Part shown: positions 1 through 64,000 of the stretch, one piece after another
How positions within the stretch are numbered: position 1 is the first letter of the stretch
How the letters are laid out: the number at the start of each line of letters is the position of its first letter
Assembly: GCF_024612015.1 (NCBI RefSeq)
Contig: NZ_CP102512.1
Span: forward strand, 620,001 to 684,000
From: Streptomyces sp. CA-210063
GTDB lineage: Bacteria > Actinomycetota > Actinomycetes > Streptomycetales > Streptomycetaceae
Direction: 5' to 3'
Length of the DNA stretch: 64,000 nt
The notes under the pieces: model-generated
Seen by the model: only the letters and a program-made list of their open reading frames with translations
Told to the model about the DNA's origin: nothing
Database searches by the model: none
Translations under genes and position numbers: made by a program

Positions 1-1414
1 CCTTCGTGGCCGTGATGTGTGTGGTGGCCCGCTCCTGTTCGAGCAGGGCCGTGGTGTGCGCGGCGAGCGGCACCCAGGCGACGGCGGCCACGGCCGCCGC
101 GGGCGTCGCCGCTCCGCTGCCGGCGACTCCGGCGACGAGGAGGCCCGCGAGGACCGCCGGTACCGCGTTGACGGTGTCGACGAGGGGCGCGGAGAGGCGG
201 GGCAGCAGCCCGAGCAGGACGCCGGTCAGCAGTGCGGCCGCGCTGATCGCGACGGCCGGGGCGAGGGTGGTGAACGCCCCGTGGCCGATACGGGCGAGGA
301 GGTCGCGGCCGAGCGCGTCGGTACCCAACGGGTGTGCCCAGGACGGGGGTTGGAGTCGGGCGCCGGTGTCGAGGGCGAGCGGGTCGCGAGTCAGGCCGAG
401 CACGACGACCGCGAGGAGCACCGTGCCGTGGACCAAGGGGGTGCGGCGTGGCGCGGGTGGCTTCGGACGGTGCGGGGAGTGGAGCGCGCCGTCACGGAGG
501 GCCGGGCCGATGAGGAGGCGGGCGGTGAGGCGCGCGAGGGCTCCGGCGAGAGCGGCCAGCAGGACGAGGGCGAGGGTGCCGGCCTGGAGGACGGGGAGGT
601 CCTGGGCGAGGGCGGCCTGGAGGGTGGTGCGGCCGAGGCCGGGTATGTCGAAGATCTGCTCGACGGTGACGGCGCCGCCGGTGAGGCCGACCACGAACAG
701 GCCGAGGTTGGGCAGCAGTCCGGGTACGCAGCGGCGTACGGCCTGGCGGGCCGTGGCCCGCCCGGGTATGCCGCGTGCGGCGGCGGCCAGTGCCCAGGGT
801 TCGGCGAAGGCGCCGGGCAGCAGGTCGTCGAGCATCCGGCCGAGCAGCGCGCCCGCGGGCAGGCCGAGGGCGAGGGCGGGCAGCACCATCCACTGTGGCC
901 CGTACCAGCCGACCGCGGGCAGCCAGTCGAGGTGCACGCCGACGACGACGGCGAGCACGGACGCGGTGAGGAACTCGGGCAGCGCGGCGAGCATCGCGGC
1001 CGGGCTGCCGCCGCCGCGCCGGTCGTCGAGGCGGCGGCGTGCGCCCAGCCGCAGGGTGCGGGAGCAGACCGCCGCGGCCGTGACCGCCGCCACGACGAGT
1101 GCGGCGGCCATCAGCAGCAGCGAGACGCCGAGGGCCTGGACGACGGCCGGGGTGACCTCGGCGCCGGAGATCCACGAGCGGCCCGCGTCACCGTGCGCCA
1201 GCCCGCCGAACCACTCCCCCAGGAGCTTCGACGGGCCCGCGTCGAGGCGGAGTTCGTCCCGTACGGCCGCCAATACCTCAGGCGTGGGGTCGCGTTCGGC
1301 CGAGCGCGCCTTGAGGACCGTGAGCGCCGGGTCGGTGCGCGACAGCCACGGCAGCAGACCGATGCCGCACAGCAGGGCGACGGCGAGCAGGACGCGCCAG
1401 AGTAGCCGTATCAG
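1..1414 (-). CDS. Fused DppB-DppC-type oligopeptide ABC transporter permease, partial (C-terminus beyond window)
   Basis: Membrane-spanning permease for import of peptides or a related solute, fed by the binding protein encoded just upstream. Reading the minus strand from 1414 gives one uninterrupted frame of over 470 codons. The first half carries DppB features: VEQIFDIPGLGR near the end of a first permease module and several hydrophobic segments. After a short Arg/Pro linker the second half begins with HPLGTDALGRDLLARIGHGA, the classic DppC start. These are normally two separate proteins, so this is a natural fusion. The most likely start is CTG at 1414-1412, overlapping the TGA of the binding protein gene; no ATG, GTG or TTG lies close by. 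Translational coupling is inferred. The 3' end lies outside the window. Confidence 0.8.
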   Translation of the reverse strand, partial: MIRLLWRVLLAVALLCGIGLLPWLSRTDPALTVLKARSAERDPTPEVLAAVRDELRLDAGPSKLLGEWFGGLAHGDAGRSWISGAEVTPAVVQALGVSLLLMAAALVVAAVTAAAVCSRTLRLGARRRLDDRRGGGSPAAMLAALPEFLTASVLAVVVGVHLDWLPAVGWYGPQWMVLPALALGLPAGALLGRMLDDLLPGAFAEPWALAAAARGIPGRATARQAVRRCVPGLLPNLGLFVVGLTGGAVTVEQIFDIPGLGRTTLQAALAQDLPVLQAGTLALVLLAALAGALARLTARLLIGPALRDGALHSPHRPKPPAPRRTPLVHGTVLLAVVVLGLTRDPLALDTGARLQPPSWAHPLGTDALGRDLLARIGHGAFTTLAPAVAISAAALLTGVLLGLLPRLSAPLVDTVNAVPAVLAGLLVAGVAGSGAATPAAAVAAVAWVPLAAHTTALLEQERATTHITATK

Positions 1415-2943
1415 CGCCGGGTCCCCGTTCCGATCAGCGTGCGCTCGTACGGGTCGAGGATCAGGCCCTGTACGGAGGTGCCGACGCCGGTGATGATCCG
1501 CTGGTGGACGAGCGGGACGGTGGCGTCGGTGCCGAGGATCGCCGCTTCGGCGTTCATGGCCGCCTGCTGCCGCTCGGCGGTGTCGGACTCCTTCTGGGCG
1601 GCGGCGACGGCCTGGTCGACCTTCTTGTCGCAGAGCAGCGCGAGGTTGTAGCTGCCGTCGCACGTGAAGTCGCCGGCGAGAACGGAGACGGGGTCGCCGG
1701 TGTCGAGCAGGGAGTTGCGGGCGCCGACGAACGCGTCGAACCTGCCGGCCAGGGCGTCGCTCTCCAGCCGCGAGTACTCGCGGACCTCCAGCTTCACCTT
1801 GAACCCGGCCTTCTGGAGCTGCTGTTGCAGCACCTGGGCGACCTCGGGCAGTTCGGGCCGGTTGTCGTAGGTGGCGATGGTCACCGGGGTGCCGTCGGGG
1901 TCGGCGGCCTTCGCGCGACCGGAGGGTTCGACCCTCCCCCAGCCTCCGGCCGGGGGGACCCCCATCGCGCTTCGCGCGCCGGCGGCCCAGGTGACGGCGG
2001 GACCGAAGATGCCGACACCGGCGTCGGCGTGGCCCTCGTACACGTCCTTGGCGAGTACGGCGCCGTCGACGGCCTCACGGGCGGCGGCCCGGAGCTTCGG
2101 GTCCTTGAAGGCGCCGGACTTGGTGTTGAGCAGGAGGCTGGTGGTGCGGGTGGTGGCCGTCTCGCGCCGGGTGCCCTCGTCGAGGGTGGACGCCTGCGAC
2201 ACGGGGACGGCCTCGGCGATGTCGGCCTGGTCGGTGCGCAGGGCGTTGGTGCGGGCGGAGCCGTCGGCTGTGAACCTGGCGTCGATGCCGGAGGCCTGGG
2301 CACGCCCGCCCCAGTACTCGTCGAAGCGGTCCAGGGTGGCGGCGGTGGTGCCGGTGACCTTGGTGACCTCGAACGGGCCGGTGGCCGTGCCGACCGGGTT
2401 CACGCGCTTGCCGCCGTAGGCCTTGGCGGACAGGATCGCGAGGCCGGGGCTGGTGAGCCGGAGCGGCAGGGCGGGGTCCGGGTCCTTCGTGGTGACGCGT
2501 ACCCGGCGGTCGCCGCTCGCCTTCGCGGTGAGCGTGATGCCGGAGAGCGCGGCGGTGACGGGCTCGGCCTCGGTGGCCTGGGTGAGGGCGGCGACGACGG
2601 TGGCCGGGGTGACCTCGGTGCCGTCCTGGAACGTCGCTTCGCGCAAGGTGAAAAGCCAGTTCCGGTCGTTCTCGCGCGTCCAGGACTCGGCGAGCGCGGG
2701 GGCAGCGGCGCCGTTGGCGTCGAGCTTGGTGAGCCCCTCGGTGACGCCCAGCCGGCTGAGGAGGGTGGCGTCCGCGCCGTAGGGAGAGAAGTTCTCTGCG
2801 GGCGGGAAGGCGAGGGCCACGCGCAGCCGGGAGCCGTCGGCGGAGTCGTCCTCGGACGGGTCACCGCCCGGGGCGAAGCAGCCGGTCAGCACGGGGGCGA
2901 GGAGCAGGCCGGCGACGATGCGACGGCGGCGGGGAGGGCGCAT
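1411..2943 (-). CDS. ABC transporter substrate-binding lipoprotein, family 5 (peptide/nickel type)
   Basis: Extracellular solute-binding lipoprotein of 510 residues, family SBP_bac_5, presenting peptides or similar ligands to the adjacent fused permease. The N-terminus has an Arg-rich start (MRPPRRRR), a hydrophobic stretch and lipobox LTGC with Cys22 as the lipidation site. The mature part has family landmarks such as SPYGADATLLSRLGVTEGL and a W-FTLRE-A-FQDGTEVT segment typical of DppA/OppA proteins. The length fits the family. The gene lies 27 bp after a GNAT gene and overlaps the permease start, so the three probably form one minus-strand operon. Ligand identity cannot be told from sequence. 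Confidence 0.88.
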   Translation of the reverse strand: MRPPRRRRIVAGLLLAPVLTGCFAPGGDPSEDDSADGSRLRVALAFPPAENFSPYGADATLLSRLGVTEGLTKLDANGAAAPALAESWTRENDRNWLFTLREATFQDGTEVTPATVVAALTQATEAEPVTAALSGITLTAKASGDRRVRVTTKDPDPALPLRLTSPGLAILSAKAYGGKRVNPVGTATGPFEVTKVTGTTAATLDRFDEYWGGRAQASGIDARFTADGSARTNALRTDQADIAEAVPVSQASTLDEGTRRETATTRTTSLLLNTKSGAFKDPKLRAAAREAVDGAVLAKDVYEGHADAGVGIFGPAVTWAAGARSAMGVPPAGGWGRVEPSGRAKAADPDGTPVTIATYDNRPELPEVAQVLQQQLQKAGFKVKLEVREYSRLESDALAGRFDAFVGARNSLLDTGDPVSVLAGDFTCDGSYNLALLCDKKVDQAVAAAQKESDTAERQQAAMNAEAAILGTDATVPLVHQRIITGVGTSVQGLILDPYERTLIGTGTRR

Positions 2944-2970
2944 GGTCCTTGGTTCTCTGTGAGGGGGCGT

Positions 2971-3528
2971 CTAACAGGCGAGGGTGCGAGCCATCGCCGG
3001 CACCGGGATCTCGAAGTGCACGACCCGCTCCCCGGTCTCCTCGCGCTCGTCGCACACGGCCACACCTTGCGAGCGCCAGAAGTCCTCGGCGCCGGGCACC
3101 GCGGGGTCGGTGTGCAGATAGACGGAGCGGTAACCGCCGTCGGCCGCCGCGAAGTCCAGCAGCGCGGCGACCAGCCGCCGGGCCAGTCCGCGCCGCCGGT
3201 GCTCGGCGCGCACGTACACGCGGCGCAGCTGGGCGGTCTCGCCGGACGGGTAACGCTCGGCCAGCCGACGGGGGTTGGGCGGATGGGCGGGGCCCCGCGA
3301 GTCCAGCGCGCCGGTGGCGACGACCGCGCCGTCCCGCCCGTCGACCGCCACGAGGAGCAGATGCCGGTCGGGGGCGACGTACGCGCCGTGCAGATCGATG
3401 ATGTCCCGGTGCCAGCGCGGCACATAGCCCGTGCCGAAGTCCCGGTAGACGGTGTCGAGCATCACCGTGCGGGCAGCGTCGAGGTCGTCGGGTCCTGCCA
3501 CCCTGATGTCATATTTCTGCACCTGCAC
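2971..3528 (-). CDS. GNAT family N-acetyltransferase
   Basis: Predicted acetyl-CoA-dependent acyltransferase of about 185 residues. The acetyl-CoA loop appears as RRVYVRAEHRRRGLARRLV, a good match to the GNAT motif A (R/Q-x-x-G-x-G/A), followed by a beta-bulge region ending FWRSQGVAVCDE. I place the start at GTG 3528 (or GTG 3522) because the GNAT fold begins there (QKYDIRVAGPDDLD); an open frame continues upstream to 3798 but that would overlap the exopolyphosphatase gene. It is followed after 27 bp by the peptide-binding lipoprotein gene. A strong inverted repeat sits 17 bp upstream. Substrate unknown. Confidence 0.75.
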   Translation of the reverse strand: MQVQKYDIRVAGPDDLDAARTVMLDTVYRDFGTGYVPRWHRDIIDLHGAYVAPDRHLLLVAVDGRDGAVVATGALDSRGPAHPPNPRRLAERYPSGETAQLRRVYVRAEHRRRGLARRLVAALLDFAAADGGYRSVYLHTDPAVPGAEDFWRSQGVAVCDEREETGERVVHFEIPVPAMARTLAC

Positions 3529-3544
3529 ATCATATGCAATAAGG

Positions 3545-3561
3545 CTGATCACTTTGATCAG
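3545..3561. promoter_or_regulatory. 17-bp perfect inverted repeat (operator candidate) upstream of GNAT gene
   Basis: CTGATCA-CTT-TGATCAG is a perfect 7-3-7 palindrome 17 bp before the GNAT start. It is nested inside a wider repeat, ATGCA at 3534-3538 and TGCAT at 3567-3571. A second imperfect palindrome, TGCA-N7-TGCA, lies at 3524-3538, overlapping the GTG starts. The local sequence is much more AT-rich than its surroundings, as expected for a promoter. The regulator is unknown. Confidence 0.5.
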
Positions 3562-3711
3562 GGGGTGCATCAGGGCTGCGTCAGCGGTGCGATCGGCCGG
3601 CCTCCGCCCGGGTGGTGAGCGGGAGCGCCCGGACGGCCGGTATACAACCGTGCGCCACCAGCCGCCCTGCGGGTCAGGCGTGTTGACGCGGCCACCGGGT
3701 AACCGTCGGTC

Positions 3712-4734
3712 ATGCGGATGAGCGTGGTGGATGTGGGATCGAACACCGTACGACTCGTGGTGGCGGACGCCGAGGGCGGTGTGCCGCTTCCGGTGCACAC
3801 CGCGAAGTGGCGTCTGCGGCTGTCCGAAGAGGTGCCGCCCGGCGGGAACGTGCCCGACGAGGCCGTACGACGGCTGTCCGACGCGGTCGCGGCGGCGGCA
3901 CGCACGGCGGAGCGGTGGAGGGCGTCGGCCCCGCTGGCGTTCGCGACCGCCGTGGTGCGCTCAGCACCCAACTGCCCGGACGTGCTGCGTACCGTGCGTA
4001 CGGAGACCGGGGTACAGCTGTACACCCTGCCCGGCGAGGTGGAGGCGGAGCTCACCTTCCTCGCGGCCCGGCGGTGGATGGGCTGGCGGTCGGGGCCGCT
4101 CGCGCTGCTCGACATCGGGGGCGGTTCGCTGGAGGTGGCCTTCGGGCGGGGCCGGCTGCCGGACTTCGTGGCCTCGCTGCCGCTGGGCGCGAACCGGCTG
4201 ACCCATGAGTTCTTCCACGGGCAGGACCCTCCGTCGCCCGACAGCGTCAAGGCGCTGCGCCGCAAGGTCCGCCATCAGCTGCGCGACGCCTCCGCCCGCA
4301 TCCGCTGGGAGGGACCGCGCACCGCCGTGGCCACCTCGCGCACCTTCCAGCAGCTCTCCCGGCTGTGCGGCTCCGCACCGGGCCGCCACGGGCCTTTCGA
4401 GGAGCGGGAGCTGCGACGCGTGGACCTGGCGCGCGCGGTCACCCGCCTCGCCGCGCTCCCCGCCGCCGAGCGGGCCGCCCTGCCGGGCATCTCCGCGCCC
4501 CGGGCGACGCAGAGCCTCGCGGGGGCGCTGGTCGGGCACACCACGATGAAGCTCACCTGTCTGAAGACGGTCACGATCTGCCCCTGGGCGATCCGCGAAG
4601 GAGTACTGCTGCGGCACATCGAGGACGGCCCGGCGTGGTGGTCGGAGGTGACGCGGGACTTCGAAGACACCGGGCGGGGCGGTTCGAGCGCGCCGGGCGC
4701 GGTACCGCTGCGTATCGCCGCGCCGACCGGCTGA
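3712..4734 (+). CDS. Ppx/GppA phosphatase family protein (exopolyphosphatase)
   Basis: Likely exopolyphosphatase or guanosine pentaphosphate phosphatase of the actin-like ASKHA fold, acting in the cytoplasm on polyphosphate or pppGpp. The N-terminus has the phosphate-1 motif VVDVGSNTVRLVV, and the second phosphate motif is ALLDIGGGSLEVAFG near residues 127-141. The protein is 340 residues, the short single-module form common in Actinobacteria, without the C-terminal HD-like domain of long E. coli Ppx. Two in-frame ATGs (3712 and 3718) both lack a clear ribosome binding site. It is divergent from the GNAT gene, sharing a 180-bp intergenic region. Confidence 0.85.
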   Translation: MRMSVVDVGSNTVRLVVADAEGGVPLPVHTAKWRLRLSEEVPPGGNVPDEAVRRLSDAVAAAARTAERWRASAPLAFATAVVRSAPNCPDVLRTVRTETGVQLYTLPGEVEAELTFLAARRWMGWRSGPLALLDIGGGSLEVAFGRGRLPDFVASLPLGANRLTHEFFHGQDPPSPDSVKALRRKVRHQLRDASARIRWEGPRTAVATSRTFQQLSRLCGSAPGRHGPFEERELRRVDLARAVTRLAALPAAERAALPGISAPRATQSLAGALVGHTTMKLTCLKTVTICPWAIREGVLLRHIEDGPAWWSEVTRDFEDTGRGGSSAPGAVPLRIAAPTG

Positions 4735-4776
4735 CCTCTCCTCACCTCTCCTCACTTCTCCTCACCTCTCCTCACC
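4734..4776. repeat. Short 10-bp tandem repeat (CTCACCTCTC) after ppx
   Basis: About four copies of a 10-bp unit close to CTCACCTCTC run from the ppx stop codon to just before the ribosome binding site of the next small gene. One copy differs (CTCACTTCTC). It looks like a simple-sequence expansion; no function can be assigned. Confidence 0.7.
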
Positions 4777-4791
4777 GAAAGGAGCACTCCC

Positions 4792-4977
4792 ATGACCCGA
4801 CACGACAAGCGGAACCCGGACGACAAGCCCGACACCGCCCTGGACGAGGTCCTGCACGAGGCGGAGCAGGCCGAGACCCGCGTCACCGACTCCGAGAAGC
4901 GGCGGCGTGACCGGGGCGAAGCGGGCGACGCGATCACCCCCAACGAGCAGGCGCAGGAGGAATCCCACCACGACTAG
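4792..4977 (+). CDS. Small hydrophilic hypothetical protein (61 aa)
   Basis: I do not recognise a family. The protein is strongly charged and free of hydrophobic segments (MTRHDKRNPDDKPDTALDEV at its start, EESHHD at its end), suggesting a soluble, perhaps intrinsically disordered, small protein. Support for a real gene is a good ribosome binding site (GAAAGGAG about 7 bp before ATG) and plausible Streptomyces codon use. Its TAG stop is embedded in the left arm of a palindromic repeat element that begins at 4976, so the element directly borders the coding end and may serve as its terminator. Confidence 0.65.
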   Translation: MTRHDKRNPDDKPDTALDEVLHEAEQAETRVTDSEKRRRDRGEAGDAITPNEQAQEESHHD

Positions 4978-5093
4978 GGCCCTTCTGATGGATCTCCGCG
5001 GCGTCGCGACGCCCGGCACGCACTCTCGCCGCACGCCGAGCGCACGCACCGAACGCCGCTCCTTCTCCCACGGAGATCCATCAGAAGGGCCCT
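4976..5093. repeat. Palindromic repeat element, copy A (23-bp terminal inverted repeats)
   Basis: A 118-bp element bounded by perfect 23-bp inverted repeats, left arm 4976-4998 beginning AGGGCCCTTCTGATGGATC and right arm 5071-5093. The core (about 72 bp) contains CACTCTCGCCGCACGCCGAG. A second, partly degenerate copy in opposite orientation lies at 41639-41767. Both copies start exactly at the TAG stop codon of a gene. It encodes no plausible protein. It could be a MITE-like element, a REP-type repeat or a mobile terminator; no transposase with matching ends is in the window. Confidence 0.8.
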
Positions 5094-5245
5094 GGCGCTC
5101 CAGCCCCTGCGTCGTCCCCTCCGCCGCAACGGCCAAGTCTCAAGTAGCAGTTCAATGAAACGATTGAAGGACCTGCGGCAGGCGCACACCGTTCCGGCCG
5201 ACACCGGCACGGAATCCGAGCGAAACAGAAGTGGAGACGCGCGAA

Positions 5246-5455
5246 GTGAAGTTCCTTCTCGAGGTCGACCTGGACGGCACGGACTGGGACGAGGGCACCA
5301 CCGTTCAGGAGCTGGAGCGCATCCTGCGGTACTGGGGCGGCAACCTCCGGCACTGCGAGATCAAACCCGGGGACGGCCAGCCCCTGTACGACTCCGGCCA
5401 CCAGGAGGTCGGGCGCTGGACCATCACGTCCGACACCTCTCCGAGTGACGGCTGA
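5246..5455 (+). CDS. Small acidic hypothetical protein (69 aa)
   Basis: Small cytoplasmic protein with the appearance of a compact alpha/beta fold: MKFLLEVDLDG, then an ELERILRYWGGNL helix and a final GRWTITSDT strand. I chose GTG 5246 because GGAG at 5233-5236 is properly spaced before it; GTG 5231 has no such site. I do not recognise a domain; similar small proteins of unknown function are frequent in Streptomyces. It stands alone after the palindromic element and before two tandem hairpins. Confidence 0.6.
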   Translation: MKFLLEVDLDGTDWDEGTTVQELERILRYWGGNLRHCEIKPGDGQPLYDSGHQEVGRWTITSDTSPSDG

Positions 5456-5456
5456 G

Positions 5457-5512
5457 AGTCACCGGCACGGTGATGCCGGGGTGAAAGTAGTCACCGGCAG
5501 GTGATGCCGGGG
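5457..5512. repeat. Two tandem hairpin-forming direct repeats downstream of small CDS
   Basis: Two 24-25 bp direct repeats, AGTCACCGGCACGGTGATGC followed by CGGGG, and AGTCACCGGCAGGTGATGCC followed by GGGGG, separated by 7 bp. The first contains the inverted repeat TCACCG-GCA-CGGTGA and the second TCACC-GGCA-GGTGA, so each folds into a hairpin. They begin within a few bases of the stop codon at 5455. A double terminator or RNA-stability element is the simplest reading. Confidence 0.55.
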
Positions 5513-5682
5513 GTCGGCCGGCGGCCCCACTCCGCTCGGCCGACCCCCGGACGGGGATCGCGTGACACACCGCGACAGGGCTCGCGCTCCCCAGCCACGG
5601 GCCCTCGCTCATCACTCGCGGGGCCACGCGACCCCGGTCTCCGGGCCGCGAAGCGGCCCTCCGCACGCGAAGCGGTCGGCGC

Positions 5683-6117
5683 CTAGAAGGCGTAAAGGAC
5701 GCTCGCGGCGGAATCCTTCAGACACTCGTTGGCGAAGGTGCGCTCGTACGCGACGCGCTTGCCCTGCCAGACGCCCTGGACGGTGACGACCACGGGGTCG
5801 TACTGCTTGCTGCACATCGCCCCGGCCCTGTCGGCCAGGGCGTCGAAGTCCCCGCCGCTGTCACGGAGTTCGGCACAGGCGTCGAGGGGCGCCGGGTGCG
5901 TGCCGGAGGCCTTCGGCGCACAGGTCAGGGTGACCGCGCGCTCGGGGGTGACGGCGGCCGCGCTCTCGCCGTGGCCCATGGTCAGGACCAGGGCCGAGGG
6001 GGCGTAGAGCCCCGACGCGGCGGGCTCGGGGGCGGCGAGCGCGGACCCCGTGAGGGGGCCGCAGACGGCGGTGGCCGTCAGGGTGAGAGTCGCGGCCCAA
6101 CGCGCGGTGTTCGGCAT
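5683..6117 (-). CDS. Subtilisin inhibitor-like (SSI family) secreted protease inhibitor
   Basis: Secreted inhibitor of serine proteases (144 residues with a Sec signal peptide ending near ALAAP). The SSI signature is clear: [10 protein letters not shown], then GDFDAL, the reactive loop MCSKQYDPV, and [22 protein letters not shown]. The four conserved cysteines are Cys66, Cys81, Cys102 and Cys132, which in the family form two disulfides. By alignment the P1 residue is Lys104 (S. albogriseolus SSI has Met), which in known members favours trypsin-like targets. Start ATG 6117 is preceded by GGAAGG at good spacing; ATG 6126 is too close to it. The gene is monocistronic. Confidence 0.93.
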
Positions 6118-6479
6118 GGTGTGCATCCTTCCGCTCTGCGGGAATGTCCGGACGGCTTCGCCACATCTGTCGCGTATGCGAAGCCTGTCCGATCGGTGCC
6201 GGATCGGCGAGCGCGAGTCTGCCGGGTCCGACACCGGAACACACATCGACCCCACAGGTTTCGGTAACTTTGAGTGTTCAATCAGTGGCGAGAAGTCACG
6301 GAATTCGACCATGCAAACCCCGAATCTGAGCGGTTCTTGATCGTCCGGCGTTTGCGGATGGCCAAATCCCCATGGCCGGGCAATCGGCCTGAAACATTCC
6401 GCTTCAGCTCGCGGCGGACTCCGGGAGGACCGCCGCACGACCCCTTGCGTTCATGACGCTGCGGAGTAATCGTTATTAC
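6118..6479. other. Divergent intergenic region between inhibitor gene and hypothetical gene
   Basis: This 362-bp region carries no credible gene. It holds the promoters of both flanking genes. TGGCGAGAAG at 6286-6295 matches 9 of 10 positions of the AdpA consensus (TGGCSNGWWY), which is noteworthy because SSI-type genes are often AdpA-controlled, but a single near-match is weak. GTAAT-CGTT-ATTAC at 6466-6479 is a perfect inverted repeat directly before the ATG of the plus-strand gene. Confidence 0.4.
6466..6479. promoter_or_regulatory. Inverted repeat GTAAT-CGTT-ATTAC abutting a start codon
   Basis: A perfect 5-4-5 palindrome ends one base before ATG 6480. The position would let a bound repressor block initiation, so autoregulation by the possible ribbon-helix-helix protein encoded downstream is a reasonable inference. 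Confidence 0.4.
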
Positions 6480-7067
6480 ATGATTACAACGGAGCAGAAC
6501 GAGAAGCTACGCGGCTGGTTCGTCGGCCGACTGCCCGACGATCTCTTCGAGAGCCTCGCGGCGGTGACGGTCGACCGTGAGGAGATCACCGTCGTCGGCC
6601 GCATTCCCGAGCCCCGGCTGACCGAGGGCGCCTCGGCCGGCGAGCGTGCGGCGGCCGTCGAGGGCCGCATCCAGGAGTTCCGGGAACGGACCCGCGAGGA
6701 CCGGATCGAGGTGGCCCGCGAGGCGGAGCACCGGTTCCGGAAGAAGGTCTCCTGGGGTGTGGAGTGCGGTGGCGAGCGTGCCCTGTTCACCCACATCGCC
6801 GCCCCTGTGATGACCCGGCTGCGCCAGCCCGAGCGCCAGGTCCTCGACACCCTCATCGCCGCCGGCGTCGCCCGCAGTCGCAGCGACGCCCTCGCCTGGT
6901 GCGTACGCCTGGTCCAGCGGCACACCGACGACTGGCTCACCGAGCTGCGCGAGTCGCTGGAGCACGTCCAGCGGGTACGGGCGCAGGGACCGGACACGAC
7001 AGCCGGGAATGACCGGGCGCCCACATCACCGGCGGACGAGCCGACAGACGAGCCGACAGACGAATGA
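6480..7067 (+). CDS. Hypothetical protein with possible ribbon-helix-helix-like C-terminal part (195 aa)
   Basis: Cytoplasmic protein without signal peptide. Residues 1-75 are mixed alpha/beta, residues 55-90 are a charged helix (VEGRIQEFRERTREDRIEVA), and the later segment VLDTLIAAGVARSRSDALAW resembles the helix-turn-helix half of ribbon-helix-helix regulators (a short helix, turn with R-S, then second helix). The last 30 residues are a disordered acidic tail with DEPTDEPTDE. I take ATG 6480, which starts MITTEQNEKL and follows an inverted repeat; a frame upstream to 6453 exists but begins in poor context. Function unknown; DNA-binding is inference only. Confidence 0.6.
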   Translation: MITTEQNEKLRGWFVGRLPDDLFESLAAVTVDREEITVVGRIPEPRLTEGASAGERAAAVEGRIQEFRERTREDRIEVAREAEHRFRKKVSWGVECGGERALFTHIAAPVMTRLRQPERQVLDTLIAAGVARSRSDALAWCVRLVQRHTDDWLTELRESLEHVQRVRAQGPDTTAGNDRAPTSPADEPTDEPTDE

Positions 7068-7300
7068 GGCAAACAGGGCGAACAGCTGGACTACCCCTCA
7101 GGTGAACATGTGGATGATTCGTCCACCTCACCGCCACAAGGTGGATGAAGCGCCCCCTGGCGCCTGCTTGACGTGCACCCTTAACGTCGCCTCACCCCAT
7201 GAGGACGGCTCCCGCTCCTGTCGCACACCCGGCGGCACACCGGCCCTCCTGCCCACAGCGCCACCACACGCCTCACCGCCGGTCCCCCGCTGGAGCCCCC
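7068..7300. other. 233-bp intergenic region before the cytosine permease
   Basis: No gene seen. The region includes GTGGATGATTCGTCCAC (7112-7128), a near-perfect inverted repeat (GTGGATGA/TCGTCCAC with one mismatch), followed by another GTGGATGA at 7141-7148. These could be operator half-sites for the permease gene. The remainder shows no other structure. Confidence 0.4.
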
Positions 7301-8902
7301 TTGCCCGAGAAGCCCCCGACCTCCGCCCACTCCCCCGCCGCCCCGCCCCCGTCCCTCACGGAGGTCGAGTCGCACGGCGTCGAGCGCATCCCCGACGCGG
7401 ACCGCACCGCGACACCGCTCGACCTGTTCCGGCTGGCGTTCGGCGGTGCGAACACCTTCTCCACCTGTGTGCTGGGCGCCTTCCCGATCCTGTTCGGTCT
7501 CTCCTTCTGGCAGGGGCTCGCGGCCACCCTCCTCGGGGTCGTCGCCGGCGCGCTGATCCTGTGCCCGATGGCGGTGTTCGGCCCGGTCAACGGCACCAAC
7601 AACGCCGTCTCCTCGTCCGCGCACCTGGGCGTCCACGGCCGTGTGGTCGGCTCCTTCCTCTCCCTGCTGACGGCCGTCGCGTTCTTCTCCCTCTCGGTGT
7701 GGAGCTCCGGCGACGCCCTGGTCGGCGGCGCGCACCGGCTCTTCGGCCTGGAGCGCTCGACACCGTCGTACGTCGTCGCGTACGCCCTCTTCGCGGTGCT
7801 CGTCCTCGCGGTGTGCGTGTACGGGTTCCGGTTCATGCTCTTCGTCAACAAGGTCGCGGTGACCTCGGCGAGCCTGCTGTTCCTGCTCGGCGCGATCGCC
7901 TTCGCCGGTGACTTCGACCCGTCGTACGCGGGTGTCTTCACGGACTCGGCGGACGCGGCGACCCGGTCGCTGTTCTGGCCGTCCTTCATCGGCGCGGCGC
8001 TGATCGTGCTGTCCAACCCGGTGTCGTTCGGCGCGTTCCTCGGCGACTGGTCGCGCTACATCCCGGCGAGCACCCCGCGCCGCAAGGTCATCGGGGCCGC
8101 GTTCCTCTCCCAGATCGCGACACTGCTGCCGTTCCTCTTCGGCCTGTCCACGGCGAGCATCATCGCGGCGAAGGCCCCTCAGTACGTCGATCCGGCGGCC
8201 CCCGACTTCGTGGGCGGACTGCTGGCGATCTCACCGAGTTGGTTCTTCCTGCCGATGTGTCTGCTCGCCCTGATCGGCGGCCTGTCGACGGGTACGACCT
8301 CGCTGTACGGCACGGGCCTGGACTTCTCGTCCGTCTTCCCCCGGCTGTCGCGTGTCCAGGCGACGGTGCTGGTCGGCCTGCTGTCCATCGCGTTCATCTT
8401 CGTCGGCCGCTTCGGCCTCGATCTCGTCCGGTCCATCTCCACCTTCGCCACGATGATCATCACCTGCACCACCCCGTGGATGGTCGTGATGATCCTGGGT
8501 TTCTGGACCCGGCGCGGCTGGTACGACCCCGAGGCCCTCCAGGTCTTCAACCGCCGTCAGCGAGGCGGTCGTTACTGGTTCGCCCATGGCTGGAACTGGC
8601 GCGGCATGACCGCGTGGTGGGTCTCGGCGGTGCTCGGTGTGCTGTTCACCAACATCCCGGGCCAGTTCGTCGGCCCGCTCGGTGATCTCGCGGGCGGCGT
8701 CGACATCAGCCTCCCGCTGTCGCTGGTCGTGTCGGCGGTCCTGTTCCTCACCCTGCTCCGCCTGTTCCCCGAACCCCGCGCGGTGTACGGCCCCGAAGGC
8801 GCCCGCCTGGCCCGCACGGCCGACGTGCCGGTACCGCCGATCACGGGCCCCGCGGCACCGACGGACACGACGTCACCGGCACTCGCCACCGAGAGGAGCT
8901 GA
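7301..8902 (+). CDS. NCS1 family cytosine/purine permease
   Basis: Integral membrane importer of nucleobases or related compounds, about 533 residues with roughly twelve hydrophobic segments. Family marks are the early FGGANTFSTCVLGAFPILFGLSF segment region (TM1, given here as FGGANTF and PILFGLSF), GPVNGTNNAVSSSAHLGVHG, SNPVSFGAFLGDWSRYIP and the later GLSTGTTSLYGTGLDF. I chose TTG 7301, placed 6 bp after GGAG; an upstream frame to 7199 reads through low-complexity Pro/His sequence and is unlikely. The hydroxy-acid oxidase gene follows on the same strand 120 bp later, but a functional link is not established. Confidence 0.87.
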   Translation: MPEKPPTSAHSPAAPPPSLTEVESHGVERIPDADRTATPLDLFRLAFGGANTFSTCVLGAFPILFGLSFWQGLAATLLGVVAGALILCPMAVFGPVNGTNNAVSSSAHLGVHGRVVGSFLSLLTAVAFFSLSVWSSGDALVGGAHRLFGLERSTPSYVVAYALFAVLVLAVCVYGFRFMLFVNKVAVTSASLLFLLGAIAFAGDFDPSYAGVFTDSADAATRSLFWPSFIGAALIVLSNPVSFGAFLGDWSRYIPASTPRRKVIGAAFLSQIATLLPFLFGLSTASIIAAKAPQYVDPAAPDFVGGLLAISPSWFFLPMCLLALIGGLSTGTTSLYGTGLDFSSVFPRLSRVQATVLVGLLSIAFIFVGRFGLDLVRSISTFATMIITCTTPWMVVMILGFWTRRGWYDPEALQVFNRRQRGGRYWFAHGWNWRGMTAWWVSAVLGVLFTNIPGQFVGPLGDLAGGVDISLPLSLVVSAVLFLTLLRLFPEPRAVYGPEGARLARTADVPVPPITGPAAPTDTTSPALATERS

Positions 8903-9022
8903 GAGCGGAGTTGAACCGCCGCGTTCCGGCCATGTGTGTATGACGGTGGACGCCGTCCGCCCGGCTCGCCAGGATCATCGGCGACACAGGGTGTTCTCGA
9001 CGGCGAGGGGCGGGTCGGACGG

Positions 9023-10180
9023 ATGGCGAAGCACTGGGCGGACTTCCAGTACGAGATCTACCTGGGCGGGATGGCGGGGGCCGTGCCACGGCTGCCCACC
9101 GATCTGACCCGGCTGGAGGAACTGGCCGAGCATCGGCTCGGCGCCGGGCCGGTCGGTTATGTGGCGGGCGGCGCGGGCGACGGCAGCACCGCCCGTGCCA
9201 ACCGGGCGGCCCTGGAGCGGCACCGGATCGTGCCGCGGCTGCTGCGGGACGTGAGTGAACGGGACCTGTCCGTCGAGGTGTTGGGCCGTGCGCTGCCCGC
9301 GCCGCTGGCGCTCGCTCCGGTGGGCGTGCTGTCGATCGTGCACCCGGAGGCGGAGTCCGCGGCCGCGCGGGCCGCCGCCGCGCAGGGCGTGCCGTACATC
9401 CTGTCCTCGGCGTCCAGCACGCCCATGGAGCGGGTCGCGGAGGTGCTGGGCGACGCGGAGCGCTGGTTCCAGCTGTACTGGGCGAAGGACCGCGAGGTCA
9501 CCCGGAGCTTCCTGGAGCGGGCCAAGGCCTCGGGGTACTCCGTGCTCGTCGTCACCCTCGACACCCCGTTGCTCAGCTGGCGGCCCCGCGACCTGGATCG
9601 GGCGTATCTGCCGTTCCTGCACGGCGTCGGCACCGCCAACTACTTCTCCGACCCGGCGTTCCAGGCCGGCCTCGCCAAGCCGGTCCACGAGGATCCGAAC
9701 GCGGCCGTGCTGCACTTCGCGGGCATGTTCGGGGACCCCGGCAAGACGTGGCCCGATCTGGCGTTCCTGCGCGAGCACTGGGACGGGCCGATCGTCCTCA
9801 AGGGTGTCCTCCACCCCGACGACGCCCGGCTCGCCGCGGACGCCGGTATGGACGGTGTGGTCGTGTCCAACCACGGCGGCCGGCAGGTGGCCGGCGGCAT
9901 CGGGGCCGCCGACGCCCTGCCGCGGGTCGCCCGGGCGGTGGGCGACCGCCTGACCGTCCTCTTCGACAGTGGTGTCCGCACCGGCGCCGACATCTTCAAG
10001 GCCCTGGCCCTGGGCGCCCGCGCGGTCCTCGTCGGCCGCCCGTACGCCTACGGCCTCGCCCTGGACGGTCAGGCGGGCGTGGACCACGTCATCCGCTGCC
10101 TACTCGCCGACCTCGACCTCACCCTCGCCCTCACCGGCCACCGCGTCCCCACGACGGTCGGCCCGGACAGCCTGGCGTAG
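9023..10180 (+). CDS. FMN-dependent alpha-hydroxy-acid oxidizing protein (lactate 2-monooxygenase-like)
   Basis: Flavoenzyme of 385 residues that oxidises a 2-hydroxy acid such as lactate, glycolate or mandelate; TIM-barrel fold, cytoplasmic. The catalytic block VSNHGGRQ places the base His at residue 284 and the substrate-binding Arg at 287. Lys260 in IVLKGV contacts FMN, and DSGVRTGADIFKALALGA with VGRPYAYGL is the phosphate-binding region. The N-terminal part (FQYEIYLGGMAG, VAGGAGDGSTARANRAAL) resembles the lactate 2-monooxygenase subgroup. The start at ATG 9023 follows a purine-rich stretch; an earlier in-frame start at 8936 would add a basic, unrelated extension. A long hairpin terminator follows. 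Confidence 0.88.
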   Translation: MAKHWADFQYEIYLGGMAGAVPRLPTDLTRLEELAEHRLGAGPVGYVAGGAGDGSTARANRAALERHRIVPRLLRDVSERDLSVEVLGRALPAPLALAPVGVLSIVHPEAESAAARAAAAQGVPYILSSASSTPMERVAEVLGDAERWFQLYWAKDREVTRSFLERAKASGYSVLVVTLDTPLLSWRPRDLDRAYLPFLHGVGTANYFSDPAFQAGLAKPVHEDPNAAVLHFAGMFGDPGKTWPDLAFLREHWDGPIVLKGVLHPDDARLAADAGMDGVVVSNHGGRQVAGGIGAADALPRVARAVGDRLTVLFDSGVRTGADIFKALALGARAVLVGRPYAYGLALDGQAGVDHVIRCLLADLDLTLALTGHRVPTTVGPDSLA

Positions 10181-10235
10181 TGGGGTAGGGGTGTCTGAGG
10201 TGCGTGGATGCGTGCGGGCGGTTGGGGGCTGGTCA

Positions 10236-10303
10236 CGCAGTTCCCCGCGCCCCTTGACGGCATGGGTCACGCCCGGGGCTTTTAAGGGGCGCGGGGAACT
10301 GCG
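10236..10303. terminator. Bidirectional long hairpin (common Streptomyces CGCAGTTCCCCGCGCCCC repeat)
   Basis: A 20-bp perfect stem, CGCAGTTCCCCGCGCCCCTT at 10236-10255 pairing with its complement at 10284-10303, encloses a 28-nt loop. It lies between two convergent genes, so it likely ends transcripts from both. The same stem sequence recurs as a single arm at 50776-50795. This motif is very widespread between Streptomyces genes. Confidence 0.85.
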
Positions 10304-10442
10304 CGAGCAACCACACACCACCCGCACCCGCCGACGAATCCCCACCCCCGAGCTCTCCCGCGTACGGGGTCGAAGGGGCGGCAGCCCCTGGGGATGGGAC
10401 GGGTAGGGGCGGCGGGGGCGAAGAACGCTTCCAGGTGACCGC

Positions 10443-12272
10443 CTACAGGCCCAGCCCCGGAAGAAGGTCCGGCACTTGAAGCGACGTCAGGGGCAGCAGG
10501 GACCCGGAATCGGTCTCGGACTCGGGCTCCGTCGTCGCGCCGTCGCCGATCGACAGGATCGAGCCGCCCTGCCCGGCCTCCGGGGAGGCACTCGGCTCCG
10601 GGGAGTCGGACTTCTTCTCTCCCGGCGTCGGAGAGGCATCGTCCGGTTCCTCGGAGACCGTCTCCGTCTCGGGCGTGGGCGCCTCGGAACCGGAGACGGA
10701 GAGCGACTCGGGGCTGGCGGTCACCCCGTCGGTGAGCCAGCGCTGCGTGTCGGAGTTGTCGCGGACCTTGACCACGATGTCGGCCTTGGGATCCGTGGTG
10801 GTGGGCGCGACGGCGAGCCCCTCCCCCCACCGGGGCAGCAACTCGCCCCGCGCGGTGAAGTCGTAGCGCACATCGTCGCCCCGCTCGGAGTCCTCGTCGG
10901 CGCACATGCCGAGGACGACGACACCGGCGTCGACCTGGGAGTCCAGGCACAGCTCGGGGTCGGCGACACTGCGCAGCAGCCCGTCCTCCTCGTACGACCA
11001 CTTCTGGGTCCAGCCGGAGTCGCACACCGCGAGCTCGGTCGAGGCGCCCTTCTCGGCCTCGCCGCCCTGGATGTCGAGGCACAGGTCGGCGGCCTGGTTG
11101 CGCAGCCGGGTCGTCTGGGGTGCCGTGGGCCGCCCGGCGCTGGTGGGCGGAGTCGGCGAGGCGGTGTCTCCGGTGCTCTGGTCGCCGGTGTCCGGCGCCG
11201 TGGCGACGCCCCCGCCGGCGCTGGTGGAGGCGGCGGGATCGGCACCGCTGCCGCTGTCCGACAGCAACGCGGCGCCCAGGACGGCCGCGAGCAGCGCTCC
11301 GGAGGACACGCCGACGGTGAGCAGGGCTCTGGGATTGCGCGCTCCGGACGTGATCCGGCGGCGCTGCGCGGGGATCTGGGAGAGCAGGCGGTGCCGGCCG
11401 CCGCTCCCCGGGCGTCTTGAGTTCCCCTTCTGCGGCATCCGGCCGGGCCGGGAGTCGAGATAGCGCCGGGCGCCCCAGCCGAGTACGGCTTCGGCGATGA
11501 CCCCGCCGAGCCCGCCCTCGAAATGACTGAGTTGTTCCGCGGCGTAACGGCAGTAGCGGCACTCCAGCAGATGCTGCTGCACATCCGGCAGCAGGGCGCC
11601 GCCGCGGCGAATCGGCACGTCCAGCAGCCGGTTGTAGAAGCGGCAATCCTTGGACGGCGCGAGTTCCCGATGGGCGCGGACGCAACCCTCACGGAATTTG
11701 TCGCGTGCCTGTTCCAGGGTGGCCGCCGCGCTGTCGACGTCCAGCCCCAGCAGACCAGTGGGTATGGTTATCATTTCGCCCTCGACTTCGGTGTGCCACA
11801 GCAGGCACTGGGCGACCGCGGGGAGGGCCTGGAAAGAGCGCTCGATGAGCTTGCGATTTTCGGGCGTCATGGACTTCGCCGCCCGCATACCGCGCCCGCC
11901 GGCGGGTTTGCGCAGGTCCGGCAGCACACCGGACACGCCCCCTTCCTCGGACCATTCCTTGACGGTGTCACGCGCGGCCACCAGCAGTCGGGGCCGCAGG
12001 GCGACGCCCGACTCGCCCCTCATCAGCCCGTCGAGCACCCGATGGAAGGCGGTCGCGGTCACCATCGAGGCGACAGCGGACCCGGAGGCGAGGCAGATGA
12101 CCGCGTAGTCGTACGTCGACTGCCAGTGCCGCGCCATCAACAGCGCGACGGGATCACCGGTGCCGCCTTCCGGCCAGCCTCTGAGCCGGGCGGCGAGAGT
12201 CTCGTCGGACTCTCCGGGAACCGGCCCGGGAGCGGGCGCGTAAGTGGGGCGGGGAGGGTGGGGGGTGTGCAC
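10443..12272 (-). CDS. ECF sigma-like / zinc-finger / membrane / ricin B-lectin fusion protein
   Basis: A 609-residue multi-domain protein. Residues about 20-190 look like an ECF sigma factor: a region-2-like LLMARHWQSTYDYA and a region-4-like segment containing FQALPAVAQCLLWHTEVEGE. Then a zinc-binding anti-sigma-like motif HLLECRYC (His-x3-Cys-x2-Cys) near residue 230. A single hydrophobic segment (LLTVGVSSGALLAAVLGAAL) follows, then a Ser/Thr/Pro linker and a ricin-type lectin part with repeated CLD-x-Q motifs (LCLDIQG, LCLDSQ) and QKW/QRW. The topology suggests an inside sigma/zinc-finger part joined to an outside lectin part. GTG 12272 has GGAAGGA upstream; the open frame further 5' is not credible. 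Whether it still acts as a sigma factor is unknown. Confidence 0.75.
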   Translation of the reverse strand: MHTPHPPRPTYAPAPGPVPGESDETLAARLRGWPEGGTGDPVALLMARHWQSTYDYAVICLASGSAVASMVTATAFHRVLDGLMRGESGVALRPRLLVAARDTVKEWSEEGGVSGVLPDLRKPAGGRGMRAAKSMTPENRKLIERSFQALPAVAQCLLWHTEVEGEMITIPTGLLGLDVDSAAATLEQARDKFREGCVRAHRELAPSKDCRFYNRLLDVPIRRGGALLPDVQQHLLECRYCRYAAEQLSHFEGGLGGVIAEAVLGWGARRYLDSRPGRMPQKGNSRRPGSGGRHRLLSQIPAQRRRITSGARNPRALLTVGVSSGALLAAVLGAALLSDSGSGADPAASTSAGGGVATAPDTGDQSTGDTASPTPPTSAGRPTAPQTTRLRNQAADLCLDIQGGEAEKGASTELAVCDSGWTQKWSYEEDGLLRSVADPELCLDSQVDAGVVVLGMCADEDSERGDDVRYDFTARGELLPRWGEGLAVAPTTTDPKADIVVKVRDNSDTQRWLTDGVTASPESLSVSGSEAPTPETETVSEEPDDASPTPGEKKSDSPEPSASPEAGQGGSILSIGDGATTEPESETDSGSLLPLTSLQVPDLLPGLGL

Positions 12273-12557
12273 AGAGCGGGTTCCTTCCAAGGCGCAAGAT
12301 GGCACACGGAGTTGTGACCGCCTAAAAGGGCCCTGGATTGGTGCGTACCTTTTTGGCGGGCGCCGGGAAAGCGGCCGGGGACCGAGCCGCACGATGACCG
12401 TCGTCCTTGAGCCTTTTGGGCCCATCGGCGACCAGAAAAAGCCAAGTGGCCTTTTTTGGCCGGGCCATTGCCCATGCGCAGGAAGTTCACCCTTGCACAA
12501 GTTACTCATGGCTAACAAGGCACTTGGGCAACATCCGCATCACTAAAAGCAGGTCAG

Positions 12558-12638
12558 ATGACCGGTACGAATGCTTCCGCTTCGCAGAACGAAGCCTTCC
12601 GGATCTCTGACATTCAAGGTCTCAAGCACCCCGTGTGA
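12558..12638 (+). CDS. Possible small ORF (26 aa), unproven
   Basis: ATG at 12558, preceded by GCAGG 7 bp upstream, opens a frame of 26 codons beginning MTGTNASASQNEAFRISDIQ and ending at TGA 12638. It lies in an otherwise gene-free region and does not follow the high-GC third-position pattern strongly. It might be a short regulatory or structural peptide, or chance. I do not recognise it. Confidence 0.25.
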   Translation: MTGTNASASQNEAFRISDIQGLKHPV

Positions 12639-12755
12639 ACCGTACGCACACCCCGGTGACCCGCGCACGCTGTCGGCACACAGGTGGTTCGTTGTTCACT
12701 GAAATCGGCCAACTCCAAGGCCCCGCGCGGAACGGCGGCTCTCCCGCGCGAAACG

Positions 12756-12794
12756 GGCCGCCGACCTTGTTCCTCCCGCCCTCGGTCGGCGGCC
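12756..12794 (-). terminator. Hairpin terminator after toxin gene
   Basis: Perfect 11-bp stem GGCCGCCGACC (12756-12766) with GGTCGGCGGCC (12784-12794) and a 17-nt loop, downstream of the minus-strand toxin gene. A second hairpin, CCCTCAAC (12809-12816) with GTTGAGGG (12836-12843), lies between it and the gene. Confidence 0.65.
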
Positions 12795-12879
12795 CCGGGG
12801 GGCCGGTTCCCTCAACTCGCCCAGACAGGGAGGCGGTTGAGGGCCGGACCGCTCAGGTCAGGCCGACCGCCCGGGACGT

Positions 12880-13257
12880 TCAGATCTGCCAGGACCGCAG
12901 CCGGTCCGCCGCCCCGTAGACGTCCGTCTTCCCGGAGAGCAGATCGCGCGCGAGGTCCACGAGCGCCCCGTACGGCGGGTCGATGCCGACGCCGCTGACG
13001 AACATGTACGCCACGGCCGTCGCGCAGGCGAAGCGGGCGTTGGCGGCCGGCAGGGGCTTGAGCAGCGCGAGGGTGTGCAGCAGCGCGGCGGCCCGCCAGG
13101 CCGGGTCGGAGTCCACGCCGAGGCGCGGCGGGTCGACGCGGTGCCGGGCCACGGCGGCGACGAGGGCGGAGAAGTCGTTGATGGTGGGCTGCTCGGGCAT
13201 GACCTCTTCGTGGCGCTGGAGCAGCCAGGGCACGTCGATATGGATGACGGAAGCCAT
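12880..13257 (-). CDS. Fic/Doc-like toxin component with degenerate active-site motif
   Basis: A 125-residue all-helical protein resembling the Fic/Doc toxin fold. In active Fic proteins the motif is HPFxxGNxR; here the corresponding segment is KPLPAANARFA (residues 67-77), which keeps Asn73 and Arg75 but replaces the catalytic His by Lys67 and the Phe by Leu69. The helix before it (AWRAAALLHTLALL) and after it (ACATAVAYMFVSG) fit the fold. It sits 3 bp after a ribbon-helix-helix antitoxin gene, the usual order for toxin-antitoxin operons. AMPylation or phosphorylation by the canonical mechanism is doubtful without the His. Comparable divergent Fic-type pairs are known in Streptomyces. Confidence 0.72.
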   Translation of the reverse strand: MASVIHIDVPWLLQRHEEVMPEQPTINDFSALVAAVARHRVDPPRLGVDSDPAWRAAALLHTLALLKPLPAANARFACATAVAYMFVSGVGIDPPYGALVDLARDLLSGKTDVYGAADRLRSWQI

Positions 13258-13260
13258 CGG

Positions 13261-13506
13261 TCAGACGGCCCGTCCTTCCACCTTGGCGGCGGGTTCGTCG
13301 TCCGGGAAGGCGGCGGCGAACTCGTCGGCGTGCGCGGTGAAGAACTCGCGGAAGGCCTCCGCGCCCTCCTTCAGCGCCCGGTGTCGCACGATGTCGGCCG
13401 CGGCCGCCTCGCGCACGAGCGCCTTCATCGACGTACCGCGCTCCTTGGCTATCTGCCGCAGGTCCTCAAGCTCGCGGTCGCTGAACTCCACATTCAGAGC
13501 TGGCAT
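13261..13506 (-). CDS. Ribbon-helix-helix antitoxin
   Basis: An 81-residue DNA-binding antitoxin. The start MPALNVEFSDRELEDLRQIA is a beta strand plus helix, followed by a turn and helix (RGTSMKALVREAAAADIV), which is the ribbon-helix-helix pattern. The C-terminal half (EAFREFFTAHADEFAAAFPDD) is acidic and probably wraps the toxin. It precedes the Fic-like toxin by 3 bp. Autoregulation is likely, since inverted repeats lie directly upstream of its start. Confidence 0.8.
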   Translation of the reverse strand: MPALNVEFSDRELEDLRQIAKERGTSMKALVREAAAADIVRHRALKEGAEAFREFFTAHADEFAAAFPDDEPAAKVEGRAV

Positions 13507-13515
13507 GCACCAACG

Positions 13516-13537
13516 GTACCGCGCGGGTACTTACCCG
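13516..13537. promoter_or_regulatory. Overlapping inverted repeats upstream of toxin-antitoxin operon
   Basis: GTACC-GCGCG-GGTAC (13516-13530) overlaps CGGGTA-CT-TACCCG (13524-13537), 10-31 bp before the antitoxin start. Two overlapping dyads of this kind fit cooperative binding by a ribbon-helix-helix antitoxin, as known for such operons; binding here is inferred. Confidence 0.5.
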
Positions 13538-13583
13538 TAAATAGTCGCAGGTCAAGTGGTATGGAGTGCGGTACCGAAGCACG

Positions 13584-13613
13584 GCGGCCGACGTCCCGGA
13601 GGACGTCGGCCGC
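13584..13613 (-). terminator. Hairpin terminator after GH9 gene
   Basis: Perfect 13-bp stem GCGGCCGACGTCC (13584-13596) with a CGGA tetraloop and complement at 13601-13613, placed 20 bp downstream of the minus-strand GH9 stop and upstream of the toxin-antitoxin promoter. Confidence 0.75.
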
Positions 13614-13632
13614 ACAGGGGCACGGGAAGAAC

Positions 13633-15876
13633 TCAGGTCTGGTCCGCCACGAACGACGCCATGCGCGCCAGCGCCGCGTTCCAGTTGATCGTGTGTTCGT
13701 TGGTGGACCAGGACTGGATGTCGTCGATGTAGCAGAACTGGCCGACGCAGCCCTGGAGTTTGCCCTGTGCGTAGGGGTCCTGGATGCTCGAGTTCGGGCC
13801 GCCCGCGAGCGTGCCGGCCGGCGGGTTGGGCAGGTCCGGGTCGAGCTGGCGGGCGTACCAGCGGCTGTGCTGGTTGCGGGCGTCGACCTCGCCGTAGCCG
13901 GTGACGTAGGAGATGTTCAGGGCGTTGCGGCCGAAGAGGTAGTCCATGCTCTGCAGCGCGCCCTCGCGGTACTTCGCCGCCCCGCTGATGTCGTAGGCCG
14001 TGGCGATGACGACCGCGTTGTTGAGGATCTGGTGGTTGGAGCCCCAGTCGTAGAGGTTGTTGTCGGGGGCGTACGGCATGCCGTACGGGTGGGCCTTCAG
14101 CGTGGCCAGATAGCGGTCGGCGCCCTTGATCACGGACTGGCGGACCTTGTCACGGCCGGGCAGCTTGTTCGGGACGGTCGCGAGGTCGAGCCGGCCCGCG
14201 GCGGCCGTGCGGGCCCAGTCGAAGCCGATGGGGCCGAAGATGTCGGCGGTGTGCACCGGTGAGGTGAGGACGTACTCCTGGAACGCCTTCTCATCGGTGG
14301 TGAGGTAGAGCTGGGCGGCCGCCCAGTAGAAGTCGTCGGTGACGTTGTTGTCGGCGTAGGCGCCGCCGCCGATGCCGTCGCTCTCGGAGGCGTGGACGGC
14401 CGGGTGTTCCCGGGCGGCCGCCCAGGCCGTGCGGGCCGCGTCGAGCGCCTTCGCCGCGAAGGCGGGGTCGTACGGGCGGTAGAGCCGGGCCGCCTGTGCG
14501 GCGGTGGCGGCCAGGTTCAGGGTGGCCGCGGTGCTCGGCGGGTGCAGTTCGCGCTTCTGCGGGTCGTCGGCGGGCATCAGGGGCAGGCCGGTCCACTGCT
14601 CGTCGTGGATCTTGTGGTGGGCCATGCCGGCGAGCGGCTGCCCCTTCGGCACCTGCATCTTCAGCATGAAGTCCAGCTGCCAGCGGACCTCGTCCAGCAG
14701 GTCCGGCACCTTGTTGCCGCTCTCCGGGATGTCGAGCGAGCCGTCCCCGAGCTTGTCGACCTGCCCGGTGCGGGCGTGCAGGGCGCGCTCGTAGGTGCTC
14801 AGCACCTCCCAGGTGGAGATGCCGCCGTTGACGACGTACTTGCCGTGGTCACCGGCGTCGTACCAGCCGCCGGTCACGTCGAGGGTGTAGTCGCAGACGC
14901 CGGGCTGGCAGGGCACGTTCCCGTCGCCCTGGTTGGGTGCCACGTCGACATGGCCGGCGGCGCGGCCGTAGCCGGGGCGCAGGTCGTCGCTGATCGGGAT
15001 GCCGCTGCGCTGGGTGTAGTAGTACTTCAGCGACTCGAGCCGCAGGCGTTCGTAGGCGGCCGGGTCGATGTCGAACGGGCGGCTGGTCTCGCCGTCGACG
15101 ACCAGGGTGAAGCCGGTGCCGCGCTTGCGGTACGAGCCGAAGTCGAGGGAGTGGACGTTCTGCCCGGAGGAGGCGTCGAGGCCGCGCGGGGTGGTCCGGC
15201 CGTGGGCGACCACGGCGCCCGTGGCGTTCTTCAGCTGCCAGGGGAGCTTCGCCGTGGCGTCGGTGACCAGGGTGGCGTTCTTCGGCCCGGCGGGCAGATA
15301 GGCGACCTGGTTGACGCGCACCCGGGGCCCGGTGTCGGGCTCGTACACCTCCGGCGGCACTCCGCCGAGCAGCGACACGTCGTCCATGCAGAAGGTGAAC
15401 GGGTCGCCGTTGCCGCCGAGTTGGAAGCCGACCTGGCCCTGCGCGGTGTCGACGGGCGAGGTGAAGGTGTACGAGTACGAGTCGCCCGAGACGTTCAGCT
15501 GCGGGCTCACCTCGAAGTAGGTGTCGTACGGCGCCGCCGACAGGCCGACGATCGCCCGCAGGATGTTCCCCTGGGGCGTGCCGGACGCGGAGAAGCTGAA
15601 CCGGTACGACTCGCCCTTGACGAGGGTGATGTCGTTCTGGCCGACGGCGGCGTCCCAGCGGTTGGTGGTGCCGCCGGGGATGTCGGCGCAGAGGCGGCCG
15701 TCGGTGAGGGCCGCGCTGACGTTGGCGGTCGTCCACCAGGGGGCGGTGGTGGTGTCGAAGGTGCCGTTCTTGACCTGTTCGACCTCCTCGGCCTGGGCCG
15801 ACCCGGCGGGCAGCGCGGTGAGCGCCGCCGCGAGGAGGGCCGTAAGGGCGAGCAGGGTCGTTTTGCGTCGTTTCAC
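13633..15876 (-). CDS. Secreted GH9 glycoside hydrolase (endoglucanase/cellulase) with N-terminal carbohydrate-binding domain
   Basis: Secreted beta-glucanase of 747 residues acting on cellulose or related beta-1,4-glucans. Signal peptide 1-29 (cleavage near AQA). Residues about 35-170 form a CBM4/9-type beta-sandwich ([12 protein letters not shown] at its start, [11 protein letters not shown] at its end), residues 183-270 the Ig-like CelD_N domain ([10 protein letters not shown]), and 275-740 the GH9 barrel. Catalytic motifs: [13 protein letters not shown] with Asp340 and Asp343, and [12 protein letters not shown] with the acid Glu727. All expected residues are present. A perfect CebR box lies 76 bp upstream, so cellobiose-responsive repression is likely. 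Confidence 0.93.
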
Positions 15877-15951
15877 GTCTGGGCTCCTCGGGGGAGGTGG
15901 GGACGCACAGCGGTGACGGGTCGTGGCACAGGGCGCGTGTGACGGATGACG

Positions 15952-15965
15952 TGGGAGCGCTCCCA
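15952..15965. promoter_or_regulatory. CebR operator (TGGGAGCGCTCCCA)
   Basis: Perfect 14-bp palindrome identical to the consensus bound by the LacI-family cellobiose/cellotriose repressor CebR in Streptomyces. On the minus strand a -35-like TTGACG at 16010-16005 precedes it, and the box sits 76-89 bp upstream of the GH9 start, consistent with a repressor roadblock. The cebR gene is not in this window. Confidence 0.85.
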
Positions 15966-16011
15966 GATGTCGACGTTGGCCATGCTGTTAGAGAGATGAC
16001 AGCCCGTCAAC

Positions 16012-16043
16012 GGTCCGGACGGGACTGGTTTCGCGTCCGGACC
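16012..16043 (-). terminator. Hairpin downstream of GH2 gene
   Basis: GGTCCGGAC (16012-16020) pairs with GTCCGGACC (16035-16043) across a 14-nt loop, 23 bp after the stop of the minus-strand GH2 gene. Its complement is the region just upstream of the GH9 promoter, so it may insulate the two genes. Confidence 0.55.
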
Positions 16044-16065
16044 GAAGTGGCGTCTCCACACGCGG

Positions 16066-19000
16066 TCAGACTGCGAGAACGTCCAGCCTGCTGATCCGCA
16101 CCGCGCCGCGCGCCTCGCCCGGATGGCGGCTCGTCAGTGTGAACCGGATCCGGGCGCCGCGCAGCGGGGTGAAGGTGATCACCGTGGGGGCGTCGGAGGC
16201 CGTGGCCCAGTCGACCTTCACATCCTCGGCGGGAAGGTAGCGCTTGCCGTCCCACACCTCGACCTCGACGGTCTCGGGCAGCGTGTGACCCGCGTCGACG
16301 GTGAACGAGACCTCGGCACGGTCGACCGTCCTGGCCCTCTCCCAGTCGACCGACACCCAGTCCTCCGGCCGCGCGCCGCTGAACGCCGGCAACAGGGCCG
16401 TGGCCGCCTTGAGGAAGGCGTTGGACCAGCCGGTGGCGGGGTCGCCGTCGAGCATGGCGGCGGGCAGGGTGTCCGGGCGGCCGGAGTAACTGGCATCGGC
16501 ATGGGGGTAGTTGACGGCGGCCGGGTAGTCCGGCCCGAACTCGGCGGCCAGGGTCGTCGACCTACCGCGCGCAGGGGTGGCGCGCACGGTCGCCTTTCCG
16601 GTGCGCAGGCCCTCCACCTGCGCCGTCACCGTGACCGAACCGGGCTCGACGCCAGCCCGTACGATCGCGAGCGCCTTGCCGCCGAACGCGGTCCTGGTGC
16701 TGGCCTGGTAGCGCTCGGCGCTCTCCTCGCGGCCGTTGTCGAGGCCGGCGAGGGAGCCTCCTTGTACGTCGAAGGAGATCAGACGCTCGGCGTCGGGGAC
16801 CACCACTCCCCTGGCGTCGACGATCTCGGCGGTGACGAAGGCCAGCGAACGCCCGTCCGCCGCGAGGGACTTGCGGTCGGCGGTCAGACGCACGGCGTGC
16901 GGCTCGCCGGCCGTGCGCAGGACGTCGGTGGCGACGACCTTGCCGTTCCGGCGCGCCACGGCCTTCAACTCGCCGGGCGCGTACGGGACTTTCCAGCTGA
17001 GGTGGAGCTTGCCCGCGCTGCCGTTGGGGCTGGTGTAGCTGCCGGGGTAGGGGCCGTCGGTGAAGGTCTTGTCGTCGCCGGTCGCCTCGGTGGTCTCCAG
17101 GTAGGGGCGCCCGTCGACGGTCTTCTTCTCGTCGAACTTCCTTGCCCCGAGCGACTTTCCGTTGAGGAACAGCTCGACGGTGTCGACATTGGCGTACGCC
17201 CACACCTCGACGGTGTCGCCCTCCGCGTGGTTCCAGCTCATCGGCAGCAGATGGACCATGGGCTCATTGATCCACTGGCTCTGGAACAGGTAGTACATGT
17301 CCTTCGGGAAGCCGGCCGTGTCGACCGCGCCGAAGAAGGAGGCCTTCACCGGGAAGACGTCGTACGGCGTGGGCTCGCCGATGTAGTCGATGCCCGACCA
17401 GAGGAACTGCCCGGCGAACCACTTCCGGTCCCGGTCCTTCTTGTGGCCGTACTCGCCGCTCATGGTCCAGGAGGCGAGGTTGTTGTCGTAGGAGGAGACT
17501 CCCCGCTTGCCGGGGGTGTGGTTCTCGCCGGTGTTGAGGTGCTCCGGCTCCTGGTAGACGCCGCGGGTCGACGTCTCCGAGGAGGACTCCGACTCGAAGA
17601 GGAAGAGGTTCGGGTAGCGGGCGTGCAGGGCGTCCACCGACTTGGCGGTGTTGTAGTTGAGGCCGAGGCCGTCGAGCTTGGCGAGGATCAGGTCGCCCGG
17701 GGTGCCGGGTGCGGGGACGCTGCGGTGGCGGTGGGAGCCGATGACGATCGGGCGGGTGTCGTCGGAGGCCTTGACGGCGGTGATCAGCCGGTCCGCCATG
17801 GCGAGGCCGACGGTGGAGGTGAACTCGGAGACCTCGTTGCCGATCGACCACATGAGGACGGCGGGCGAGTTGCGGGCCGCCAGCACCATCTCGGTGACGT
17901 CGCGGTCGGCCCACTCGTCGAAGAAACGGCCGTAGTCGTAGCGGGTCTTGGGACTCCTCCAGCAGTCGAAGGCCTCCACCATCATCACGATGCCGAGTTC
18001 CTCGCAGATCTCGATCATCTCCGGCGAGGGCGGGTTGTGCGAGGTACGGAAGGCGTTGACGCCCATCGACTTCATGATCGTCATCTGCCGGCGGATCGCG
18101 TCGGCGCTGACGGCGGCGCCGAGTGCGCCCAGATCGTGGTGGAGGTCGACGCCCTTGATCTTGTGATGAGTGCCGTTGAGGTGGAAGCCCTCGTCCGGGT
18201 CGAAGCGGAACGTGCGGATGCCGAAGGTCGTGCGGTGGGTGTCGGTGGTTCTGCCGGCGACGCGCAGCTCGGTCTTCAGGGTGTAGCGGTGCGGGGCCGT
18301 GAAGTCCCACAACTTCGGCTCCCGGACGGTGAGTTCGTGGGACTCGGTGGCCGTGTCGGTGACGTTCACCTTGGAGGACGTACGGGCCACGGTGCGCCCT
18401 CGGGGATCGACGACCCGGGAGACGACCTCGACGTCGGCGGCTTCACCGGAGGCGTTCACCACGGAGGTCCGGACGCGGACGAGGGCGCGCTCCTCGGTGA
18501 TGTCCGGCGTGGTGACGTAGGTGCCCCAACGCGCCACGTGCACCGGCTCGGTGACGACCAGGCGGGCCTCGCGGTAGATGCCGCTGCCGGAGTACCAGCG
18601 GCTGCTGGGGAGGCGGTTCTGGACCTTGACCGCGATGACGTTCTCGGTGGTGCCGTCGGTGTGCAGCAGGTCGGTGAGGTCGAAGGCGAAGCCGGTGTAG
18701 CCGTAGGGGTGACGGCCGGCCTCGGTGCCGTTGCAGTAGACGTACGAGTCCATGTAGACGCCGTCGAACTCGACGGAGATCCGCTTCCCGGCGAGGGCGG
18801 ACGGCAGGGTGAAGGTGTTGCGGTACCAACCGAGGCCGCCGGGGAAGAAGCCGGTGCCGCTGGTGGTGCCGTGCTCGGTGGTCGGGGCGAACTCGATGGA
18901 CCAGTCGTGCGGGACGGCGACCCGGCGCCAGGCCGAGTCGTCATGGCCGGGGGTCGCGGCATCGGCGTACTCGCCGGTCGGGTCGGTGATGCCGCCCGGG

Positions 19001-19155
19001 TTGACGAGGACGAAGCGCCAGCCGTCGCGGAGCGGGACGGCCCGGCCGGCGGACGAGGGTCTCGCCTGGGGCGCGGCGGCCGCGGTGCCCGCCAACGCTC
19101 CCACCATCGGGGCGGAGGTGCCCGCGATGAGTAAGGACCTGCGTGTGACAGTCAT
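16066..19155 (-). CDS. Tat-exported glycoside hydrolase family 2 protein (beta-galactosidase-like)
   Basis: Large secreted glycosidase of 1029 residues. The N-terminus is a twin-arginine signal (VTRRSLLIAGT followed by AAAAP). Domain order: GH2 sugar-binding sandwich (about 40-210), Ig-like domain (215-315), TIM barrel (320-600), then extra beta-rich domains and a C-terminal F5/8- or discoidin-like sandwich (about 900-1029). The acid/base is Glu441 in MWSIGNEVSE; the nucleophile is most likely Glu527 in SSETSTRGVY, matching the SET motif of this subgroup. Substrate could be a beta-galactoside, beta-glucuronide or similar. It lies upstream of the GH9 gene on the same strand but has its own terminator. 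No CebR box is seen directly upstream. Confidence 0.88.
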   Translation of the reverse strand: MTVTRRSLLIAGTSAPMVGALAGTAAAAPQARPSSAGRAVPLRDGWRFVLVNPGGITDPTGEYADAATPGHDDSAWRRVAVPHDWSIEFAPTTEHGTTSGTGFFPGGLGWYRNTFTLPSALAGKRISVEFDGVYMDSYVYCNGTEAGRHPYGYTGFAFDLTDLLHTDGTTENVIAVKVQNRLPSSRWYSGSGIYREARLVVTEPVHVARWGTYVTTPDITEERALVRVRTSVVNASGEAADVEVVSRVVDPRGRTVARTSSKVNVTDTATESHELTVREPKLWDFTAPHRYTLKTELRVAGRTTDTHRTTFGIRTFRFDPDEGFHLNGTHHKIKGVDLHHDLGALGAAVSADAIRRQMTIMKSMGVNAFRTSHNPPSPEMIEICEELGIVMMVEAFDCWRSPKTRYDYGRFFDEWADRDVTEMVLAARNSPAVLMWSIGNEVSEFTSTVGLAMADRLITAVKASDDTRPIVIGSHRHRSVPAPGTPGDLILAKLDGLGLNYNTAKSVDALHARYPNLFLFESESSSETSTRGVYQEPEHLNTGENHTPGKRGVSSYDNNLASWTMSGEYGHKKDRDRKWFAGQFLWSGIDYIGEPTPYDVFPVKASFFGAVDTAGFPKDMYYLFQSQWINEPMVHLLPMSWNHAEGDTVEVWAYANVDTVELFLNGKSLGARKFDEKKTVDGRPYLETTEATGDDKTFTDGPYPGSYTSPNGSAGKLHLSWKVPYAPGELKAVARRNGKVVATDVLRTAGEPHAVRLTADRKSLAADGRSLAFVTAEIVDARGVVVPDAERLISFDVQGGSLAGLDNGREESAERYQASTRTAFGGKALAIVRAGVEPGSVTVTAQVEGLRTGKATVRATPARGRSTTLAAEFGPDYPAAVNYPHADASYSGRPDTLPAAMLDGDPATGWSNAFLKAATALLPAFSGARPEDWVSVDWERARTVDRAEVSFTVDAGHTLPETVEVEVWDGKRYLPAEDVKVDWATASDAPTVITFTPLRGARIRFTLTSRHPGEARGAVRISRLDVLAV

Positions 19156-19400
19156 GCTGTTCCCTTCGTCGAACGTGCGGGTGGACGTTCCGGGTGCCGC
19201 GAAGCACTAGGCCCCACAAGCAATCACAACTGATCGTGACCAAACAGAATTTGACGAAGCGCCCCAGAGGCGTCAAGAGTCCCTCGCACCACTCGGCGAA
19301 CACTCGCGCGACAAATCCCGCAGGCGTGCGGTTTCCAGTCCGCTTTCCCGGCGGAGCACATAGGCTTGAATTCACCCGTAAGCCCGTTCGGACCGGCGGA
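19156..19400. other. Divergent promoter region of GH2 gene and SpoIIE-type phosphatase gene
   Basis: No gene in these 245 bp. GAACGT-N8-ACGTTC is an inverted repeat at about 19168-19187, directly before the GH2 start. Minus-strand TTGATT/TGTGATTG-type sequence at 19218-19240 is AT-rich and could include the GH2 promoter. Regulator unknown. Confidence 0.35.
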
Positions 19401-21830
19401 ATGGAACTCGCGACGATGAGGAGCCGCAAGGTAACGCACGGTGATGCACCTGCGTATGCCCTGGACGGTGCCGCCACGGCGCGGGCGGTCATGGACGGCG
19501 ACGGCACGGTCGTCGAGTGGAACGAAGGGGCGAGACGCCTGCTGGGCTGGCCCGCCACGGAGGTCGTGGGACGCCCCGCCAAGGAGTTGGTCGCTCCGGG
19601 GGGCTCCTTCCTGCCGCCCCCGTCGGGCAGCCTCAACTGGAGCGGCACGCTCACGCTGCGTCACCGCGACGGCCGGACCGTGACCGCATGGCTGCTCGCC
19701 CATCGCCGTCGTGCGAAGGACGGCGACGGCAGCGGCGGCTGGCTGGTTCTCTGCCCGCTGGACGATCCCGGCCCGTTGGTACGGGACGATCCGCTGGCGG
19801 CGGCGGTCATGGTCCAGTCGCCGTGCGCCATGGCGGTCTTCGACGACCGGCTCAGGCTGCGCGGCATCAACGACCTGATGGCGGACGCCGTGGGGATGCC
19901 CGAGGAGAACCTCCGGGGCCTGCACATGTCCGAGATCGTGGGCGGCCGGCAGGGCGAGCGGCTGGAGCAGCAGCTGCGCGAGGTGCTCGCCCAGGGCCGC
20001 CGCAAGGATGTACAGACCTTCCTGCGGGCCGCCGACGAGGACCGCGCCCACGCCTGGTCGGCGGCGATCTCCCCGCTCACCGACGACTCCGGGGTGCCGA
20101 TCGGGGTCTGTGTCACCGGGCACGACATCACCGAGCAGTATCTGGCCCGGCAGCGGCTGCAGCTGGTGAACGAGGCGAGCATCCGTATCGGGACCACGCT
20201 CGACGTCCAGCGCACCGCACAGGAGCTGGCCGATGTGTGCGTCCCGGCCCTCGCCGACTTCGTCAGCGTCGACCTCATGCAGTCGATCGACCACGGCGAC
20301 GAGCCGCACGAGGGTCCGCTCTCCCCACCGTTCACCCTGCGCCGCGCCGCCCACCAGTCGGTCACCCCGGGCTGCCCCGAGGCGGTGGTCGAGGTGGGCC
20401 GGACGGACGTGTACCCGGCCACCGCCCCGCAGGCCGCGTCCCTGGCGGTCGGGCACACGATCGTGGCGAGGGACCCGGCCAACACCCTGGTGGACTGGCT
20501 CGCCTGGGACCCCGTACGCAGCTCGCGGGTCAAGGAGCTGGGCATCCACACCACGATGTCGGTGCCGATCCGGGCCCGGGGCACGACCCTCGGCGTGGCC
20601 GTCCTGACCCGCTTCAAGCGGCTCGACCCGTTCACCTCGGACGACGAGCTGCTGGCCGAGGAGGTGACGGCCCGGGCCGCCGTCTGCATCGACAACGCCC
20701 GCCGCTACTCCCGTGAACGCGAGACCGCCCTCGCCCTCCAGCGCAGTCTCCTCCCCCAGACCCTCCCCCGCATGCCCGCCCTGGAGGCCGCCTCCCGGTA
20801 CCTCCCGGCGGCGCAGGCCGGGGTCGGCGGCGACTGGTTCGACGTCATCCCGCTCTCCGGGATGCGGGTCGCCATGGTCGTCGGCGACGTCGTCGGCCAC
20901 GGCGTCCAGGCCTCCGCCACCATGGGCCGCCTGCGGACCGCCGTACGCACCCTCGCCGATGTCGACCTCGCCCCGGACGAACTGCTCACCCACCTCGACG
21001 ACCTTGTCATACGGCTGTCCGCGGAGGCCGGCAGCGAGGGCGTGACCGGTGAGGTGGGCGCCACCTGCCTCTACGCCGTCTACGACCCGGTGACCCGCCG
21101 CTGCACCTTCGCCCGGGCCGGGCATCCGCCGCCGGTCGTGCTGGACCCGGACGGGCGGCCGATGGAGGTGGAAGTGCCGTCGGGGCAGCCCCTGGGCCTC
21201 GGCGGACTGCCGTTCGAGTCCGCCGAACTCGAACTGGCCGAGGGCACGGTCATCGCCCTCTACACGGACGGGCTGATCGAGACCCGCGACCGGGACATCG
21301 ACGCGGGCCAGGAGCTGCTGGCCGGCGCCCTGTCCGGCCGCAAGGGCTCACTGGACGACATCTGCCAGGAGGTCATCGACTCCCTGCTGCCCGCGAACGG
21401 CGCCCCCGACGACGTGGCGCTGCTGCTGGCCCGCACGCGCGGGCTCAGGGCGGAGCGGGTCGCGACCTGGTCGATACCGGCCGACCCGGCGCTCGTCGCC
21501 CGGACCCGCCAGTACGTGCTGACGCAGATGGCGCTGTGGGGCATCAGCGAGTCGGCGTTCACGGCGGAGCTGGTGGTGAGCGAGCTGGTCACCAACGCCA
21601 TCCGGCACGGCGCCCCGCCGATCCAGCTGCGCCTGATCCACGACGACACCACCCTCATCTGCGAGGTGTCGGACGGCAGCGGCACCGCCCCGCATCTGCG
21701 CCGGGCCAAGACCTTCGACGAGGGCGGGCGCGGCCTGCTGCTGGTGGCCCAGCTGACCCAGCGGTGGGGCAGCCGGCACACCGGGGACGGCAAGACGATC
21801 TGGGCGGAGCTGACGCTGTCGGAGGAGTGA
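19401..21830 (+). CDS. PAS-PAS-GAF-SpoIIE (PP2C) phosphatase with C-terminal anti-sigma-type ATPase domain
   Basis: Multi-domain signalling protein of about 809 residues in the cytoplasm. Order: PAS (from VMDGDGTVVEWNEGARRLLG), second PAS (MAVFDDRLRLRGINDLMADA and GVCVTGHDITEQYLARQRLQ), GAF (IRIGTTLDVQRTAQELADVC onward), SpoIIE/PP2C phosphatase (LLPQTLPRMPALEAASRYLP, GVGGDWFDVIPL, TLYTDGLIE-like ALYTDGLIETRD), and a HATPase_c_2 domain (VVSELVTNAIRHG, GRGLLLV). Such proteins control sigma factors through STAS and anti-sigma partners; a STAS gene lies far away at 47.2 kb. Start ATG 19401 is chosen where the PAS homology becomes plausible; ATG 19416 is an alternative. Confidence 0.88.
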   Translation: MELATMRSRKVTHGDAPAYALDGAATARAVMDGDGTVVEWNEGARRLLGWPATEVVGRPAKELVAPGGSFLPPPSGSLNWSGTLTLRHRDGRTVTAWLLAHRRRAKDGDGSGGWLVLCPLDDPGPLVRDDPLAAAVMVQSPCAMAVFDDRLRLRGINDLMADAVGMPEENLRGLHMSEIVGGRQGERLEQQLREVLAQGRRKDVQTFLRAADEDRAHAWSAAISPLTDDSGVPIGVCVTGHDITEQYLARQRLQLVNEASIRIGTTLDVQRTAQELADVCVPALADFVSVDLMQSIDHGDEPHEGPLSPPFTLRRAAHQSVTPGCPEAVVEVGRTDVYPATAPQAASLAVGHTIVARDPANTLVDWLAWDPVRSSRVKELGIHTTMSVPIRARGTTLGVAVLTRFKRLDPFTSDDELLAEEVTARAAVCIDNARRYSRERETALALQRSLLPQTLPRMPALEAASRYLPAAQAGVGGDWFDVIPLSGMRVAMVVGDVVGHGVQASATMGRLRTAVRTLADVDLAPDELLTHLDDLVIRLSAEAGSEGVTGEVGATCLYAVYDPVTRRCTFARAGHPPPVVLDPDGRPMEVEVPSGQPLGLGGLPFESAELELAEGTVIALYTDGLIETRDRDIDAGQELLAGALSGRKGSLDDICQEVIDSLLPANGAPDDVALLLARTRGLRAERVATWSIPADPALVARTRQYVLTQMALWGISESAFTAELVVSELVTNAIRHGAPPIQLRLIHDDTTLICEVSDGSGTAPHLRRAKTFDEGGRGLLLVAQLTQRWGSRHTGDGKTIWAELTLSEE

Positions 21831-21929
21831 GACGGGCCTCACCGTAGTCGCGCATGCGTTCGGTGTGCGCCGCGGGGCAGTTGTAGGGTGCACCGGTCCC
21901 CGCGCCACCGAACGTCATGAAAGCCCCCT

Positions 21930-23189
21930 GTGAACACCGCCCTCGCCGAGGTCCTGTCCGTCGTCCTGCTCGTCGTGGTGCTCGGCTGCGCGGTGGCCCG
22001 CCCGTTCGGACTGCCGGAGGCGGTGGTCGCCGCACCGGCCGCGGGGATCGCCGTCGCCGTCGGTGCCGTCTCCCTCGGCCACGCCCGTGCCGAGGCCGAA
22101 CTGCTGGGCCCGGTGCTGGGGTTCCTCGCCGCCGTCCTCGTGCTGGCCAGGCTCTGCGACGACGAGGGGCTCTTCCAGGCGTGCGGGGCGTGGATGGCGC
22201 GCGCGTCGGCGGGGAAGCCCCGGCGGCTGCTGGGCTCGACGTTCGCGCTGGCCTCCGGCATCACGGCGGTGCTCAGCCTGGACGCGACGGTCGTGCTGCT
22301 CACGCCGGTGGTGTTCGCGACCGTGGCCCGGCTGGGCGCCCGCCCCAAGCCCCATGTGTACGCCACCGCTCATCTGTCGAACACGGCCTCGCTGCTGCTG
22401 CCCGTCTCCAACCTCACCAACCTGCTGGCGTTCACGGCGAGCGGGCTGACCTTCACCCGGTTCGCGCTGCTGATGGCGGCGCCCTGGGCGGTGGCCGTGG
22501 CCGCCGAGTACGTGGTGTTCCGCCGGTTCTTCGCGGCCGACCTGGACGCCGGGGCGCCGCCTGCCGGGGAAGCGGTCGAGCCGACCGAGCTGCCGATGTT
22601 CGCGCTGGTCACGGTCCTGTGCACGCTCGCCGGGTTCGTGGTGACGTCCGCGCTCGGCGTCGAGCCCGCGTGGGCCGCGCTGGCCGGGGCCGTGGTGCTG
22701 TCGGTCCGCGCGCTCGTCCGCCGCACCACGACCCCGGTCGCACTGTTCCGGTCCGTCTCCCTGCCCTTCCTCGCGTTCGTGCTGGCGCTGGGCATCGTGG
22801 TGCGCGCGGTGGTGGACAACGGCCTCGCCGACGCGCTGGGCCGTGTGCTGCCGTCCGGCTCCGGCCTGCTCGCCCTCCTGGGCGTCGCCGCCCTCGCCGC
22901 CCTCCTCTCCAACGTCATCAACAACCTGCCCGCGGTCCTCGTCCTGGCCCCGCTGGCCGCCCCGCTCGGCACGGGCGCCGTCCTCGCGGTTCTCCTCGGC
23001 GTCAACATCGGCCCGAACCTCACCTACGCCGGCTCCCTGGCCACCCTCCTCTGGCGCCGTATCGTCCACCAGCACGAACACGACGTGGACCTGGGCGAGT
23101 TCACCCGACTCGGGCTGCTGACCGTGCCGGCGGCGCTGGTCTCGTCCGTGGTGGCGCTGTGGCTGTCGTTGCTCGTCTTCGGGGGCTGA
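21930..23189 (+). CDS. ArsB/SLC13-type transporter
   Basis: Membrane transporter of 419 residues with about eleven hydrophobic segments, of the ion-transporter superfamily that includes ArsB arsenite exporters. Landmarks are LSLDATVVLLTPVVFATVAR and LSNTASLLLPVSNLTNLLAF in the first half, and NVINNLPAVLVLAPLAAPLG with GVNIGPNLTYAGSLATLLWR in the second, forming the two pseudo-symmetric pore regions. No arsR or arsC gene is next to it, so the substrate (arsenite, dicarboxylate or other anion) is open. Start GTG 21930. It follows the phosphatase gene by 99 bp on the same strand. Confidence 0.85.
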   Translation: MNTALAEVLSVVLLVVVLGCAVARPFGLPEAVVAAPAAGIAVAVGAVSLGHARAEAELLGPVLGFLAAVLVLARLCDDEGLFQACGAWMARASAGKPRRLLGSTFALASGITAVLSLDATVVLLTPVVFATVARLGARPKPHVYATAHLSNTASLLLPVSNLTNLLAFTASGLTFTRFALLMAAPWAVAVAAEYVVFRRFFAADLDAGAPPAGEAVEPTELPMFALVTVLCTLAGFVVTSALGVEPAWAALAGAVVLSVRALVRRTTTPVALFRSVSLPFLAFVLALGIVVRAVVDNGLADALGRVLPSGSGLLALLGVAALAALLSNVINNLPAVLVLAPLAAPLGTGAVLAVLLGVNIGPNLTYAGSLATLLWRRIVHQHEHDVDLGEFTRLGLLTVPAALVSSVVALWLSLLVFGG

Positions 23190-23239
23190 GGCGGCCGATC
23201 AGGCTGCGGCCCGCTTCTCCCGTGGCTGCCCCGGGGCAG

Positions 23240-23392
23240 GTGACGGACATGATGTCGCTCGGGAGCGTCCAGTTCGATGCGGTGCCGGCGCCCGCGCGGC
23301 ACGATCGCGGCGGTGCCGGCCGTCAGCCGGTCCCCGCCGGGGTGTTACGGGCCCAACTCGCCCTCATGGCTGGGCGGTCGCTCGACGACTGA
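23240..23392 (+). CDS. Possible small protein (about 50 aa), uncertain
   Basis: A short frame between the transporter and the convergent AraC gene, starting GTG 23240 or ATG 23249/23252 (GGGGCAGG lies about 9 bp before ATG 23249) and reading MSLGSVQFDAVPAPARHDRG with a final RAQLALMAGRSLDD. No domain is recognised. Codon use is compatible with a real gene, but at this length that is weak evidence. Confidence 0.3.
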   Translation: MTDMMSLGSVQFDAVPAPARHDRGGAGRQPVPAGVLRAQLALMAGRSLDD

Positions 23393-23420
23393 GGAGCGGG
23401 CGTCCGAGAGGGGTGACCGG

Positions 23421-24800
23421 TCAGTCGCCGTCCCTGAGCCCCTGCCGGTACTCCCCCGGCGGCACACCGTAGCGCTGCCGGAACACCCTGCTGAAGTGGA
23501 ACGGGCTGCCGAACCCGGAGGCGGCGGCCACGCGCTCGACGGGCAGTTCGGTGACCTCCAGGAGCCGGGCGGCATGAAGCAGACGAGCCTGGAGGAGGGC
23601 GCGCATCGGGGAGTGGCCGAGCTGTTCGGTGAAGAGGTGCGCGAAGCGGGACGGGGAGAGGGAGACGCACTCGGCGAGGGAACGGACGGTGTGCGGGGCG
23701 CCGGGGTCCGCGGTGATCAGGTCCTCGGCCCGGCGGATCCTCGGGTCCACCCCCGACCGGCGGGACTCGGCCCGGGCCGCGGCGAGCAGCACGACCTCCT
23801 CCAAGGAGCACAGGGCGAGTTCGCGTGCCGCCGCACCGTGCGCCACGGCGACCTCGCCGCCGGGCGGTGCGGTCCTGGGCGTGGGCGGGGTGCCCTCGCT
23901 GCCCAGCGGGACGGTTTCGGGCGCCGGCGGTGCACCCGCCCCGCCCGGAGTGACGGCCCCGGACGTCGGCGATGTGCCCACCCGGCCCGGCGGGGCGGTC
24001 CCGGGCGCCGCCGATGTGCCCTCCCAGCCCGGCGGGGCGGTCCCGGGCACGGGCGGGGTACTCGCCCCACCCTGCGTGGCAGTCCCCGACACCGCCCGTG
24101 CGCCCTCCCAACCCGGCCTACCGGCCCCAGGCGCCGCCGATGTGCCCGCCCCGCCCGGCGTGACAGTCCCCGACGCCGCCGATGCTCCCGCCCAACCCGG
24201 CATGGCAGTCCCCGACGCCGCCGATGCTCCCGCCCAACCCGGCATGACGATCCCCGACGCCGCCGATGCTCCCGCCCAACCCGGCGTGACGATCCCCGAC
24301 GCCGCCGATGCTCCCGCCCAACCCGGCATGGCAGTCCCGGGCGTCGGTGGTGTGCCCTCGCCGGTCCAGCGGGCGTCGGCGAGCATGCGGTGGAAGGCCG
24401 TTTCGACGCGTTCGCGGATGCCGTCGGGGGGCGACGGGACGGCGTACAGCCAGTCGCCGGTCTCGTACGGGCGCAGCCAGGCCGTCCAGGACGCTCGTAC
24501 CTGGCAGTGCACCCACCAGAACGCCCAGTGCCCGGCGCCGGGTCGGACCGTGTAGTGCTGCGGCATGCCCGGGCCGAGGACCACGAGGTCGCCCGGGCCC
24601 GCCGCCGTCTCCGCCGCGCCCTGTCGCAGCAGTCCGCCGCCACCCGTGGTCCAGGTGAACAGCCAGCTGTCCGCGCCGCGCGGCCGGTTCACGGCGTACG
24701 GCGGCCGCTGGTCGAAGCGCCCGATGATCACCTGGCCGGGCGGCGGCGACGGATCTGCGGGCGTGACAGTCACAGGCAGGTCGTCAGCATGCACAGGCAT
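23421..24800 (-). CDS. AraC family transcriptional regulator with internal 14-residue tandem repeats
   Basis: Regulator of 459 residues. Residues about 20-140 form the cupin-type sensor domain (QVIIGRFDQRPPYAVNRPRG, GDLVVLGPGMPQHYTV). Residues about 355-455 form the double helix-turn-helix AraC domain (LAECVSLSPSRFAHLFTEQL and ERVAAASGFGSPFHFSRVFR). Between them, residues 146-313 are twelve copies of a 14-residue Gly/Ala/Ser/Pro repeat like GWAGASAASGTAMP, absent from normal AraC proteins of about 290 residues. The frame stays open through the repeats. It is divergent from the PhyH dioxygenase gene with a 64-bp gap, so it probably controls that gene. Start ATG 24800, or GTG 24794, which is better spaced from GGGAGG. 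Confidence 0.85.
   Translation of the reverse strand: MPVHADDLPVTVTPADPSPPPGQVIIGRFDQRPPYAVNRPRGADSWLFTWTTGGGGLLRQGAAETAAGPGDLVVLGPGMPQHYTVRPGAGHWAFWWVHCQVRASWTAWLRPYETGDWLYAVPSPPDGIRERVETAFHRMLADARWTGEGTPPTPGTAMPGWAGASAASGIVTPGWAGASAASGIVMPGWAGASAASGTAMPGWAGASAASGTVTPGGAGTSAAPGAGRPGWEGARAVSGTATQGGASTPPVPGTAPPGWEGTSAAPGTAPPGRVGTSPTSGAVTPGGAGAPPAPETVPLGSEGTPPTPRTAPPGGEVAVAHGAAARELALCSLEEVVLLAAARAESRRSGVDPRIRRAEDLITADPGAPHTVRSLAECVSLSPSRFAHLFTEQLGHSPMRALLQARLLHAARLLEVTELPVERVAAASGFGSPFHFSRVFRQRYGVPPGEYRQGLRDGD
23862..24365. repeat. 42-bp coding minisatellite, about 12 units, inside the AraC gene
   Basis: Twelve tandem 42-bp units encode the 14-residue repeat of the AraC regulator. Four central units (about 24155-24325) are nearly identical; the outer ones have diverged, the pattern of an old array with a recently expanded core. 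Unit length is a multiple of three, so copy-number change keeps the frame. Confidence 0.9.
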
Positions 24801-24864
24801 CCTCCCGAAGGTCGCTCGGACCTAGCGTGGAGCACAGCGGTCGACGGTGCGAAGGGACGCGCGG

Positions 24865-25659
24865 ATGACAGTCACAGGCAAGGTGGAGTTCGAGGAGAAC
24901 GGCTATCTGGTGGCGCGCGGGCTGTTCGCGCCCGCCGAGATCGAGGAGCTGTGCGACCGGTTCACGGCGCTGCGGGCGGGCGGCCCGATCCCGGGGCACT
25001 TCCAGCCCCGCCCGCCCACGACCGACGGACCGGCCGACCCGCTCCACATCTACCCCCGGGTGATGCACCCGCACCGCATCGACGAGCTGTCGCTGCGGGT
25101 GCTCCTCGACGCGCGGCTGCGGGACATCCTCGAAGGGCTGCTCGGGGAGGAGGTCCTGGCCGCGCAGAGCATGTTCTACTTCAAGCCGCCGGGCGCCCGA
25201 GGCCAGGCGCTGCACCAGGACAACTTCTATCTCCGGGTCGAGCCGGGCACCTGCGTGGCCGCGTGGATCGCCTGCGATGTGATCGACCGGGACAACGGCG
25301 GCCTGGAGGTCGTGCCGGGGACGCACCGCATGGACCTCTTCTGCCCGGAGGAGGCGGACCAGGAGCTGTCCTTCGTCCGCGAGTACGTACCGCCGCCGCC
25401 CGGCCTGACCCCCGTACCGGTCGACATGGCCCCGGGCGACGTCCTCTTCTTCAACGGCAGCCTCGTCCACGGATCCCAGCCCAACCGCACCACCGACCGC
25501 TTCCGCCGCTCCTTCATCGGCCACTACGTGGGCCGCTCCACGGAACGCATCGGCCGCTACTACGACGCCCTGACGATGACCGGCGCCCCGGTCTCCCTGC
25601 CGGAGAGCGAAGGAGCGGGCCCGTGCGGCACGGAGTTCGAGCCGATGGGCGCCCACTGA
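24865..25659 (+). CDS. Phytanoyl-CoA dioxygenase (PhyH) family protein
   Basis: Predicted Fe(II)/2-oxoglutarate-dependent dioxygenase of 264 residues. Iron ligands are visible: His117 and Asp119 in ALHQDNFY, and His202 in GSLVHGSQ; Arg214 in DRFRRSF is placed to bind 2-oxoglutarate. DNGGLEVVPGTHR is the family signature before the third ligand. ATG 24865 follows GAAGGGA at 8 bp; the preceding in-frame start (24847) lacks a site. The natural substrate cannot be told; members hydroxylate phytanoyl-CoA, ectoine and many secondary metabolites. Divergent transcription from the AraC gene suggests it is that regulator's target. Confidence 0.85.
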   Translation: MTVTGKVEFEENGYLVARGLFAPAEIEELCDRFTALRAGGPIPGHFQPRPPTTDGPADPLHIYPRVMHPHRIDELSLRVLLDARLRDILEGLLGEEVLAAQSMFYFKPPGARGQALHQDNFYLRVEPGTCVAAWIACDVIDRDNGGLEVVPGTHRMDLFCPEEADQELSFVREYVPPPPGLTPVPVDMAPGDVLFFNGSLVHGSQPNRTTDRFRRSFIGHYVGRSTERIGRYYDALTMTGAPVSLPESEGAGPCGTEFEPMGAH

Positions 25660-25714
25660 CGGCGGCGCACGACACGAACGGCCACGACCGACCGGCCCCG
25701 GCCTCCGCCCCGGC

Positions 25715-26380
25715 TCAGCCCAGTTCGAGCAGCCCCCGCCGGACAGCTTCGGACACCGTGCTCGCCCGGTTCTCGGTGCCGAGCTTGCGGTAGATGCGGA
25801 CCAGGTGGGTCTTGATCGTGGCCTCGGTCAGATACAGGGAGGCGGCGATGGACCGGTTGCTGTGCCCCTGCGCCAGCAGCCGTACGACCTCGATCTCCCG
25901 GTCGCTCAGGACGGTCCCCGGATCGGCCAGGTGACCGGCGAGATGTCCGGCGGCCTCGGGGGCGAGGCCCATACCGCCGGCCGCGGCGGCGCGTACGGCG
26001 CGGAACAGTTCCTCGGGCGGACCCGCCTTGAGGATGTAGCCGCGGGCGCCGGCCTCCATCGCCCGGACGACATCGCCCTGGGTGCCGGAGCTGGTGAGGA
26101 CGACGACTCGGGTGCCGGGGGCCTCGGCGGTGATCCGCCGGGTCGCGTCGAGGCCGTTGACCCGGGCGCCGGGGGCCGTGTCGTCGGTCAGGCGGAGGTC
26201 CATCAGCACCACGTCGGGGCCGAGGCGCGCGGCGAGCCGCACGGCCTCCTCGCCGTCGCCGGTCTCGCCGACGACGTCGAAGCCGGGTTCGCCGGTGAGG
26301 AGGGCGCGCAGCCCGGCGCGTACGACGACGTGGTCGTCCACGATGAGGACGCGCAGCGGGGTGCCGTTCGGGTCGGTCAC
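25715..26380 (-). CDS. Two-component response regulator, NarL/LuxR family
   Basis: Cytoplasmic transcription factor of 221 residues. Receiver domain 10-125 with acidic pair Asp15-Asp16 (VLIVDDHVVVRAG), phosphorylation site Asp61 (VVLMDLRL), Thr/Ser at VVVLTSSG and Lys in YILKAG. LuxR-type helix-turn-helix at about 160-215 (LSDREIEVVRLLAQGHSNRS, TEATIKTHLVRIYRKL). Start GTG 26380 overlaps the TGA of the histidine kinase gene (26379-26377), so the pair is translationally coupled. Confidence 0.92.
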   Translation of the reverse strand: MTDPNGTPLRVLIVDDHVVVRAGLRALLTGEPGFDVVGETGDGEEAVRLAARLGPDVVLMDLRLTDDTAPGARVNGLDATRRITAEAPGTRVVVLTSSGTQGDVVRAMEAGARGYILKAGPPEELFRAVRAAAAGGMGLAPEAAGHLAGHLADPGTVLSDREIEVVRLLAQGHSNRSIAASLYLTEATIKTHLVRIYRKLGTENRASTVSEAVRRGLLELG

Positions 26381-27582
26381 CGGCTGCCCGCCATGCCCGC
26401 CAGGGCGAGGGCGTCCACGGGGAGGCAGGCGCGGGCCAGGGTGCCGCGGCCGGGTGCGCTGCGGACGGTGAGCGAGCCGCCGAGGGCACCCAGTCGCTCC
26501 CGGCCGGCGGTCAGGCCGAGGCCTCGGTCGCCCGGCTTCGCCGTCGCCGCCGCCATGTCGAAGCCCACCCCGTCGTCCCGCACCTCGACGGTGACGGTCG
26601 TGTCGTCGCGGTGGTCGAGGGTGACCCAGACGTGCCGGGCGCGGGCGTGTTCGCAGGCGTTGGCCAGCAGGCCCTGGGCGACGCGGAGCAGGGCCGCGGC
26701 CCGGTCCGGGGTCAGGTCGCCCGGTTCGCCCTCGGTGCGGAACGCCACCCGTGAGGGCGTGGCCGTGTGCCGGGCGCAGAGGGTGCGCAGCGCGGTCGCG
26801 AGGTCGTCGTGCTCCAGGGCGGGCGGGGTGAGGTCGCTGATGATGCTGCGGGTCTCGGCGAGGTTGGCGCCGAGCGCGTCGACGACCGTGCGGACCTGGG
26901 TCCTGGCGAGGTCCGGGCGGCGGTCCCAGTCGCGGTCGGCGGCCTGGAGGAGCATACGGCTGCCGGCGAGTTCCTGGGCGAGTGTGTCGTGCAGGTCGCG
27001 GGCGATGCGGGCGCGTTCGGCGAGCCGTCCGGCCTCGCGCTGGCCCCGCGCCAACTCGGCGCGGGTGCGCCGCAGTTCGCCGAGGAGCCGCTGCTGGGTG
27101 CGGTAGAGGGTGACGGTGGCCCAGAGGGCGGCGGCCGGGGGGACGACCAGTTCGGGGTGGAGGGTTCCGGCGCTCCGGGCGACCACGAGGACGAGCAGCA
27201 CGGTGATCACGCCGGTGACGGCGACCGCCGTGCGGCCCGTGAACATGCGCAGGGCGAGGATCGCCAGCGGGAGCGCGAGCCAGGCGTAGGCGGTGGCGAC
27301 CGGGGCGGGCATCCCCCAGGACACCCAGCACCACAGCGCCAGCAGCACGCCGAGCCAGACGGGCCGGCCCGACCGCCCGAGCCGGTCCCAGAGGGCGAGC
27401 CCGCCCACGTAACCGGCCGCCAGGAGGGTGACGAGCGGGACCAGTTCCCAGCACAGCGCGGCGTTCAGGTCGACGAGGCGGAGCACGCCGCCGACGGCGA
27501 CGGTCAGGAACAGCAGGTCCGGCAGCCGCCGGAGCGACAGCGAACCTCGGCGTACGAAGGCGGGGGCGGCGATGGCGGGCAC
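26377..27582 (-). CDS. Sensor histidine kinase (HisKA_3 type)
   Basis: Membrane sensor of 401 residues, partner of the downstream regulator. About five to six hydrophobic segments occupy residues 20-155 with short loops, so the stimulus is probably sensed in or near the membrane. The dimerisation domain carries the phospho-acceptor His198 in ERARIARDLHDTLAQELAG. The ATPase domain has NACEHARA (N-box), DDGVGFD (G1) and GLGLTAGRERLGALGG (G2). Start is GTG 27582 with AGAGGGA upstream. Specificity unknown. Confidence 0.9.
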   Translation of the reverse strand: MPAIAAPAFVRRGSLSLRRLPDLLFLTVAVGGVLRLVDLNAALCWELVPLVTLLAAGYVGGLALWDRLGRSGRPVWLGVLLALWCWVSWGMPAPVATAYAWLALPLAILALRMFTGRTAVAVTGVITVLLVLVVARSAGTLHPELVVPPAAALWATVTLYRTQQRLLGELRRTRAELARGQREAGRLAERARIARDLHDTLAQELAGSRMLLQAADRDWDRRPDLARTQVRTVVDALGANLAETRSIISDLTPPALEHDDLATALRTLCARHTATPSRVAFRTEGEPGDLTPDRAAALLRVAQGLLANACEHARARHVWVTLDHRDDTTVTVEVRDDGVGFDMAAATAKPGDRGLGLTAGRERLGALGGSLTVRSAPGRGTLARACLPVDALALAGMAGSR

Positions 27583-27683
27583 GGCGGCGATTCCCTCTGC
27601 GACGGTCCGGACTGGCGGCGGGCTGGCGGGGCCAGCCGAGTGTAGACAGTGACCAGTGTGACCGGAGTAAAGGAATCCACCGT

Positions 27684-27703
27684 GCCCGTCCTTCCGGGCG
27701 GGC
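27684..27703 (-). terminator. Small hairpin after Tat-exported binding protein gene
   Basis: GCCCG (27684-27688) and CGGGC (27695-27699) form a short stem immediately downstream of the minus-strand stop codon at 27706, with GGC extending the right side. It is weak, but well placed to end transcription before the kinase gene. Confidence 0.35.
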
Positions 27704-27705
27704 TG

Positions 27706-28851
27706 TTACCGCCCGGGGTGCAGGCCCAGGAAGCCCGGCGTCGGGTCGCCCTTGACCTCGCCGAAGTAGAGGGCGAAGGTCTGCTTCCACCGCTCGATCT
27801 GAGCGCGGTCCTCCATGAACCGGGGGAAGCCGTCGAGGTGCGCGTTACGGTACGTCCAGATGGGCTTCAGGCCACCGGCCGGGGTGACGTCCGTGCGGAC
27901 GGACCAGCCGTTGAAGGAGCCCTGCTGGCGTTCGGTGGACAGCGCCCAGTTGAGGTACAGCTTGGCGGCAGTGGGGTTGGCGGCCTTCTTGAGGATCGCG
28001 GCGCGCTGGCCCCAGGCCATGAAGGGGTGCCCGTCGGCCACGGCCCAGCGGGTCGCGGCGGTCGAGGGCGCGGTCAGCGAGCCGGATCCGCCGACGCCGA
28101 TGGCCTTCTGCTTGGCGTTCACCGCGACGCCCGGGGAGTGCGAACCACGGTTGAACTGCGGCTGCTGCGCCGCGAACTCCGCGATCCAGTCCCAGCCGTA
28201 GGCCTCCTGGTAGAGGGCGAAGAGGTAGAGCACCGCGTCGTCGTCGTGCGGGTAGGAGGACGCGATGGCGCCCTTCCAGCGCGGGTCGACCAGCTCGTAC
28301 GGCGACTTCGGCGCGTTCCCGCCGACGGCGTCGACGCCGTACATGTAACTGAAGCCGATGACCGCGACGGCCGTCCACGCGCCCTGCGGGTCGCGGAAGT
28401 CCTTGTACAGCTTGGAGAACCCGGCGGGCTTGTACGGCAGCAACTTGCCCTGGCGCTTCCAGCGGGTGAAGTCCTGCAGCGTCTGGAGCTGGACGACGTC
28501 GGGGACGAGGGTGTCGGTCGCGAGCTGGTTGTCGACGCGGACGTCGTGGTACTTGCTGTAATCCACGACCATCGTCAGGTCGATGTCCGGGAAGCGGGCG
28601 CGGAACGCCTGGGCCGTGAAGTCCTGCTGGGTGGCGGTGTCGCCGCCCGCGTAGATCACGAGCTTGCCGCCCTCGGCGACCGCGTCGCGGTACAGCTCGT
28701 CGAGGGAGCGGGTCTCCTCGGAGCCCGCCGCCGTACGGGAGCCCGAGGTCGACGCGGCGGCGGACTGTGCGACGCCGGTCGCGACGAGGCCGCCGAGCGC
28801 GGCGCCCGCTCCGGTGGTGAGGATGCGTCGCCTGCTGAAGTTGCCGGCCAT
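27706..28851 (-). CDS. Tat-exported extracellular solute-binding protein (type 2 periplasmic, iron/polyamine-like)
   Basis: Exported ligand-binding protein of 381 residues. Twin-arginine signal SRRRILTTGAGAALGG followed by an Ala-rich cleavage region, with no lipobox Cys. The mature part has GGKLVIYAGGDTATQQDFTA, typical of Fe(III)-type or thiamine-type binding proteins (SBP_bac_8/11), and later LVDPRWKGAIASSYP and KKAANPTAAKLYLNWALS, both common in that group. No permease or ATPase gene is adjacent: it is an orphan binding protein or works with a distant transporter or with the nearby sensor kinase. A 26-bp hairpin lies upstream. Confidence 0.82.
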   Translation of the reverse strand: MAGNFSRRRILTTGAGAALGGLVATGVAQSAAASTSGSRTAAGSEETRSLDELYRDAVAEGGKLVIYAGGDTATQQDFTAQAFRARFPDIDLTMVVDYSKYHDVRVDNQLATDTLVPDVVQLQTLQDFTRWKRQGKLLPYKPAGFSKLYKDFRDPQGAWTAVAVIGFSYMYGVDAVGGNAPKSPYELVDPRWKGAIASSYPHDDDAVLYLFALYQEAYGWDWIAEFAAQQPQFNRGSHSPGVAVNAKQKAIGVGGSGSLTAPSTAATRWAVADGHPFMAWGQRAAILKKAANPTAAKLYLNWALSTERQQGSFNGWSVRTDVTPAGGLKPIWTYRNAHLDGFPRFMEDRAQIERWKQTFALYFGEVKGDPTPGFLGLHPGR

Positions 28852-28957
28852 GTGGGGGAAGGTCCTTCCGCTGCTGACTTGTACGACGGTGCCGCTGCGG
28901 CGGCACCGTAAGTCTGCGATCGGCGGCGTCCGCCGCGCGTCGCCCGTAAGCGGATGA

Positions 28958-28983
28958 CCCGTTCAACCGTTCGGTTGAACGGG
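28958..28983. terminator. Strong hairpin between flavoprotein gene and binding-protein gene
   Basis: Perfect 11-bp stem CCCGTTCAACC (28958-28968) and GGTTGAACGGG (28973-28983) with a 4-nt loop. It starts 10 bp downstream of the flavoprotein stop (28994, minus strand), so it likely terminates that transcript. It is also close enough to the next gene's promoter to act as an operator. Confidence 0.65.
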
Positions 28984-28993
28984 GCCACGGAGT

Positions 28994-29605
<612 letters not shown>

Positions 29606-29629
29606 CCGCCGCACCCTACTGAACCGGGC

Positions 29630-30667
29630 TCAGCCGCCGGGTGCTCTCTCGACGAAACGTTCGACGTCCTCGGCGGTCGGCCGGAGCAGCCCGTCGCGTA
29701 CGGCGAGGGCGGTGGCCTCGGCCCGGGAGGCGGCGCCGGTCTTGCGCAGCAGGTGCTCGACGTGGGTGTGCACGGTGCGCGGGGACAGGAACAGCGCCTG
29801 GGCGATGGCCTGGTTGGTATGACCGGTGGCCGCCCGCGTGAGCACCTCCAGTTCGCGCGGGCTCAGCCCGTACGGCAGGGGGGCGGGTGCCTCGTGCACG
29901 AGGACCGCCCGGCGTACGACGGCCGTGCCGAGGGTGTGGCGGCGGAGGGTGACGCGGTGCCAGTCGTGCCCGACGGGCCAGAGGAGGCGCAGCCGGGTGC
30001 CCTGGGAGTCGGCGAAGGCGCGCACGAGGCGGCGGAACTCGGTGTCCTTCAGGACCGCGGCGGGTTCCCGGCCGGGGAGTTCGAGGGCTTCGTCGGCGAC
30101 GACCAGGCTCGCCCCGCCCTCAGCGGGAAGGTCGTGGAGGTCGCCCGCGTGCGCGGTGGGGTCGGCGAGGACGCCCAGGGCGGGGAGGAGGGAGGCGAGG
30201 AGGTGGCGGGTGCCGGTGTCGTAGGCGTCCGGGGTCGCGGTGGACAGGGTGATCAGTCCGACGAGGCGGCCGTGGTGGCGCAGGGCGCCCGTCACCGCGT
30301 CGCGTACACCCGCCGGGCGCATCCGCTCGGCGTAGAACCAGCCGTCGCGGTAGCGCTCCCCCGGGTCCCCGGTGTTCTCCCCGTCCTCCGAGATGGAGGG
30401 CGGGATCTCGCTGCGCAGGACATTGTCGTACCAGGGGGTCGAGACGAACTCGGCGGCCAGGGCCTCGGAGACGTCGGCGTCGTAGCCGACGCCCGCGATC
30501 TGGACGTAGGTGCCGGTGACCGGGTCGATCTCCAGGAGGGTGGCGGCGTCGAGGGGCAGGGCGCGGCCGAGTTCGTGGAGGGCCTCGGCGCAGGCGGAGG
30601 CGGTGTCGCGGGCGCGGGTGAGCATGCCGATGCGGGTGGCTGCCGCGATCTGGTGGTGGGTGAGCAT
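29630..30667 (-). CDS. LuxR family transcriptional regulator with N-terminal sensory domain
   Basis: Regulator of 345 residues. The N-terminal 250 residues look like a GAF-like ligand domain (ALPLDAATLLEIDPVTGTYV, GRLVGLITLSTATPDAYDTG). The C-terminal helix-turn-helix is clear: LSPRELEVLTRAATGHTNQA then LSPRTVHTHVEHLLRKTGAA, residues about 275-335. No receiver domain is present. ATG 30667 follows GGGAGG at good distance. The flavoprotein gene follows in the same operon, and the ribose-type transporter operon is divergent, with an array of repeated TACGCA motifs between them that might be its operators. Confidence 0.87.
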   Translation of the reverse strand: MLTHHQIAAATRIGMLTRARDTASACAEALHELGRALPLDAATLLEIDPVTGTYVQIAGVGYDADVSEALAAEFVSTPWYDNVLRSEIPPSISEDGENTGDPGERYRDGWFYAERMRPAGVRDAVTGALRHHGRLVGLITLSTATPDAYDTGTRHLLASLLPALGVLADPTAHAGDLHDLPAEGGASLVVADEALELPGREPAAVLKDTEFRRLVRAFADSQGTRLRLLWPVGHDWHRVTLRRHTLGTAVVRRAVLVHEAPAPLPYGLSPRELEVLTRAATGHTNQAIAQALFLSPRTVHTHVEHLLRKTGAASRAEATALAVRDGLLRPTAEDVERFVERAPGG

Positions 30668-31001
30668 GCGAGCCTCCCGGGGCCGCCCCGAGACCGGACA
30701 GGTCTTTTGGGCCCTAACGATAGGCCGGGCGGAGATGCGTGGACAAGGCATTCACCGATCCGTGACCTGGATGTCCGCCGTCCCTCGCCCTCCATACGCA
30801 TGGGAGGGCTGCCCGCCGTACGCATGCGGTGTCCACCCGCCGTACGGACCGGCTGCCGGGCCGCTGTACGCACCGGGTGTCCGGCCCGCCGTACGCACTC
30901 GGTATTTGTACGGATGGTGGGGCGGGGCGCCGGGGTCTTTTCTGTTCGGCACAGCAGGACGCCCGCCGTTGACGGGCCCCGTCCCCTTGGAGATCCCCGC
31001 C
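30668..31001. other. Divergent intergenic region holding a 24-bp repeat array
   Basis: This 334-bp region has no gene. It contains the promoters for the LuxR gene (minus) and for the transporter operon (plus, ribosome binding site TTGGAGA before ATG 31002). Its central 120 bp are a periodic TACGCA/TACGGA repeat, annotated separately. Confidence 0.5.
30795..30914. repeat. 24-bp periodic repeat of GTACGCA motifs
   Basis: TACGCA or TACGGA occurs at 30795, 30819, 30843, 30867, 30892 and 30909, a spacing of 24, 24, 24, 25 and 17 bp. Units also share a CCGCCG or CCGCTG end. The array is partly degenerate. Located between divergent genes, it may be an operator array or simply a minisatellite. Confidence 0.7.
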
Positions 31002-32039
31002 ATGACCAGACGCCCGACTTCCATCTCCCCGGCCTCACGCAGACAGTTCCTCGCGTGGTCCGCCGGAGCCCTCGCCACGACCGGCCTCGCCGCCGCGGGC
31101 TGCAGCGCCCCGGAGAGCGGGTCCGGCTCGGCGAGGGCCGCGGGCGCGTCCCCCTCGACGACGAAGCTCACCCGGATCGGCCTCGACTACCCCTTCACCC
31201 AACTCCCGCTCTACACCACGCTGGTGAAGCTCTCGACGGCCGCCGCGAAGAAGCACGACGTCAGGCTGCTGACGACGAGCGACGCGAGCAACGCCGACAC
31301 CCAGGCGACCAACCTCACCACCTGGGTCACGCAGAAGATGCCCGCGATCGTGTCGTTCCCGATGGTCTTCGAGGCAGCCGAGTCGATCGCCGAGACGGCG
31401 CTGGACGCGGGCCTCATCTGGGTGACGTACGGCGGGACGCTGGAGCACCAGAGCGCCGACATCCAGTTCAGCTTCCGCGAGAGCGGCACGCTGCTCGGCG
31501 AGGCGGCCGCGAAGTGGGCCAACAACGAACTGGGCGGGAAGGGGAAGGTGGCGTTCCTGGTCGACAACACGATCGAACTGGGCCGGGAGCGCACCAAGGG
31601 CATGGTCGACGCGTTCACCGAGCTCGCGCCCGGTGTCGACGTGGTGGCGCAGGAGCAGGCCATCGACCCCGACACGGGGCTGTCGAAGTCCAACGCGATC
31701 CTCGCCAAGCACCCCGACCTCAACATCGTCCTCGGGATCACGGACGCGGCGGCGTACGGCGGCTTCAAGGCGTTGCAGCAGGCCGGGCGGAAGGCGGGTG
31801 ACAAGAAGACGTTCGTCGGAGGCCAGGACGGTGCGGCCCCCTCCCTTCTCGCCATCAAGCAGGGCACCTTCTACCGGGCGTCCTCCGCCCTCGCCCCGCA
31901 GGACATCGCGAACGCGATCGTCGACGTGCCGCTCGCGGTCGCCGCCGGGAAGGCCGACCCGAGTGTCCAGGTGCCGGTCAAGCTGGTCCAGCGCGGCGAC
32001 ACGGCGGAGATCGACGCGCTGCTCGCCCAGAACGGGTAG
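31002..32039 (+). CDS. Sugar-type ABC transporter substrate-binding lipoprotein (Tat signal)
   Basis: Exported binding protein of 345 residues, ribose-binding type 1 periplasmic fold. Twin-arginine SRRQFLAW at 12-19 and lipobox LAAAGC with Cys34. Family features include DAGLIWVTYGGT, NTIELGRERTKGMVDAFTEL and LGITDAAAYGGFKALQQAGR near the hinge. It is the first gene of a four-gene operon: ATPase 9 bp later, then permease and amidohydrolase by 4-bp overlaps. The ligand is unknown; the amidohydrolase suggests an N-acylated or amide compound rather than a plain sugar. Confidence 0.88.
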   Translation: MTRRPTSISPASRRQFLAWSAGALATTGLAAAGCSAPESGSGSARAAGASPSTTKLTRIGLDYPFTQLPLYTTLVKLSTAAAKKHDVRLLTTSDASNADTQATNLTTWVTQKMPAIVSFPMVFEAAESIAETALDAGLIWVTYGGTLEHQSADIQFSFRESGTLLGEAAAKWANNELGGKGKVAFLVDNTIELGRERTKGMVDAFTELAPGVDVVAQEQAIDPDTGLSKSNAILAKHPDLNIVLGITDAAAYGGFKALQQAGRKAGDKKTFVGGQDGAAPSLLAIKQGTFYRASSALAPQDIANAIVDVPLAVAAGKADPSVQVPVKLVQRGDTAEIDALLAQNG

Positions 32040-32048
32040 GGCCGCGCG

Positions 32049-34058
32049 ATGGCCGACATGAGCGACACGGGCGGGGCGACTACCGGCGCGATCAGCGCTA
32101 CCGACGTGGCCAACCCGCCGAATCTGCGGATCACCTCGCTGAGCAAGTCCTTCGGTGGGGTCCGGGCCCTGGACGGGGTCGACCTCACCGTGCCCGCCGG
32201 GCAGGTGCACGCCCTGCTCGGGCACAACGGCGCCGGCAAGTCGACCCTGATCAAGTGCCTCGGCGGCGCGTTCCCGCCGGACGCGGGGACGATCGGGGTG
32301 GGAGGTGTCCCGTACACCCGGCTCAGCCCGCGCGAGTCGATCGCGGCCGGGGTGGCGATCATCTTCCAGACGCTCAGCGTCGTGGACTCCCTGACCGTGG
32401 CCGAGAACATCTTCCTCGGCCAGGAGTGGACGCGATACGGCCGGATCGACCGCCGGGCCCAGGAGAAGGTGGCCGCCGAACTCCTCGACCGCGTCGCCGC
32501 GAGCTGCTCGCCCCGCGACCGGGTGGGCGAACTGCCCATGGGGCAGAAGCAGTTGGTCGAGATCGCCAAAGCCCTGAGCCGCAGCGCCTCGGTCCTGGTC
32601 CTGGACGAGCCCACGGCCGCCCTCTCCGGAACCGAGAGCGACGCCCTGGCCGCCCGCGTCGAAGACCTCCGCGCCCAGGGCCTCGCCATCGTCTACGTCA
32701 CCCATCTGCTGGCGGAGGTCGAACGGCTGGCGGACGCGGTGACCGTGCTGCGGGACGGGCGGGTCGCTCATCATTCGGCGACGGGGGGTCACCATCGCCG
32801 GGAGCTGGTGGAGGCGATCACGGGTGGACGGGGAGCCGTGTCGGCGGGTTCCGCCGGGACCGGGCCGGCCTCTGCTCGTGCCTCGGCGAGCAGGGCGACG
32901 CCCACTGCGGGTGACGGTGGCGGTGACGGTGGCGCTTCGGGTGCCGCCCTCGGTGCGGCCGCCACGGCCATCGGGGCCGCCGGCGGAACGGACCACGACA
33001 CCGCCCGTCACGGGGAACACGGCACCGCCGGGCCCGGCCACCGCGAAGACGGCCTCGCCGCGGAAGCGGAAGCGGAAGCGGACGATCGCCCCCGGCGATC
33101 CGTCACCGCCCCCGCCGGGACCATGGCGCCCTCCTCCCCCGGCGCACCCCTCACCGCCCGTCTCACCGTGCGTGGTCTGCGCGGCCCCGGCTTCGGACCG
33201 GTCGACCTGACCGTCGGCGAGGGCGAGATCGTAGGGCTGTACGGGCTGATCGGGTCCGGGCGAACGCGGGTGCTGGAGACGCTGTTCGGCAGGCGCCGTG
33301 TCGCCGGTGGGACGGTCCGCGTCGGAGACCGTGCCGTCTCGCCCGCCCGGCCCGCCGACGCGCTGGCCGCCGGGATCGCGCTCGTGCCGGCGGACCGGCG
33401 CGCACAGGGACTGCTCCCGGGGCTGAGCGCGCAGGACAACGTGCTGCTGCCTTCGGTACGCACCCTCGCCCGGCGCGGAGTGCGGGCGCTCGGCGCGGAG
33501 CGGCGGGTGTTCGACTCGCTCGCCGAGGCGGTCGGGCTGCGGCCCACGCGTCCGGCACTGCCGGCCTCGGCGTTCTCCGGCGGCAACCAGCAGAAGCTGC
33601 TGCTCGGCCGGTGGATCAACGAGGCCCGTGCCGTCGGCGTCCTGCTCCTGGACGAGCCGACCCAGGGCGTCGACGTCGGTGCCCGCGAGGAGATCTACGA
33701 CGTCGTCGCCACGCTCGCCGAACAGCGCGGCACCGCCGTGCTGTTCGCCTCCAGCGACCCGGAGGAGGCGGCCTCACTCGCCCATCGCTGTCTGATCGTC
33801 GACCGGGGCCGGATCGTCGGCGAACTCTCCGGCCCCGACCTCACGGAAGAGGCCCTGCTGGCGGCCGTCCACGACGCGGGGCCGACGGCACGACAGCCAC
33901 ACCCCGCGTCGGCCGGCGATCCGGCCGCACCACCGGCACGGCGCACCGCCGGCGCCACCCCGCCCCGACCGAGCGCGCCCGACGGCGATCCAGCCGCACC
34001 ACGCGGATCCGCCGCCCCGGCGCCCCCGCACACCCCGCCCCACGAAGGAGCAGCATGA
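32049..34058 (+). CDS. RbsA-type ABC transporter ATP-binding protein with long interdomain linker
   Basis: Cytoplasmic energy subunit of 669 residues with two ATPase domains. Domain 1 (about 25-258): Walker A GHNGAGKS at 58-65, signature LPMGQKQLVEIAKAL, Walker B VLVLDEP at 182-188. Domain 2 (about 367-620): degenerate Walker A GLIGSGRTR as usual for RbsA/MglA, signature FSGGNQQKLLLGRWI, LLLDEPTQGVDVG. Typical RbsA proteins are about 500 residues; here a Gly/Ala/Asp-rich linker of about 108 residues (259-366, encoded at 32823-33146) and a Pro/Ala-rich tail of about 45 residues are added. The stop overlaps the permease start by 4 bp. Confidence 0.9.
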   Translation: MADMSDTGGATTGAISATDVANPPNLRITSLSKSFGGVRALDGVDLTVPAGQVHALLGHNGAGKSTLIKCLGGAFPPDAGTIGVGGVPYTRLSPRESIAAGVAIIFQTLSVVDSLTVAENIFLGQEWTRYGRIDRRAQEKVAAELLDRVAASCSPRDRVGELPMGQKQLVEIAKALSRSASVLVLDEPTAALSGTESDALAARVEDLRAQGLAIVYVTHLLAEVERLADAVTVLRDGRVAHHSATGGHHRRELVEAITGGRGAVSAGSAGTGPASARASASRATPTAGDGGGDGGASGAALGAAATAIGAAGGTDHDTARHGEHGTAGPGHREDGLAAEAEAEADDRPRRSVTAPAGTMAPSSPGAPLTARLTVRGLRGPGFGPVDLTVGEGEIVGLYGLIGSGRTRVLETLFGRRRVAGGTVRVGDRAVSPARPADALAAGIALVPADRRAQGLLPGLSAQDNVLLPSVRTLARRGVRALGAERRVFDSLAEAVGLRPTRPALPASAFSGGNQQKLLLGRWINEARAVGVLLLDEPTQGVDVGAREEIYDVVATLAEQRGTAVLFASSDPEEAASLAHRCLIVDRGRIVGELSGPDLTEEALLAAVHDAGPTARQPHPASAGDPAAPPARRTAGATPPRPSAPDGDPAAPRGSAAPAPPHTPPHEGAA

Positions 34059-35047
34059 CCACCGCGACCGCCGCCGAACGCGTCGTCCCCGGCCCCCGCG
34101 CCCTGGCCGCGCACGGGCTGGTGACGGTGCGGCGGCAGCCTCTGATCGTCGTTCTCGCTCTGCTGGTGCTGGTGTTCCAGTTGTCCACGGGAAGCTTCCT
34201 CGACCCGGGCAATCTGCGCGGGATCGCCACCGACGCGGCCGCCCTCGCGATCGTCGCCGTACCGCTGGCCCTGCTGGTCATCAGCGGCTATCTGGATCTG
34301 TCGGTGGGCTCGACGCTGGCGCTCGGGGCGGTGACGGCGGGCTGGCTCGCGGGTGAGCAGGCGCAGTCCCCCGTGGTCGCCGTCCTCGGTGCGCTGACCG
34401 TCGGCGCTGCGGTCGGTGTGGTGAACGGGGTGCTCTGCTGCTACTTGGGGCTGTCGCCGTTCATCGTGACGCTGGGCATGCTGGCGGCCGTACGGGGACT
34501 GGCGCAGCAGCTCTTCCCGTTGCCGCTGAGCGGGTTCGGGGACGGTTTCGCGTGGCTGGGCGGGGCCCGGATCGCCGGGATCGCGGCGCCCGTGGTGCTC
34601 GCCGGGGTGGTGCTCGTCGCCGGGGCGCTGTTCCTGGCGTACACGCCGACCGGGCGGCACGTCTTCGCGATCGGGGTCAACCGGGAGGCCGCGTATCTGT
34701 CCGGCATCGATGTCCGCCGTACGCCCTTCGCGCTGTTCGTGGTCACGGGTACGGCGGCCGCGCTGGCCGGGGCGATCAAGGCGTCCGTGCTGGACAGCGT
34801 GGTCGCGGGCACCTCAGGGGCGGGCTTCGAGCTGGCGGTGCTCACGGCGGTGCTGCTGGGCGGGGTCGCGCTGAGCGGCGGCTCCGGTTCGGTTCTCGGT
34901 GTGCTGCTCGGCGTGCTGTTCCTGGGCTGCCTGCAGAACGGGCTGACCCTGCTGAGTGTGCCGACGTTCTGGCAGCAGATGGCCCAGGGCGTGGCCCTGG
35001 TGGCGGGCGCCGCGCTCGCGTACTTCGGCCCACGGGCGACTCGATGA
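34055..35047 (+). CDS. RbsC-type ABC transporter permease
   Basis: Integral membrane subunit of 330 residues with about nine to ten hydrophobic segments. RbsC/XylH features: LLVISGYLDLSVGSTLALGA in the first half, CYLGLSPFIVTLGMLAAVRG, the EAA-like cytoplasmic loop GRHVFAIGVNREAAYLSGID, and VAGTSGAGFELAVLTAVLLG with GGVALSGGSGSVLGVLLG at the end. ATG 34055 overlaps the ATPase stop (ATGA), and its own stop overlaps the amidohydrolase start. A single permease probably forms a homodimer, as in the ribose system. Confidence 0.9.
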   Translation: MTTATAAERVVPGPRALAAHGLVTVRRQPLIVVLALLVLVFQLSTGSFLDPGNLRGIATDAAALAIVAVPLALLVISGYLDLSVGSTLALGAVTAGWLAGEQAQSPVVAVLGALTVGAAVGVVNGVLCCYLGLSPFIVTLGMLAAVRGLAQQLFPLPLSGFGDGFAWLGGARIAGIAAPVVLAGVVLVAGALFLAYTPTGRHVFAIGVNREAAYLSGIDVRRTPFALFVVTGTAAALAGAIKASVLDSVVAGTSGAGFELAVLTAVLLGGVALSGGSGSVLGVLLGVLFLGCLQNGLTLLSVPTFWQQMAQGVALVAGAALAYFGPRATR

Positions 35048-36789
35048 CGACTCCGCTTCCCCCCTTGTTCGGACAACCCAGAGAGGTCCTCGTGAGCGAC
35101 ACTTCCCCCTCCCTCATCCTGACGGGCGGTCAGGTCCTCACCGTCGACGCCGGTTTCACGGTCGCCGAGGGTGTGGCCGTGCGCGGCCGGGAGATCGTGG
35201 CGGTCGGCGCGGACGCCGAGATGCGTGCGCTGGCCGGGCCGGCGACGAGGATCGTCGAGCTGGCGGGGCGGACCGTGCTGCCGGGCATCAACGACTCGCA
35301 TCTGCACGGCGCCGCGCACGGGCTGGCCAAGCCGCCGTTCGCCCTCGACGTCGGCCATCCTGCGGTCGGTTCGATCGCCGACATCGCCGGGGTGGTGGGC
35401 GGGGCGGCGCGGGCCGCCGCGCCCGGCGAGTGGATCGTCGGCCTGGGCTGGGACCCCGGCTATCTCGCCGAGTGCCTCGCCGATCCGGGCCGGCTCCCGC
35501 ACCGCGGTGACCTGGACGCGGTGGCGCCCCACCACCCCGTCTGTCTGACCGACTTCTCGCAGCACATGGTGTGGGCCAACAGCGAGGCGCTGCGCCGGTG
35601 CGGGATCGACGCCGCCACGAAGGCGCCCGACGGCGGAGTCATCGACCGCGACGCCGCCGGCCGGCCCACCGGCATCCTGCGCGAGGCCGCCGGGGTCCTG
35701 CTCCAGGCCGCCCTGCCCTCCCCCACCGTCGCGCAGCGCCGCCAGGCCATCCGGAACGTCGTCGCCGAACTCCACACGCGCGGCATCACCAGCTACACCG
35801 AGCCGGGCCTCGGCCCCGGCGGTTCGGAGACCCTGTTCGGCGGGCTGAGCACCGACAACTGGACCGCGTACGCCGATCTGGCCGCGACCGGCGGCCTGCA
35901 CGCCCGGGTCAGCGTCCTCCTCCTGCCCGCGCCCATGGGCGGCTCCGCCGACGACGTCCGCAAGGGCCTCGCCGAGCTCCACCGCCCCGAGTCCGCGGAC
36001 CCCTGGCTGCTGAACGCCATCGGCGTGAAGATCTTCGCCGACGGGGTGCCGCCGAACCGTACGGCCTGGATGAACGAGCCCTACCTCGACGGCGGCCACG
36101 GCTCCCTGTGCGTGCACGGGCAGACAGCCGAACTCCAGGTCGACGAGCTGTTCGACATGATCCGCGTCGCCCACGAGGCGGGCTACCAGCTGGGCGTCCA
36201 TGTGACGGGCGACCGGGCCATCGACATCGTGGTGGACGCGTTCCTGGCCGCGCAGGAGGCCGCGCCGCGCCCGGACGCCCGGCACTACGTCATCCACGGT
36301 GACTTCATCAGCGCCGACAGCCTCGCCCGGCTGGCCGAGCAGGGATACGGCGTCAACATGAACCCGGCCATCAAGTGGACGATCTCCGATCTGATGGAGG
36401 AGGTGGTGGGCCCGGAGCGGTCGGCGTACGAGTGGCCCGTCCGCTCGGCCTTCGAGGCGGGACTCGCGGTCTGCGCCAGCTCGGACGCGCCGATCACCGA
36501 GCCCGACTGGCGGCAGGGCGTCGCCGGGATGCTGCTGCGTGAGTCGAAGGCCGGCGGCCGGGTCAGCGGCCCCGAGCAGCGCGTGGGACTCCCCGAGGCA
36601 CTGCGGGCGTACACGATCAACCCGGCGCGGCAGGACTTCGCCGAGGAGTGGAAGGGGTCCGTGGAGGTGGGCAAGGTGGCCGACCTGTGCGTCCTGGACC
36701 GGCCGCTGCTGGACCTCGACCCGCGTGACCTCACCCGGGTCGAGGTCGACATGACGGTGTTCGACGGCGGGGTGGTCTTCGAGCGCTGA
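35044..36789 (+). CDS. Amidohydrolase family 3 protein (YtcJ / N-substituted formamide deformylase-like)
   Basis: Metal-dependent hydrolase of 581 residues (or 565 from GTG 35092, which has GAGAGG upstream). The metal site begins with NDSHLHG (His86, His88). Further conserved pieces are GVKIFADGVPPNRTAWM, LGVHVTGDRAIDIVVDAF, YVIHGDFISAD and ASSDAPITEPDWRQGV with the late Asp. This pattern is that of YtcJ-type amidohydrolases, which include N-substituted formamide deformylases. Coupling to the transporter by a 4-bp ATGA overlap implies that it processes the imported ligand. No signal peptide, so it acts inside the cell. Confidence 0.88.
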   Translation: MTTPLPPLFGQPREVLVSDTSPSLILTGGQVLTVDAGFTVAEGVAVRGREIVAVGADAEMRALAGPATRIVELAGRTVLPGINDSHLHGAAHGLAKPPFALDVGHPAVGSIADIAGVVGGAARAAAPGEWIVGLGWDPGYLAECLADPGRLPHRGDLDAVAPHHPVCLTDFSQHMVWANSEALRRCGIDAATKAPDGGVIDRDAAGRPTGILREAAGVLLQAALPSPTVAQRRQAIRNVVAELHTRGITSYTEPGLGPGGSETLFGGLSTDNWTAYADLAATGGLHARVSVLLLPAPMGGSADDVRKGLAELHRPESADPWLLNAIGVKIFADGVPPNRTAWMNEPYLDGGHGSLCVHGQTAELQVDELFDMIRVAHEAGYQLGVHVTGDRAIDIVVDAFLAAQEAAPRPDARHYVIHGDFISADSLARLAEQGYGVNMNPAIKWTISDLMEEVVGPERSAYEWPVRSAFEAGLAVCASSDAPITEPDWRQGVAGMLLRESKAGGRVSGPEQRVGLPEALRAYTINPARQDFAEEWKGSVEVGKVADLCVLDRPLLDLDPRDLTRVEVDMTVFDGGVVFER

Positions 36790-36963
36790 GCGGGCGGTGC
36801 GAGGCGGCCGGCGCCGCGCCCGCCGAAGGGCACGGCGAAGGGTACGCCGAACGCGTCATGAGAGGCTCCCTTCCCTCCGTACAATTTGATCCCGAACGAC
36901 CGAACGACCGCACGATTCAATGTCCGCACGCATGACGAGCCGGGACCGGAGGAGCCGCCGCAC

Positions 36964-37575
36964 ATGGCCGTCCGGTCCGGCCGTGAGACCGAAGGAGCGC
37001 CCGTGCCCGGCCAGCGATCCATCACCGAAGCCGAGAAGCTCGCCGCGGCGAAACTGGGGGACTTCCCGATCCGCCGGGACCAGATGGCGGCGGTGGCGAA
37101 CATCTACCGGGCCGCCTCGGCGGTGCGGCAGCACCTGGAGAACTCCGTGCTGCGCGGCTGCGACCTCACCTGGACGGCCTTCGTGGTGCTGTGGGTGGTG
37201 TGGGTGTGGGGCGAGTCCGAGACCCGGCACGTGGCGGAGGAGGCGGGCATCTCCAAGGGCACGCTCACGGGGGTGGTCCGCACGCTGGAGTCACGTGGGC
37301 TGGTGCGGCGGGCGGACCACCCGACGGACGGACGGCTGGTCCTGCTGGCCCTCACCGACAAGGGCGAGGAGCTGATGCAGCGGGTGTTCCCGGCGTTCAA
37401 CGAGGAGGAGGCCTTCGTCACCGGGCAGCTCAGCGACACGGAGTGCCGGAGTCTCGCGGAGGGGCTGCGCAGTGTCGTGCTCCAGGTCGAGGAGCACGGC
37501 GAGGAGCGCCGCCGCACCCTGCTGAACGGCGCCGAGCCCGCCCCCCGGCGCAGCGGTCGCCGCCCGAAGGCCTGA
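36964..37575 (+). CDS. MarR family transcriptional regulator
   Basis: Winged-helix regulator of 203 residues. Core features: RHVAEEAGISKGTLTGVVRT (recognition helix) and LESRGLVRRADHPTDGRLVL (wing), with LTDKGEELM after it. ATG 36964 has GGAGGAG 9 bp upstream; GTG 37003 with AAGGAG is an equally good alternative. It follows the transporter-amidohydrolase operon by 174 bp on the same strand and is probably its local regulator. Direct repeats CGAACGAC at about 36893-36908 lie upstream. Confidence 0.85.
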   Translation: MAVRSGRETEGAPVPGQRSITEAEKLAAAKLGDFPIRRDQMAAVANIYRAASAVRQHLENSVLRGCDLTWTAFVVLWVVWVWGESETRHVAEEAGISKGTLTGVVRTLESRGLVRRADHPTDGRLVLLALTDKGEELMQRVFPAFNEEEAFVTGQLSDTECRSLAEGLRSVVLQVEEHGEERRRTLLNGAEPAPRRSGRRPKA

Positions 37576-37614
37576 GGCGGACCGGGAATCCCGGTCAAGA
37601 GGTAATTCGATTGC

Positions 37615-37635
37615 GGGGGCGGAGCACCCGCCCCC
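37615..37635 (+). terminator. Hairpin after MarR gene
   Basis: Perfect 8-bp stem GGGGGCGG (37615-37622) with CCGCCCCC (37628-37635) and a 5-nt loop, 40 bp after the marR stop. A 15-bp palindrome, ACCGGGA-A-TCCCGGT at 37581-37595, lies between, so the interval has two consecutive dyads. Confidence 0.6.
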
Positions 37636-37726
37636 AGGATCTGCCCATGCTCATCAACGACGCCTTCCTGCCCCTGACCCTCGCCACCGCGTCGCGCGTG
37701 CGGGGTCAGCAGCAGTCCGGCCGACC

Positions 37727-38404
37727 GTGGGGGCCGACACCGCCCCGGTCGTGACGGCCGCGCTCGTCGCGGGCCTCCTCGCCGGCTATGGCATCGCCAT
37801 CCCCGTCGGGGCGGTCGCGACCTACCTCGTCTCCCTCACCGCCCGTACGTCCTTGCGGACCGGAGCCTGCGCCGCGCTCGGCGTCGCGACGGCCGACGGA
37901 CTGTACGCCCTGCTCGCCACCGTGGGCGGTACGGCCCTCGCCGCCGCGTTGCGACCGGTCCTTGAGCCCCTGCGCTGGGCGTCCGCCCTGGTGCTCCTCG
38001 CGCTGGCGGCACGCGGGGCGGTCACGGCCCTTCGCCAGTACCGCACTCGCCGGCTCACCACCCGCCCGCGCCAGGACCCGGTCGGCCCGGCACGCGCCTA
38101 CGTCGTCCTGCTGGGGATCACCCTCCTGAACCCCACCACGGTGGTCTACTTCGCCGCGCTCGTGCTCGGCAGCCGCTCCGCCGAAGCCGTGAACCCCCTG
38201 GAACAGACGGTGTTCGTCCTCGCCGCGTTCCTCGCGTCCGCCAGCTGGCAGCTCCTGCTCGCGGGCGGCGGCGCGCTGCTCGGCCGGGCGCTGACCGGCC
38301 ACCGGGGACGGCTGGTGACCGGACTCCTGTCGAGTGCCGTGATCGCCGTGCTGGCGGTGCTGATGCTGGAGCCGTCGCCTCTTCTCTCCGGCTTCCGTCA
38401 GTGA
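37727..38404 (+). CDS. LysE family amino-acid/solute exporter
   Basis: Membrane exporter of 225 residues with about six hydrophobic segments. The family motif near the first helix is AIPVGAVATYLVS (usual form PGP-x; here AIPVGA), then RTGACAALGVATADGLYALL, and the fourth-segment LNPTTVVYFAALV. These match LysE/RhtB proteins that export amino acids or small amphipathic metabolites. Start GTG 37727; an overlapping open frame from 37647 (MLINDAFLPL...) is not convincing. No LysR-type regulator is adjacent. Confidence 0.83.
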   Translation: MGADTAPVVTAALVAGLLAGYGIAIPVGAVATYLVSLTARTSLRTGACAALGVATADGLYALLATVGGTALAAALRPVLEPLRWASALVLLALAARGAVTALRQYRTRRLTTRPRQDPVGPARAYVVLLGITLLNPTTVVYFAALVLGSRSAEAVNPLEQTVFVLAAFLASASWQLLLAGGGALLGRALTGHRGRLVTGLLSSAVIAVLAVLMLEPSPLLSGFRQ

Positions 38405-38511
38405 AGTGGCAGCAGCAGCCGCACACTTCACGACGGTGAGGATGAATCCGGAAGGGTCGGGTGTTGAAATGCGGGGACAGGGTCTGTACGCGACAGAAAG
38501 GGACGGTTGCC

Positions 38512-38958
38512 ATGCCTCTTGAGGGTGAGTACGTACCCAGCCCCACGCAGTGGGTGCGTGAGCAGGTCGAGTTGTACGAGAGCTCGGGCGGCACCAAGGG
38601 GACGACGTTGCGGGACACGGGCCTGCCGGTCATCGTGCTCACCACGCGCGGTGCGAAGAGCGGGAAGATCCGCAAGACTCCGCTGATGCGGGTGGAGCAC
38701 GACGGGCAGTACGCGGTGGTGGCCTCGCTGGGCGGCGCGCCCAAGCACCCGGTCTGGTACCACAACATCAAGTCCGACCCGCACGTGGAACTCCAGGACG
38801 GGCCCACACGGCATGAGTTGACCGCGCGTGAGGTCACCGGGGACGAGAAGGCCGTGTGGTGGGAGCGGGCGGTCGCCGCCTATCCCCCGTACGAGGACTA
38901 CCAGAAGCAGACCGACCGGGAGATACCCGTCTTCGTGCTGGAGCCGGCCGACGGGTAG
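38512..38958 (+). CDS. Nitroreductase/deazaflavin (F420)-dependent oxidoreductase, DDN family
   Basis: Split beta-barrel protein of 148 residues in the family of the mycobacterial deazaflavin-dependent nitroreductase Ddn. Typical segments: [20 protein letters not shown], which forms the F420 phosphate-binding region, [12 protein letters not shown], and [13 protein letters not shown] 38512 is preceded by GAAAGGGACGG. The earlier frame is excluded because it lacks family similarity. Likely role is F420H2-dependent reduction of quinones or other electrophiles; it is monocistronic. Confidence 0.88.
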
Positions 38959-39044
38959 AACGCCCGGCCCGGGTCCGCCGGAAGACCCGCGGAAAAATCT
39001 TCTACGGGTTGCGCATGATCCATCGGGTACCGGGCACCCGAACC

Positions 39045-40085
39045 TCAGGCCCCGCCGCGTTCCCCCGTCGCGGCGGGGCTTTCCCCTGCCCACTCGACCT
39101 GCCCCGCCTTCTCCGTCACATCGAGGAAGATCTGGTCGGCCTCGGGGACGACATGGGCGATGGAGCGCTTGATGCGGACGGCGACCTCCTCGACCCGTTC
39201 GCTGTCGAGACCGGGGACGAGGTCGACGCGGGCGGCCACGAGGGTGGAGTCCAGGCCGAGTTGCATCGTGAGCAGGGCCTCGACGGTGTCGATCTCGGGC
39301 TGCGCCGCCAGCAGGGAGCGGATCTTCCGGCTGGGTTCGGGATCGGCGGCGACTCCGATGAGCTGTTCGCGGGCGTCCCGGCCGAGCCAGTAGGCGACGT
39401 ACACGAGCAGCGCCCCGATCGCGAACGAGGCCGACGCCTCCCAGATCACCTGGCCGGTCACCAGGTGCAGGGCCATCCCGGCGATAGCGAGGGTCACGCC
39501 GAGCACGGCCGTGCCGTCCTCGGCGACGACCGTGCGCAGGGCCGGGTCCCGGAGTCCGTCGACGCCGCCGCCCTGCCGGCGCACCTGGTGCAGGGCTCGC
39601 AGCAGTGAGGCGCCCTCGGAGAGAAGGGCGACGCCGAGGACGGCGATGCCGGCCACATAGCCGTCGTAGGACTCCTCGCTTGCGGTCGTCAGGGCGTGGA
39701 TCGCCTGGTAGAAGGAGAAGCAGCCGCCCATCACGAAGATGCCGACGGCGGCGAGCAGGGACCAGAAGAAGCGCTCCTTGCCGTAGCCGAAGGGGTGCCG
39801 GCTGTCGGCGGGGCGGCGGCTGCGGCGCAGCGCGGCGAGGAGGAAGACCTCGTTCATGCTGTCGGCGACCGAGTGGGCGGCTTCCGAGAGGAGGGCGGGC
39901 GATCCGGCGAGGAGCCCGCCGATGGTCTTGGCGACGGCGATCAGAAGGTTGGCGCCGAGGGCGACGAGGACGGTGACGCGGGTCCTGCGGTCCGCTCGGT
40001 CCTTCCGTTCCTCGTGCGGTTCCGGCCCTTCGAGAACCGCCCCGTCCTGGTCGTCCGTCGTCTCCGTGTCTTCTGGTGTCCGCAT
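39045..40085 (-). CDS. Cation diffusion facilitator (CDF) metal exporter
   Basis: Membrane transporter of 346 residues exporting divalent metals such as Zn, Fe or Mn. Early helix LGANLLIAVAKTIGGLLAGS, metal-site helix with SEAAHSVADSMNEVFLL (H and D ligands typical of HxxxD, here HSVAD), GYGKERFFWSLLAAVGIFVM, then a cytoplasmic C-terminal domain with EIDTVEALLTMQLG and PEADQIFLDV. The start at ATG 40085 follows a hydrophilic, acidic N-terminus; an open frame upstream to 40241 is not supported. Divergent from the thiol reductase gene. Confidence 0.88.
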   Translation of the reverse strand: MRTPEDTETTDDQDGAVLEGPEPHEERKDRADRRTRVTVLVALGANLLIAVAKTIGGLLAGSPALLSEAAHSVADSMNEVFLLAALRRSRRPADSRHPFGYGKERFFWSLLAAVGIFVMGGCFSFYQAIHALTTASEESYDGYVAGIAVLGVALLSEGASLLRALHQVRRQGGGVDGLRDPALRTVVAEDGTAVLGVTLAIAGMALHLVTGQVIWEASASFAIGALLVYVAYWLGRDAREQLIGVAADPEPSRKIRSLLAAQPEIDTVEALLTMQLGLDSTLVAARVDLVPGLDSERVEEVAVRIKRSIAHVVPEADQIFLDVTEKAGQVEWAGESPAATGERGGA

Positions 40086-40194
40086 CACCTTCGCCGATTG
40101 CCCCGACCGGTCGCGCTCACACCGTGGGGGTCGCGGAAATCGGGGAACTCTCATCAGGACACATGTATCCGGACCGATCGAGAGGACGGGCGGC

Positions 40195-41211
40195 ATGAGT
40201 GTCGGCGAGGGCAACGAGGCGTACGGCAGGAAGGCGTTCAAGCGGTCCAGGAGTCACTTCACGGACCGGATCACCGCCGACGGCCGGGACGGGTGGCCCG
40301 TGGAGGCGGGCCGCTACCGGCTGGCCGTCAGCCGGGCCTGCCCCTGGGCGAGCCGGGCGGTGATCTCCCGGCGGCTGCTGGGCCTGGAGGACGCCCTGTC
40401 GATGGCGGTCGCCGACCCTATCCAGGACGACCGCAGCTGGCGGTTCACGCTGGACCCGGGCGACCGCGACCCGGTGCTCGGCATCCGGTTCCTGAAGGAG
40501 GCGTACGACGCGCGGGAGAGCGGCTATCCGGGCGGGGTCAGCGTCCCGGCGATCGTCGACGTGCCGAGCGGCGAGCTGGTCACCAACGACTACCAGCGGC
40601 TCACCCTCGACCTCGCCACCGAGTGGACGGACCTGCACCGCGACGGCGCGCCCGACCTGTATCCGGCGGCCCTGCGCGACGAGATCGACACGGTGATGAC
40701 GGAGGTCTACGAGGACGTCAACAACGGGGTGTACCGGGCGGGCTTCGCCACCGGGCAGGAGGAGTACGAGGAGGCCTGCGCCGGGGTGTTCCGGCGGCTG
40801 GAGGCGCTGTCGGAGCGGCTGGCACGGCAGCGCTATCTCGTCGGGGAGACGATCACGGAGGCGGACATCCGGCTGTTCACCACACTGGTGCGTTTCGACG
40901 CCGTCTACCACGGTCACTTCAAGTGCAACCGCTGGAAGCTGGCGGAGGACCCGGTGCTGTGGGCGTACGCCCGTGATCTCTTCCAGACCCCCGGATTCGG
41001 TGACACCGTCGACTTCGACCACATCAAACGGCACTACTACCAGGTGCACACGGGCATCAACCCGACCGCCATCGTGCCGCTCGGGCCCGATCTGGCGGGC
41101 TGGCTCACGCCGCATGGCCGCGAGGACCTGGGCGGCAGCCCGTTCGGCGACGGAACGCCGCCGGGGCCGGTGCCCGCCGCCGAGGTCGTGGCCGCCAAGG
41201 GTCGTCCCTGA
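40195..41211 (+). CDS. Glutathionyl/mycothiolyl-hydroquinone reductase-like (GST superfamily)
   Basis: Soluble thiol-dependent reductase of 338 residues. The N-terminal thioredoxin-like domain has the catalytic Cys49 in SRACPWASRA, the CPWA motif of ECM4/YqjG-type S-glutathionyl-hydroquinone reductases. The helical domain contains GVYRAGFATGQEEYEEA, LVGETITEADIRLFTTLVRF and DTVDFDHIKRHYYQVH, all family hallmarks. As actinobacteria use mycothiol, the natural thiol is probably mycothiol. ATG 40195 follows GAGAGGACGG. The DUF4235 gene follows 35 bp later. Confidence 0.9.
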   Translation: MSVGEGNEAYGRKAFKRSRSHFTDRITADGRDGWPVEAGRYRLAVSRACPWASRAVISRRLLGLEDALSMAVADPIQDDRSWRFTLDPGDRDPVLGIRFLKEAYDARESGYPGGVSVPAIVDVPSGELVTNDYQRLTLDLATEWTDLHRDGAPDLYPAALRDEIDTVMTEVYEDVNNGVYRAGFATGQEEYEEACAGVFRRLEALSERLARQRYLVGETITEADIRLFTTLVRFDAVYHGHFKCNRWKLAEDPVLWAYARDLFQTPGFGDTVDFDHIKRHYYQVHTGINPTAIVPLGPDLAGWLTPHGREDLGGSPFGDGTPPGPVPAAEVVAAKGRP

Positions 41212-41246
41212 GTCGGCGACATCACCACGTGAAGGAGGCAGACCAC

Positions 41247-41543
41247 ATGTCCAAGAAGAAGAAGCTCCCCCTCGCCTACCAGCCCCTCGGCTTCGCCCTC
41301 GGCTGGGTGAGCGGTGCGCTGGCCTCGGCGGCGTTCCGCAAGACATGGAAGGCGATCCGGAACGAGGACGACGCGCCCGACGCACTGGACCGGGATCGCG
41401 GTTGGGGCGAGGTCCTGCTCGCGGCGGCCATCCAGGGCGCGATCTTCGCGGTCGTACGCAGCGCGGTGGACCGCACGGGCGCGAAGGCCATCGAGCGGTC
41501 CACCGGGGTGTGGCCTGCCTCCGAGAAGGAAGGCAGGGACTGA
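41247..41543 (+). CDS. DUF4235 membrane protein (98 aa)
   Basis: Small membrane protein with two hydrophobic stretches: PLGFALGWVSGALASAAFRK and the later GEVLLAAAIQGAIFAVVRSA, joined by an acidic loop (NEDDAPDALDRDRGW). This is the DUF4235 pattern, common and functionally uncharacterised in Actinobacteria. GAAGGAGG before ATG 41247 is a strong ribosome binding site. It shares a transcript with the reductase gene and is followed by a very long terminator hairpin. Confidence 0.85.
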   Translation: MSKKKKLPLAYQPLGFALGWVSGALASAAFRKTWKAIRNEDDAPDALDRDRGWGEVLLAAAIQGAIFAVVRSAVDRTGAKAIERSTGVWPASEKEGRD

Positions 41544-41547
41544 CGCT

Positions 41548-41601
41548 CAGGGCCCGTCCGTCCGCTGGCCCGGTCCTGGGCCACCGGACGGACGGGCCCT
41601 G
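41548..41601 (+). terminator. Long terminator hairpin after DUF4235 gene
   Basis: CAGGGCCCGTCCGTCCG (41548-41564) pairs perfectly with its complement at 41585-41601; inside, TGGCCC (41566-41571) pairs with GGGCCA (41578-41583), leaving one mismatch and a 6-nt loop. A stem of 23 pairs is unusually stable. It sits 5 bp after the stop codon. Confidence 0.85.
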
Positions 41602-41638
41602 GATGCTTCTAGTGCCGCGTCAGCCGAGGTTTGCCCGT

Positions 41639-41767
41639 CAAGGAGCGGCGTCCGGTGCGTGCGCTCGGCGTGCGGCGTGGAGGGTCATGTGGCGGAGCCA
41701 CCTGTCCCTCCACGCCGTGCGGCGAGAGTGCGTGCCGGACGCCGCGGAGATCCATCAGAAGGGCCCT
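41639..41767. repeat. Palindromic repeat element, copy B (one arm, with internal insertion)
   Basis: Opposite-strand relative of the element at 4976-5093. The conserved arm CGGAGATCCATCAGAAGGGC plus CCT lies at 41745-41767 and the core follows toward lower coordinates to about 41639. The second arm is missing; homology ends at the sequence AAGGAGCGGCG. Compared with copy A it lacks 7 bp next to the arm and carries a 47-bp palindromic insertion. As in copy A, it begins at the TAG stop of a gene (VOC gene, stop at 41768-41766). Confidence 0.8.
41670..41724. repeat. 47-bp nested palindromic insertion flanked by 8-bp direct repeats
   Basis: Copy A has a single GTGCGGCG at the equivalent site, while copy B has GTGCGGCG at 41670-41677 and again at 41717-41724. 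The 39 bp between form a nested palindrome: CGGCGTGGAGGG pairs with CCCTCCACGCCG, and inside it GTGGC-GGA-GCCAC. This is the signature of an insertion with an 8-bp target duplication, but the insert is far shorter than a normal transposon. Confidence 0.75.
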
Positions 41768-42158
41768 AGCCCTGCTTGGGCGCCGTGGGGTGTTTCCGGC
41801 GCAGGGTGAAGGAGTGGCCCGCCGGGTCGGAGTAGCCGCGCTCCTCGAACGGCCCGGCCGCCTCCTTCGTGTCCACCGGGCGCCCGCCGAGGGAGACGAT
41901 CCGCCGCTCGGCCTCGTCCAGGTCCTCGACGTAGAAGTCGAGATGGGCCTGGAGGGAGTTCTCGGGGCGGGGCCAGCTGGGCGGGGTGGCGTTGACGTCC
42001 CTGCGGAACGCGATGCGGGCGCCGCAGGCACCCTCGATCTCGACGCGGTTGGCGGTCGCGTCCGTCTCCTCGGCGTCGAGCAGTTCCTTGTAGAACACCG
42101 CGAGTTTCTCCGGCTCGGCGCAGTCCAGCACCACGAGGCCCGCCTGTACCAGTGCCAT
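41766..42158 (-). CDS. VOC superfamily (glyoxalase/dioxygenase-like) protein
   Basis: Small vicinal-oxygen-chelate fold protein of 130 residues. Two beta-alpha-beta-beta-beta modules are seen: ALVQAGLVVLDCAEPEKLAV and LQAHLDFYVEDLDEAERRIV, the latter including the usual metal-side H in QAHLDF and E in PFEERGYSDPAGHSF. Members include glyoxalase I, bleomycin resistance proteins and others, so the substrate is open. ATG 42158 follows GGAGGAG. The GNAT gene is 73 bp upstream on the same strand. The stop codon lies in the conserved arm of a repeat element. Confidence 0.82.
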   Translation of the reverse strand: MALVQAGLVVLDCAEPEKLAVFYKELLDAEETDATANRVEIEGACGARIAFRRDVNATPPSWPRPENSLQAHLDFYVEDLDEAERRIVSLGGRPVDTKEAAGPFEERGYSDPAGHSFTLRRKHPTAPKQG

Positions 42159-42231
42159 GTCTCCTCCGTACGGGATCCCGGGCGCGGGGGAAGGTCCGCC
42201 GCCGCCCATACGCTCCCCGGGTACCCGTCCG

Positions 42232-42708
42232 CTACAGGTTCAGCCGCAGCGTGAGCGCCTGGGGCCGGAACGACTCCCGCTCGTAGAAGCGGATGCCGTC
42301 CGCGTTGGCCGCCGAGGCGGTCACCTCGGCGTGTACCGCGCCCTGCTCCCTCGCCCACTCCACGAACGTGTCGACCAGACGGGCGCCGACCCGGGCGCGC
42401 CGGTGCTCGGGCCGGACGTACAGCGCCATCAGGGTGGCCGATCCGACGGGCCGCATGGCGGAGGGGCCGGACATCGCTCCCGACAGATGGCCCACCACCT
42501 CGTCGTCGCGGAGCGCGGCCAGCAGCAGCCGGCCGGGGTCCTGGAGGGCGGCCGAGAACGCCTCGGCGCCGTGCCGGCGCGGCCAGTCCACGTTCAGGGC
42601 CGGATCCCGGGGGCCGCCGTCCTCGGCGAACAGCAGGGAGCTGGAGACGACGATCCCCGGCACGTCCTCGGCGCGGGCGCGCCGCACGATCACTTCTTGC
42701 TCACTCAT
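42232..42708 (-). CDS. GNAT family N-acetyltransferase
   Basis: Acetyl-CoA-dependent acyltransferase of 158 residues. Beta strand 4 and the acetyl-CoA loop are visible as LMALYVRPEHRRARVGARLV, with a change at the usual glycine (R-R-A-R-V-G-A). AEVTASAANADGIRFYERESF matches motif B and the final strand. ATG 42708 (MSEQEVIVRRARAEDVPGI) is chosen as the natural start of the fold. It probably shares a transcript with the VOC gene downstream. Substrate unknown. Confidence 0.82.
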   Translation of the reverse strand: MSEQEVIVRRARAEDVPGIVVSSSLLFAEDGGPRDPALNVDWPRRHGAEAFSAALQDPGRLLLAALRDDEVVGHLSGAMSGPSAMRPVGSATLMALYVRPEHRRARVGARLVDTFVEWAREQGAVHAEVTASAANADGIRFYERESFRPQALTLRLNL

Positions 42709-42783
42709 GGACGGGAACCTAGCGGCGGGGTCTGACAATCCCGTCGTCGGCGACGATCCACGGTCACCCCCGAGTGGACTTCT

Positions 42784-42818
42784 TGGACAGGCGTCCAGCT
42801 ATAGTGGACACCTGTCCA
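42784..42818. promoter_or_regulatory. Paired TetR-type operators upstream of DUF1304-TetR operon
   Basis: TGGACAGGCGTCCA (42784-42797) and TGGACACCTGTCCA (42805-42818) share the pattern TGGAC-N4-GTCCA and lie exactly 21 bp apart, two helical turns. Together they form a larger inverted repeat with arms ACTTCTTGGACAGG and CCTGTCCAAGAAGT. A -10-like TATAGT (42801-42806 region) sits between them, so a bound dimer pair would cover the promoter. The TetR protein encoded downstream is the likely ligand. Confidence 0.75.
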
Positions 42819-42860
42819 AGAAGTTCGGAAGCATCAAGTGAACGACGGAGTCTGTTGACC

Positions 42861-43223
42861 ATGGAGATCCTGGCGAACGCGCTGGTCGCGCTGGTGGCGG
42901 CGCTGCACGCGTACATCCTGGTGATGGAGATGTTCCTGTGGCAGAAGAAGCCGGGAATGAGCTTCCACGGCCTGGACGCGGAGATGGCGCGGCGGACGGC
43001 CTCGTTGGCCGCCAACCAGGGGCTCTACAACGGCTTCCTCGCGGCCGGCCTGGTATGGGGCCTGATCGCCGGTGACCCGACCGGCTACCGCGTCCAGATC
43101 TTCTTCCTCGCCTGTGTGATCGTCGCCGGCCTGTACGGCGCCGCCACCGCCAACCGCCGCATCCTCGTCGCCCAGGCGCTCCCCGGCGCACTCGCCCTGG
43201 CCGCGGTCCTCGTCGCCGGATGA
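42861..43223 (+). CDS. DUF1304 small membrane protein
   Basis: Integral membrane protein of 120 residues with four hydrophobic segments (LVALVAALHAYILVMEMFLW, LYNGFLAAGLVWGLIAG, FFLACVIVAGLYGAAT, LPGALALAAVLVAG). These and the loop between the first two (SLAANQGLYNGF) are the DUF1304 signature. ATG 42861 is preceded by GGAG at 11 bp. The stop overlaps the TetR start by 4 bp (ATGA), so both are expressed together. The function is unknown; such pairs are often efflux- or stress-related. Confidence 0.87.
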   Translation: MEILANALVALVAALHAYILVMEMFLWQKKPGMSFHGLDAEMARRTASLAANQGLYNGFLAAGLVWGLIAGDPTGYRVQIFFLACVIVAGLYGAATANRRILVAQALPGALALAAVLVAG

Positions 43224-43792
43224 CTCCCGAGGACCCCCGGGCCACGGAGGATCCCCGGGCCGCCCGCACCCGGGCCAAACTGCGGGAAGCCCTCCTCGAC
43301 GAGTGCGCCCGGCATCCGCTGCACGAGGTCAGTGTGGCCGCGCTGGTCCGCCGGGCCGGGGTCGGCCGGGCCACGTTCTACGTGCACTACCCGGACCTGG
43401 AGGCGCTGGCCGTCGACGCCTGCGCCGATGTCGTACGGGAGGCCGTGGAGGCCCTGCACGCCTGGCGCGGGCGCCCCGACCCGGTGCGTGCGCCGGCGGC
43501 GCTGCCCGAGTTCTTCGCGGGCCTTGCCCCGCACGCGCCCCTGTACCGCGCCCTGCTGACGCCCGGCGGCGGCGGGCCGCTCGGTCGGGTCCTGCACCGG
43601 GACCTGCGCGCCTACAGCCTCCGCGAACGCGAGCTCGCGGGCGCCGCGGACGCCCCGCTGGTGGCCTCGGCCGTGGCGGCCACCTTCGCGGGGGTCCTCG
43701 CCGACTGGCTGCACGGCCTCCTCGACGGCACCCCGCAGGAGATCGCCGACCAGTCGTGGCAACTGCTGGTCGCGCTGCACCGCAGCCGGTGA
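43220..43792 (+). CDS. TetR family transcriptional regulator
   Basis: Repressor of 190 residues. The DNA-binding domain spans about 15-62: ARTRAKLREALLDECARHPL, then EVSVAALVRRAGVGRATFYV and HYPDLEALAVDACAD. The rest is helical ligand domain. It is translationally coupled to the DUF1304 gene (ATG 43220 within its stop) and probably represses its own operon through the two operators at 42784-42818. A strong terminator follows 9 bp after the stop. Confidence 0.9.
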   Translation: MTPEDPRATEDPRAARTRAKLREALLDECARHPLHEVSVAALVRRAGVGRATFYVHYPDLEALAVDACADVVREAVEALHAWRGRPDPVRAPAALPEFFAGLAPHAPLYRALLTPGGGGPLGRVLHRDLRAYSLRERELAGAADAPLVASAVAATFAGVLADWLHGLLDGTPQEIADQSWQLLVALHRSR

Positions 43793-43800
43793 GCGCGACA

Positions 43801-43839
43801 GCCCTGTGGGTGACCTGGTCTTCAGGTCACCCACAGGGC
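43801..43839. terminator. Strong hairpin terminator after TetR gene
   Basis: Perfect 17-bp stem GCCCTGTGGGTGACCTG (43801-43817) with its complement at 43823-43839 and a GTCTT loop. It lies between convergent transcripts, so it may serve the alcohol dehydrogenase gene as well. Confidence 0.85.
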
Positions 43840-43924
43840 CGGGGTCACGCGGGGAGGACGTGCCCCGGAGGGAGATGGCTCGTCAGGACGTCGGCACGGA
43901 CGGCCAGACCATCGGCACCAGCTC

Positions 43925-45040
43925 TCAGAACGTCAGGACCGGCTTGATGCTCTTGCCGCCGCTCATGTCCGCCACCGCCTGGTCGATGTCCTCGAACTTG
44001 TAGCGGCTGATCAGCCGGTCGAGCGGGAGCTTGCCCTCCTTGACCAGCTGGACGAGGACCGGGATGGCGGTCTGGATCTCGTTGTCGCCGAGGGTGAGGC
44101 CGACGACGCGCTTGCCGCCGAGCATGCCGTTGACGTCGAGGGAGACCTCGGTGCCGAACGGCGGGGCGCCGACGATGACGAGGGTGCCGCGCGCGGCGAG
44201 GGCGTCGACGCCCTTGCGGAGCACGAAGACGCTGCCGGTGGTCTCGACGACGCCGTCGGCGCCGCGCCCGCCGGTGATCTCCATGACGGCCTCGGTGATG
44301 TCGGCGACCTCGCCGCCGTTCACCGTGTGCGTGGCGCCCAGTTCCTTGGCCAGCTCCAGGCGCTCGGCGACCTTGTCCACGGCGATGACCGTGGTCGCGG
44401 GGGTGAGCGCCGCCGCCATCACGGCGGAGAGGCCGACGGCTCCGGCGCCGAGGACGACGAGAGTGCTGCCCGCGCGGGGCTCCAGGACGTTCCAGACGGC
44501 GCCGACGCCCGTCTGGACACCGCAGCCGAGCGGGGCGATGGAGTCCAGCGGTACGTCGGGGTCGACCTTGACGAGGCCGCGCTCGTCGACCAGGGCCCGC
44601 TCCGCGAAGGAGGACTGGCCGAAGAAGTGGCCGCCCAGGTCCTGGCCGTCGCGGCTGATGGTGCTGGTGCCGTCGGCGCGGCGGCCGCCGATCAGGTTCA
44701 GCGGGAGCCAGGTGGCGCAGTAGGCCGGGTGCCCGTCACGGCAGTTCTGGCAGCCGCCGCAGGAGGTGAAGGACAGCACGACGTGGTCGCCGGGCGCGAC
44801 GGAGGTGACACCCGGGCCGACGGCCTCGACGACACCGGCGCCCTCGTGGCCCAGCACGCCGGGCAGCGGGAAGGGCAGTCCGCCGCTCGCGACACCCAGG
44901 TCGGTGTGGCAGAGCCCGGTGGCGACCATACGGACCAGGACCTCGCCCTGCCCCGGCTCGTCGAGGACGACCTCGGAGAGAGTGAAGGGCGCGCCCCCGG
45001 ACTCGACCACTGCGGCACGTGTGGTGGTGGACATGCTCAT
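43925..45040 (-). CDS. Zinc-dependent NAD(P)-linked alcohol dehydrogenase (aryl-alcohol type)
   Basis: Medium-chain dehydrogenase of 371 residues. Catalytic zinc site: Cys in TGLCHTD and His-Glu in LGHEGAGVVE. Structural zinc cysteines: CGGCQNCRDGHPAYC. Cofactor site: VLGAGAVGLSAVMAAAL, followed by VIAVDK where the Asp favours NAD. The closest known type is the benzyl/aryl-alcohol dehydrogenase group. It is the second gene after an aldehyde dehydrogenase (67-bp gap), so together they take an alcohol through aldehyde to acid. ATG 45040; ATG 45034 is an alternative. Confidence 0.9.
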   Translation of the reverse strand: MSMSTTTRAAVVESGGAPFTLSEVVLDEPGQGEVLVRMVATGLCHTDLGVASGGLPFPLPGVLGHEGAGVVEAVGPGVTSVAPGDHVVLSFTSCGGCQNCRDGHPAYCATWLPLNLIGGRRADGTSTISRDGQDLGGHFFGQSSFAERALVDERGLVKVDPDVPLDSIAPLGCGVQTGVGAVWNVLEPRAGSTLVVLGAGAVGLSAVMAAALTPATTVIAVDKVAERLELAKELGATHTVNGGEVADITEAVMEITGGRGADGVVETTGSVFVLRKGVDALAARGTLVIVGAPPFGTEVSLDVNGMLGGKRVVGLTLGDNEIQTAIPVLVQLVKEGKLPLDRLISRYKFEDIDQAVADMSGGKSIKPVLTF

Positions 45041-45107
45041 GAACTCCTTGTTTGTCCGTGAGCCGCCGGAACGGTCCTGCGGCTCACAAGTGATCCCGGG
45101 GAGGCGC

Positions 45108-46565
45108 TCAGTCGAGCGAGACGACGACGGACTTGACCCTGGTGTAGGACTCCAGGGCCTCGGGGCCGTACTCGCGGCCGAAGCCGGAGGCCTTCACACC
45201 GCCGAAGGGCACGGCGGGGTCGAGCATCGGCCAGTCGTTGATCCAGACGATGCCCGCCTGGAGCCGGTCGGCGACGCGGTGGGCGCGGGTGAGGTTGGTG
45301 GTCTGGATGCCGGAGGCCAGGCCGTACGGCGTGGAGTTGGCCAGCTCGACGGCCTCGTCCTCGGAGTCGAAGGGCTGCACGGTGAGGACCGGTCCGAAGA
45401 CCTCCTCCTGCACGACCCGGGAGTCGTTGGCGAGGTCGGCGATGACGGTCGGCTTGTAGTAGTAGCCGCCGTTCAGGTCGAGGCGCTCGCCGCCGCAGAC
45501 GACGCGGCCACCCTCCTTGCGGGCCAGCTCGACGTACTCCTCGACCTTCTTCAGGTGCCGCTCGCCCGCCATCGGGCCGATGACGGTCTCGGGCTGCCGG
45601 GGGTCGCCGATGGGCACGCCGGGCACGGCGTCGGCGAGGATGCCGACCACGGTGTCGTAGACCGGGCGGGAGACCAGCAGGCGGGGGCCGCCCATGCAGA
45701 ACTGGCCGGTGTTGAAGACGAAGCCCTTGATGATGGCGCCGATGGCCTTCTCGATGTCGGCGTCCTCGAAGACGAGGTGGGCCGCGTTGCCGCCCAGCTC
45801 CATCGTGACCTGCTTCAGGCCCTCGCCGGCGACGCTCGCCGCGTGCCGGCCGGTCGCGGTGGAGCCGGTGAAGGCGATCTTGTCGACGCCCGGGTTGCGC
45901 AGCAGCGCCTCGCCCGCGACGGGGCCCGTGCCGGTGACGACGTTGTAGACGCCGTCCGGGACACCCGCCTCCTTCAGGAGCTTCGCCATGTAGAGGGCGC
46001 TGAGCGGGGTCTCCTCGGCGGGCTTGTGCACGACCGTGTTGCCTGCCGCGAGCGCGGGGGCGATCTTGGTGCCGGCCAGGATCAGCGGGAAGTTGAACGG
46101 GGTGATCGCGCCGACCACGCCGATCGGGCCGCGCTTGGTGTAGGCGAGGCGGTTGTTCGGGACGTCGCGGGCGGAGCCGTCCAGGGACCAGGCGAGGGAG
46201 GCGTAGTACTCGTAGTCGTTGGCCGCGTTCGTCACGTCGACGGCGTGGGCCAGGGTGATGGGCTTGCCGACGTCACGGCTCTCGATGGCCGCGATGTCGT
46301 CGGCGTTCTCCCGGATCAGCTGGGCGACGCGGTTCAGGATCCGGCCGCGCTCGCGGCCGCTCAGTCCGGACCAGGCGCCGCTGTCGAACGCCTCGCGCGC
46401 GGCGCGCACGGCGGCGTCGACGTCGGCGGCGCCCGCTTCCGCGACGGTCGTGACCACCTGGCCCGTGGACGGGTCGATCACGTCGGCGCGTGCCCCGTCA
46501 GTCGCCTCAAGCCACTGTCCACCGATGAACAGCCGCCCGGGCTCGCTCTCGAAGGTGGTCGTCAT
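45108..46565 (-). CDS. NAD(P)-dependent aldehyde dehydrogenase
   Basis: Aldehyde-oxidising enzyme of 485 residues. Catalytic Cys lies in [12 protein letters not shown], the general base Glu in [14 protein letters not shown], and the oxyanion Asn in [20 protein letters not shown]. Cofactor part: [10 protein letters not shown]. The C-terminal [15 protein letters not shown] is the family ending. Tracks as benzaldehyde-, betaine- or semialdehyde-dehydrogenase type. ATG 46565 has GAGGAG upstream; a longer frame begins at 46604. Divergent from a MarR gene with two operators in the 87-bp gap, so regulation by that protein is likely. Confidence 0.92.
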
Positions 46566-46598
46566 TGCCCACTCCTCAGCCTTGATCGCTAAGTCTTC

Positions 46599-46650
46599 AA
46601 CCAACAGGATTCCTGTTGGTTCGCAGTTTCATTACACACAGGTTTCCTGT
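46599..46650. promoter_or_regulatory. Two MarR-type operators in the divergent ALDH/marR promoter
   Basis: AACCAACAGGA-T-TCCTGTTGGTT (46599-46621) is a perfect 23-bp palindrome. A second site, ACAGG-TTT-CCTGT (46638-46650), repeats the same core ACAGGnTTCCTGT with shorter arms. The centres are 34 bp apart. Both lie in the short gap between aldDH and marR, the usual place for MarR autorepression and control of the divergent operon. Confidence 0.8.
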
Positions 46651-46652
46651 CA

Positions 46653-47099
46653 ATGCCTTACGCTGACCTCATGGTCGGCACCAAGGCACCCCCCTCCCTC
46701 CTCTACATGGTCAAGCAGGTCGAGCTCGTTGTCCGCTCGCGCCTCGACGAGCTGGTGAAGCCGGCCGGGATCACGGCCCTGCAGTACACGTCCCTCACCG
46801 TCCTGGAGCGGCACGACGGCCTCTCGGCCGCGCAGCTCGCCCGCGACTCGTTCGTCACGGCCCAGTCCATCGCGGATCTCGTACGAAGTCTCGAGAACCG
46901 TGGACTCGTGCGCCGGGAGCGCAACCCGCGCAACCGGCGCGAGCTGCTGATCCTGCTCACCGACGAGGGGCGCGAGCTGCTCGCCCACTACGCGGAGCCG
47001 ATGCGCGACCTGGAGGAACGCATGATCAGCGACCTCACCGCGCACCAGGCCGACCAGTTCCGGCAGGCGCTGTCCAAGGCGTGGCACGCGCTGTCGTAG
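46653..47099 (+). CDS. MarR family transcriptional regulator of the ALDH/ADH operon
   Basis: Winged-helix protein of 148 residues (or 142 from ATG 46671). LSAAQLARDSFVTAQSIADL is the helix-turn-helix and VRSLENRGLVRRERNPRNRR the wing, with ELLILLTDEGRELL after it. No ribosome binding site is seen for either ATG, so the message may be leaderless or very short; the second operator ends only 2 bp before ATG 46653. The ligand may be an aromatic alcohol or aldehyde, by context. Confidence 0.87.
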   Translation: MPYADLMVGTKAPPSLLYMVKQVELVVRSRLDELVKPAGITALQYTSLTVLERHDGLSAAQLARDSFVTAQSIADLVRSLENRGLVRRERNPRNRRELLILLTDEGRELLAHYAEPMRDLEERMISDLTAHQADQFRQALSKAWHALS

Positions 47100-47246
47100 G
47101 CGGTCCTACGCGAAACTCCGGACGGATTGCCGGAGAAATCGAAGACATATGTCAATCGAACATGCTGAAATTCACCCTGACGAGGGTAACTTGCAGGGCG
47201 GGGACGGGTTTTGCCCTCACACAGTCCGGTTGGAGGCGATGCCGTC

Positions 47247-47630
47247 GTGTCGAGCGACCCCACACCGCCCGGGACCGGGTTCCTCCGCGTCCTCACGCAC
47301 CGCGGCCGTACCGTGCTCGAACTGCACGGTGAGATCGACATCGCGGCGGCCGCGGAGATCATTCCGCACCTCGACGCGGCGACGGGCCGCCCCGGCGCCC
47401 GGATCGTGATCGACCTCCGGCACGTCGAGTTCTTCGACTGCTCCGGCCTGCGTCTGCTCTACCGCGCCCGGCAGCGGGTGCTCGACCGCGACGGCGAACT
47501 GCGCCTCGTCTGCACCCATCCGCTCACCCTGCGCGTCCTCAAGGTCACGGGCCTGGCCCGGCTGCTGCCGCCGGCCCCCTCGCTGGACGCGGCCCTGGAA
47601 CAGCCCGAGGCCACGTCCGGCACGTGGTGA
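47247..47630 (+). CDS. STAS domain anti-sigma factor antagonist
   Basis: Single STAS-domain protein of 127 residues. Key segment: VIDLRHVEFFDCSGLRLLYR, where DCSG holds the conserved phosphorylatable Ser (DSSG/DCSG), preceded by VLELHGEIDIAAAAEI. The length and N-terminus fit the RsbV/BldG-like group. GTG 47247 follows GGAGG. It is monocistronic. SpoIIE-type phosphatases dephosphorylate such proteins; one is encoded at 19.4-21.8 kb but no direct link is shown. Confidence 0.88.
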   Translation: MSSDPTPPGTGFLRVLTHRGRTVLELHGEIDIAAAAEIIPHLDAATGRPGARIVIDLRHVEFFDCSGLRLLYRARQRVLDRDGELRLVCTHPLTLRVLKVTGLARLLPPAPSLDAALEQPEATSGTW

Positions 47631-47823
47631 CCCCACCCGTTCAGTCCATGATCATTGCGGGCCGCGCGACTCACGCTACCGGCCGCCCGGCGTACGCCTA
47701 TTCGATACGGCGGCCCGGACGAGCGGCACCCCGGATCTACGGCGAACTGGTGACAATCCCCAACTCGGCGTTCCTCCAAGGTCTTTGAGGGCATTCGTTG
47801 AAATAGGAAGGAGGACCGTCGAC

Positions 47824-48480
47824 ATGACGACGTCCATCAAGCGCACGCGTCTTCCCGGCTGGGCCAAGCTGCTCACCGCCGTGGTCATCCTCATCGTGGT
47901 GCTGCTGGCCGCGCTGCGGCTGCTGGTCTTCGGGGGGCTGGACGACGTGTTCGGCACCGAGGAGCACGACCGCTCGGGCCCCACACTTCTGAAGTCCATC
48001 CAGGACATGAGCCGTTACGACGCCGCCTCGGGCAACTTCCAGGTGGTCGTCGACCTGGAGAAGGACGCCAAGTACCTCCCGGACGCGCTCCGCGGCACCC
48101 GCACGCTGTACGTGGGCGCGGGCACCGTCGACGCCTATGTCGACCTCGGCAAGGTCGGCGAGAACGACGTGAAGGTCAACGACGACCGCACGTCGGCCAC
48201 CATCAACCTCCCGCACGCCCAACTGGGCAAGCCGGCCCTCGACACCGAGCACTCCTACGCCGTCTCCAAGCAGCGCGGACTCCTCGACCGCCTCGGCGAT
48301 CTCTTCTCGGACAACCCCAACGGCGAACAGGCCGTGCAACGCCTCGCCGTCAAGCACATCGGCGACGCCGCGAAGGACAGCAAGCTCACGGACCGCGCCG
48401 AGGCCAACACCACCGACATGCTCGAAGGGCTGCTGACGTCCCTCGGTTTCAAGGAGGTGAAAGTGACGTACGGGGCCTGA
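47824..48480 (+). CDS. DUF4230 membrane-anchored protein
   Basis: Protein of 218 residues with one N-terminal transmembrane helix (KLLTAVVILIVVLLAALRLL) and a large outside domain. GNFQVVVDLEKDAKYLPDAL and GTVDAYVDLGKVGENDVKVN followed by ATINLPHAQL match DUF4230, a family without known activity. AGGAAGGAGGACC before ATG 47824 is a strong ribosome binding site. The VanZ-like gene follows after 51 bp and could be in the same transcript. Confidence 0.83.
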   Translation: MTTSIKRTRLPGWAKLLTAVVILIVVLLAALRLLVFGGLDDVFGTEEHDRSGPTLLKSIQDMSRYDAASGNFQVVVDLEKDAKYLPDALRGTRTLYVGAGTVDAYVDLGKVGENDVKVNDDRTSATINLPHAQLGKPALDTEHSYAVSKQRGLLDRLGDLFSDNPNGEQAVQRLAVKHIGDAAKDSKLTDRAEANTTDMLEGLLTSLGFKEVKVTYGA

Positions 48481-48531
48481 CCGGTGGGTAACCACCGTGA
48501 GACAGAGGGAAGTTGAAACTGGGAGGGTTGT

Positions 48532-49248
48532 ATGGCCCGCACCACATCACGTTCCCGCACCACGTCACGTTCCCGTTCCACGACCTCCGGCCGCCGTTCT
48601 CCGGGGACCGCGCGCGATCGGCACTCTCTGGCGTGGCCCCTGCGGCTGCTGGTGATGGCGCTGGCCTTCATCGCCATGGTGGCGTTCGGCGCGGTACTGG
48701 CCGGACTCACCCTCCAGCCGTCCCCGGCCTCGGAGGCGCTCACCCACAGCAACCTGCGCCCCGGCAGCTCCCTGGAGCTCTACTGGCACCATCCCGACCC
48801 GCGCGACGCGGTCAAACAGATCGGCGGGAACATCCTGCTGGGCGTGCCCTTCGGGATCCTGCTGCCAGTGCTGGCGCCCGGGGCACGCGGCCTGCTGCGC
48901 GTGCCCGCCCTGACCGCGTTGATGATGCTGCTCGTCGAGCTGGTGCAGGGCGCGGTCGTCACCGGGCGCGCCTTCGACATCGACGACGTCATCCTCAACA
49001 CCGCGGGTGCCCTGCTGGGCTATCTGCTGCTGGGCCGACGGCTCGGGCGGGCGGTGCACGCCCGGGTCCCGCGCGAGCCGGACGCCGCACCCGCCCAACG
49101 GAAGACACCGGCCAAGGGGAAGGCGCCGGCCAAGGGCAAGGCACCGGCCAAGGGGAAGGCGCCCGCCCAGCGGAAGGCGCCGCGCGGCGGCTGGACGCAG
49201 CGCCTGCGCGGAAACCGCGGCAAGGGGGCTAGTGCAGCTTCCAAGTGA
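48532..49248 (+). CDS. VanZ family membrane protein with basic repeat tails
   Basis: Membrane protein of 238 residues. The VanZ core is in residues 35-170: LAWPLRLLVMALAFIAMVAF, IGGNILLGVPFGILLPVL, LMMLLVELVQGAVVTGRAFD and IDDVILNTAGALLGYLLLG, the last carrying the conserved D and N-x-x-G. Both ends are low-complexity: TTSRSRTTSRSRSTTS at the N-terminus and PAKGKAPAKGKAPAKGKAP (15-bp units) at the C-terminus, giving strongly basic tails. VanZ proteins affect teicoplanin or lipoglycopeptide sensitivity in known cases. The 3' end overlaps the next gene, tail to tail, by 20 bp. Confidence 0.85.
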   Translation: MARTTSRSRTTSRSRSTTSGRRSPGTARDRHSLAWPLRLLVMALAFIAMVAFGAVLAGLTLQPSPASEALTHSNLRPGSSLELYWHHPDPRDAVKQIGGNILLGVPFGILLPVLAPGARGLLRVPALTALMMLLVELVQGAVVTGRAFDIDDVILNTAGALLGYLLLGRRLGRAVHARVPREPDAAPAQRKTPAKGKAPAKGKAPAKGKAPAQRKAPRGGWTQRLRGNRGKGASAASK

Positions 49249-49465
49249 GCTTGTCGCCGCCCACCCAGCGCACCTGGTCCGGGTCGTCGAGGTCGTGGAC
49301 GACGATCCCGTACGCCGCCGCGGCCCGCAGCACGTCCGTCATCGTCTTCGCCTCGCCGACCACCTGGCCGTCGATCTCCACGATCCGGAACGGCGGCGTA
49401 CCCGGCTGAACCCCGAGCACCATGACCCGGGGGTGGGAAATGTAGGGGCTCGCGCTTTCGGTCAT
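49229..49465 (-). CDS. Conserved hypothetical protein (78 aa)
   Basis: Small cytoplasmic alpha/beta protein starting MTESASPYISHPRVMVLGVQ and ending in WVGGDKLTWKLH. Strand-helix pattern (FRIVEIDGQVVGEAKTMTDV then LRAAAAYGIVVHDLDDP) suggests a compact fold. I do not recognise a named domain. It overlaps the VanZ 3' end by 20 bp on the opposite strand and is divergent from the PHP gene. Confidence 0.7.
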   Translation of the reverse strand: MTESASPYISHPRVMVLGVQPGTPPFRIVEIDGQVVGEAKTMTDVLRAAAAYGIVVHDLDDPDQVRWVGGDKLTWKLH

Positions 49466-49544
49466 GTCTAGAGCGTAGAGCGGTTCGGGCGGTCGGTGAC
49501 CGGGCGAGGTCCGGGCGGGTGAGTCCGGCGCGCCCCACCGCCAT

Positions 49545-49580
49545 GGGCGCCCCCACGGTCGTACGGCCGTGGGGGCGCCC
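49545..49580. repeat. 14-bp-stem hairpin in a divergent intergenic region
   Basis: GGGCGCCCCCACGG (49545-49558) pairs perfectly with CCGTGGGGGCGCCC (49567-49580) around an 8-nt loop. Further on, CGTACGGCC recurs at about 49560, 49586 and 49609. As the genes on both sides point away, this is not a normal terminator position. Confidence 0.6.
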
Positions 49581-49679
49581 TTGTGCGTACGGCCGGGGCG
49601 CGCATGGTCGTACGGCCGCCGTGCGGGTACCCGGGGGCTGGGCGACGCTGGAAGCCGGAGGCTGGAGGCTGGAGGTGCC

Positions 49680-50723
49680 ATGGATCCCGTCGAGGCCCTG
49701 GACCGGATCGCTTTCCTGCTGGAGCGGGACCGGGCCCCCACCTATCGCGTACGCGCGTTCCGTTCGGCCGCCGCCGTGCTCGGCGCGCTGTCGGCGGACG
49801 AGGTGGCCGAGCGGGCGGCCGCCGGCTCGCTGGAGTCGCTGAAGGGGGTCGGGCCGAAGACGGCGCAGGTGGTGCGCGAGGCGCTGGCCGGGGAGGTACC
49901 GGGCTATCTGCGGAAACTGGAACAGGGAACTGAGGCACCGCTCACGGGCGGTGGCGAGCGGCTGATGGAGCTGATCAGGGGCGACTGCCATGTCCACTCC
50001 GACTGGTCGGACGGCGGCAGCCCGATCGAGGAGATGGGTCGGACCGCCGCGCGCCTCGGCCACGAGTGGACGGCGCTCACCGACCACTCGCCCCGGCTGA
50101 CCGTCGCCCGCGGGCTGTCCCCGGAGCGGCTGCGGGAGCAGCTCGACGTGGTGGCCGCGCTCAACGAGACGTGGGCGCCGTTCCGGCTGCTCACCGGGAT
50201 CGAGTGCGACATCCTCGACGACGGGTCGCTGGACCAGGAACCGGAGCTGCTGGACCGGCTGGATGTCGTGGTGGTGTCCGTGCACTCCAAGCTGCGGATG
50301 GACGCGCGCGCGATGACCCGCCGTATGGTCGCCGCCGTTCTCGACCCGCACTCCGATGTGCTGGGGCACTGCACGGGGCGGCTGGTGACCGGGCGGGGGC
50401 GGCCCGAGTCGGAGTTCGACGCGGACGCGGTGTTCGCGGCGTGTGCGGAGACGGGGACGGCCGTGGAGATCAACTCCCGGCCGGAGCGGCTCGATCCGCC
50501 GCGGCGGTTGGTGCGGCGGGCGCTGGAGGCGGGGGTGTTGTTCTCGATCGACACGGATGCGCATGCGCCGGGGCAGCTGACGTGGCAGGTGCATGGGTGT
50601 GCTCGGGCGGAGGAGTGTGGGGTGCCGGCGGAGCGGGTGGTGACGACGTGGGGGGTGGAGGAGGTGTTGGGGTGGGCTCGGGCTCGGGAGATTCCTGTCC
50701 GTGTGGGGGTGGGGGGTGCCTGA
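49680..50723 (+). CDS. PHP domain phosphoesterase with N-terminal helix-hairpin-helix (PolX-like C-terminal module)
   Basis: Metal-dependent phosphoesterase of 347 residues. Residues 1-80 have a helix-hairpin-helix (LESLKGVGPKTAQVVREAL, about 51-69), as in PolX/beta-type polymerases. The PHP domain follows: DCHVHSDWSDGG (His104, His106), WTALTDHSPRLTVARGL, LLTGIECDIL, VVVSVHSKLRM, LGHCTGRLV and FSIDTDAHA, giving a full metal site. There is no polymerase palm domain, so it is a stand-alone nuclease or phosphatase. ATG 49680 is preceded by a GGAGG-rich stretch made of GGAGGCT repeats. Confidence 0.88.
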   Translation: MDPVEALDRIAFLLERDRAPTYRVRAFRSAAAVLGALSADEVAERAAAGSLESLKGVGPKTAQVVREALAGEVPGYLRKLEQGTEAPLTGGGERLMELIRGDCHVHSDWSDGGSPIEEMGRTAARLGHEWTALTDHSPRLTVARGLSPERLREQLDVVAALNETWAPFRLLTGIECDILDDGSLDQEPELLDRLDVVVVSVHSKLRMDARAMTRRMVAAVLDPHSDVLGHCTGRLVTGRGRPESEFDADAVFAACAETGTAVEINSRPERLDPPRRLVRRALEAGVLFSIDTDAHAPGQLTWQVHGCARAEECGVPAERVVTTWGVEEVLGWARAREIPVRVGVGGA

Positions 50724-50767
50724 GAGCTCGGGGGGTTCGGTGATTTGGCGGGTGCGGGGTGTGTTGT

Positions 50768-50795
50768 GGCTGGTCGCGCAGTTCCCCGCGCCCCT
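50768..50795. repeat. Single arm of the common Streptomyces hairpin repeat
   Basis: GGCTGGTCGCGCAGTTCCCC followed by GCGCCCCT matches, with one change, the left arm and flank of the hairpin at 10236-10303. No complementary arm is found within the next 100 bp, so it cannot form the usual stem and is likely a decayed copy. It lies just before the HAD gene ribosome binding site. Confidence 0.75.
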
Positions 50796-50833
50796 GTCGG
50801 GCGCGAATGTCGGAGTTTCCAGGAAGGTGGGCC

Positions 50834-51499
50834 ATGGGCCGGGCTGCTGTCTTTGATGTCGACGGGACTCTTGTCGATACCAATCATTTGCATGTGGTCG
50901 CTTGGTGGGAGGCGTTTCGGCAGGGTGGGCATCAGGTGGCCATGCATGACATTCATCGGGCGGTGGGGCTGGCGTCCGGGGACCTGATCACGCATCTGCT
51001 GGGTGAGGAGCGGGATCCGGAGGAGAAGGACGCACTCAGTGCGGCGCACAAGGCGCTGTACGGGACGTATTTCGACCGGCTGCCCGCGTTGCCGGACGCG
51101 GGGCGGCTGTTGCGGCGGCTCGACGGGCAGGGCTGGAGCGTGGTGCTGGCGACCTCGGCGGGCGGGGCGGAGCTGGCCGCGTTGCGGCGGGCGATCGGGG
51201 CCGATGACGCCGTCATGGCGACGGCGAGCGCGGATGACGTGGCCGAGGGGAAGCCCGCGCCTGATCCGGTCGAGCAGGCCCTGGAGCTGGCGGGTGCGTC
51301 GGCCGAGCGGTCGGTGTTCGTCGGGGACACGGTCTGGGACATGCGGGCGGGCGTCCGGGCGGGGGTGCGGTGTGTGGCGGTGCTGTGCGGTGGCATTCCG
51401 CGGCCCGAGCTGGAGGCGGCCGGCGCGGAGGCGGTGTTCCGGAATCCGGCCCATCTGCTGGCCGCGCTGGAGGAGAGCCCACTGGGCCGGGAGGAATGA
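50834..51499 (+). CDS. HAD superfamily hydrolase (phosphatase, beta-phosphoglucomutase-like)
   Basis: Cytoplasmic phosphatase of 221 residues. Motif I FDVDGTLVD gives the nucleophile Asp8 and Asp10; motif II Ser/Thr in VVLATSAGG; motif III Lys in EGKPAPDP; motif IV VGDTVWDMRAG. The helical cap (residues about 18-85) is of the C1 type, as in phosphoglycolate phosphatase or beta-phosphoglucomutase. AGGAAGG precedes ATG 50834. Substrate unknown. Confidence 0.9.
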   Translation: MGRAAVFDVDGTLVDTNHLHVVAWWEAFRQGGHQVAMHDIHRAVGLASGDLITHLLGEERDPEEKDALSAAHKALYGTYFDRLPALPDAGRLLRRLDGQGWSVVLATSAGGAELAALRRAIGADDAVMATASADDVAEGKPAPDPVEQALELAGASAERSVFVGDTVWDMRAGVRAGVRCVAVLCGGIPRPELEAAGAEAVFRNPAHLLAALEESPLGREE

Positions 51500-51604
51500 C
51501 CTGGTGACAGCGGCTGTGGGCAACCTTGGGCGACGTGACACAGCTCACCGGCGATGTCCGGATGCGGAAGGAACACCCGCTGGTACTTTTCCGTTGAACC
51601 AGCC

Positions 51605-51770
51605 GTGGGTGCGGATGGGACAGTGTCCCCGGGCCTCACCTTTTGCCCACAGGGACGATCGTTCGGCTGAAGCCCTGTGGAGCCTTTCGCCGAGAGGCGA
51701 CCGCCATCCGCGCCCACACACAGACCGCCCCGACCGTGATTCCCCCGTCCCGGTCGGGGCTTCCTCTTTC
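51605..51770 (+). ncRNA. Candidate structured RNA with intrinsic terminator
   Basis: A 14-bp closing stem, GTGGGTGCGGATGG (51605-51618) with CCATCCGCGCCCAC (51704-51717, one G-U pair), encloses further helices: GGGAC-AGT-GTCCC near 51617-51629, CCACAGGG (51647-51654) with CCCTGTGG (51673-51680), and TCGCC-GAGA-GGCGA (51687-51700), whose loop is a GNRA tetraloop. An intrinsic terminator, GCCCCGACCG (51727-51736) with CGGTCGGGGC (51751-51760) and a T-rich tail, follows after 9 bp. The region has no protein-like frame. It lies between convergent genes, so it is not the leader of a downstream plus-strand gene. Its 5' end could extend to about 51500, where more short hairpins occur. Confidence 0.55.
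51727..51770 (+). terminator. Intrinsic terminator of the candidate RNA
   Basis: GCCCCGACCG and CGGTCGGGGC form a perfect 10-bp stem with a 14-nt loop, followed by TTCCTCTTTC. Classic U-tract terminators are rare in this genome window, which makes this one stand out. Confidence 0.8.
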
Positions 51771-51840
51771 CCACCTGGCCCTTTCCCACCTGGCCCTTTC
51801 CCACCGGGTCCTTTCCCACCTGGTCCTTTCCCACCTGGTC
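51766..51840. repeat. Five tandem 15-bp repeats (CTTTCCCACCTGGCC type)
   Basis: Five consecutive 15-bp units at 51766, 51781, 51796, 51811 and 51826, differing only at the last positions (GGCC, GGTC) and one CGGG. They fill the space between the RNA terminator and the end of the convergent dipeptidase gene. No function is apparent. Confidence 0.85.
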
Positions 51841-51858
51841 GGACCGCCTTGACGCGGC

Positions 51859-52515
51859 TCAGGCGTCGAGTTCCCGCGGTCCGTACAGCGCGGCCGGTGC
51901 CCCCGTCATCAGGGCCCAGTAGCGGTCGCCGTACGACCAGTGCCACCACTCCGTGGGGTAGTTGACCAGCCCTGCCTCGGTGAGGGCCGCACCGAGCGTC
52001 TCCCGGTGGGCGCGGGCCTCGGCGGTGATGTTGTCGGCCCCCGTGTAGCAGGCGCCGGCGCTCTCCTCGGGGCTGGCGTTGACCGGCGTACCGAAGTCGA
52101 GCTCCCGCCCGTCGGCGTCGACGAGGGTCAGGTCGACGGCCGCGCCGGCGGAGTGCGGGGCTATCTCGGGCGGGGAGACATAGCGGCTGGCCGCTGCGCG
52201 GATGCGGTCGGCCGGCCAGTCGGGGTGCAGGGCGCGCTGCTCGGCCGCGTACTCGTCGAAGTACCGGCGCTGCAGGGACGGCGGCCGGTAGCCCTCGACG
52301 AACAGCAGGCGCAGTCCGTCCGGCAGCAGGGCCTGGGCCTTGACCAGCCGGTCGAGCACGCCCGCGCGGAGATGGGCGTAGGCGCCCGTGGTGTCGACCT
52401 TGCGCTCGTCGACCAGCAGGGAACCGTCCCGGCGTACGTCGACGAGCGGCTCGTCGCAGTCGTGGACGGGTACGGCCGCCACCTTCGGGTCGGACATCAG
52501 GATGATCTCGGTCAT
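51859..52515 (-). CDS. D-Ala-D-Ala dipeptidase (VanX-type, peptidase M15D)
   Basis: Zinc dipeptidase of 218 residues cleaving D-alanyl-D-alanine. The VanX residues are in place: Arg77 (VEGYRPP), zinc ligands His121 and Asp128 in HSAGAAVDLT, catalytic Glu189 and third ligand His192 in PTEWWHWSYGD. No signal peptide, so it acts in the cytoplasm. Unlike vancomycin-resistance clusters, no vanH, vanA or vanRS genes are adjacent, so it may serve peptidoglycan recycling. ATG 52515; ATG 52497 is a less likely start. It is divergent from the epimerase gene. Confidence 0.92.
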   Translation of the reverse strand: MTEIILMSDPKVAAVPVHDCDEPLVDVRRDGSLLVDERKVDTTGAYAHLRAGVLDRLVKAQALLPDGLRLLFVEGYRPPSLQRRYFDEYAAEQRALHPDWPADRIRAAASRYVSPPEIAPHSAGAAVDLTLVDADGRELDFGTPVNASPEESAGACYTGADNITAEARAHRETLGAALTEAGLVNYPTEWWHWSYGDRYWALMTGAPAALYGPRELDA

Positions 52516-52856
52516 GGGCTGATCATCTCGTGGGCTCGGCCGGTTTCTGCGGGAATCGGCCAGGCCGGTCGCAGGGGCGAGCTCCGGTGGCTCGGGCGAG
52601 CCGGTGCCTCAAGACGGTGGCTCAGGCAAGACCGTGGCGGATGGCTCAGGCAAGACCGTGGCGGGTGGCTCAGGCAAGACCGTGGCGGGTGGCTCGGGCA
52701 AGACCGTGGCGGGCAAGACCGTGGCGGGCAAGACCGTGGCGGGCAAGACGGTGGCCGGGCATCGGTGGGCTCGTCCGGTGCGGCTGCCTGTATCCGCCCG
52801 GCCCGGGTACTCGTGGGCGGCCCTGCGGGAATCGAAGCGCGCGAGAGGAGTCAGCG
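52516..52856. other. Divergent intergenic region with a composite minisatellite
   Basis: This 341-bp gap has promoters for the dipeptidase (minus) and the epimerase (plus, GAGAGGAG before GTG 52857). Its middle is a 24-bp plus 15-bp repeat array (52619-52755), annotated separately. No convincing gene. Confidence 0.5.
52619..52755. repeat. Composite minisatellite: 24-bp units then 15-bp units
   Basis: Three full 24-bp units (GGCTCAGGCAAGACCGTGGC plus GGGT or GGAT) at 52619, 52643 and 52667 are followed by a shortened unit and then four 15-bp units (GGGCAAGACCGTGGC) at 52696, 52711, 52726 and 52741. The 15-bp unit is the 24-bp unit with 9 bp deleted, so the array has grown in two steps. Confidence 0.9.
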
Positions 52857-53885
52857 GTGGACGGAGAATCCGGCAGCAGGATCGTGGTCACTGGCGCCAC
52901 CGGCAATGTGGGGACGAGTCTGGTGCGGCTGCTCGCGGAGGACGCGGAGGTCGGTCGGATTCGGGGACTGGCCCGTCGGATTCCCGACGGGGCGCCCGCG
53001 AAGACGGACTGGTCGGCCGTGGACCTGGGATCCGAGGAGGCCGATCTGGTCAAGGAGTTCGAAGGGGCGGACGCGGTCGTCCATCTCGCCTGGGCCTTCC
53101 AGCCGACGCACGATCCGGCCGTGACCTGGCGGACCAATGTGCTGGGCAGCATGCGTGTCTTCGAGGCGGTGGCGGCGGCGAAGGTCCCGAAGCTGGTGCA
53201 CGCCTCGTCGGTCGGCGCCTACTCACCGGGGCCGAAGGATCACGCGGTCGACGAGTCGTGGCCCACGCACGGATGGCCCGACGCCGCGTACTGCCGGGAG
53301 AAGGCGTATCTGGAGCGCGCGCTGGACTCCTTCCAGCACGAGCATCCCGGGGTCCGGGTGATACGGATGCGGCCGGCGTTCCTGTTCAAGCGGGAGTCGG
53401 CGAGCGAGCAGCGCCGTATCTTCGGCGGGCGTTTCCTGCCGGGGCCGTTGGCCCGGCCCGACCTGCTGCCGTTCCTGCCCGACATCCCCGGGCTGACGGT
53501 GCAGGCCCTGCACACCGACGACGCCGCCCAGGCGTACCGGCTGGCGCTGCACACCGACGTCCGCGGGGCCTTCAACCTCGCGGCCGAGCCGCCCGTGGAC
53601 GCCGCCCTGCTCAGCGAGGTGCTGGGTTCCCGTGCGGTGCGGCTGCCCAGGGTCGCGGCCCGGTCCGCGGTCGCCGCCGCGTGGAACCTGCGGTTGCTGC
53701 CCGCCTCCCCGCACCTCTTCGACGCCGTACTGCGGCTGCCGCTGATGGACTGCACCAAGGCCCGCGACGAACTGGGCTGGCGGCCCGAGCGCACGGCGGT
53801 GGAGGTCCTGGAGGAGTTCCTGGAAGGAATGCGACAGGGGGCCGGGGCGGAGACGGAGCCGCTGCGGGGGCGGAAGGTCGGCTGA
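52857..53885 (+). CDS. NAD-dependent epimerase/dehydratase (extended SDR) family protein
   Basis: Nucleotide-sugar-epimerase-like oxidoreductase of 342 residues. NAD-binding motif VVTGATGNVGTSLVRLL (TGxxGxxG), Asp after RGLARR replaced by RIPDG, active-site region HASSVGAYSPG with Tyr-x3-Lys expressed as YCREKAYLE. The C-terminus DCTKARDELGWRPERTAVEV is the typical epimerase ending. GTG 52857 has GAGAGGAG upstream; the much longer open frame that runs through the repeat array is rejected. Substrate unknown; monocistronic. Confidence 0.87.
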   Translation: MDGESGSRIVVTGATGNVGTSLVRLLAEDAEVGRIRGLARRIPDGAPAKTDWSAVDLGSEEADLVKEFEGADAVVHLAWAFQPTHDPAVTWRTNVLGSMRVFEAVAAAKVPKLVHASSVGAYSPGPKDHAVDESWPTHGWPDAAYCREKAYLERALDSFQHEHPGVRVIRMRPAFLFKRESASEQRRIFGGRFLPGPLARPDLLPFLPDIPGLTVQALHTDDAAQAYRLALHTDVRGAFNLAAEPPVDAALLSEVLGSRAVRLPRVAARSAVAAAWNLRLLPASPHLFDAVLRLPLMDCTKARDELGWRPERTAVEVLEEFLEGMRQGAGAETEPLRGRKVG

Positions 53886-53888
53886 GTG

Positions 53889-53921
53889 CGCCGATCGAAT
53901 CGGGTACGCCGATCGAATCGG
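53889..53921. repeat. Direct repeat of CGCCGATCGAATCGG
   Basis: Two exact 15-bp copies at 53889-53903 and 53907-53921 (18-bp period) directly after the epimerase stop. Each contains the dyad CCGATCGaaTCGG-like half palindrome. Confidence 0.7.
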
Positions 53922-53958
53922 TTGCGGTCGAGCAGCTCGACTCGACGTGAACCGTGAA

Positions 53959-53992
53959 CGGCGCCTCCCCGGGTCCCACCGGGGAGGCGCCG
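53959..53992. terminator. Hairpin terminator between convergent genes
   Basis: Perfect 14-bp stem CGGCGCCTCCCCGG (53959-53972) with its complement at 53979-53992 and a 6-nt loop. It lies between the epimerase gene and the convergent acidic-protein gene and can serve both. Confidence 0.8.
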
Positions 53993-54024
53993 AGTCTCAG
54001 GGGCGGCCGTGGAAGACCTCGGGG

Positions 54025-54294
54025 TCAGCCGGACGGCTCGTCGGGTACGGGCTGCTGGGGGTTGGCGGCGGCCGACCGGGGTGCGCCCTGCCTGCCGGTC
54101 CCCGCCTCGTCCGTGTCGGGGACGTCGGTGGTATCGGCGGCCGGTTCGTCGTTCTCCGCGTTCTCCTCGTCGTCGGTGGCGCGCGTCGGCGCCGCCTCCC
54201 ACGGGTCCTCGCCCGCCCCCGCCTGCTGGTCGGGCAGGTCCCTCGGTACGGGGTCACCGTGCTCGCCGGGACCCTCCAGCCGATGATCGGTCAC
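54025..54294 (-). CDS. Small acidic, disordered hypothetical protein (89 aa)
   Basis: Highly acidic, Pro/Asp/Glu-rich sequence (start MTDHRLEGPGEHGDPVPRDL, middle DDEENAENDEPAADTTD) without hydrophobic core, so probably intrinsically disordered. GTG 54294 is preceded by GGAGGGAG at good spacing, which is the main support for translation. No known family. It is divergent from the FBP-domain gene. Confidence 0.6.
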   Translation of the reverse strand: MTDHRLEGPGEHGDPVPRDLPDQQAGAGEDPWEAAPTRATDDEENAENDEPAADTTDVPDTDEAGTGRQGAPRSAAANPQQPVPDEPSG

Positions 54295-54436
54295 GGCGTG
54301 CTCCCTCCTGTCGTGCACCGGGCGCGGGTACCTCGGCCCGGTCGGCCCAAACCAGGAGTTCCAGGGTGACGTCCCCGGCGATACGCGCGCCCAAGTCGAA
54401 GTAATCCGTTGGTCCCCTCCCAGAACGCCGAGTACC

Positions 54437-54493
54437 TTAGGTGGAAACCTAGTATCCCTAGGTTCCTGGTTTCCAGGCCGCAGGTTTCCCATC
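54437..54493 (+). promoter_or_regulatory. Leader with alternative hairpins upstream of FBP gene
   Basis: Several mutually exclusive stems overlap here: TAGGT-GGAA-ACCTA (54438-54451), AACCTAG-TATCC-CTAGGTT (54446-54464), GGAAACC (54443-54449) with GGTTTCC (54468-54474), and CCTGG-TTT-CCAGG (54465-54477). Such competing structures are typical of attenuators. Ribosome-protection factors are often attenuation-controlled, so a link to antibiotic or translation stress is plausible but inferred. Confidence 0.5.
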
Positions 54494-54519
54494 CATCCCC
54501 CACACCTGAAGGACCCACT

Positions 54520-55014
54520 GTGAAGTCGCTCACCGAGCAGGACATCCGCAACTCGTTCATCAACTGCTCCAAGGGCGAGGCGAAGCGGATCTCGATACCG
54601 CGTGATCTGGAGCGACGGCCTTGGGAGGATCTGGACTTCCTCGGATGGCGGGACCCGGGGGCGCCCGACCGGAGTTATCTCGTCACCGAGCGGGCGGGTC
54701 GACTGGTCGGCGTCACCCTGCGTTTCCCCGCCGCGCGGCGGGGGTTCCTGCATCGCAGCATGTGCTCGTTGTGTCTGACGACGCACCGGGGGGACGGGGT
54801 GTCGTTGATGACGGCTCGGAAGGCGGGCGCGGCCGGGCGGGAGGGGAACTCGGTGGGGGTGTACATGTGCGCAGACCTGGCGTGCTCGCTGTATGTCCGG
54901 GGCAGGAAGCCGCTCGACACGGGGAGCCGGTTCGAGGAGAGTCTGACGACGGAGGAGCAGATCGCCCGGACGGTGGGCAATCTGTCCGCGTTCCTGGAGA
55001 AGCTGTACGACTGA
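54520..55014 (+). CDS. FBP (FusB/EF-G-binding) domain, treble-clef zinc-finger protein
   Basis: Soluble protein of 164 residues similar to the FBP/FusB family, members of which bind elongation factor G and protect it from fusidic acid. The zinc-finger cysteines are Cys82 and Cys85 in MCSLCLTTHRG and Cys117 and Cys122 in MCADLACSLYVRGRK. The N-terminal helical part starts MKSLTEQDIRNSFINCSKGE. GTG 54520 follows GAAGGA. Whether it gives fusidic acid tolerance here is unknown. It is preceded by a hairpin-rich leader. Confidence 0.83.
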   Translation: MKSLTEQDIRNSFINCSKGEAKRISIPRDLERRPWEDLDFLGWRDPGAPDRSYLVTERAGRLVGVTLRFPAARRGFLHRSMCSLCLTTHRGDGVSLMTARKAGAAGREGNSVGVYMCADLACSLYVRGRKPLDTGSRFEESLTTEEQIARTVGNLSAFLEKLYD

Positions 55015-55132
55015 GCCCCCCGCCATCGGTTCAGCAGCCGCGCCGCCTCGACGTCGTGCAGGTGGATCAGGACCTCCTTCGGAGTCACCCGTGCGGCTAG
55101 GGTCCCCGTTCAGGAGTTCGGTACCGCGGCGG

Positions 55133-56413
55133 ATGGGGAACAGCGCAAGGATGCGAGACGTACGTGGTGTGTGGGCCCTGATTCGCACGCGGGTCGCGAA
55201 GTGGCGGCAGGATCCGGTGATCGTGCAGTCGGTGCGGTCGGCGGCGGCCGCCACCGTGGCCTATGTGGTGGCGTTGCAGTTCAGCTCGGAGGCGGCGCCC
55301 CTGACGGCGCCGCTGACCGCGCTTCTCGTCGTGCAGGTCACCCTCTACGCCACGCTCACGACCGGTGTCCGCCGCGTGAACTCGGTGGTGGCGGGCGTCG
55401 TCATCGCCATTGCCTTCAGCGCCCTGGTGGGGCTCACCTGGTGGAGCCTCGGCCTGATCATCCTCGCCTCGCTGGCCGTCGGGCATCTCGTGCGGGTGAG
55501 CGAGTTCGTGCCCGAGGTGGCGATCAGCGCCATGCTGGTGCTCGGGGTGACCCGGGTCGGGGACACCGCGTGGGCGCGGGTCCTGGAGACGCTGATCGGC
55601 GCGGTCGTCGGGCTCGCCTTCAACTTCCTGCTCGCTCCCCCGGTGTGGGTGGAGGCCGCCGGCGAGTCCATCGAGGATCTGGCCCGGCGGATGCGGCGGT
55701 TGATGATCCGCGTGGGCGAGGAGGCCGCGGGCCGCACCCCCGCCGAGGCCGCGGCGGCCCGGCTCCACGAGGCCCGGGAGCTCGACTTCGACATCGTCGA
55801 GGTGGACGCGGCCCTCAGACAGGCCGAGGACAGCCTGAAGCTCAATCCGCGCGTACGGGAAGGTCTGCTGCACCGGGTCGTACTGCGCACCGGTCTGGAC
55901 ACGCTGGAGATCTGCACGGTGGTCCTCAGGGTGCTGGCCCGCACCCTGACCGACCTCGCCCGGGAGCGGGAGCCGAGTCCGCTGTTCTCCGCCCAGGTGG
56001 GGGCCGCCATCGAGCGGCTGCTCGCCGAGATCGGCGACGCCGTGGTCAGCTTCGCCGTACTGGTCACCACCGACGTCACCCGCAGCGCCGAGTCCGCGGA
56101 GGACCGGCTCGCCGCGGAGCTGTCCACGGCCACCACGACCCGCGACAAGCTCGCCCAACTGCTCCTCGAAGAGGTCCAGCGAGACGCGAACCAGTGGCAG
56201 CTGCACGGTGCCGTGCTGACGGAGGTCAACCGCATACTGGACGAGCTGGACACCGAACACCGCTCCCAGCGGCTCCTGGAGGAACTCGACCGCTGCACCC
56301 GCGAACAGCGCGAGCGCTCCCCCCGGCTCACGCGCCTCCGCGAGCGCGTACGCATCCCGCGCCCCCTCCGGCGAAAGCGGAACCGGTCCGGCCCCGCCGG
56401 ACGTGCTAAGTGA
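55133..56413 (+). CDS. FUSC/aromatic acid exporter family membrane protein
   Basis: Protein of 426 residues. Residues about 25-170 contain about five to six membrane segments (VQSVRSAAAATVAYVVALQF, TALLVVQVTLYATLTTGVRR, VVAGVVIAIAFSALVGLTWW, LETLIGAVVGLAFNFLLAPP), matching the FUSC/ArAE family. The C-terminal half is a long helical cytoplasmic domain ending in a basic tail (RRKRNRSGPAGRAK). Its substrate is unknown. ATG 55133 is chosen; ATG 55151 is an alternative. The next gene starts 80 bp later on the same strand. Confidence 0.83.
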   Translation: MGNSARMRDVRGVWALIRTRVAKWRQDPVIVQSVRSAAAATVAYVVALQFSSEAAPLTAPLTALLVVQVTLYATLTTGVRRVNSVVAGVVIAIAFSALVGLTWWSLGLIILASLAVGHLVRVSEFVPEVAISAMLVLGVTRVGDTAWARVLETLIGAVVGLAFNFLLAPPVWVEAAGESIEDLARRMRRLMIRVGEEAAGRTPAEAAAARLHEARELDFDIVEVDAALRQAEDSLKLNPRVREGLLHRVVLRTGLDTLEICTVVLRVLARTLTDLAREREPSPLFSAQVGAAIERLLAEIGDAVVSFAVLVTTDVTRSAESAEDRLAAELSTATTTRDKLAQLLLEEVQRDANQWQLHGAVLTEVNRILDELDTEHRSQRLLEELDRCTREQRERSPRLTRLRERVRIPRPLRRKRNRSGPAGRAK

Positions 56414-56458
56414 CGTCGTACCAAGGGACGTCGCACCAAGGGACGTCGCACCAGGTGA
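56412..56458. repeat. Three 16-bp tandem repeats (GACGTCGCACCAAGGG type)
   Basis: Units at about 56412, 56428 and 56444 read GACGTCGTACCAAGGG, GACGTCGCACCAAGGG and a final GACGTCGCACCAGGTG. They lie directly after the membrane protein stop and 36 bp before the next start codon. Confidence 0.8.
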
Positions 56459-56493
56459 CAAAGCACCACGCGATATCGAGGGGAGCGTACGGA

Positions 56494-57651
56494 ATGGCCG
56501 AAGGCACCGTGCGGATCGACGGGACCACACTGCATCTGCCGGGCGGTGTACAGGTGCGCTTCAAGCGCACCCTGCGCCTTCCCGAGACGGGCACCCACCA
56601 ACTCCCGCCCGGTCTGGGCGACTTCCCGATCCGTCGGGTCGAGGACCACCCGCACACCGCTCCGGAGGAGATGCGGGCGCGCGGCGGTGTGATGCTCCCC
56701 GTGTATCTGCGCGAGGCGATGTGGCTGCATTTCGGCGGTTCCACGGAACCGGCCGCGCTCCAGGTCGGCGTCGGCAAGGTGTGCGCGGTGTCGGGCAAGC
56801 CGTGGAGCGGCACGCTCGTCCGTGACCCGCAGAACTATGTGGTGCTGCCGCGTCAGCCGTGGCTCGACGGCATCAACTCCGGCAAGGGCACGGTCCGCCA
56901 GTTCGTGGCCGTCCCGCTCGGGCTCGGCGCCACGGTCGAGGGCCAGGTCACCGGCGAGGAGGTGTTCGGCGGGGTCCAGCTGCAGTCGTTCCCGCTGAAC
57001 GACAAGCAGCTCGCCGGGTGGCGTGAGGGGGAGCGGCTGCGCGCCCAGCGGGAGCGGAACATCGGCCCGATCGGTGGGTACGGCGGCTACGGCGCCACGG
57101 GCCCGGTCCCGATGCCGCCGGGTGCCGCACCGATGCCACCCCCGTTCACCGGCGCCCCCATGCCCCCTCCGCCGGGTGGCGGGCCGATGCCTCCGGGCGC
57201 CGCGTACCCGATGGCGGCGCCGGGCGCGGCGCCCGCGCGCAGCGCCCCCGCGGCCCCGCCCCGGGCTCCCGCCGCGATGGGACTCGGGGTCGGCGGTTCC
57301 ATGCGCCAGGAGGTCTACCGTGACACGTGGCCGCGCGGCAGCTGGGCCGAGAAGCCGGCCGGGCGGATCTTCGTGCACCTCGTCACCCCGCCCGAGTGGC
57401 GCCGGATCACCGGGGAGGCCCCGCCGCCGTCGCCGGTGGACCGCGCGGCGTACACCCGGGCGGGGCTGCCCTGGTTCGACTACTACGACCAGGACGCCCA
57501 CGATCTCGACCCGGCCGACGCCCTCGGCACCGTGAAGCCGGTCGGCGACTGGCTCGGCGACGACCTCGACCCGTGGCAGCCACCCACCCCCGGCCAGGTC
57601 AAGCCCCTCGGCGACGCACCGGGCCGGCCGATCCAGGACGGCGACTGGTAG
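56494..57651 (+). CDS. Conserved hypothetical protein with proline-rich linker (385 aa)
   Basis: Two folded parts joined by a Pro/Gly/Ala/Met linker. Residues 1-190 are beta-rich (RIDGTTLHLPGGVQVRFKRT, RGGVMLPVYLREAMWLHFGG, VGVGKVCAVSGKPW, YVVLPRQPWLDGI). Residues about 195-265 are low-complexity (MPPGAAPMPPPFTGAPMPPP). Residues 270-385 form a second soluble part (RQEVYRDTWPRGSWAEKPAG). There is no signal peptide. I do not recognise the domains. It follows a FUSC gene on the same strand; ATG 56494 has GAGGGGAG upstream. Confidence 0.7.
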   Translation: MAEGTVRIDGTTLHLPGGVQVRFKRTLRLPETGTHQLPPGLGDFPIRRVEDHPHTAPEEMRARGGVMLPVYLREAMWLHFGGSTEPAALQVGVGKVCAVSGKPWSGTLVRDPQNYVVLPRQPWLDGINSGKGTVRQFVAVPLGLGATVEGQVTGEEVFGGVQLQSFPLNDKQLAGWREGERLRAQRERNIGPIGGYGGYGATGPVPMPPGAAPMPPPFTGAPMPPPPGGGPMPPGAAYPMAAPGAAPARSAPAAPPRAPAAMGLGVGGSMRQEVYRDTWPRGSWAEKPAGRIFVHLVTPPEWRRITGEAPPPSPVDRAAYTRAGLPWFDYYDQDAHDLDPADALGTVKPVGDWLGDDLDPWQPPTPGQVKPLGDAPGRPIQDGDW

Positions 57652-57662
57652 CGGAGACGGCC

Positions 57663-57691
57663 ACGGGACCTCGGCAGGCACCAGGTCCCGT
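57663..57691 (+). terminator. Hairpin after conserved hypothetical gene
   Basis: ACGGGACCT (57663-57671) pairs with AGGTCCCGT (57683-57691) around an 11-nt loop, 12 bp after the stop. A second hairpin with a 12-bp stem lies at 57799-57829. Between them CACGGCATC recurs three times. Confidence 0.65.
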
Positions 57692-57906
57692 AGCGGGCCT
57701 TCGCACGGCATCCGCTACGGATCTCTGCACGGCATCCCAGCCGACTTAGGTACGGCGTCCGGTCGCCGACACGGCATCTCCGCCGGTGACAGACCCCGGC
57801 GGCGGGCGTTGCATGGCGCGCAACGTCCGCCGTCGTGCTTTGCGTCGAGGCGCTCGCACCCGTCAAGGTGGTGACGGCCGAGACGACCGACACCCGAGGT
57901 GCACGC

Positions 57907-59178
57907 ATGACGAGTGAGGCGGTAGGGGACCGAGGCGGCTGGAGCAGGCGCCGCGTCCTCGGGCTGCTGGCGGGGGCGGCCGTACCGGCCTCCCTGGCCG
58001 GTTGCGCGGGCTCCGACGGGACGGCCGGGCCCACCTCGCCGGCCCCCGCGCGGAACCCCTCCACGGCTCCGTCGGCGGAGGCGGAGGCGGCATCCGAGGC
58101 CGCGGCGGGCGCCGCGTCCGAGGCAGCCTCCCCCTCCCCCGCCGCCACCGGCCCCCAACCGCTCTACCTCGGCACGTACACCTCGGCCGAGGGCGGCGGC
58201 ACCGGCATCGGCGTGGCGACGTACGACGCCAGGAGCGGCCGTATCACGGGCAAGGGGACGATCACCGGGGTCGACGACCCGTCCTACCTCGCTGTTCACC
58301 CGGACGGCCGGACGCTGTACGCCGTGAACGAGCGGGCGGAGGGCGGGGTGACCGCCGTACGGCTGTCCGACCGGAAGGTTCTCGGCAGCCGGAGCAGCGG
58401 CGGCGAGGCCCCCTGTCATCTGTCGGTGCACCCGAGCGGGCGGTGGCTGCTGAGCGCGAACTACGGGTCGGGCAGTGTGGCCGTGCACCCCGTCGAGGAC
58501 TCGGGTGCCATCGGCGAGCGCACGGACCTGGTCGTGCACAGCAGTCCGGCGCCGGGCCCGGGTCAGGAGGGCCCGCACGCGCACCAGATCGTCACCAGTC
58601 CCGACGGGGGTCATGTCCTGGCCGTCGATCTGGGCACCGACACGGTGTACACCTACCGCCTGGACGAGTCCCGGGGCACGCTCACCGAGGTCTCCCGGGC
58701 GCGGACCCGGTCCGGCGCGGGGCCCCGGCATCTCACCTTCCATCCCGGGGGCCGGTACGCCTATCTCGCGGGCGAGGTCGACAACACGGTCGTGGTCTGC
58801 GCGTACGACCCCGACAGCGGGCGCCTCACGCCGGGCGCCCCGCAGTCCACGGGCACGGGTTCGGGCACGAACTACCCGGCGCAGCTGGTCGTGACGCCGG
58901 ACGGCTCGCATGCGTATCTCGCCAACCGGGGGCACGACAGTCTGACGCGCTACGCGGTCGAGGCCGGCGGTGCCCGGCTGAAGCTCCTTGACACCGTGCC
59001 GGTCGGCGGGGACTTCCCGCGCCAGATCGCCCTGTCGCCGGGCGGCGGTCTGCTGTTCGCCGCGCTTCAGCGGTCGAGCGCGGTCAGTGTCTTCCAGGTC
59101 GACCCGGAGACCGGTGAACTGCGGCGCGCGGGCGAGCCGTTCGCGTCACCCGTCGCCGTCTGTGCGCTGCCGCTGTAG
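57907..59178 (+). CDS. Lactonase family seven-bladed beta-propeller lipoprotein (6-phosphogluconolactonase-like)
   Basis: Exported lipoprotein of 423 residues: twin-arginine SRRRVL at 13-18, lipobox SLAGC with Cys33, an Ala/Ser/Glu-rich spacer, then the propeller (PQPLYLGTYTSAEGGGTGIG onward). Repeated blade motifs such as PSYLAVHPDGRTLYAVNE, PCHLSVHPSGRWLLSANYGS and PRHLTFHPGGRYAYLAGEVD fit the YbhE/lactonase family. Extracellular location is unusual for a true 6-phosphogluconolactonase, so another lactone or a binding function is likely. ATG 57907. It overlaps the DUF2470 gene tail to tail by 33 bp. Confidence 0.88.
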   Translation: MTSEAVGDRGGWSRRRVLGLLAGAAVPASLAGCAGSDGTAGPTSPAPARNPSTAPSAEAEAASEAAAGAASEAASPSPAATGPQPLYLGTYTSAEGGGTGIGVATYDARSGRITGKGTITGVDDPSYLAVHPDGRTLYAVNERAEGGVTAVRLSDRKVLGSRSSGGEAPCHLSVHPSGRWLLSANYGSGSVAVHPVEDSGAIGERTDLVVHSSPAPGPGQEGPHAHQIVTSPDGGHVLAVDLGTDTVYTYRLDESRGTLTEVSRARTRSGAGPRHLTFHPGGRYAYLAGEVDNTVVVCAYDPDSGRLTPGAPQSTGTGSGTNYPAQLVVTPDGSHAYLANRGHDSLTRYAVEAGGARLKLLDTVPVGGDFPRQIALSPGGGLLFAALQRSSAVSVFQVDPETGELRRAGEPFASPVAVCALPL

Positions 59179-59871
59179 GGCGCCCGGGCAGGACGCCGCG
59201 CTCGCCCGGGAGAGCAGGATGTGCATGCGCTCGGTGAGCTGCGCCATGTCGTCGGCGGGCTTGTGGAAGGCCAGGCGTACGTCGCCGTTGCCGCGTGCCC
59301 GCTCGATGCGCAGGGTGAGGCCGTGCCGGTCGACGGCGAGCGGCTGGACGCGTACGGCGCCGTGCAGGCTGTCGTGCGGGACGAGCCGGGTGAGGCGCTC
59401 GACGGCATCGGGGTGCGCGTCGGCGAGATGGGTCAGCAGCCGGGACTCGGCCGTGGCCAGCGGATCCGGTCGGGCGGCGGCGAACTCGTCGAGGTCGACC
59501 ACGACCGCGCCGGACGGCTCGCGCAGCACGACGCGGGTGGCCCGGAACTCCAGGTCCCCGTCCTTGGGCGCGAACCAGCCGGCGAGCCAGAGCCGGGCCC
59601 GGATACGGTTGCGCACGGGGACGGGCGCCACGTCGGCGAACTCCAGCACGGCGGACGGCTCGCCACGCGGCGCGCAGATCGCGGCGGCGACGAGCGTACT
59701 GTCCTCGGGGACGCACAGGATCACCCGGCCGTCCTCGGTGACGGTGTGCGCGCCGACGAACTCCTCGCGACCGCCCTCGGCGGTCACCGCGCAGGACCAC
59801 GCCGCCGCGAGCATCGAGCGGGCACGCTCCGCCGCGGCGGGCGCGGCCGTCCAGATGTGACGGTCACCCAT
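59146..59871 (-). CDS. DUF2470 domain protein (heme/iron-related, HugZ-like)
   Basis: Cytoplasmic protein of 241 residues. The N-terminal part resembles a split-barrel pyridoxamine-oxidase-like fold (CAVTAEGGREEFVGAHTVTE, AVLEFADVAPVPVRNRIRAR, KDGDLEFRATRVVLREPSG). The C-terminal DUF2470 part has LLTHLADAHPDAVERLTRLV and HGLTLRIERARGNGDVRLAF. Related proteins take part in heme handling. A 19-bp iron box directly upstream suggests repression under high iron. The 3' end overlaps the lactonase gene. Confidence 0.8.
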   Translation of the reverse strand: MGDRHIWTAAPAAAERARSMLAAAWSCAVTAEGGREEFVGAHTVTEDGRVILCVPEDSTLVAAAICAPRGEPSAVLEFADVAPVPVRNRIRARLWLAGWFAPKDGDLEFRATRVVLREPSGAVVVDLDEFAAARPDPLATAESRLLTHLADAHPDAVERLTRLVPHDSLHGAVRVQPLAVDRHGLTLRIERARGNGDVRLAFHKPADDMAQLTERMHILLSRASAASCPGALQRQRTDGDG

Positions 59872-59884
59872 CCCAAAACCTCCC

Positions 59885-59903
59885 TTAGGTAAGCCTTGCC
59901 TAA
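59885..59903. promoter_or_regulatory. DmdR/IdeR-type iron box (TTAGGTAAGCCTTGCCTAA)
   Basis: The 19-bp dyad matches the actinobacterial iron-regulator consensus TTAGGTTAGSCTCACCTAA closely, with conserved half-sites TTAGG and CCTAA. It ends 14 bp upstream of the DUF2470 start codon on the minus strand, so a bound repressor would block transcription. Confidence 0.85.
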
Positions 59904-60002
59904 CCTATCGAAGATCCGGGCGTACGCCAACCACCTCCCGCCAGTCGGGTGAACTCCCTGTTCGCCCCAGCGAACCGAACACGGCTCGCGAGCGAGCCGA
60001 AC

Positions 60003-60611
60003 TCAGTCGGCGAGCACTCCGAAAAGCGCCCGCACACACAGGTCCCGCACCTGCTCCCGGGACAACTCGGAACCCCTCAGCCACTCCAGACACACGGCCG
60101 TCGTGAACGACAGCCACCCGCGTACGGCGAGCCGCATCTCCGGCCGCCCGTCGAGCGCCGCAGCGAACTCGGTGTCCGACGCCAGCGCCGCCAGAATCTG
60201 CGCCTCCTGCGCGGCCAGGGCGCGCTGATAGACCTTGCGCACGGTCTGGTCGCCGGTGGCGTCGGCGCGATGGAAGGCCCGGAAGCCGTGGGCGTGCTCC
60301 TCGACGTACGCGAGGAAGGCGTCGAGTCCGTTGGCCAGCCGCTCACGCGCCGACCGACCCGGTGCGGGGGTCATCATCCGCAGCATCCGCTCGCTCTCGC
60401 GCTCGACCACGGCCGCGAAGAAGTCCCGCTTGTTCGGGAAGTAGTGGTAGAGCAGCCCCCGCGAGACACCGGCGATCTCGGCCACCTGCTCGATCCACAC
60501 GTCGTCGTACGAACTCTCCGCGAACAGCCGGGTCCCGACCGCGAGAAGCTGCTCGCGCCGCTCCTCGGTACTGAGCCGTCGGCGCGGCCGCTCTCCCTGC
60601 TTGGCTGCCAT
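60003..60611 (-). CDS. TetR family transcriptional regulator, divergent from P450
   Basis: Repressor of 202 residues. DNA-binding domain: RREQLLAVGTRLFAESSYDD, then VAEIAGVSRGLLYHYFPNKR. The C-terminal ligand domain is helical. It is divergent from the cytochrome P450 gene with 106 bp between the starts, and a 9-bp inverted repeat lies in that gap. The regulator likely controls both genes, with a fatty acid or related lipophilic ligand as a guess from the P450 type. Confidence 0.9.
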   Translation of the reverse strand: MAAKQGERPRRRLSTEERREQLLAVGTRLFAESSYDDVWIEQVAEIAGVSRGLLYHYFPNKRDFFAAVVERESERMLRMMTPAPGRSARERLANGLDAFLAYVEEHAHGFRAFHRADATGDQTVRKVYQRALAAQEAQILAALASDTEFAAALDGRPEMRLAVRGWLSFTTAVCLEWLRGSELSREQVRDLCVRALFGVLAD

Positions 60612-60630
60612 GGCGGCACTTTACTTGACG

Positions 60631-60673
60631 CGGGTTCAACAACAGGATGAGACTGGACCCGCTATTGAACCCG
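60631..60673. promoter_or_regulatory. Inverted repeat CGGGTTCAA / TTGAACCCG in TetR-P450 intergenic region
   Basis: CGGGTTCAA (60631-60639) and TTGAACCCG (60665-60673) are perfect complements with a 25-bp spacer, centred between the divergent genes. Each arm could be a half-site of a separate TetR dimer or both could serve one extended operator. TTGACG at 60625-60630 is a possible -35 for the P450 promoter. Confidence 0.6.
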
Positions 60674-60717
60674 AGTACAACAGCTTCGTACGGCGTGCGC
60701 GCGAGGGAGATGTGGTC

Positions 60718-62193
60718 ATGACGGCGACGACCGGGCCCACGGCTGTCAGGGGTTTCCGCAGCGCCGAGCTGGGCTGGCCCGAGCTGCACCGCATACCGCG
60801 TCCGCCGTACCGGCTGCCCGTCATCGGCGACGCGCTCGGCACGAACGTCCGTACGCCGATCCAGGACTCCCTGCGCCTCGGGCGGCGGCTCGGGCCGATC
60901 TTCCGGCGGAAGGCGTTCGGCAAGGAGATCGTCTTCGTGGGAGGCGCCGGGCTCGCGACCGAGCTGGCGGACGAGTCACGGTTCGCCAAGCATGTGGGCC
61001 TGGGGGTCGCCAATCTGCGGCCGGTGGCCGGGGACGGGCTCTTCACGGCGTACAACCACGAGCCCAACTGGCAACTGGCGCACGACGTCCTGGCCCCGGG
61101 CTTCAGCCGGGAGGCCATGGCGGGCTACCACCCGATGATGCTCGACGTGGCCGAGCGGCTGATGGACCACTGGGACCGGGCGGGCGCGGCGGGCGCCACC
61201 GTGGACGTGCCCGGCGACATGACCAAGCTGACGCTGGAGACGATCGCCCGCACAGGCTTCGGCCACGACTTCGGCTCCTTCGAGCGCACCAGGCCGCACC
61301 CCTTCGTCGCCGCGATGGTCGGCACGCTGACCTACGCCCAGCGCCGCAACCTCGTCCCCGACCCGCTGGCCCCGCTGCTGCTGCGGGGCGCCGCCCGGCA
61401 CAACCGGGCGGACATGGCGTATCTGAACGAGACGGTCGACGCGGTGGTGCGGGCGCGGCGGTCGTCGAGTGGCGGTATCGGTGGCGCCGGTGACGGTGAT
61501 CTGCTCGACCGCATGCTGGAGACCGCGCACCCGGACACCGGGGAGCGGCTCTCCGCCGAGAACGTCCGGCGTCAGGTCATCACCTTCCTGATCGCCGGTC
61601 ACGAGACCACTTCGGGCGCCCTCTCCTTCGCCCTGCACTACCTCGCCCAGCATCCGGACGTGGCCGCGCGCGCCCGCGCGGAGGTGGACCGGGTGTGGGG
61701 CGGCACCGCGCGGCCCGGCTATGAGCAGGTGGCGAAGCTGCGGTATGTGCGGCGGGTGCTGGACGAGGCGCTGCGGCTGTGGCCGACGGCACCGGCCTTC
61801 TCCCGGGAGGCGCGCGAGGACACCGTGCTGGGCGCAGTCCATCCGATGCGGCGGGGCGCCTGGACGCTCGTACTGGCCGCGATGCTGCACCGCGACCCGG
61901 AGGTCTGGGGCGCGGACGCCGAGCGGTTCGACCCGGACCGCTTCGACGCGGGGGCCGTACGCGCCCGGCCTCCGCATACGTTCAAGCCGTTCGGCACGGG
62001 GGCGCGGGCCTGCATCGGCCGCCAGTTCGCGCTCCACGAGGCCACCTTGGTGCTGGGGTTGCTGCTGCGCCGCTACGAGGTGCGGCCGGACCCCGCGTAC
62101 CGGCTGCGGGTGGCCGAGCGGCTGACACTGATGCCGGCCGGGCTGCGGCTGAACGTGGAGCGATGCCCTCGCCGCCGTCACGCCGTCCAGTGA
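60718..62193 (+). CDS. Cytochrome P450, CYP102-like heme domain without reductase
   Basis: Monooxygenase of 491 residues. Oxygen-activation helix AGHETTSG (293-300), ExxR at Glu350-Arg353 ([20 protein letters not shown]), heme ligand Cys432 in [20 protein letters not shown]. The last motif and [17 protein letters not shown] closely resemble CYP102A (P450 BM3) type fatty-acid hydroxylases, but the gene ends after the heme domain, so electrons must come from separate partners; no ferredoxin gene is adjacent. ATG 60718 has GAGGGAG upstream. Tail-to-tail overlap of 16 bp with the pentapeptide gene. Confidence 0.92.
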
Positions 62194-63008
62194 GCGGGGC
62201 GGGTGACTGATGCCGGCAGACGGGTCCCGGCGCTGCCGCGTGCCGCGTTGACCTGGGGCTGGGTCAGGAAGAAGGCGCCGGTCAGGTCCGCGTCGGTGAG
62301 GTCGGTGTCGCGGAGGTCGGCGCCTATCAGGTCAGCGCCGCGCAGATCGGCGCCGGTCAGGTCGGCGGCTATGAGGTAGGCGCCACGGAGGTTGGCCTTT
62401 CTGAGGTCGGCACCCTTGAGGCGCGCGCCCATGAGGTCGGCGCCCCGGCGGTTCTGCTTGCGCCCGGCGCCCGCCCGCATGAGATCACTGACCCGCAGGA
62501 GCAGCTCATTGACTCCCTGCCGGTGCGCGGAGACGTCCAACTTCCCCAGTTCCTCGGCCGTTTGCCCGGTCAGCCGCTCGGTCTCGTCGAGGGCCCGGCG
62601 CAGGTCGGCGTGCACCGGCCGGGCGGCGGGGAGGGTCAGCGCTTCGGTCAGGTACCAGAGGAGTTCGTGGAGTTGGCGTACGACCGGGAACACGTCGAAC
62701 ATCCGCCGGGCGTGCTCGCGGCCGCCCGTACGCCAGTTCTCGCCGCCGAAGGTGACCTGGGAGACCTTCTGTCCGGCGCCGAAGCAGTCGTAGACCGTGC
62801 AGCCGTTGAAGCCCTTGTCCCTGAGCCGGGTGTGGATACCGCACCGGAAGTCGTCCCCGAGGTTCCCGCACGCCCGGCCCGCGGCCTTGTCGACGGCGAA
62901 GTCCGCCGAGGCGGTGAAGGGCAGGGCCACACAGCACAGGCCGAAGCAGCTGGCGCAGTCCGCGCGCAGGTCACGCAGGTTGAGGGCGTCACCGGATCCT
63001 TGTTCCAT
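62178..63008 (-). CDS. Pentapeptide-repeat protein with N-terminal cysteine-rich domain
   Basis: Protein of 276 residues. The C-terminal part (about 200-255) has A(D/N)LxG-type pentapeptide repeats: [20 protein letters not shown], then [20 protein letters not shown], forming a short right-handed beta helix. The N-terminal half has eight or more cysteines in [26 protein letters not shown], a pattern suggesting metal binding. A helical middle (residues 90-190) joins them. ATG 63008 has AGGG upstream. Function unknown; such repeat proteins may bind DNA gyrase, but no evidence exists here. Confidence 0.83.
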
Positions 63009-63026
63009 ACGGTTCACCCTAACGAG

Positions 63027-63078
63027 AACTCACCGATGAGTTTTCGGGGGCGGAGGCGTCTCTAATACAACCGAAAAC
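63027..63078. promoter_or_regulatory. Inverted repeats in divergent pentapeptide/DUF5999 promoter
   Basis: AACTCA-CCGA-TGAGTT (63027-63042) is a perfect 16-bp palindrome overlapping a wider repeat, GTTTTCGG (63040-63047) and CCGAAAAC (63071-63078). GAGGT-GGAC-ACCTC follows at about 63093-63108. The region is AT-rich for this genome and presumably contains both promoters. Confidence 0.45.
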
Positions 63079-63132
63079 AAGCTTCGCTACGACTGAGGTG
63101 GACACCTCGGACGGATCCCCTGAGGAGACATC

Positions 63133-63330
63133 ATGTGCCCCCACCGGCCCGCCTGTCCCACCGCCGACAGCCCCGACCACCACGCCGCCGTGATCGTCTC
63201 CGCCCACCCGGAACAGGGCTGGAGCCTCCTCTGCAACGGCACCATCGTCTTCGACGACACCGGTGAGCTCCTGCCGGACGGCAGCGTCGTCGCCCCGCTG
63301 CGCACCCTGAGCCACGCCCTCGCCGCCTGA
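63133..63330 (+). CDS. DUF5999 family protein (65 aa)
   Basis: Small conserved Streptomyces protein. The start MCPHRPACPTADSPDHHAAV with Cys2 and Cys8, then SAHPEQGWSLLCNGTIVFDD and TGELLPDG, match DUF5999, which has no known function but is nearly universal in the genus. The paired Cys/His near the N-terminus might bind metal. TGAGGAG before ATG 63133 is a good ribosome binding site. Stands alone. Confidence 0.88.
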   Translation: MCPHRPACPTADSPDHHAAVIVSAHPEQGWSLLCNGTIVFDDTGELLPDGSVVAPLRTLSHALAA

Positions 63331-63359
63331 ACCCGACGACGGCTACGCCTCGACGTCCG

Positions 63360-64000
63360 TCACCGAGGGAACAGCTCGAACGCCACCGCCGGTCTGCCGC
63401 CGAACCGCTCCCCCGTGGTGCGCGCGTATCCGGTGAGGAACTCTCGTGCGTATGTCTCGGGGTCCTTCTTCGTCAACGCCTCCAGGTAGGTGCGGTGTTC
63501 GAGGAGGGAGGCGACCGCGCGGTCGAGGCCGGGTGTGGCGTCGACGGCGTGGGTGGGGGTCCAGGAACCGGCGACGGCGACCCAGCGGACGCCGCCCCAG
63601 GGCTCCAGGCCCTGTTCGACGAGTTCCGGGAAGATCCAGCGGTTGCCGGCGTCGCCGGCGGCGTCCAGGGTGGCGCGGCCCACGGCCACGTGGTCGGGGG
63701 TGTTCCAGGCGACCCCGCCCCAGGTGTCGCGGTGGTTGAGGGTGATGACCAGTTCGGGGCGGTGTCTGCGGATGGCGGCCGCGATGTCCCGGCGCAGGGC
63801 GGGGCCGTACTCGACGACGCCGTCCTTGTGGTCGAGGAACTCGACCTCGGACACGCCCACGACGGCCGCGCTCGCCCGCTGCTCCCTCTCGCGCAGCGGG
63901 CCGCACTCCGCGGGCTCCAGGGTGTCGATGCCGGCCTCGCCACGGGTCGCCAGGACGTAGGCGACCTCGCGGCCCGCGTCGGTCCAGGCGGCGATCGCCG
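63360..64000 (-). CDS. PIG-L/LmbE family deacetylase, partial (N-terminus beyond window)
   Basis: Zinc-dependent N-deacetylase of the family that includes MshB and Mca of mycothiol metabolism. The visible 213 codons begin inside the Rossmann-like domain: [51 protein letters not shown], and [25 protein letters not shown] with the zinc-binding His pair. The N-terminal PHPDD-type zinc motif lies outside the window. The C-terminus ends VAFELFPR at TGA 63360. The exact substrate cannot be judged from this part. Confidence 0.85.

Follow-up and report, generated by a model that had tools for sequence, protein, structure and literature searches.

Genomic context and predicted structure of the RNA

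The window analyzed here is a stretch of 64,000 nt from the genome of Streptomyces sp. CA-210063 (NZ_CP102512.1, positions 620,001 to 684,000). Between a gene for a HAD hydrolase and a reversed gene for a VanX-type D-Ala-D-Ala dipeptidase, a structured RNA was found on the plus strand (51605-51760). It consists of a closing stem (P1), a bulged hairpin (P3), a GNRA-capped hairpin (P4) and a separate terminator (Table 1). A previous reading, made from the sequence only, had named a closing stem, two hairpins, one of them with a GNRA loop, and a separate terminator on the plus strand, and all of these were found in their places. The inner part of the terminator was recovered by a terminator scan.

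Table 1: Features of the RNA locus in the window
Feature	Position	Strand	Remarks
HAD hydrolase gene, upstream neighbour	50834..51499	+	Pfam PF00702/PF13419; synteny
Palindrome GTGACACAGCTCAC, GTGA-N6-TCAC	51535..51548	+	centre about 61 nt 5' of the predicted start
-35 element GGAAC, SigR-type ECF promoter (predicted)	51570..51574	+	
-10 element GTT (CGTT from 51592)	51593..51595	+	spacer 18 nt
Predicted primary transcript	51603..51765	+	about 163 nt; both ends inferred from the positions of promoter and terminator
Closing stem P1, 5' strand	51605..51618	+	14 pairs
Long joining segment with GUGUCCCCGGGCCUCAC	51619..51644	+	near-invariant in Streptomyces; variants class-wide
Hairpin P3	51645..51683	+	51645-51654 with 51673-51683; bulged A51681
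P3 apical UCG/UGA stem	51659-51661 with 51668-51670	+	loop UUCGGC
Hairpin P4, CGCC-GAGA-GGCG	51688..51699	+	GNRA tetraloop
Closing stem P1, 3' strand	51704..51717	+	partner of 51605..51618
Intrinsic terminator	51727..51769	+	10-bp stem 51727-51736 with 51751-51760; short U/C tail TTCCTCTTTC
VanX-type D-Ala-D-Ala dipeptidase gene, downstream neighbour	51859..52515	-	Pfam PF01427; variably present
SDR/epimerase gene	52857..53885	+	Pfam PF01370; SCO0792 position by gene count

The predicted 163-nt unit has a folding energy of -88 kcal/mol, compared to a mean of -64.7 for 200 dinucleotide shuffles (z -5.49), none of which reached a value as low. In the minimum-energy fold of the lone sequence, part of the interior is paired otherwise than in the P3/P4 model. 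The two hairpins are favoured over this fold by the comparative alignments described below. No second copy was detected in the genome of the window at E ≤ 1. Right behind the terminator (window 51769-51840), a tandemly repeated unit of about 15 nt (CCTTTCCCACCTGG-like) was seen by eye.

Conservation within Streptomyces

A search with the HAD gene yielded 219 confirmed candidates, of which the best 80 loci, nearly all named Streptomyces, were kept. A full copy of the RNA, defined as at least 140 of 166 nt aligned, is present in 60 of these 80 loci, in every case on the same strand relative to the HAD gene as in the window, and 55 of the 60 show stable synteny. In four loci (L013, L017, L068, L075) most of the core is deleted while the promoter, the base of P1 and the terminator are kept. 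Six of the 80 carry the HAD and epimerase genes without a copy of the RNA. For the other ten, neither a copy nor the HAD-epimerase synteny was detected in the fetched stretch.

The window and 60 relatives were aligned, leaving out L053, L075, L013, L017 and L068. Across these 61 sequences the core (51611-51710) reaches mean identities of 0.89-1.00 in blocks of ten columns, compared to mostly 0.2-0.65 in the adjacent spacer. The joining segment shows 95-100% identity per column, except for 51641-51644. Outside the core, short upstream blocks are conserved as well (GTGAC..TCAC, GGAAC and CGTT).

In a BLAST search of 150 Streptomyces genomes, 101 gave matches, some of them short and several at 2-5 places per genome, and 49 gave none. 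From these genomes 60 divergent places were fetched, a set in which paralogs and displaced orthologs are pooled. One contig (G129) carries mirror-image copies close to both of its ends.

Covariation of the predicted stems

Alignment A2 contains 57 Streptomyces sequences, and its structure was partly derived from these same sequences. Here, 95.3% of the cells pair and double changes occur in 17 of 34 pairs, a number found in 0 of 500 shuffles. There are 149 double-changed cells versus 45.3 in the shuffles, and on each of the five measures the alignment exceeds every shuffle. When the 3' partners are displaced by 1-3 columns, only 40-46% of the cells pair. Alignment A4 contains 92 sequences fitted to the model, of which 95.8% of the cells pair. 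Double changes are found in 20 of 31 pairs, equalled by one of 500 shuffles, and the other four measures by none, with shuffles that ignore the kinship of the sequences in A4 as in A2.

P1 has double changes in 11 of 14 pairs in A2 and in all 14 in A4. For P3 they were found in five of the ten lower pairs, and in A4 23 of 91 scored copies have C-G in place of the apical U-A pair. The stem of P4 is near-invariant and has one-sided changes only, without double changes. Its loop follows the GNRA rule in 77 of 92 copies (GAGA, GCGA, GUGA, GGGA); 11 copies have GCGUA and four another loop. This variation within the GNRA rule suggests that the loop may take part in a tertiary contact. The terminator stem shows double changes in alignment A1. 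A further hairpin considered during the analysis, P2 (GAC/GUC), was rejected: it has no covarying pairs, one of its pairs is broken in 8 of 57 sequences and conservation of its 5' side does not extend across the class. In the predicted fold, P1 and P3 are thus demonstrated by covariation, and P4 is supported by the variation of its loop within the GNRA rule. The sequence-only reading had made its proposal dependent in part on conservation or covariation in relatives, and both were found.

These data also bear on a possible coding function. The transcript could be read as a leaderless mRNA for a peptide of 21 codons starting at the GTG of P1, and none of the 59 parsed copies of the main locus interrupts the frame. 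However, the third codon positions vary least (substitutions of 4.9%, 2.8% and 1.9% at positions 1, 2 and 3), only 39 of the 58 divergent rows preserve the frame (the window being a row in both sets), and the base pairs of the RNA covary. Production of such a peptide is hardly credible.

Distribution beyond Streptomyces

For identification of more distant copies, a covariance model built from Streptomyces sequences only (R1) was applied at a threshold of E ≤ 0.001. Matches were obtained in 66 of 296 genomes of the class and in 32 of 114 genera. 17 of the 66 genomes belong to the genus of the window and 49 to 31 other genera. The weakest matches outside of Streptomyces lie at E near 1e-3, so that a few of them could be due to chance. 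A second model (R2) gave matches in 93 of 394 genomes and 43 of 137 genera, but it was trained partly on the searched genomes, and the independent figure is that of R1. For one family, in which two copies are the rule, the names of the best protein hits for one gene point to Streptosporangiaceae. Closely adjacent copies occur in L199, L201 and L214. A short form of about 90 nt with a reduced P3 was found in L213, L214, L215 and L217. The joining segment varies across the class, for example to GGGCUCC, and short forms are without GUGU.

The sequence-only reading could not assign the RNA to a known class. This was confirmed by covariance searches against Rfam 15, which contains no family over the RNA and gave no match at gathering level in the window. 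In a relaxed scan of the locus (E ≤ 5), only an irrelevant lncRNA model was reported, upstream of the RNA. Among 20 class-wide loci six Rfam matches were obtained, none of them over the RNA, and in a relaxed scan of six loci the sole match was a miRNA model, located at the terminator of L195. In L213 (1542-1632 and 1887-2077), a short-form copy and the Rfam Ms_IGR-5 sRNA (RF02471) are located about 255 nt apart, on opposite strands.

In a plasmid collection, 62 records matched at E ≤ 0.01 (Streptomyces 47, Rhodococcus 11, Prescottella 2, [Kitasatospora] 1, Nonomuraea 1); several of these exceed 1 Mb, and the Nonomuraea record, with 11.85 Mb, is of chromosome size. With a class-wide copy as the query, no plasmid or phage record was matched. 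Together with the mirror-image copies by both ends of the G129 contig, the plasmid records would be expected of an RNA that is associated with plasmids or chromosome ends, acting in copy control, as an antisense RNA or as a selfish element, and domesticated at the HAD-epimerase locus. Against such an origin stand the syntenic position of the window-type copy in 55 of the 60 loci with a full copy and the phage records, among which no match to the RNA was detected. We consider it improbable.

Promoter and upstream palindrome

The consensus of SigR promoters is given as GGAAT-N18-19-GTT in the accessible part of the source (PMC9205884). The -35 element in the window deviates from it by one base, and by its motif the predicted promoter is of SigR type. 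Promoters could be parsed in 59 of 61 rows of the main locus, where the core pattern was not found in L040 and L063, and in 58 of 61 rows of the divergent set, where L133 and L156 have no promoter motif and the core pattern was not found in L142; the window is a row in both sets. GGAAC occurs in all 59 parsed copies of the main locus, with a spacer to GTT of 18 nt in 58 and of 17 nt in one. The divergent set contains GGAAC in 47 and GGAAT in 11 of the 58 rows, always with a spacer of 18 nt.

A similar picture was obtained across the class for the 29 copies in 24 fetched loci, a subset of the R1 matches with one Streptomyces locus (L218). GGAA[T/C/G]-N18-19-GTT was found in 21 of these 29 copies, ending 4-11 nt 5' of P1, compared to 0.07 in shuffles and 0 on the reverse strand. 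Four of the five short-form copies have it. The model itself does not contain the promoter, and the motif is therefore independent support for weak model matches. In 8 of the 29 copies the motif is absent. These copies, the 49 of 150 Streptomyces genomes without a match and the four core-deleted loci indicate that the RNA is dispensable.

Upstream of the promoter, 52 of the 59 copies of the main locus carry GTG-N8-CAC at a distance of 34-35 nt from the -35 element, and one copy has no palindrome. In the divergent set it is found at 34-36 nt in 30 of 58 copies, while 20 have no palindrome. GTGA-N6-TCAC is a putative CRP-like site, and its location at about -61 would be that of a class I activator. 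A search of the literature for Crp together with Streptomyces sRNAs gave nothing useful. A scan of the genome for the composite promoter detected one further site, without a matching RNA. This second GTGA-N6-TCAC / GGAAC-N18-GTT arrangement has the same spacing (G000:C1:4304078-4304138, L178). It lies between two genes on the minus strand, presumably rex-like and glutaredoxin-like as named from their sequences, with no called plus-strand gene behind it.

Conservation, covariation and the conserved promoter all back what the sequence-only reading had proposed, an independent small RNA. There is strong support for reading the element at 51605-51760 as an independent structured small RNA, equipped with a predicted promoter and terminator of its own.

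Relation to the neighbouring genes

The downstream surroundings of the RNA are variable. A vanX-type gene adjoins it in only some of the relatives, which suggests an insertion or repeated loss of this gene. Between vanX and the epimerase gene of the window, GGCTCAGGCAAGACCGTGGCGG-type repeats were observed by eye (52600-52750). The sequence-only reading had described the RNA as having no plus-strand gene behind it. This is correct for the window, where the reversed vanX gene is next, but not for 37 of the 55 syntenic relatives with a full copy. In these 37, a match to the epimerase/SDR gene starts within 250 nt on the same strand.

The RNA could accordingly be a cis-acting leader, a riboswitch or attenuator of the downstream gene with the terminator as the switch, and its complex fold and the co-directional epimerase match in the 37 relatives would suit this role. 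In the window and the remaining 18 of the 55 syntenic loci, however, the distance from the RNA to the epimerase gene is at least 295 nt, and six of the 18 have a reversed vanX match. At the 60 divergent copies the next gene, according to a crude gene caller, is on the opposite strand in 32 and on the same strand in 26, with no gene called in two. This mixture argues against a leader of one gene. In L201 and L214, tandem copies are followed by a reversed gene. Among the 24 class-wide loci examined, a given downstream family recurs in two at most. A constant position upstream of a co-directional gene, as expected for a leader, was thus not observed, and this explanation is disfavoured as very improbable.

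Probable correspondence to scr0792 of S. coelicolor

The position of the RNA was transferred to the gene numbering of S. coelicolor by means of two close relatives, S. coelicoflavus (L175) and S. violaceorubidus (L176). Both have the order HAD gene, other gene(s), RNA, epimerase gene, eight called genes and a P450 gene. The last two of the eight genes match the DUF2470 and TetR genes of the window, both on the minus strand there. DUF2470 is, as we assume, a domain of HugZ-type proteins. The P450 of the window is closest to CYP102/BM3 structures and those of the two relatives are close to it; SCO0801 is taken here to be CYP102B1. In the parts of the literature available to us, SCO0799 is called HugZ-like (PMC12161575), the SCO0800-SCO0801 promoter region is listed among the promoters of transcriptional-regulator genes (PMC3293853) and CYP102B1 is present in S. 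coelicolor (PMC9728198). Counting back from SCO0799, the epimerase gene becomes SCO0792 and the RNA falls into the SCO0791-SCO0792 gap, by a count which relied on a crude gene caller in two close relatives and which assumes the same genes in S. coelicolor.

From this same gap, an RNA of about 85 nt named scr0792 was described in S. coelicolor and detected by northern blot with two probes. It was 712-fold enriched with RNA polymerase in the stationary phase and is described as low abundant (PMC11077062). With the same intergenic position by gene count in the same genus, the window RNA is very probably the ortholog of scr0792, an equality of position based on the gene order in the two relatives. 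The published length of about 85 nt differs from the promoter-to-terminator unit of about 163 nt in the window. Processing would be the simplest guess for this difference and has to be assumed.

The accessible text of the scr0792 paper gives no family, promoter, terminator, conservation or covariation for this RNA (PMC11077062). It was the only open-licence paper found on the SCO0789-SCO0793 locus, and the sRNA surveys found do not name the RNA in their available parts. The family, fold, promoter and spread were not found in the open-licence literature; an earlier name in sRNA tables is possible. The sequence-only reading had seen a candidate for something undescribed, which needs correction in one point: the very probable S. 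coelicolor ortholog has been in print as scr0792 since 2024 (PMC11077062).

Comparison with other bacterial RNAs

6S RNA is built as a long stem interrupted by a central bubble, whereas the window RNA is a junction with a GNRA hairpin. The 6S covariance models of Rfam gave no match in the window, and an assignment to 6S RNA was rejected. Like scr0792, 6S and Ms1/scr3559 are structured RNAs associated with RNA polymerase, as far as the accessible text describes them (PMC11077062). scr3559 originates from the SCO3558-SCO3559 gap (HAD-IB hydrolase / oxidoreductase) and is set apart by its locus from the window RNA, which is at SCO0791-SCO0792 by gene count. CoRP of Corynebacterium glutamicum shares with the scr0792 family that it is actinobacterial and associated with RNA polymerase. 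According to the same source it has 516 nt, lies between tRNA genes and has close homologs only within Corynebacterium (PMC11077062). The unit in the window, with about 163 nt between HAD and VanX genes, is a different RNA.

scr5239 is, like the window RNA, a conserved Streptomyces sRNA with its own promoter. From the parts of the sources available, it has 159 nt with five consecutive stem-loops, a GCUGCGG target motif, control by DasR and another locus (PMC4365011, PMC7025569). Its core motif GCUGCGG, located in its stem P4, is absent from 51603-51765, and this candidate was rejected as well.

Possible mechanism and significance

The comparison of sequences establishes a conserved fold, a conserved promoter element, a terminator and independence from the neighbouring genes. 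The best reading, to which we assign a probability of roughly 0.6, is an ECF-controlled trans-acting non-coding RNA which acts on RNA polymerase, is orthologous to scr0792 and belongs to a family of the Actinomycetes. According to its promoter, the RNA would be transcribed by an ECF holoenzyme of SigR type in stress or late growth, and in Streptomyces a CRP-like regulator at about -61 would probably add activation. The transcript would end at its own terminator and fold into a P1-closed junction with the bulged P3, the GNRA-capped P4 and the long joining strand that is near-invariant in Streptomyces. The folded RNA would bind RNA polymerase, for which scr0792 is the only published case. Once bound, it may adjust the activity of the polymerase or its use of sigma factors while SigR-type stress programmes run, as a short counterpart of 6S and Ms1 RNA. 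Enrichment with the polymerase is by itself no proof of a regulatory effect.

Base pairing to mRNAs is a common mechanism of bacterial sRNAs and provides the main rival to an action on the polymerase. The RNA would then act in trans with the GUCCCCGGGCCUCACC strand (which has CCUC) or the P3 loop as the seed, and its enrichment with polymerase would be incidental. In Streptomyces scr5239 acts by base pairing, according to the available text (PMC4365011), and the near-invariant and possibly unpaired joining strand would offer a suitable seed. Against this, a scan of the genome of the window with the 14-nt complement of the joining strand, allowing one mismatch, gave 13 near-matches versus 13 for the reversed control, and the sole exact site is the gene of the RNA itself. 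Conservation is equally strong in stems and loops, as would suit a protein-binding RNA. We regard base pairing as the rather unlikely of the two mechanisms.

Beyond the preferred action on RNA polymerase, a more far-reaching proposal can tentatively be made, although we give it clearly less than an even chance: an Actinomycetes-wide RNA family driven by the SigR-type stress sigma factor may bind and remodel RNA polymerase under thiol or antibiotic stress, with scr0792 as its first glimpse. To our knowledge, only few kinds of RNA bind bacterial RNA polymerase. If true, a further kind of polymerase-regulating RNA, short and plasmid-borne, would stand beside 6S, Ms1 and CoRP.

It is very likely that scr0792 is a member of an old family of structured RNAs, which sometimes occurs in several copies and whose stress-type promoter is conserved. 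An isolated RIP-seq peak would thereby become a testable class of regulatory RNA in antibiotic producers and other Actinomycetes, for which the family provides a structure and a set of invariant residues, together with natural deletions of the core and the prediction of an inducer.
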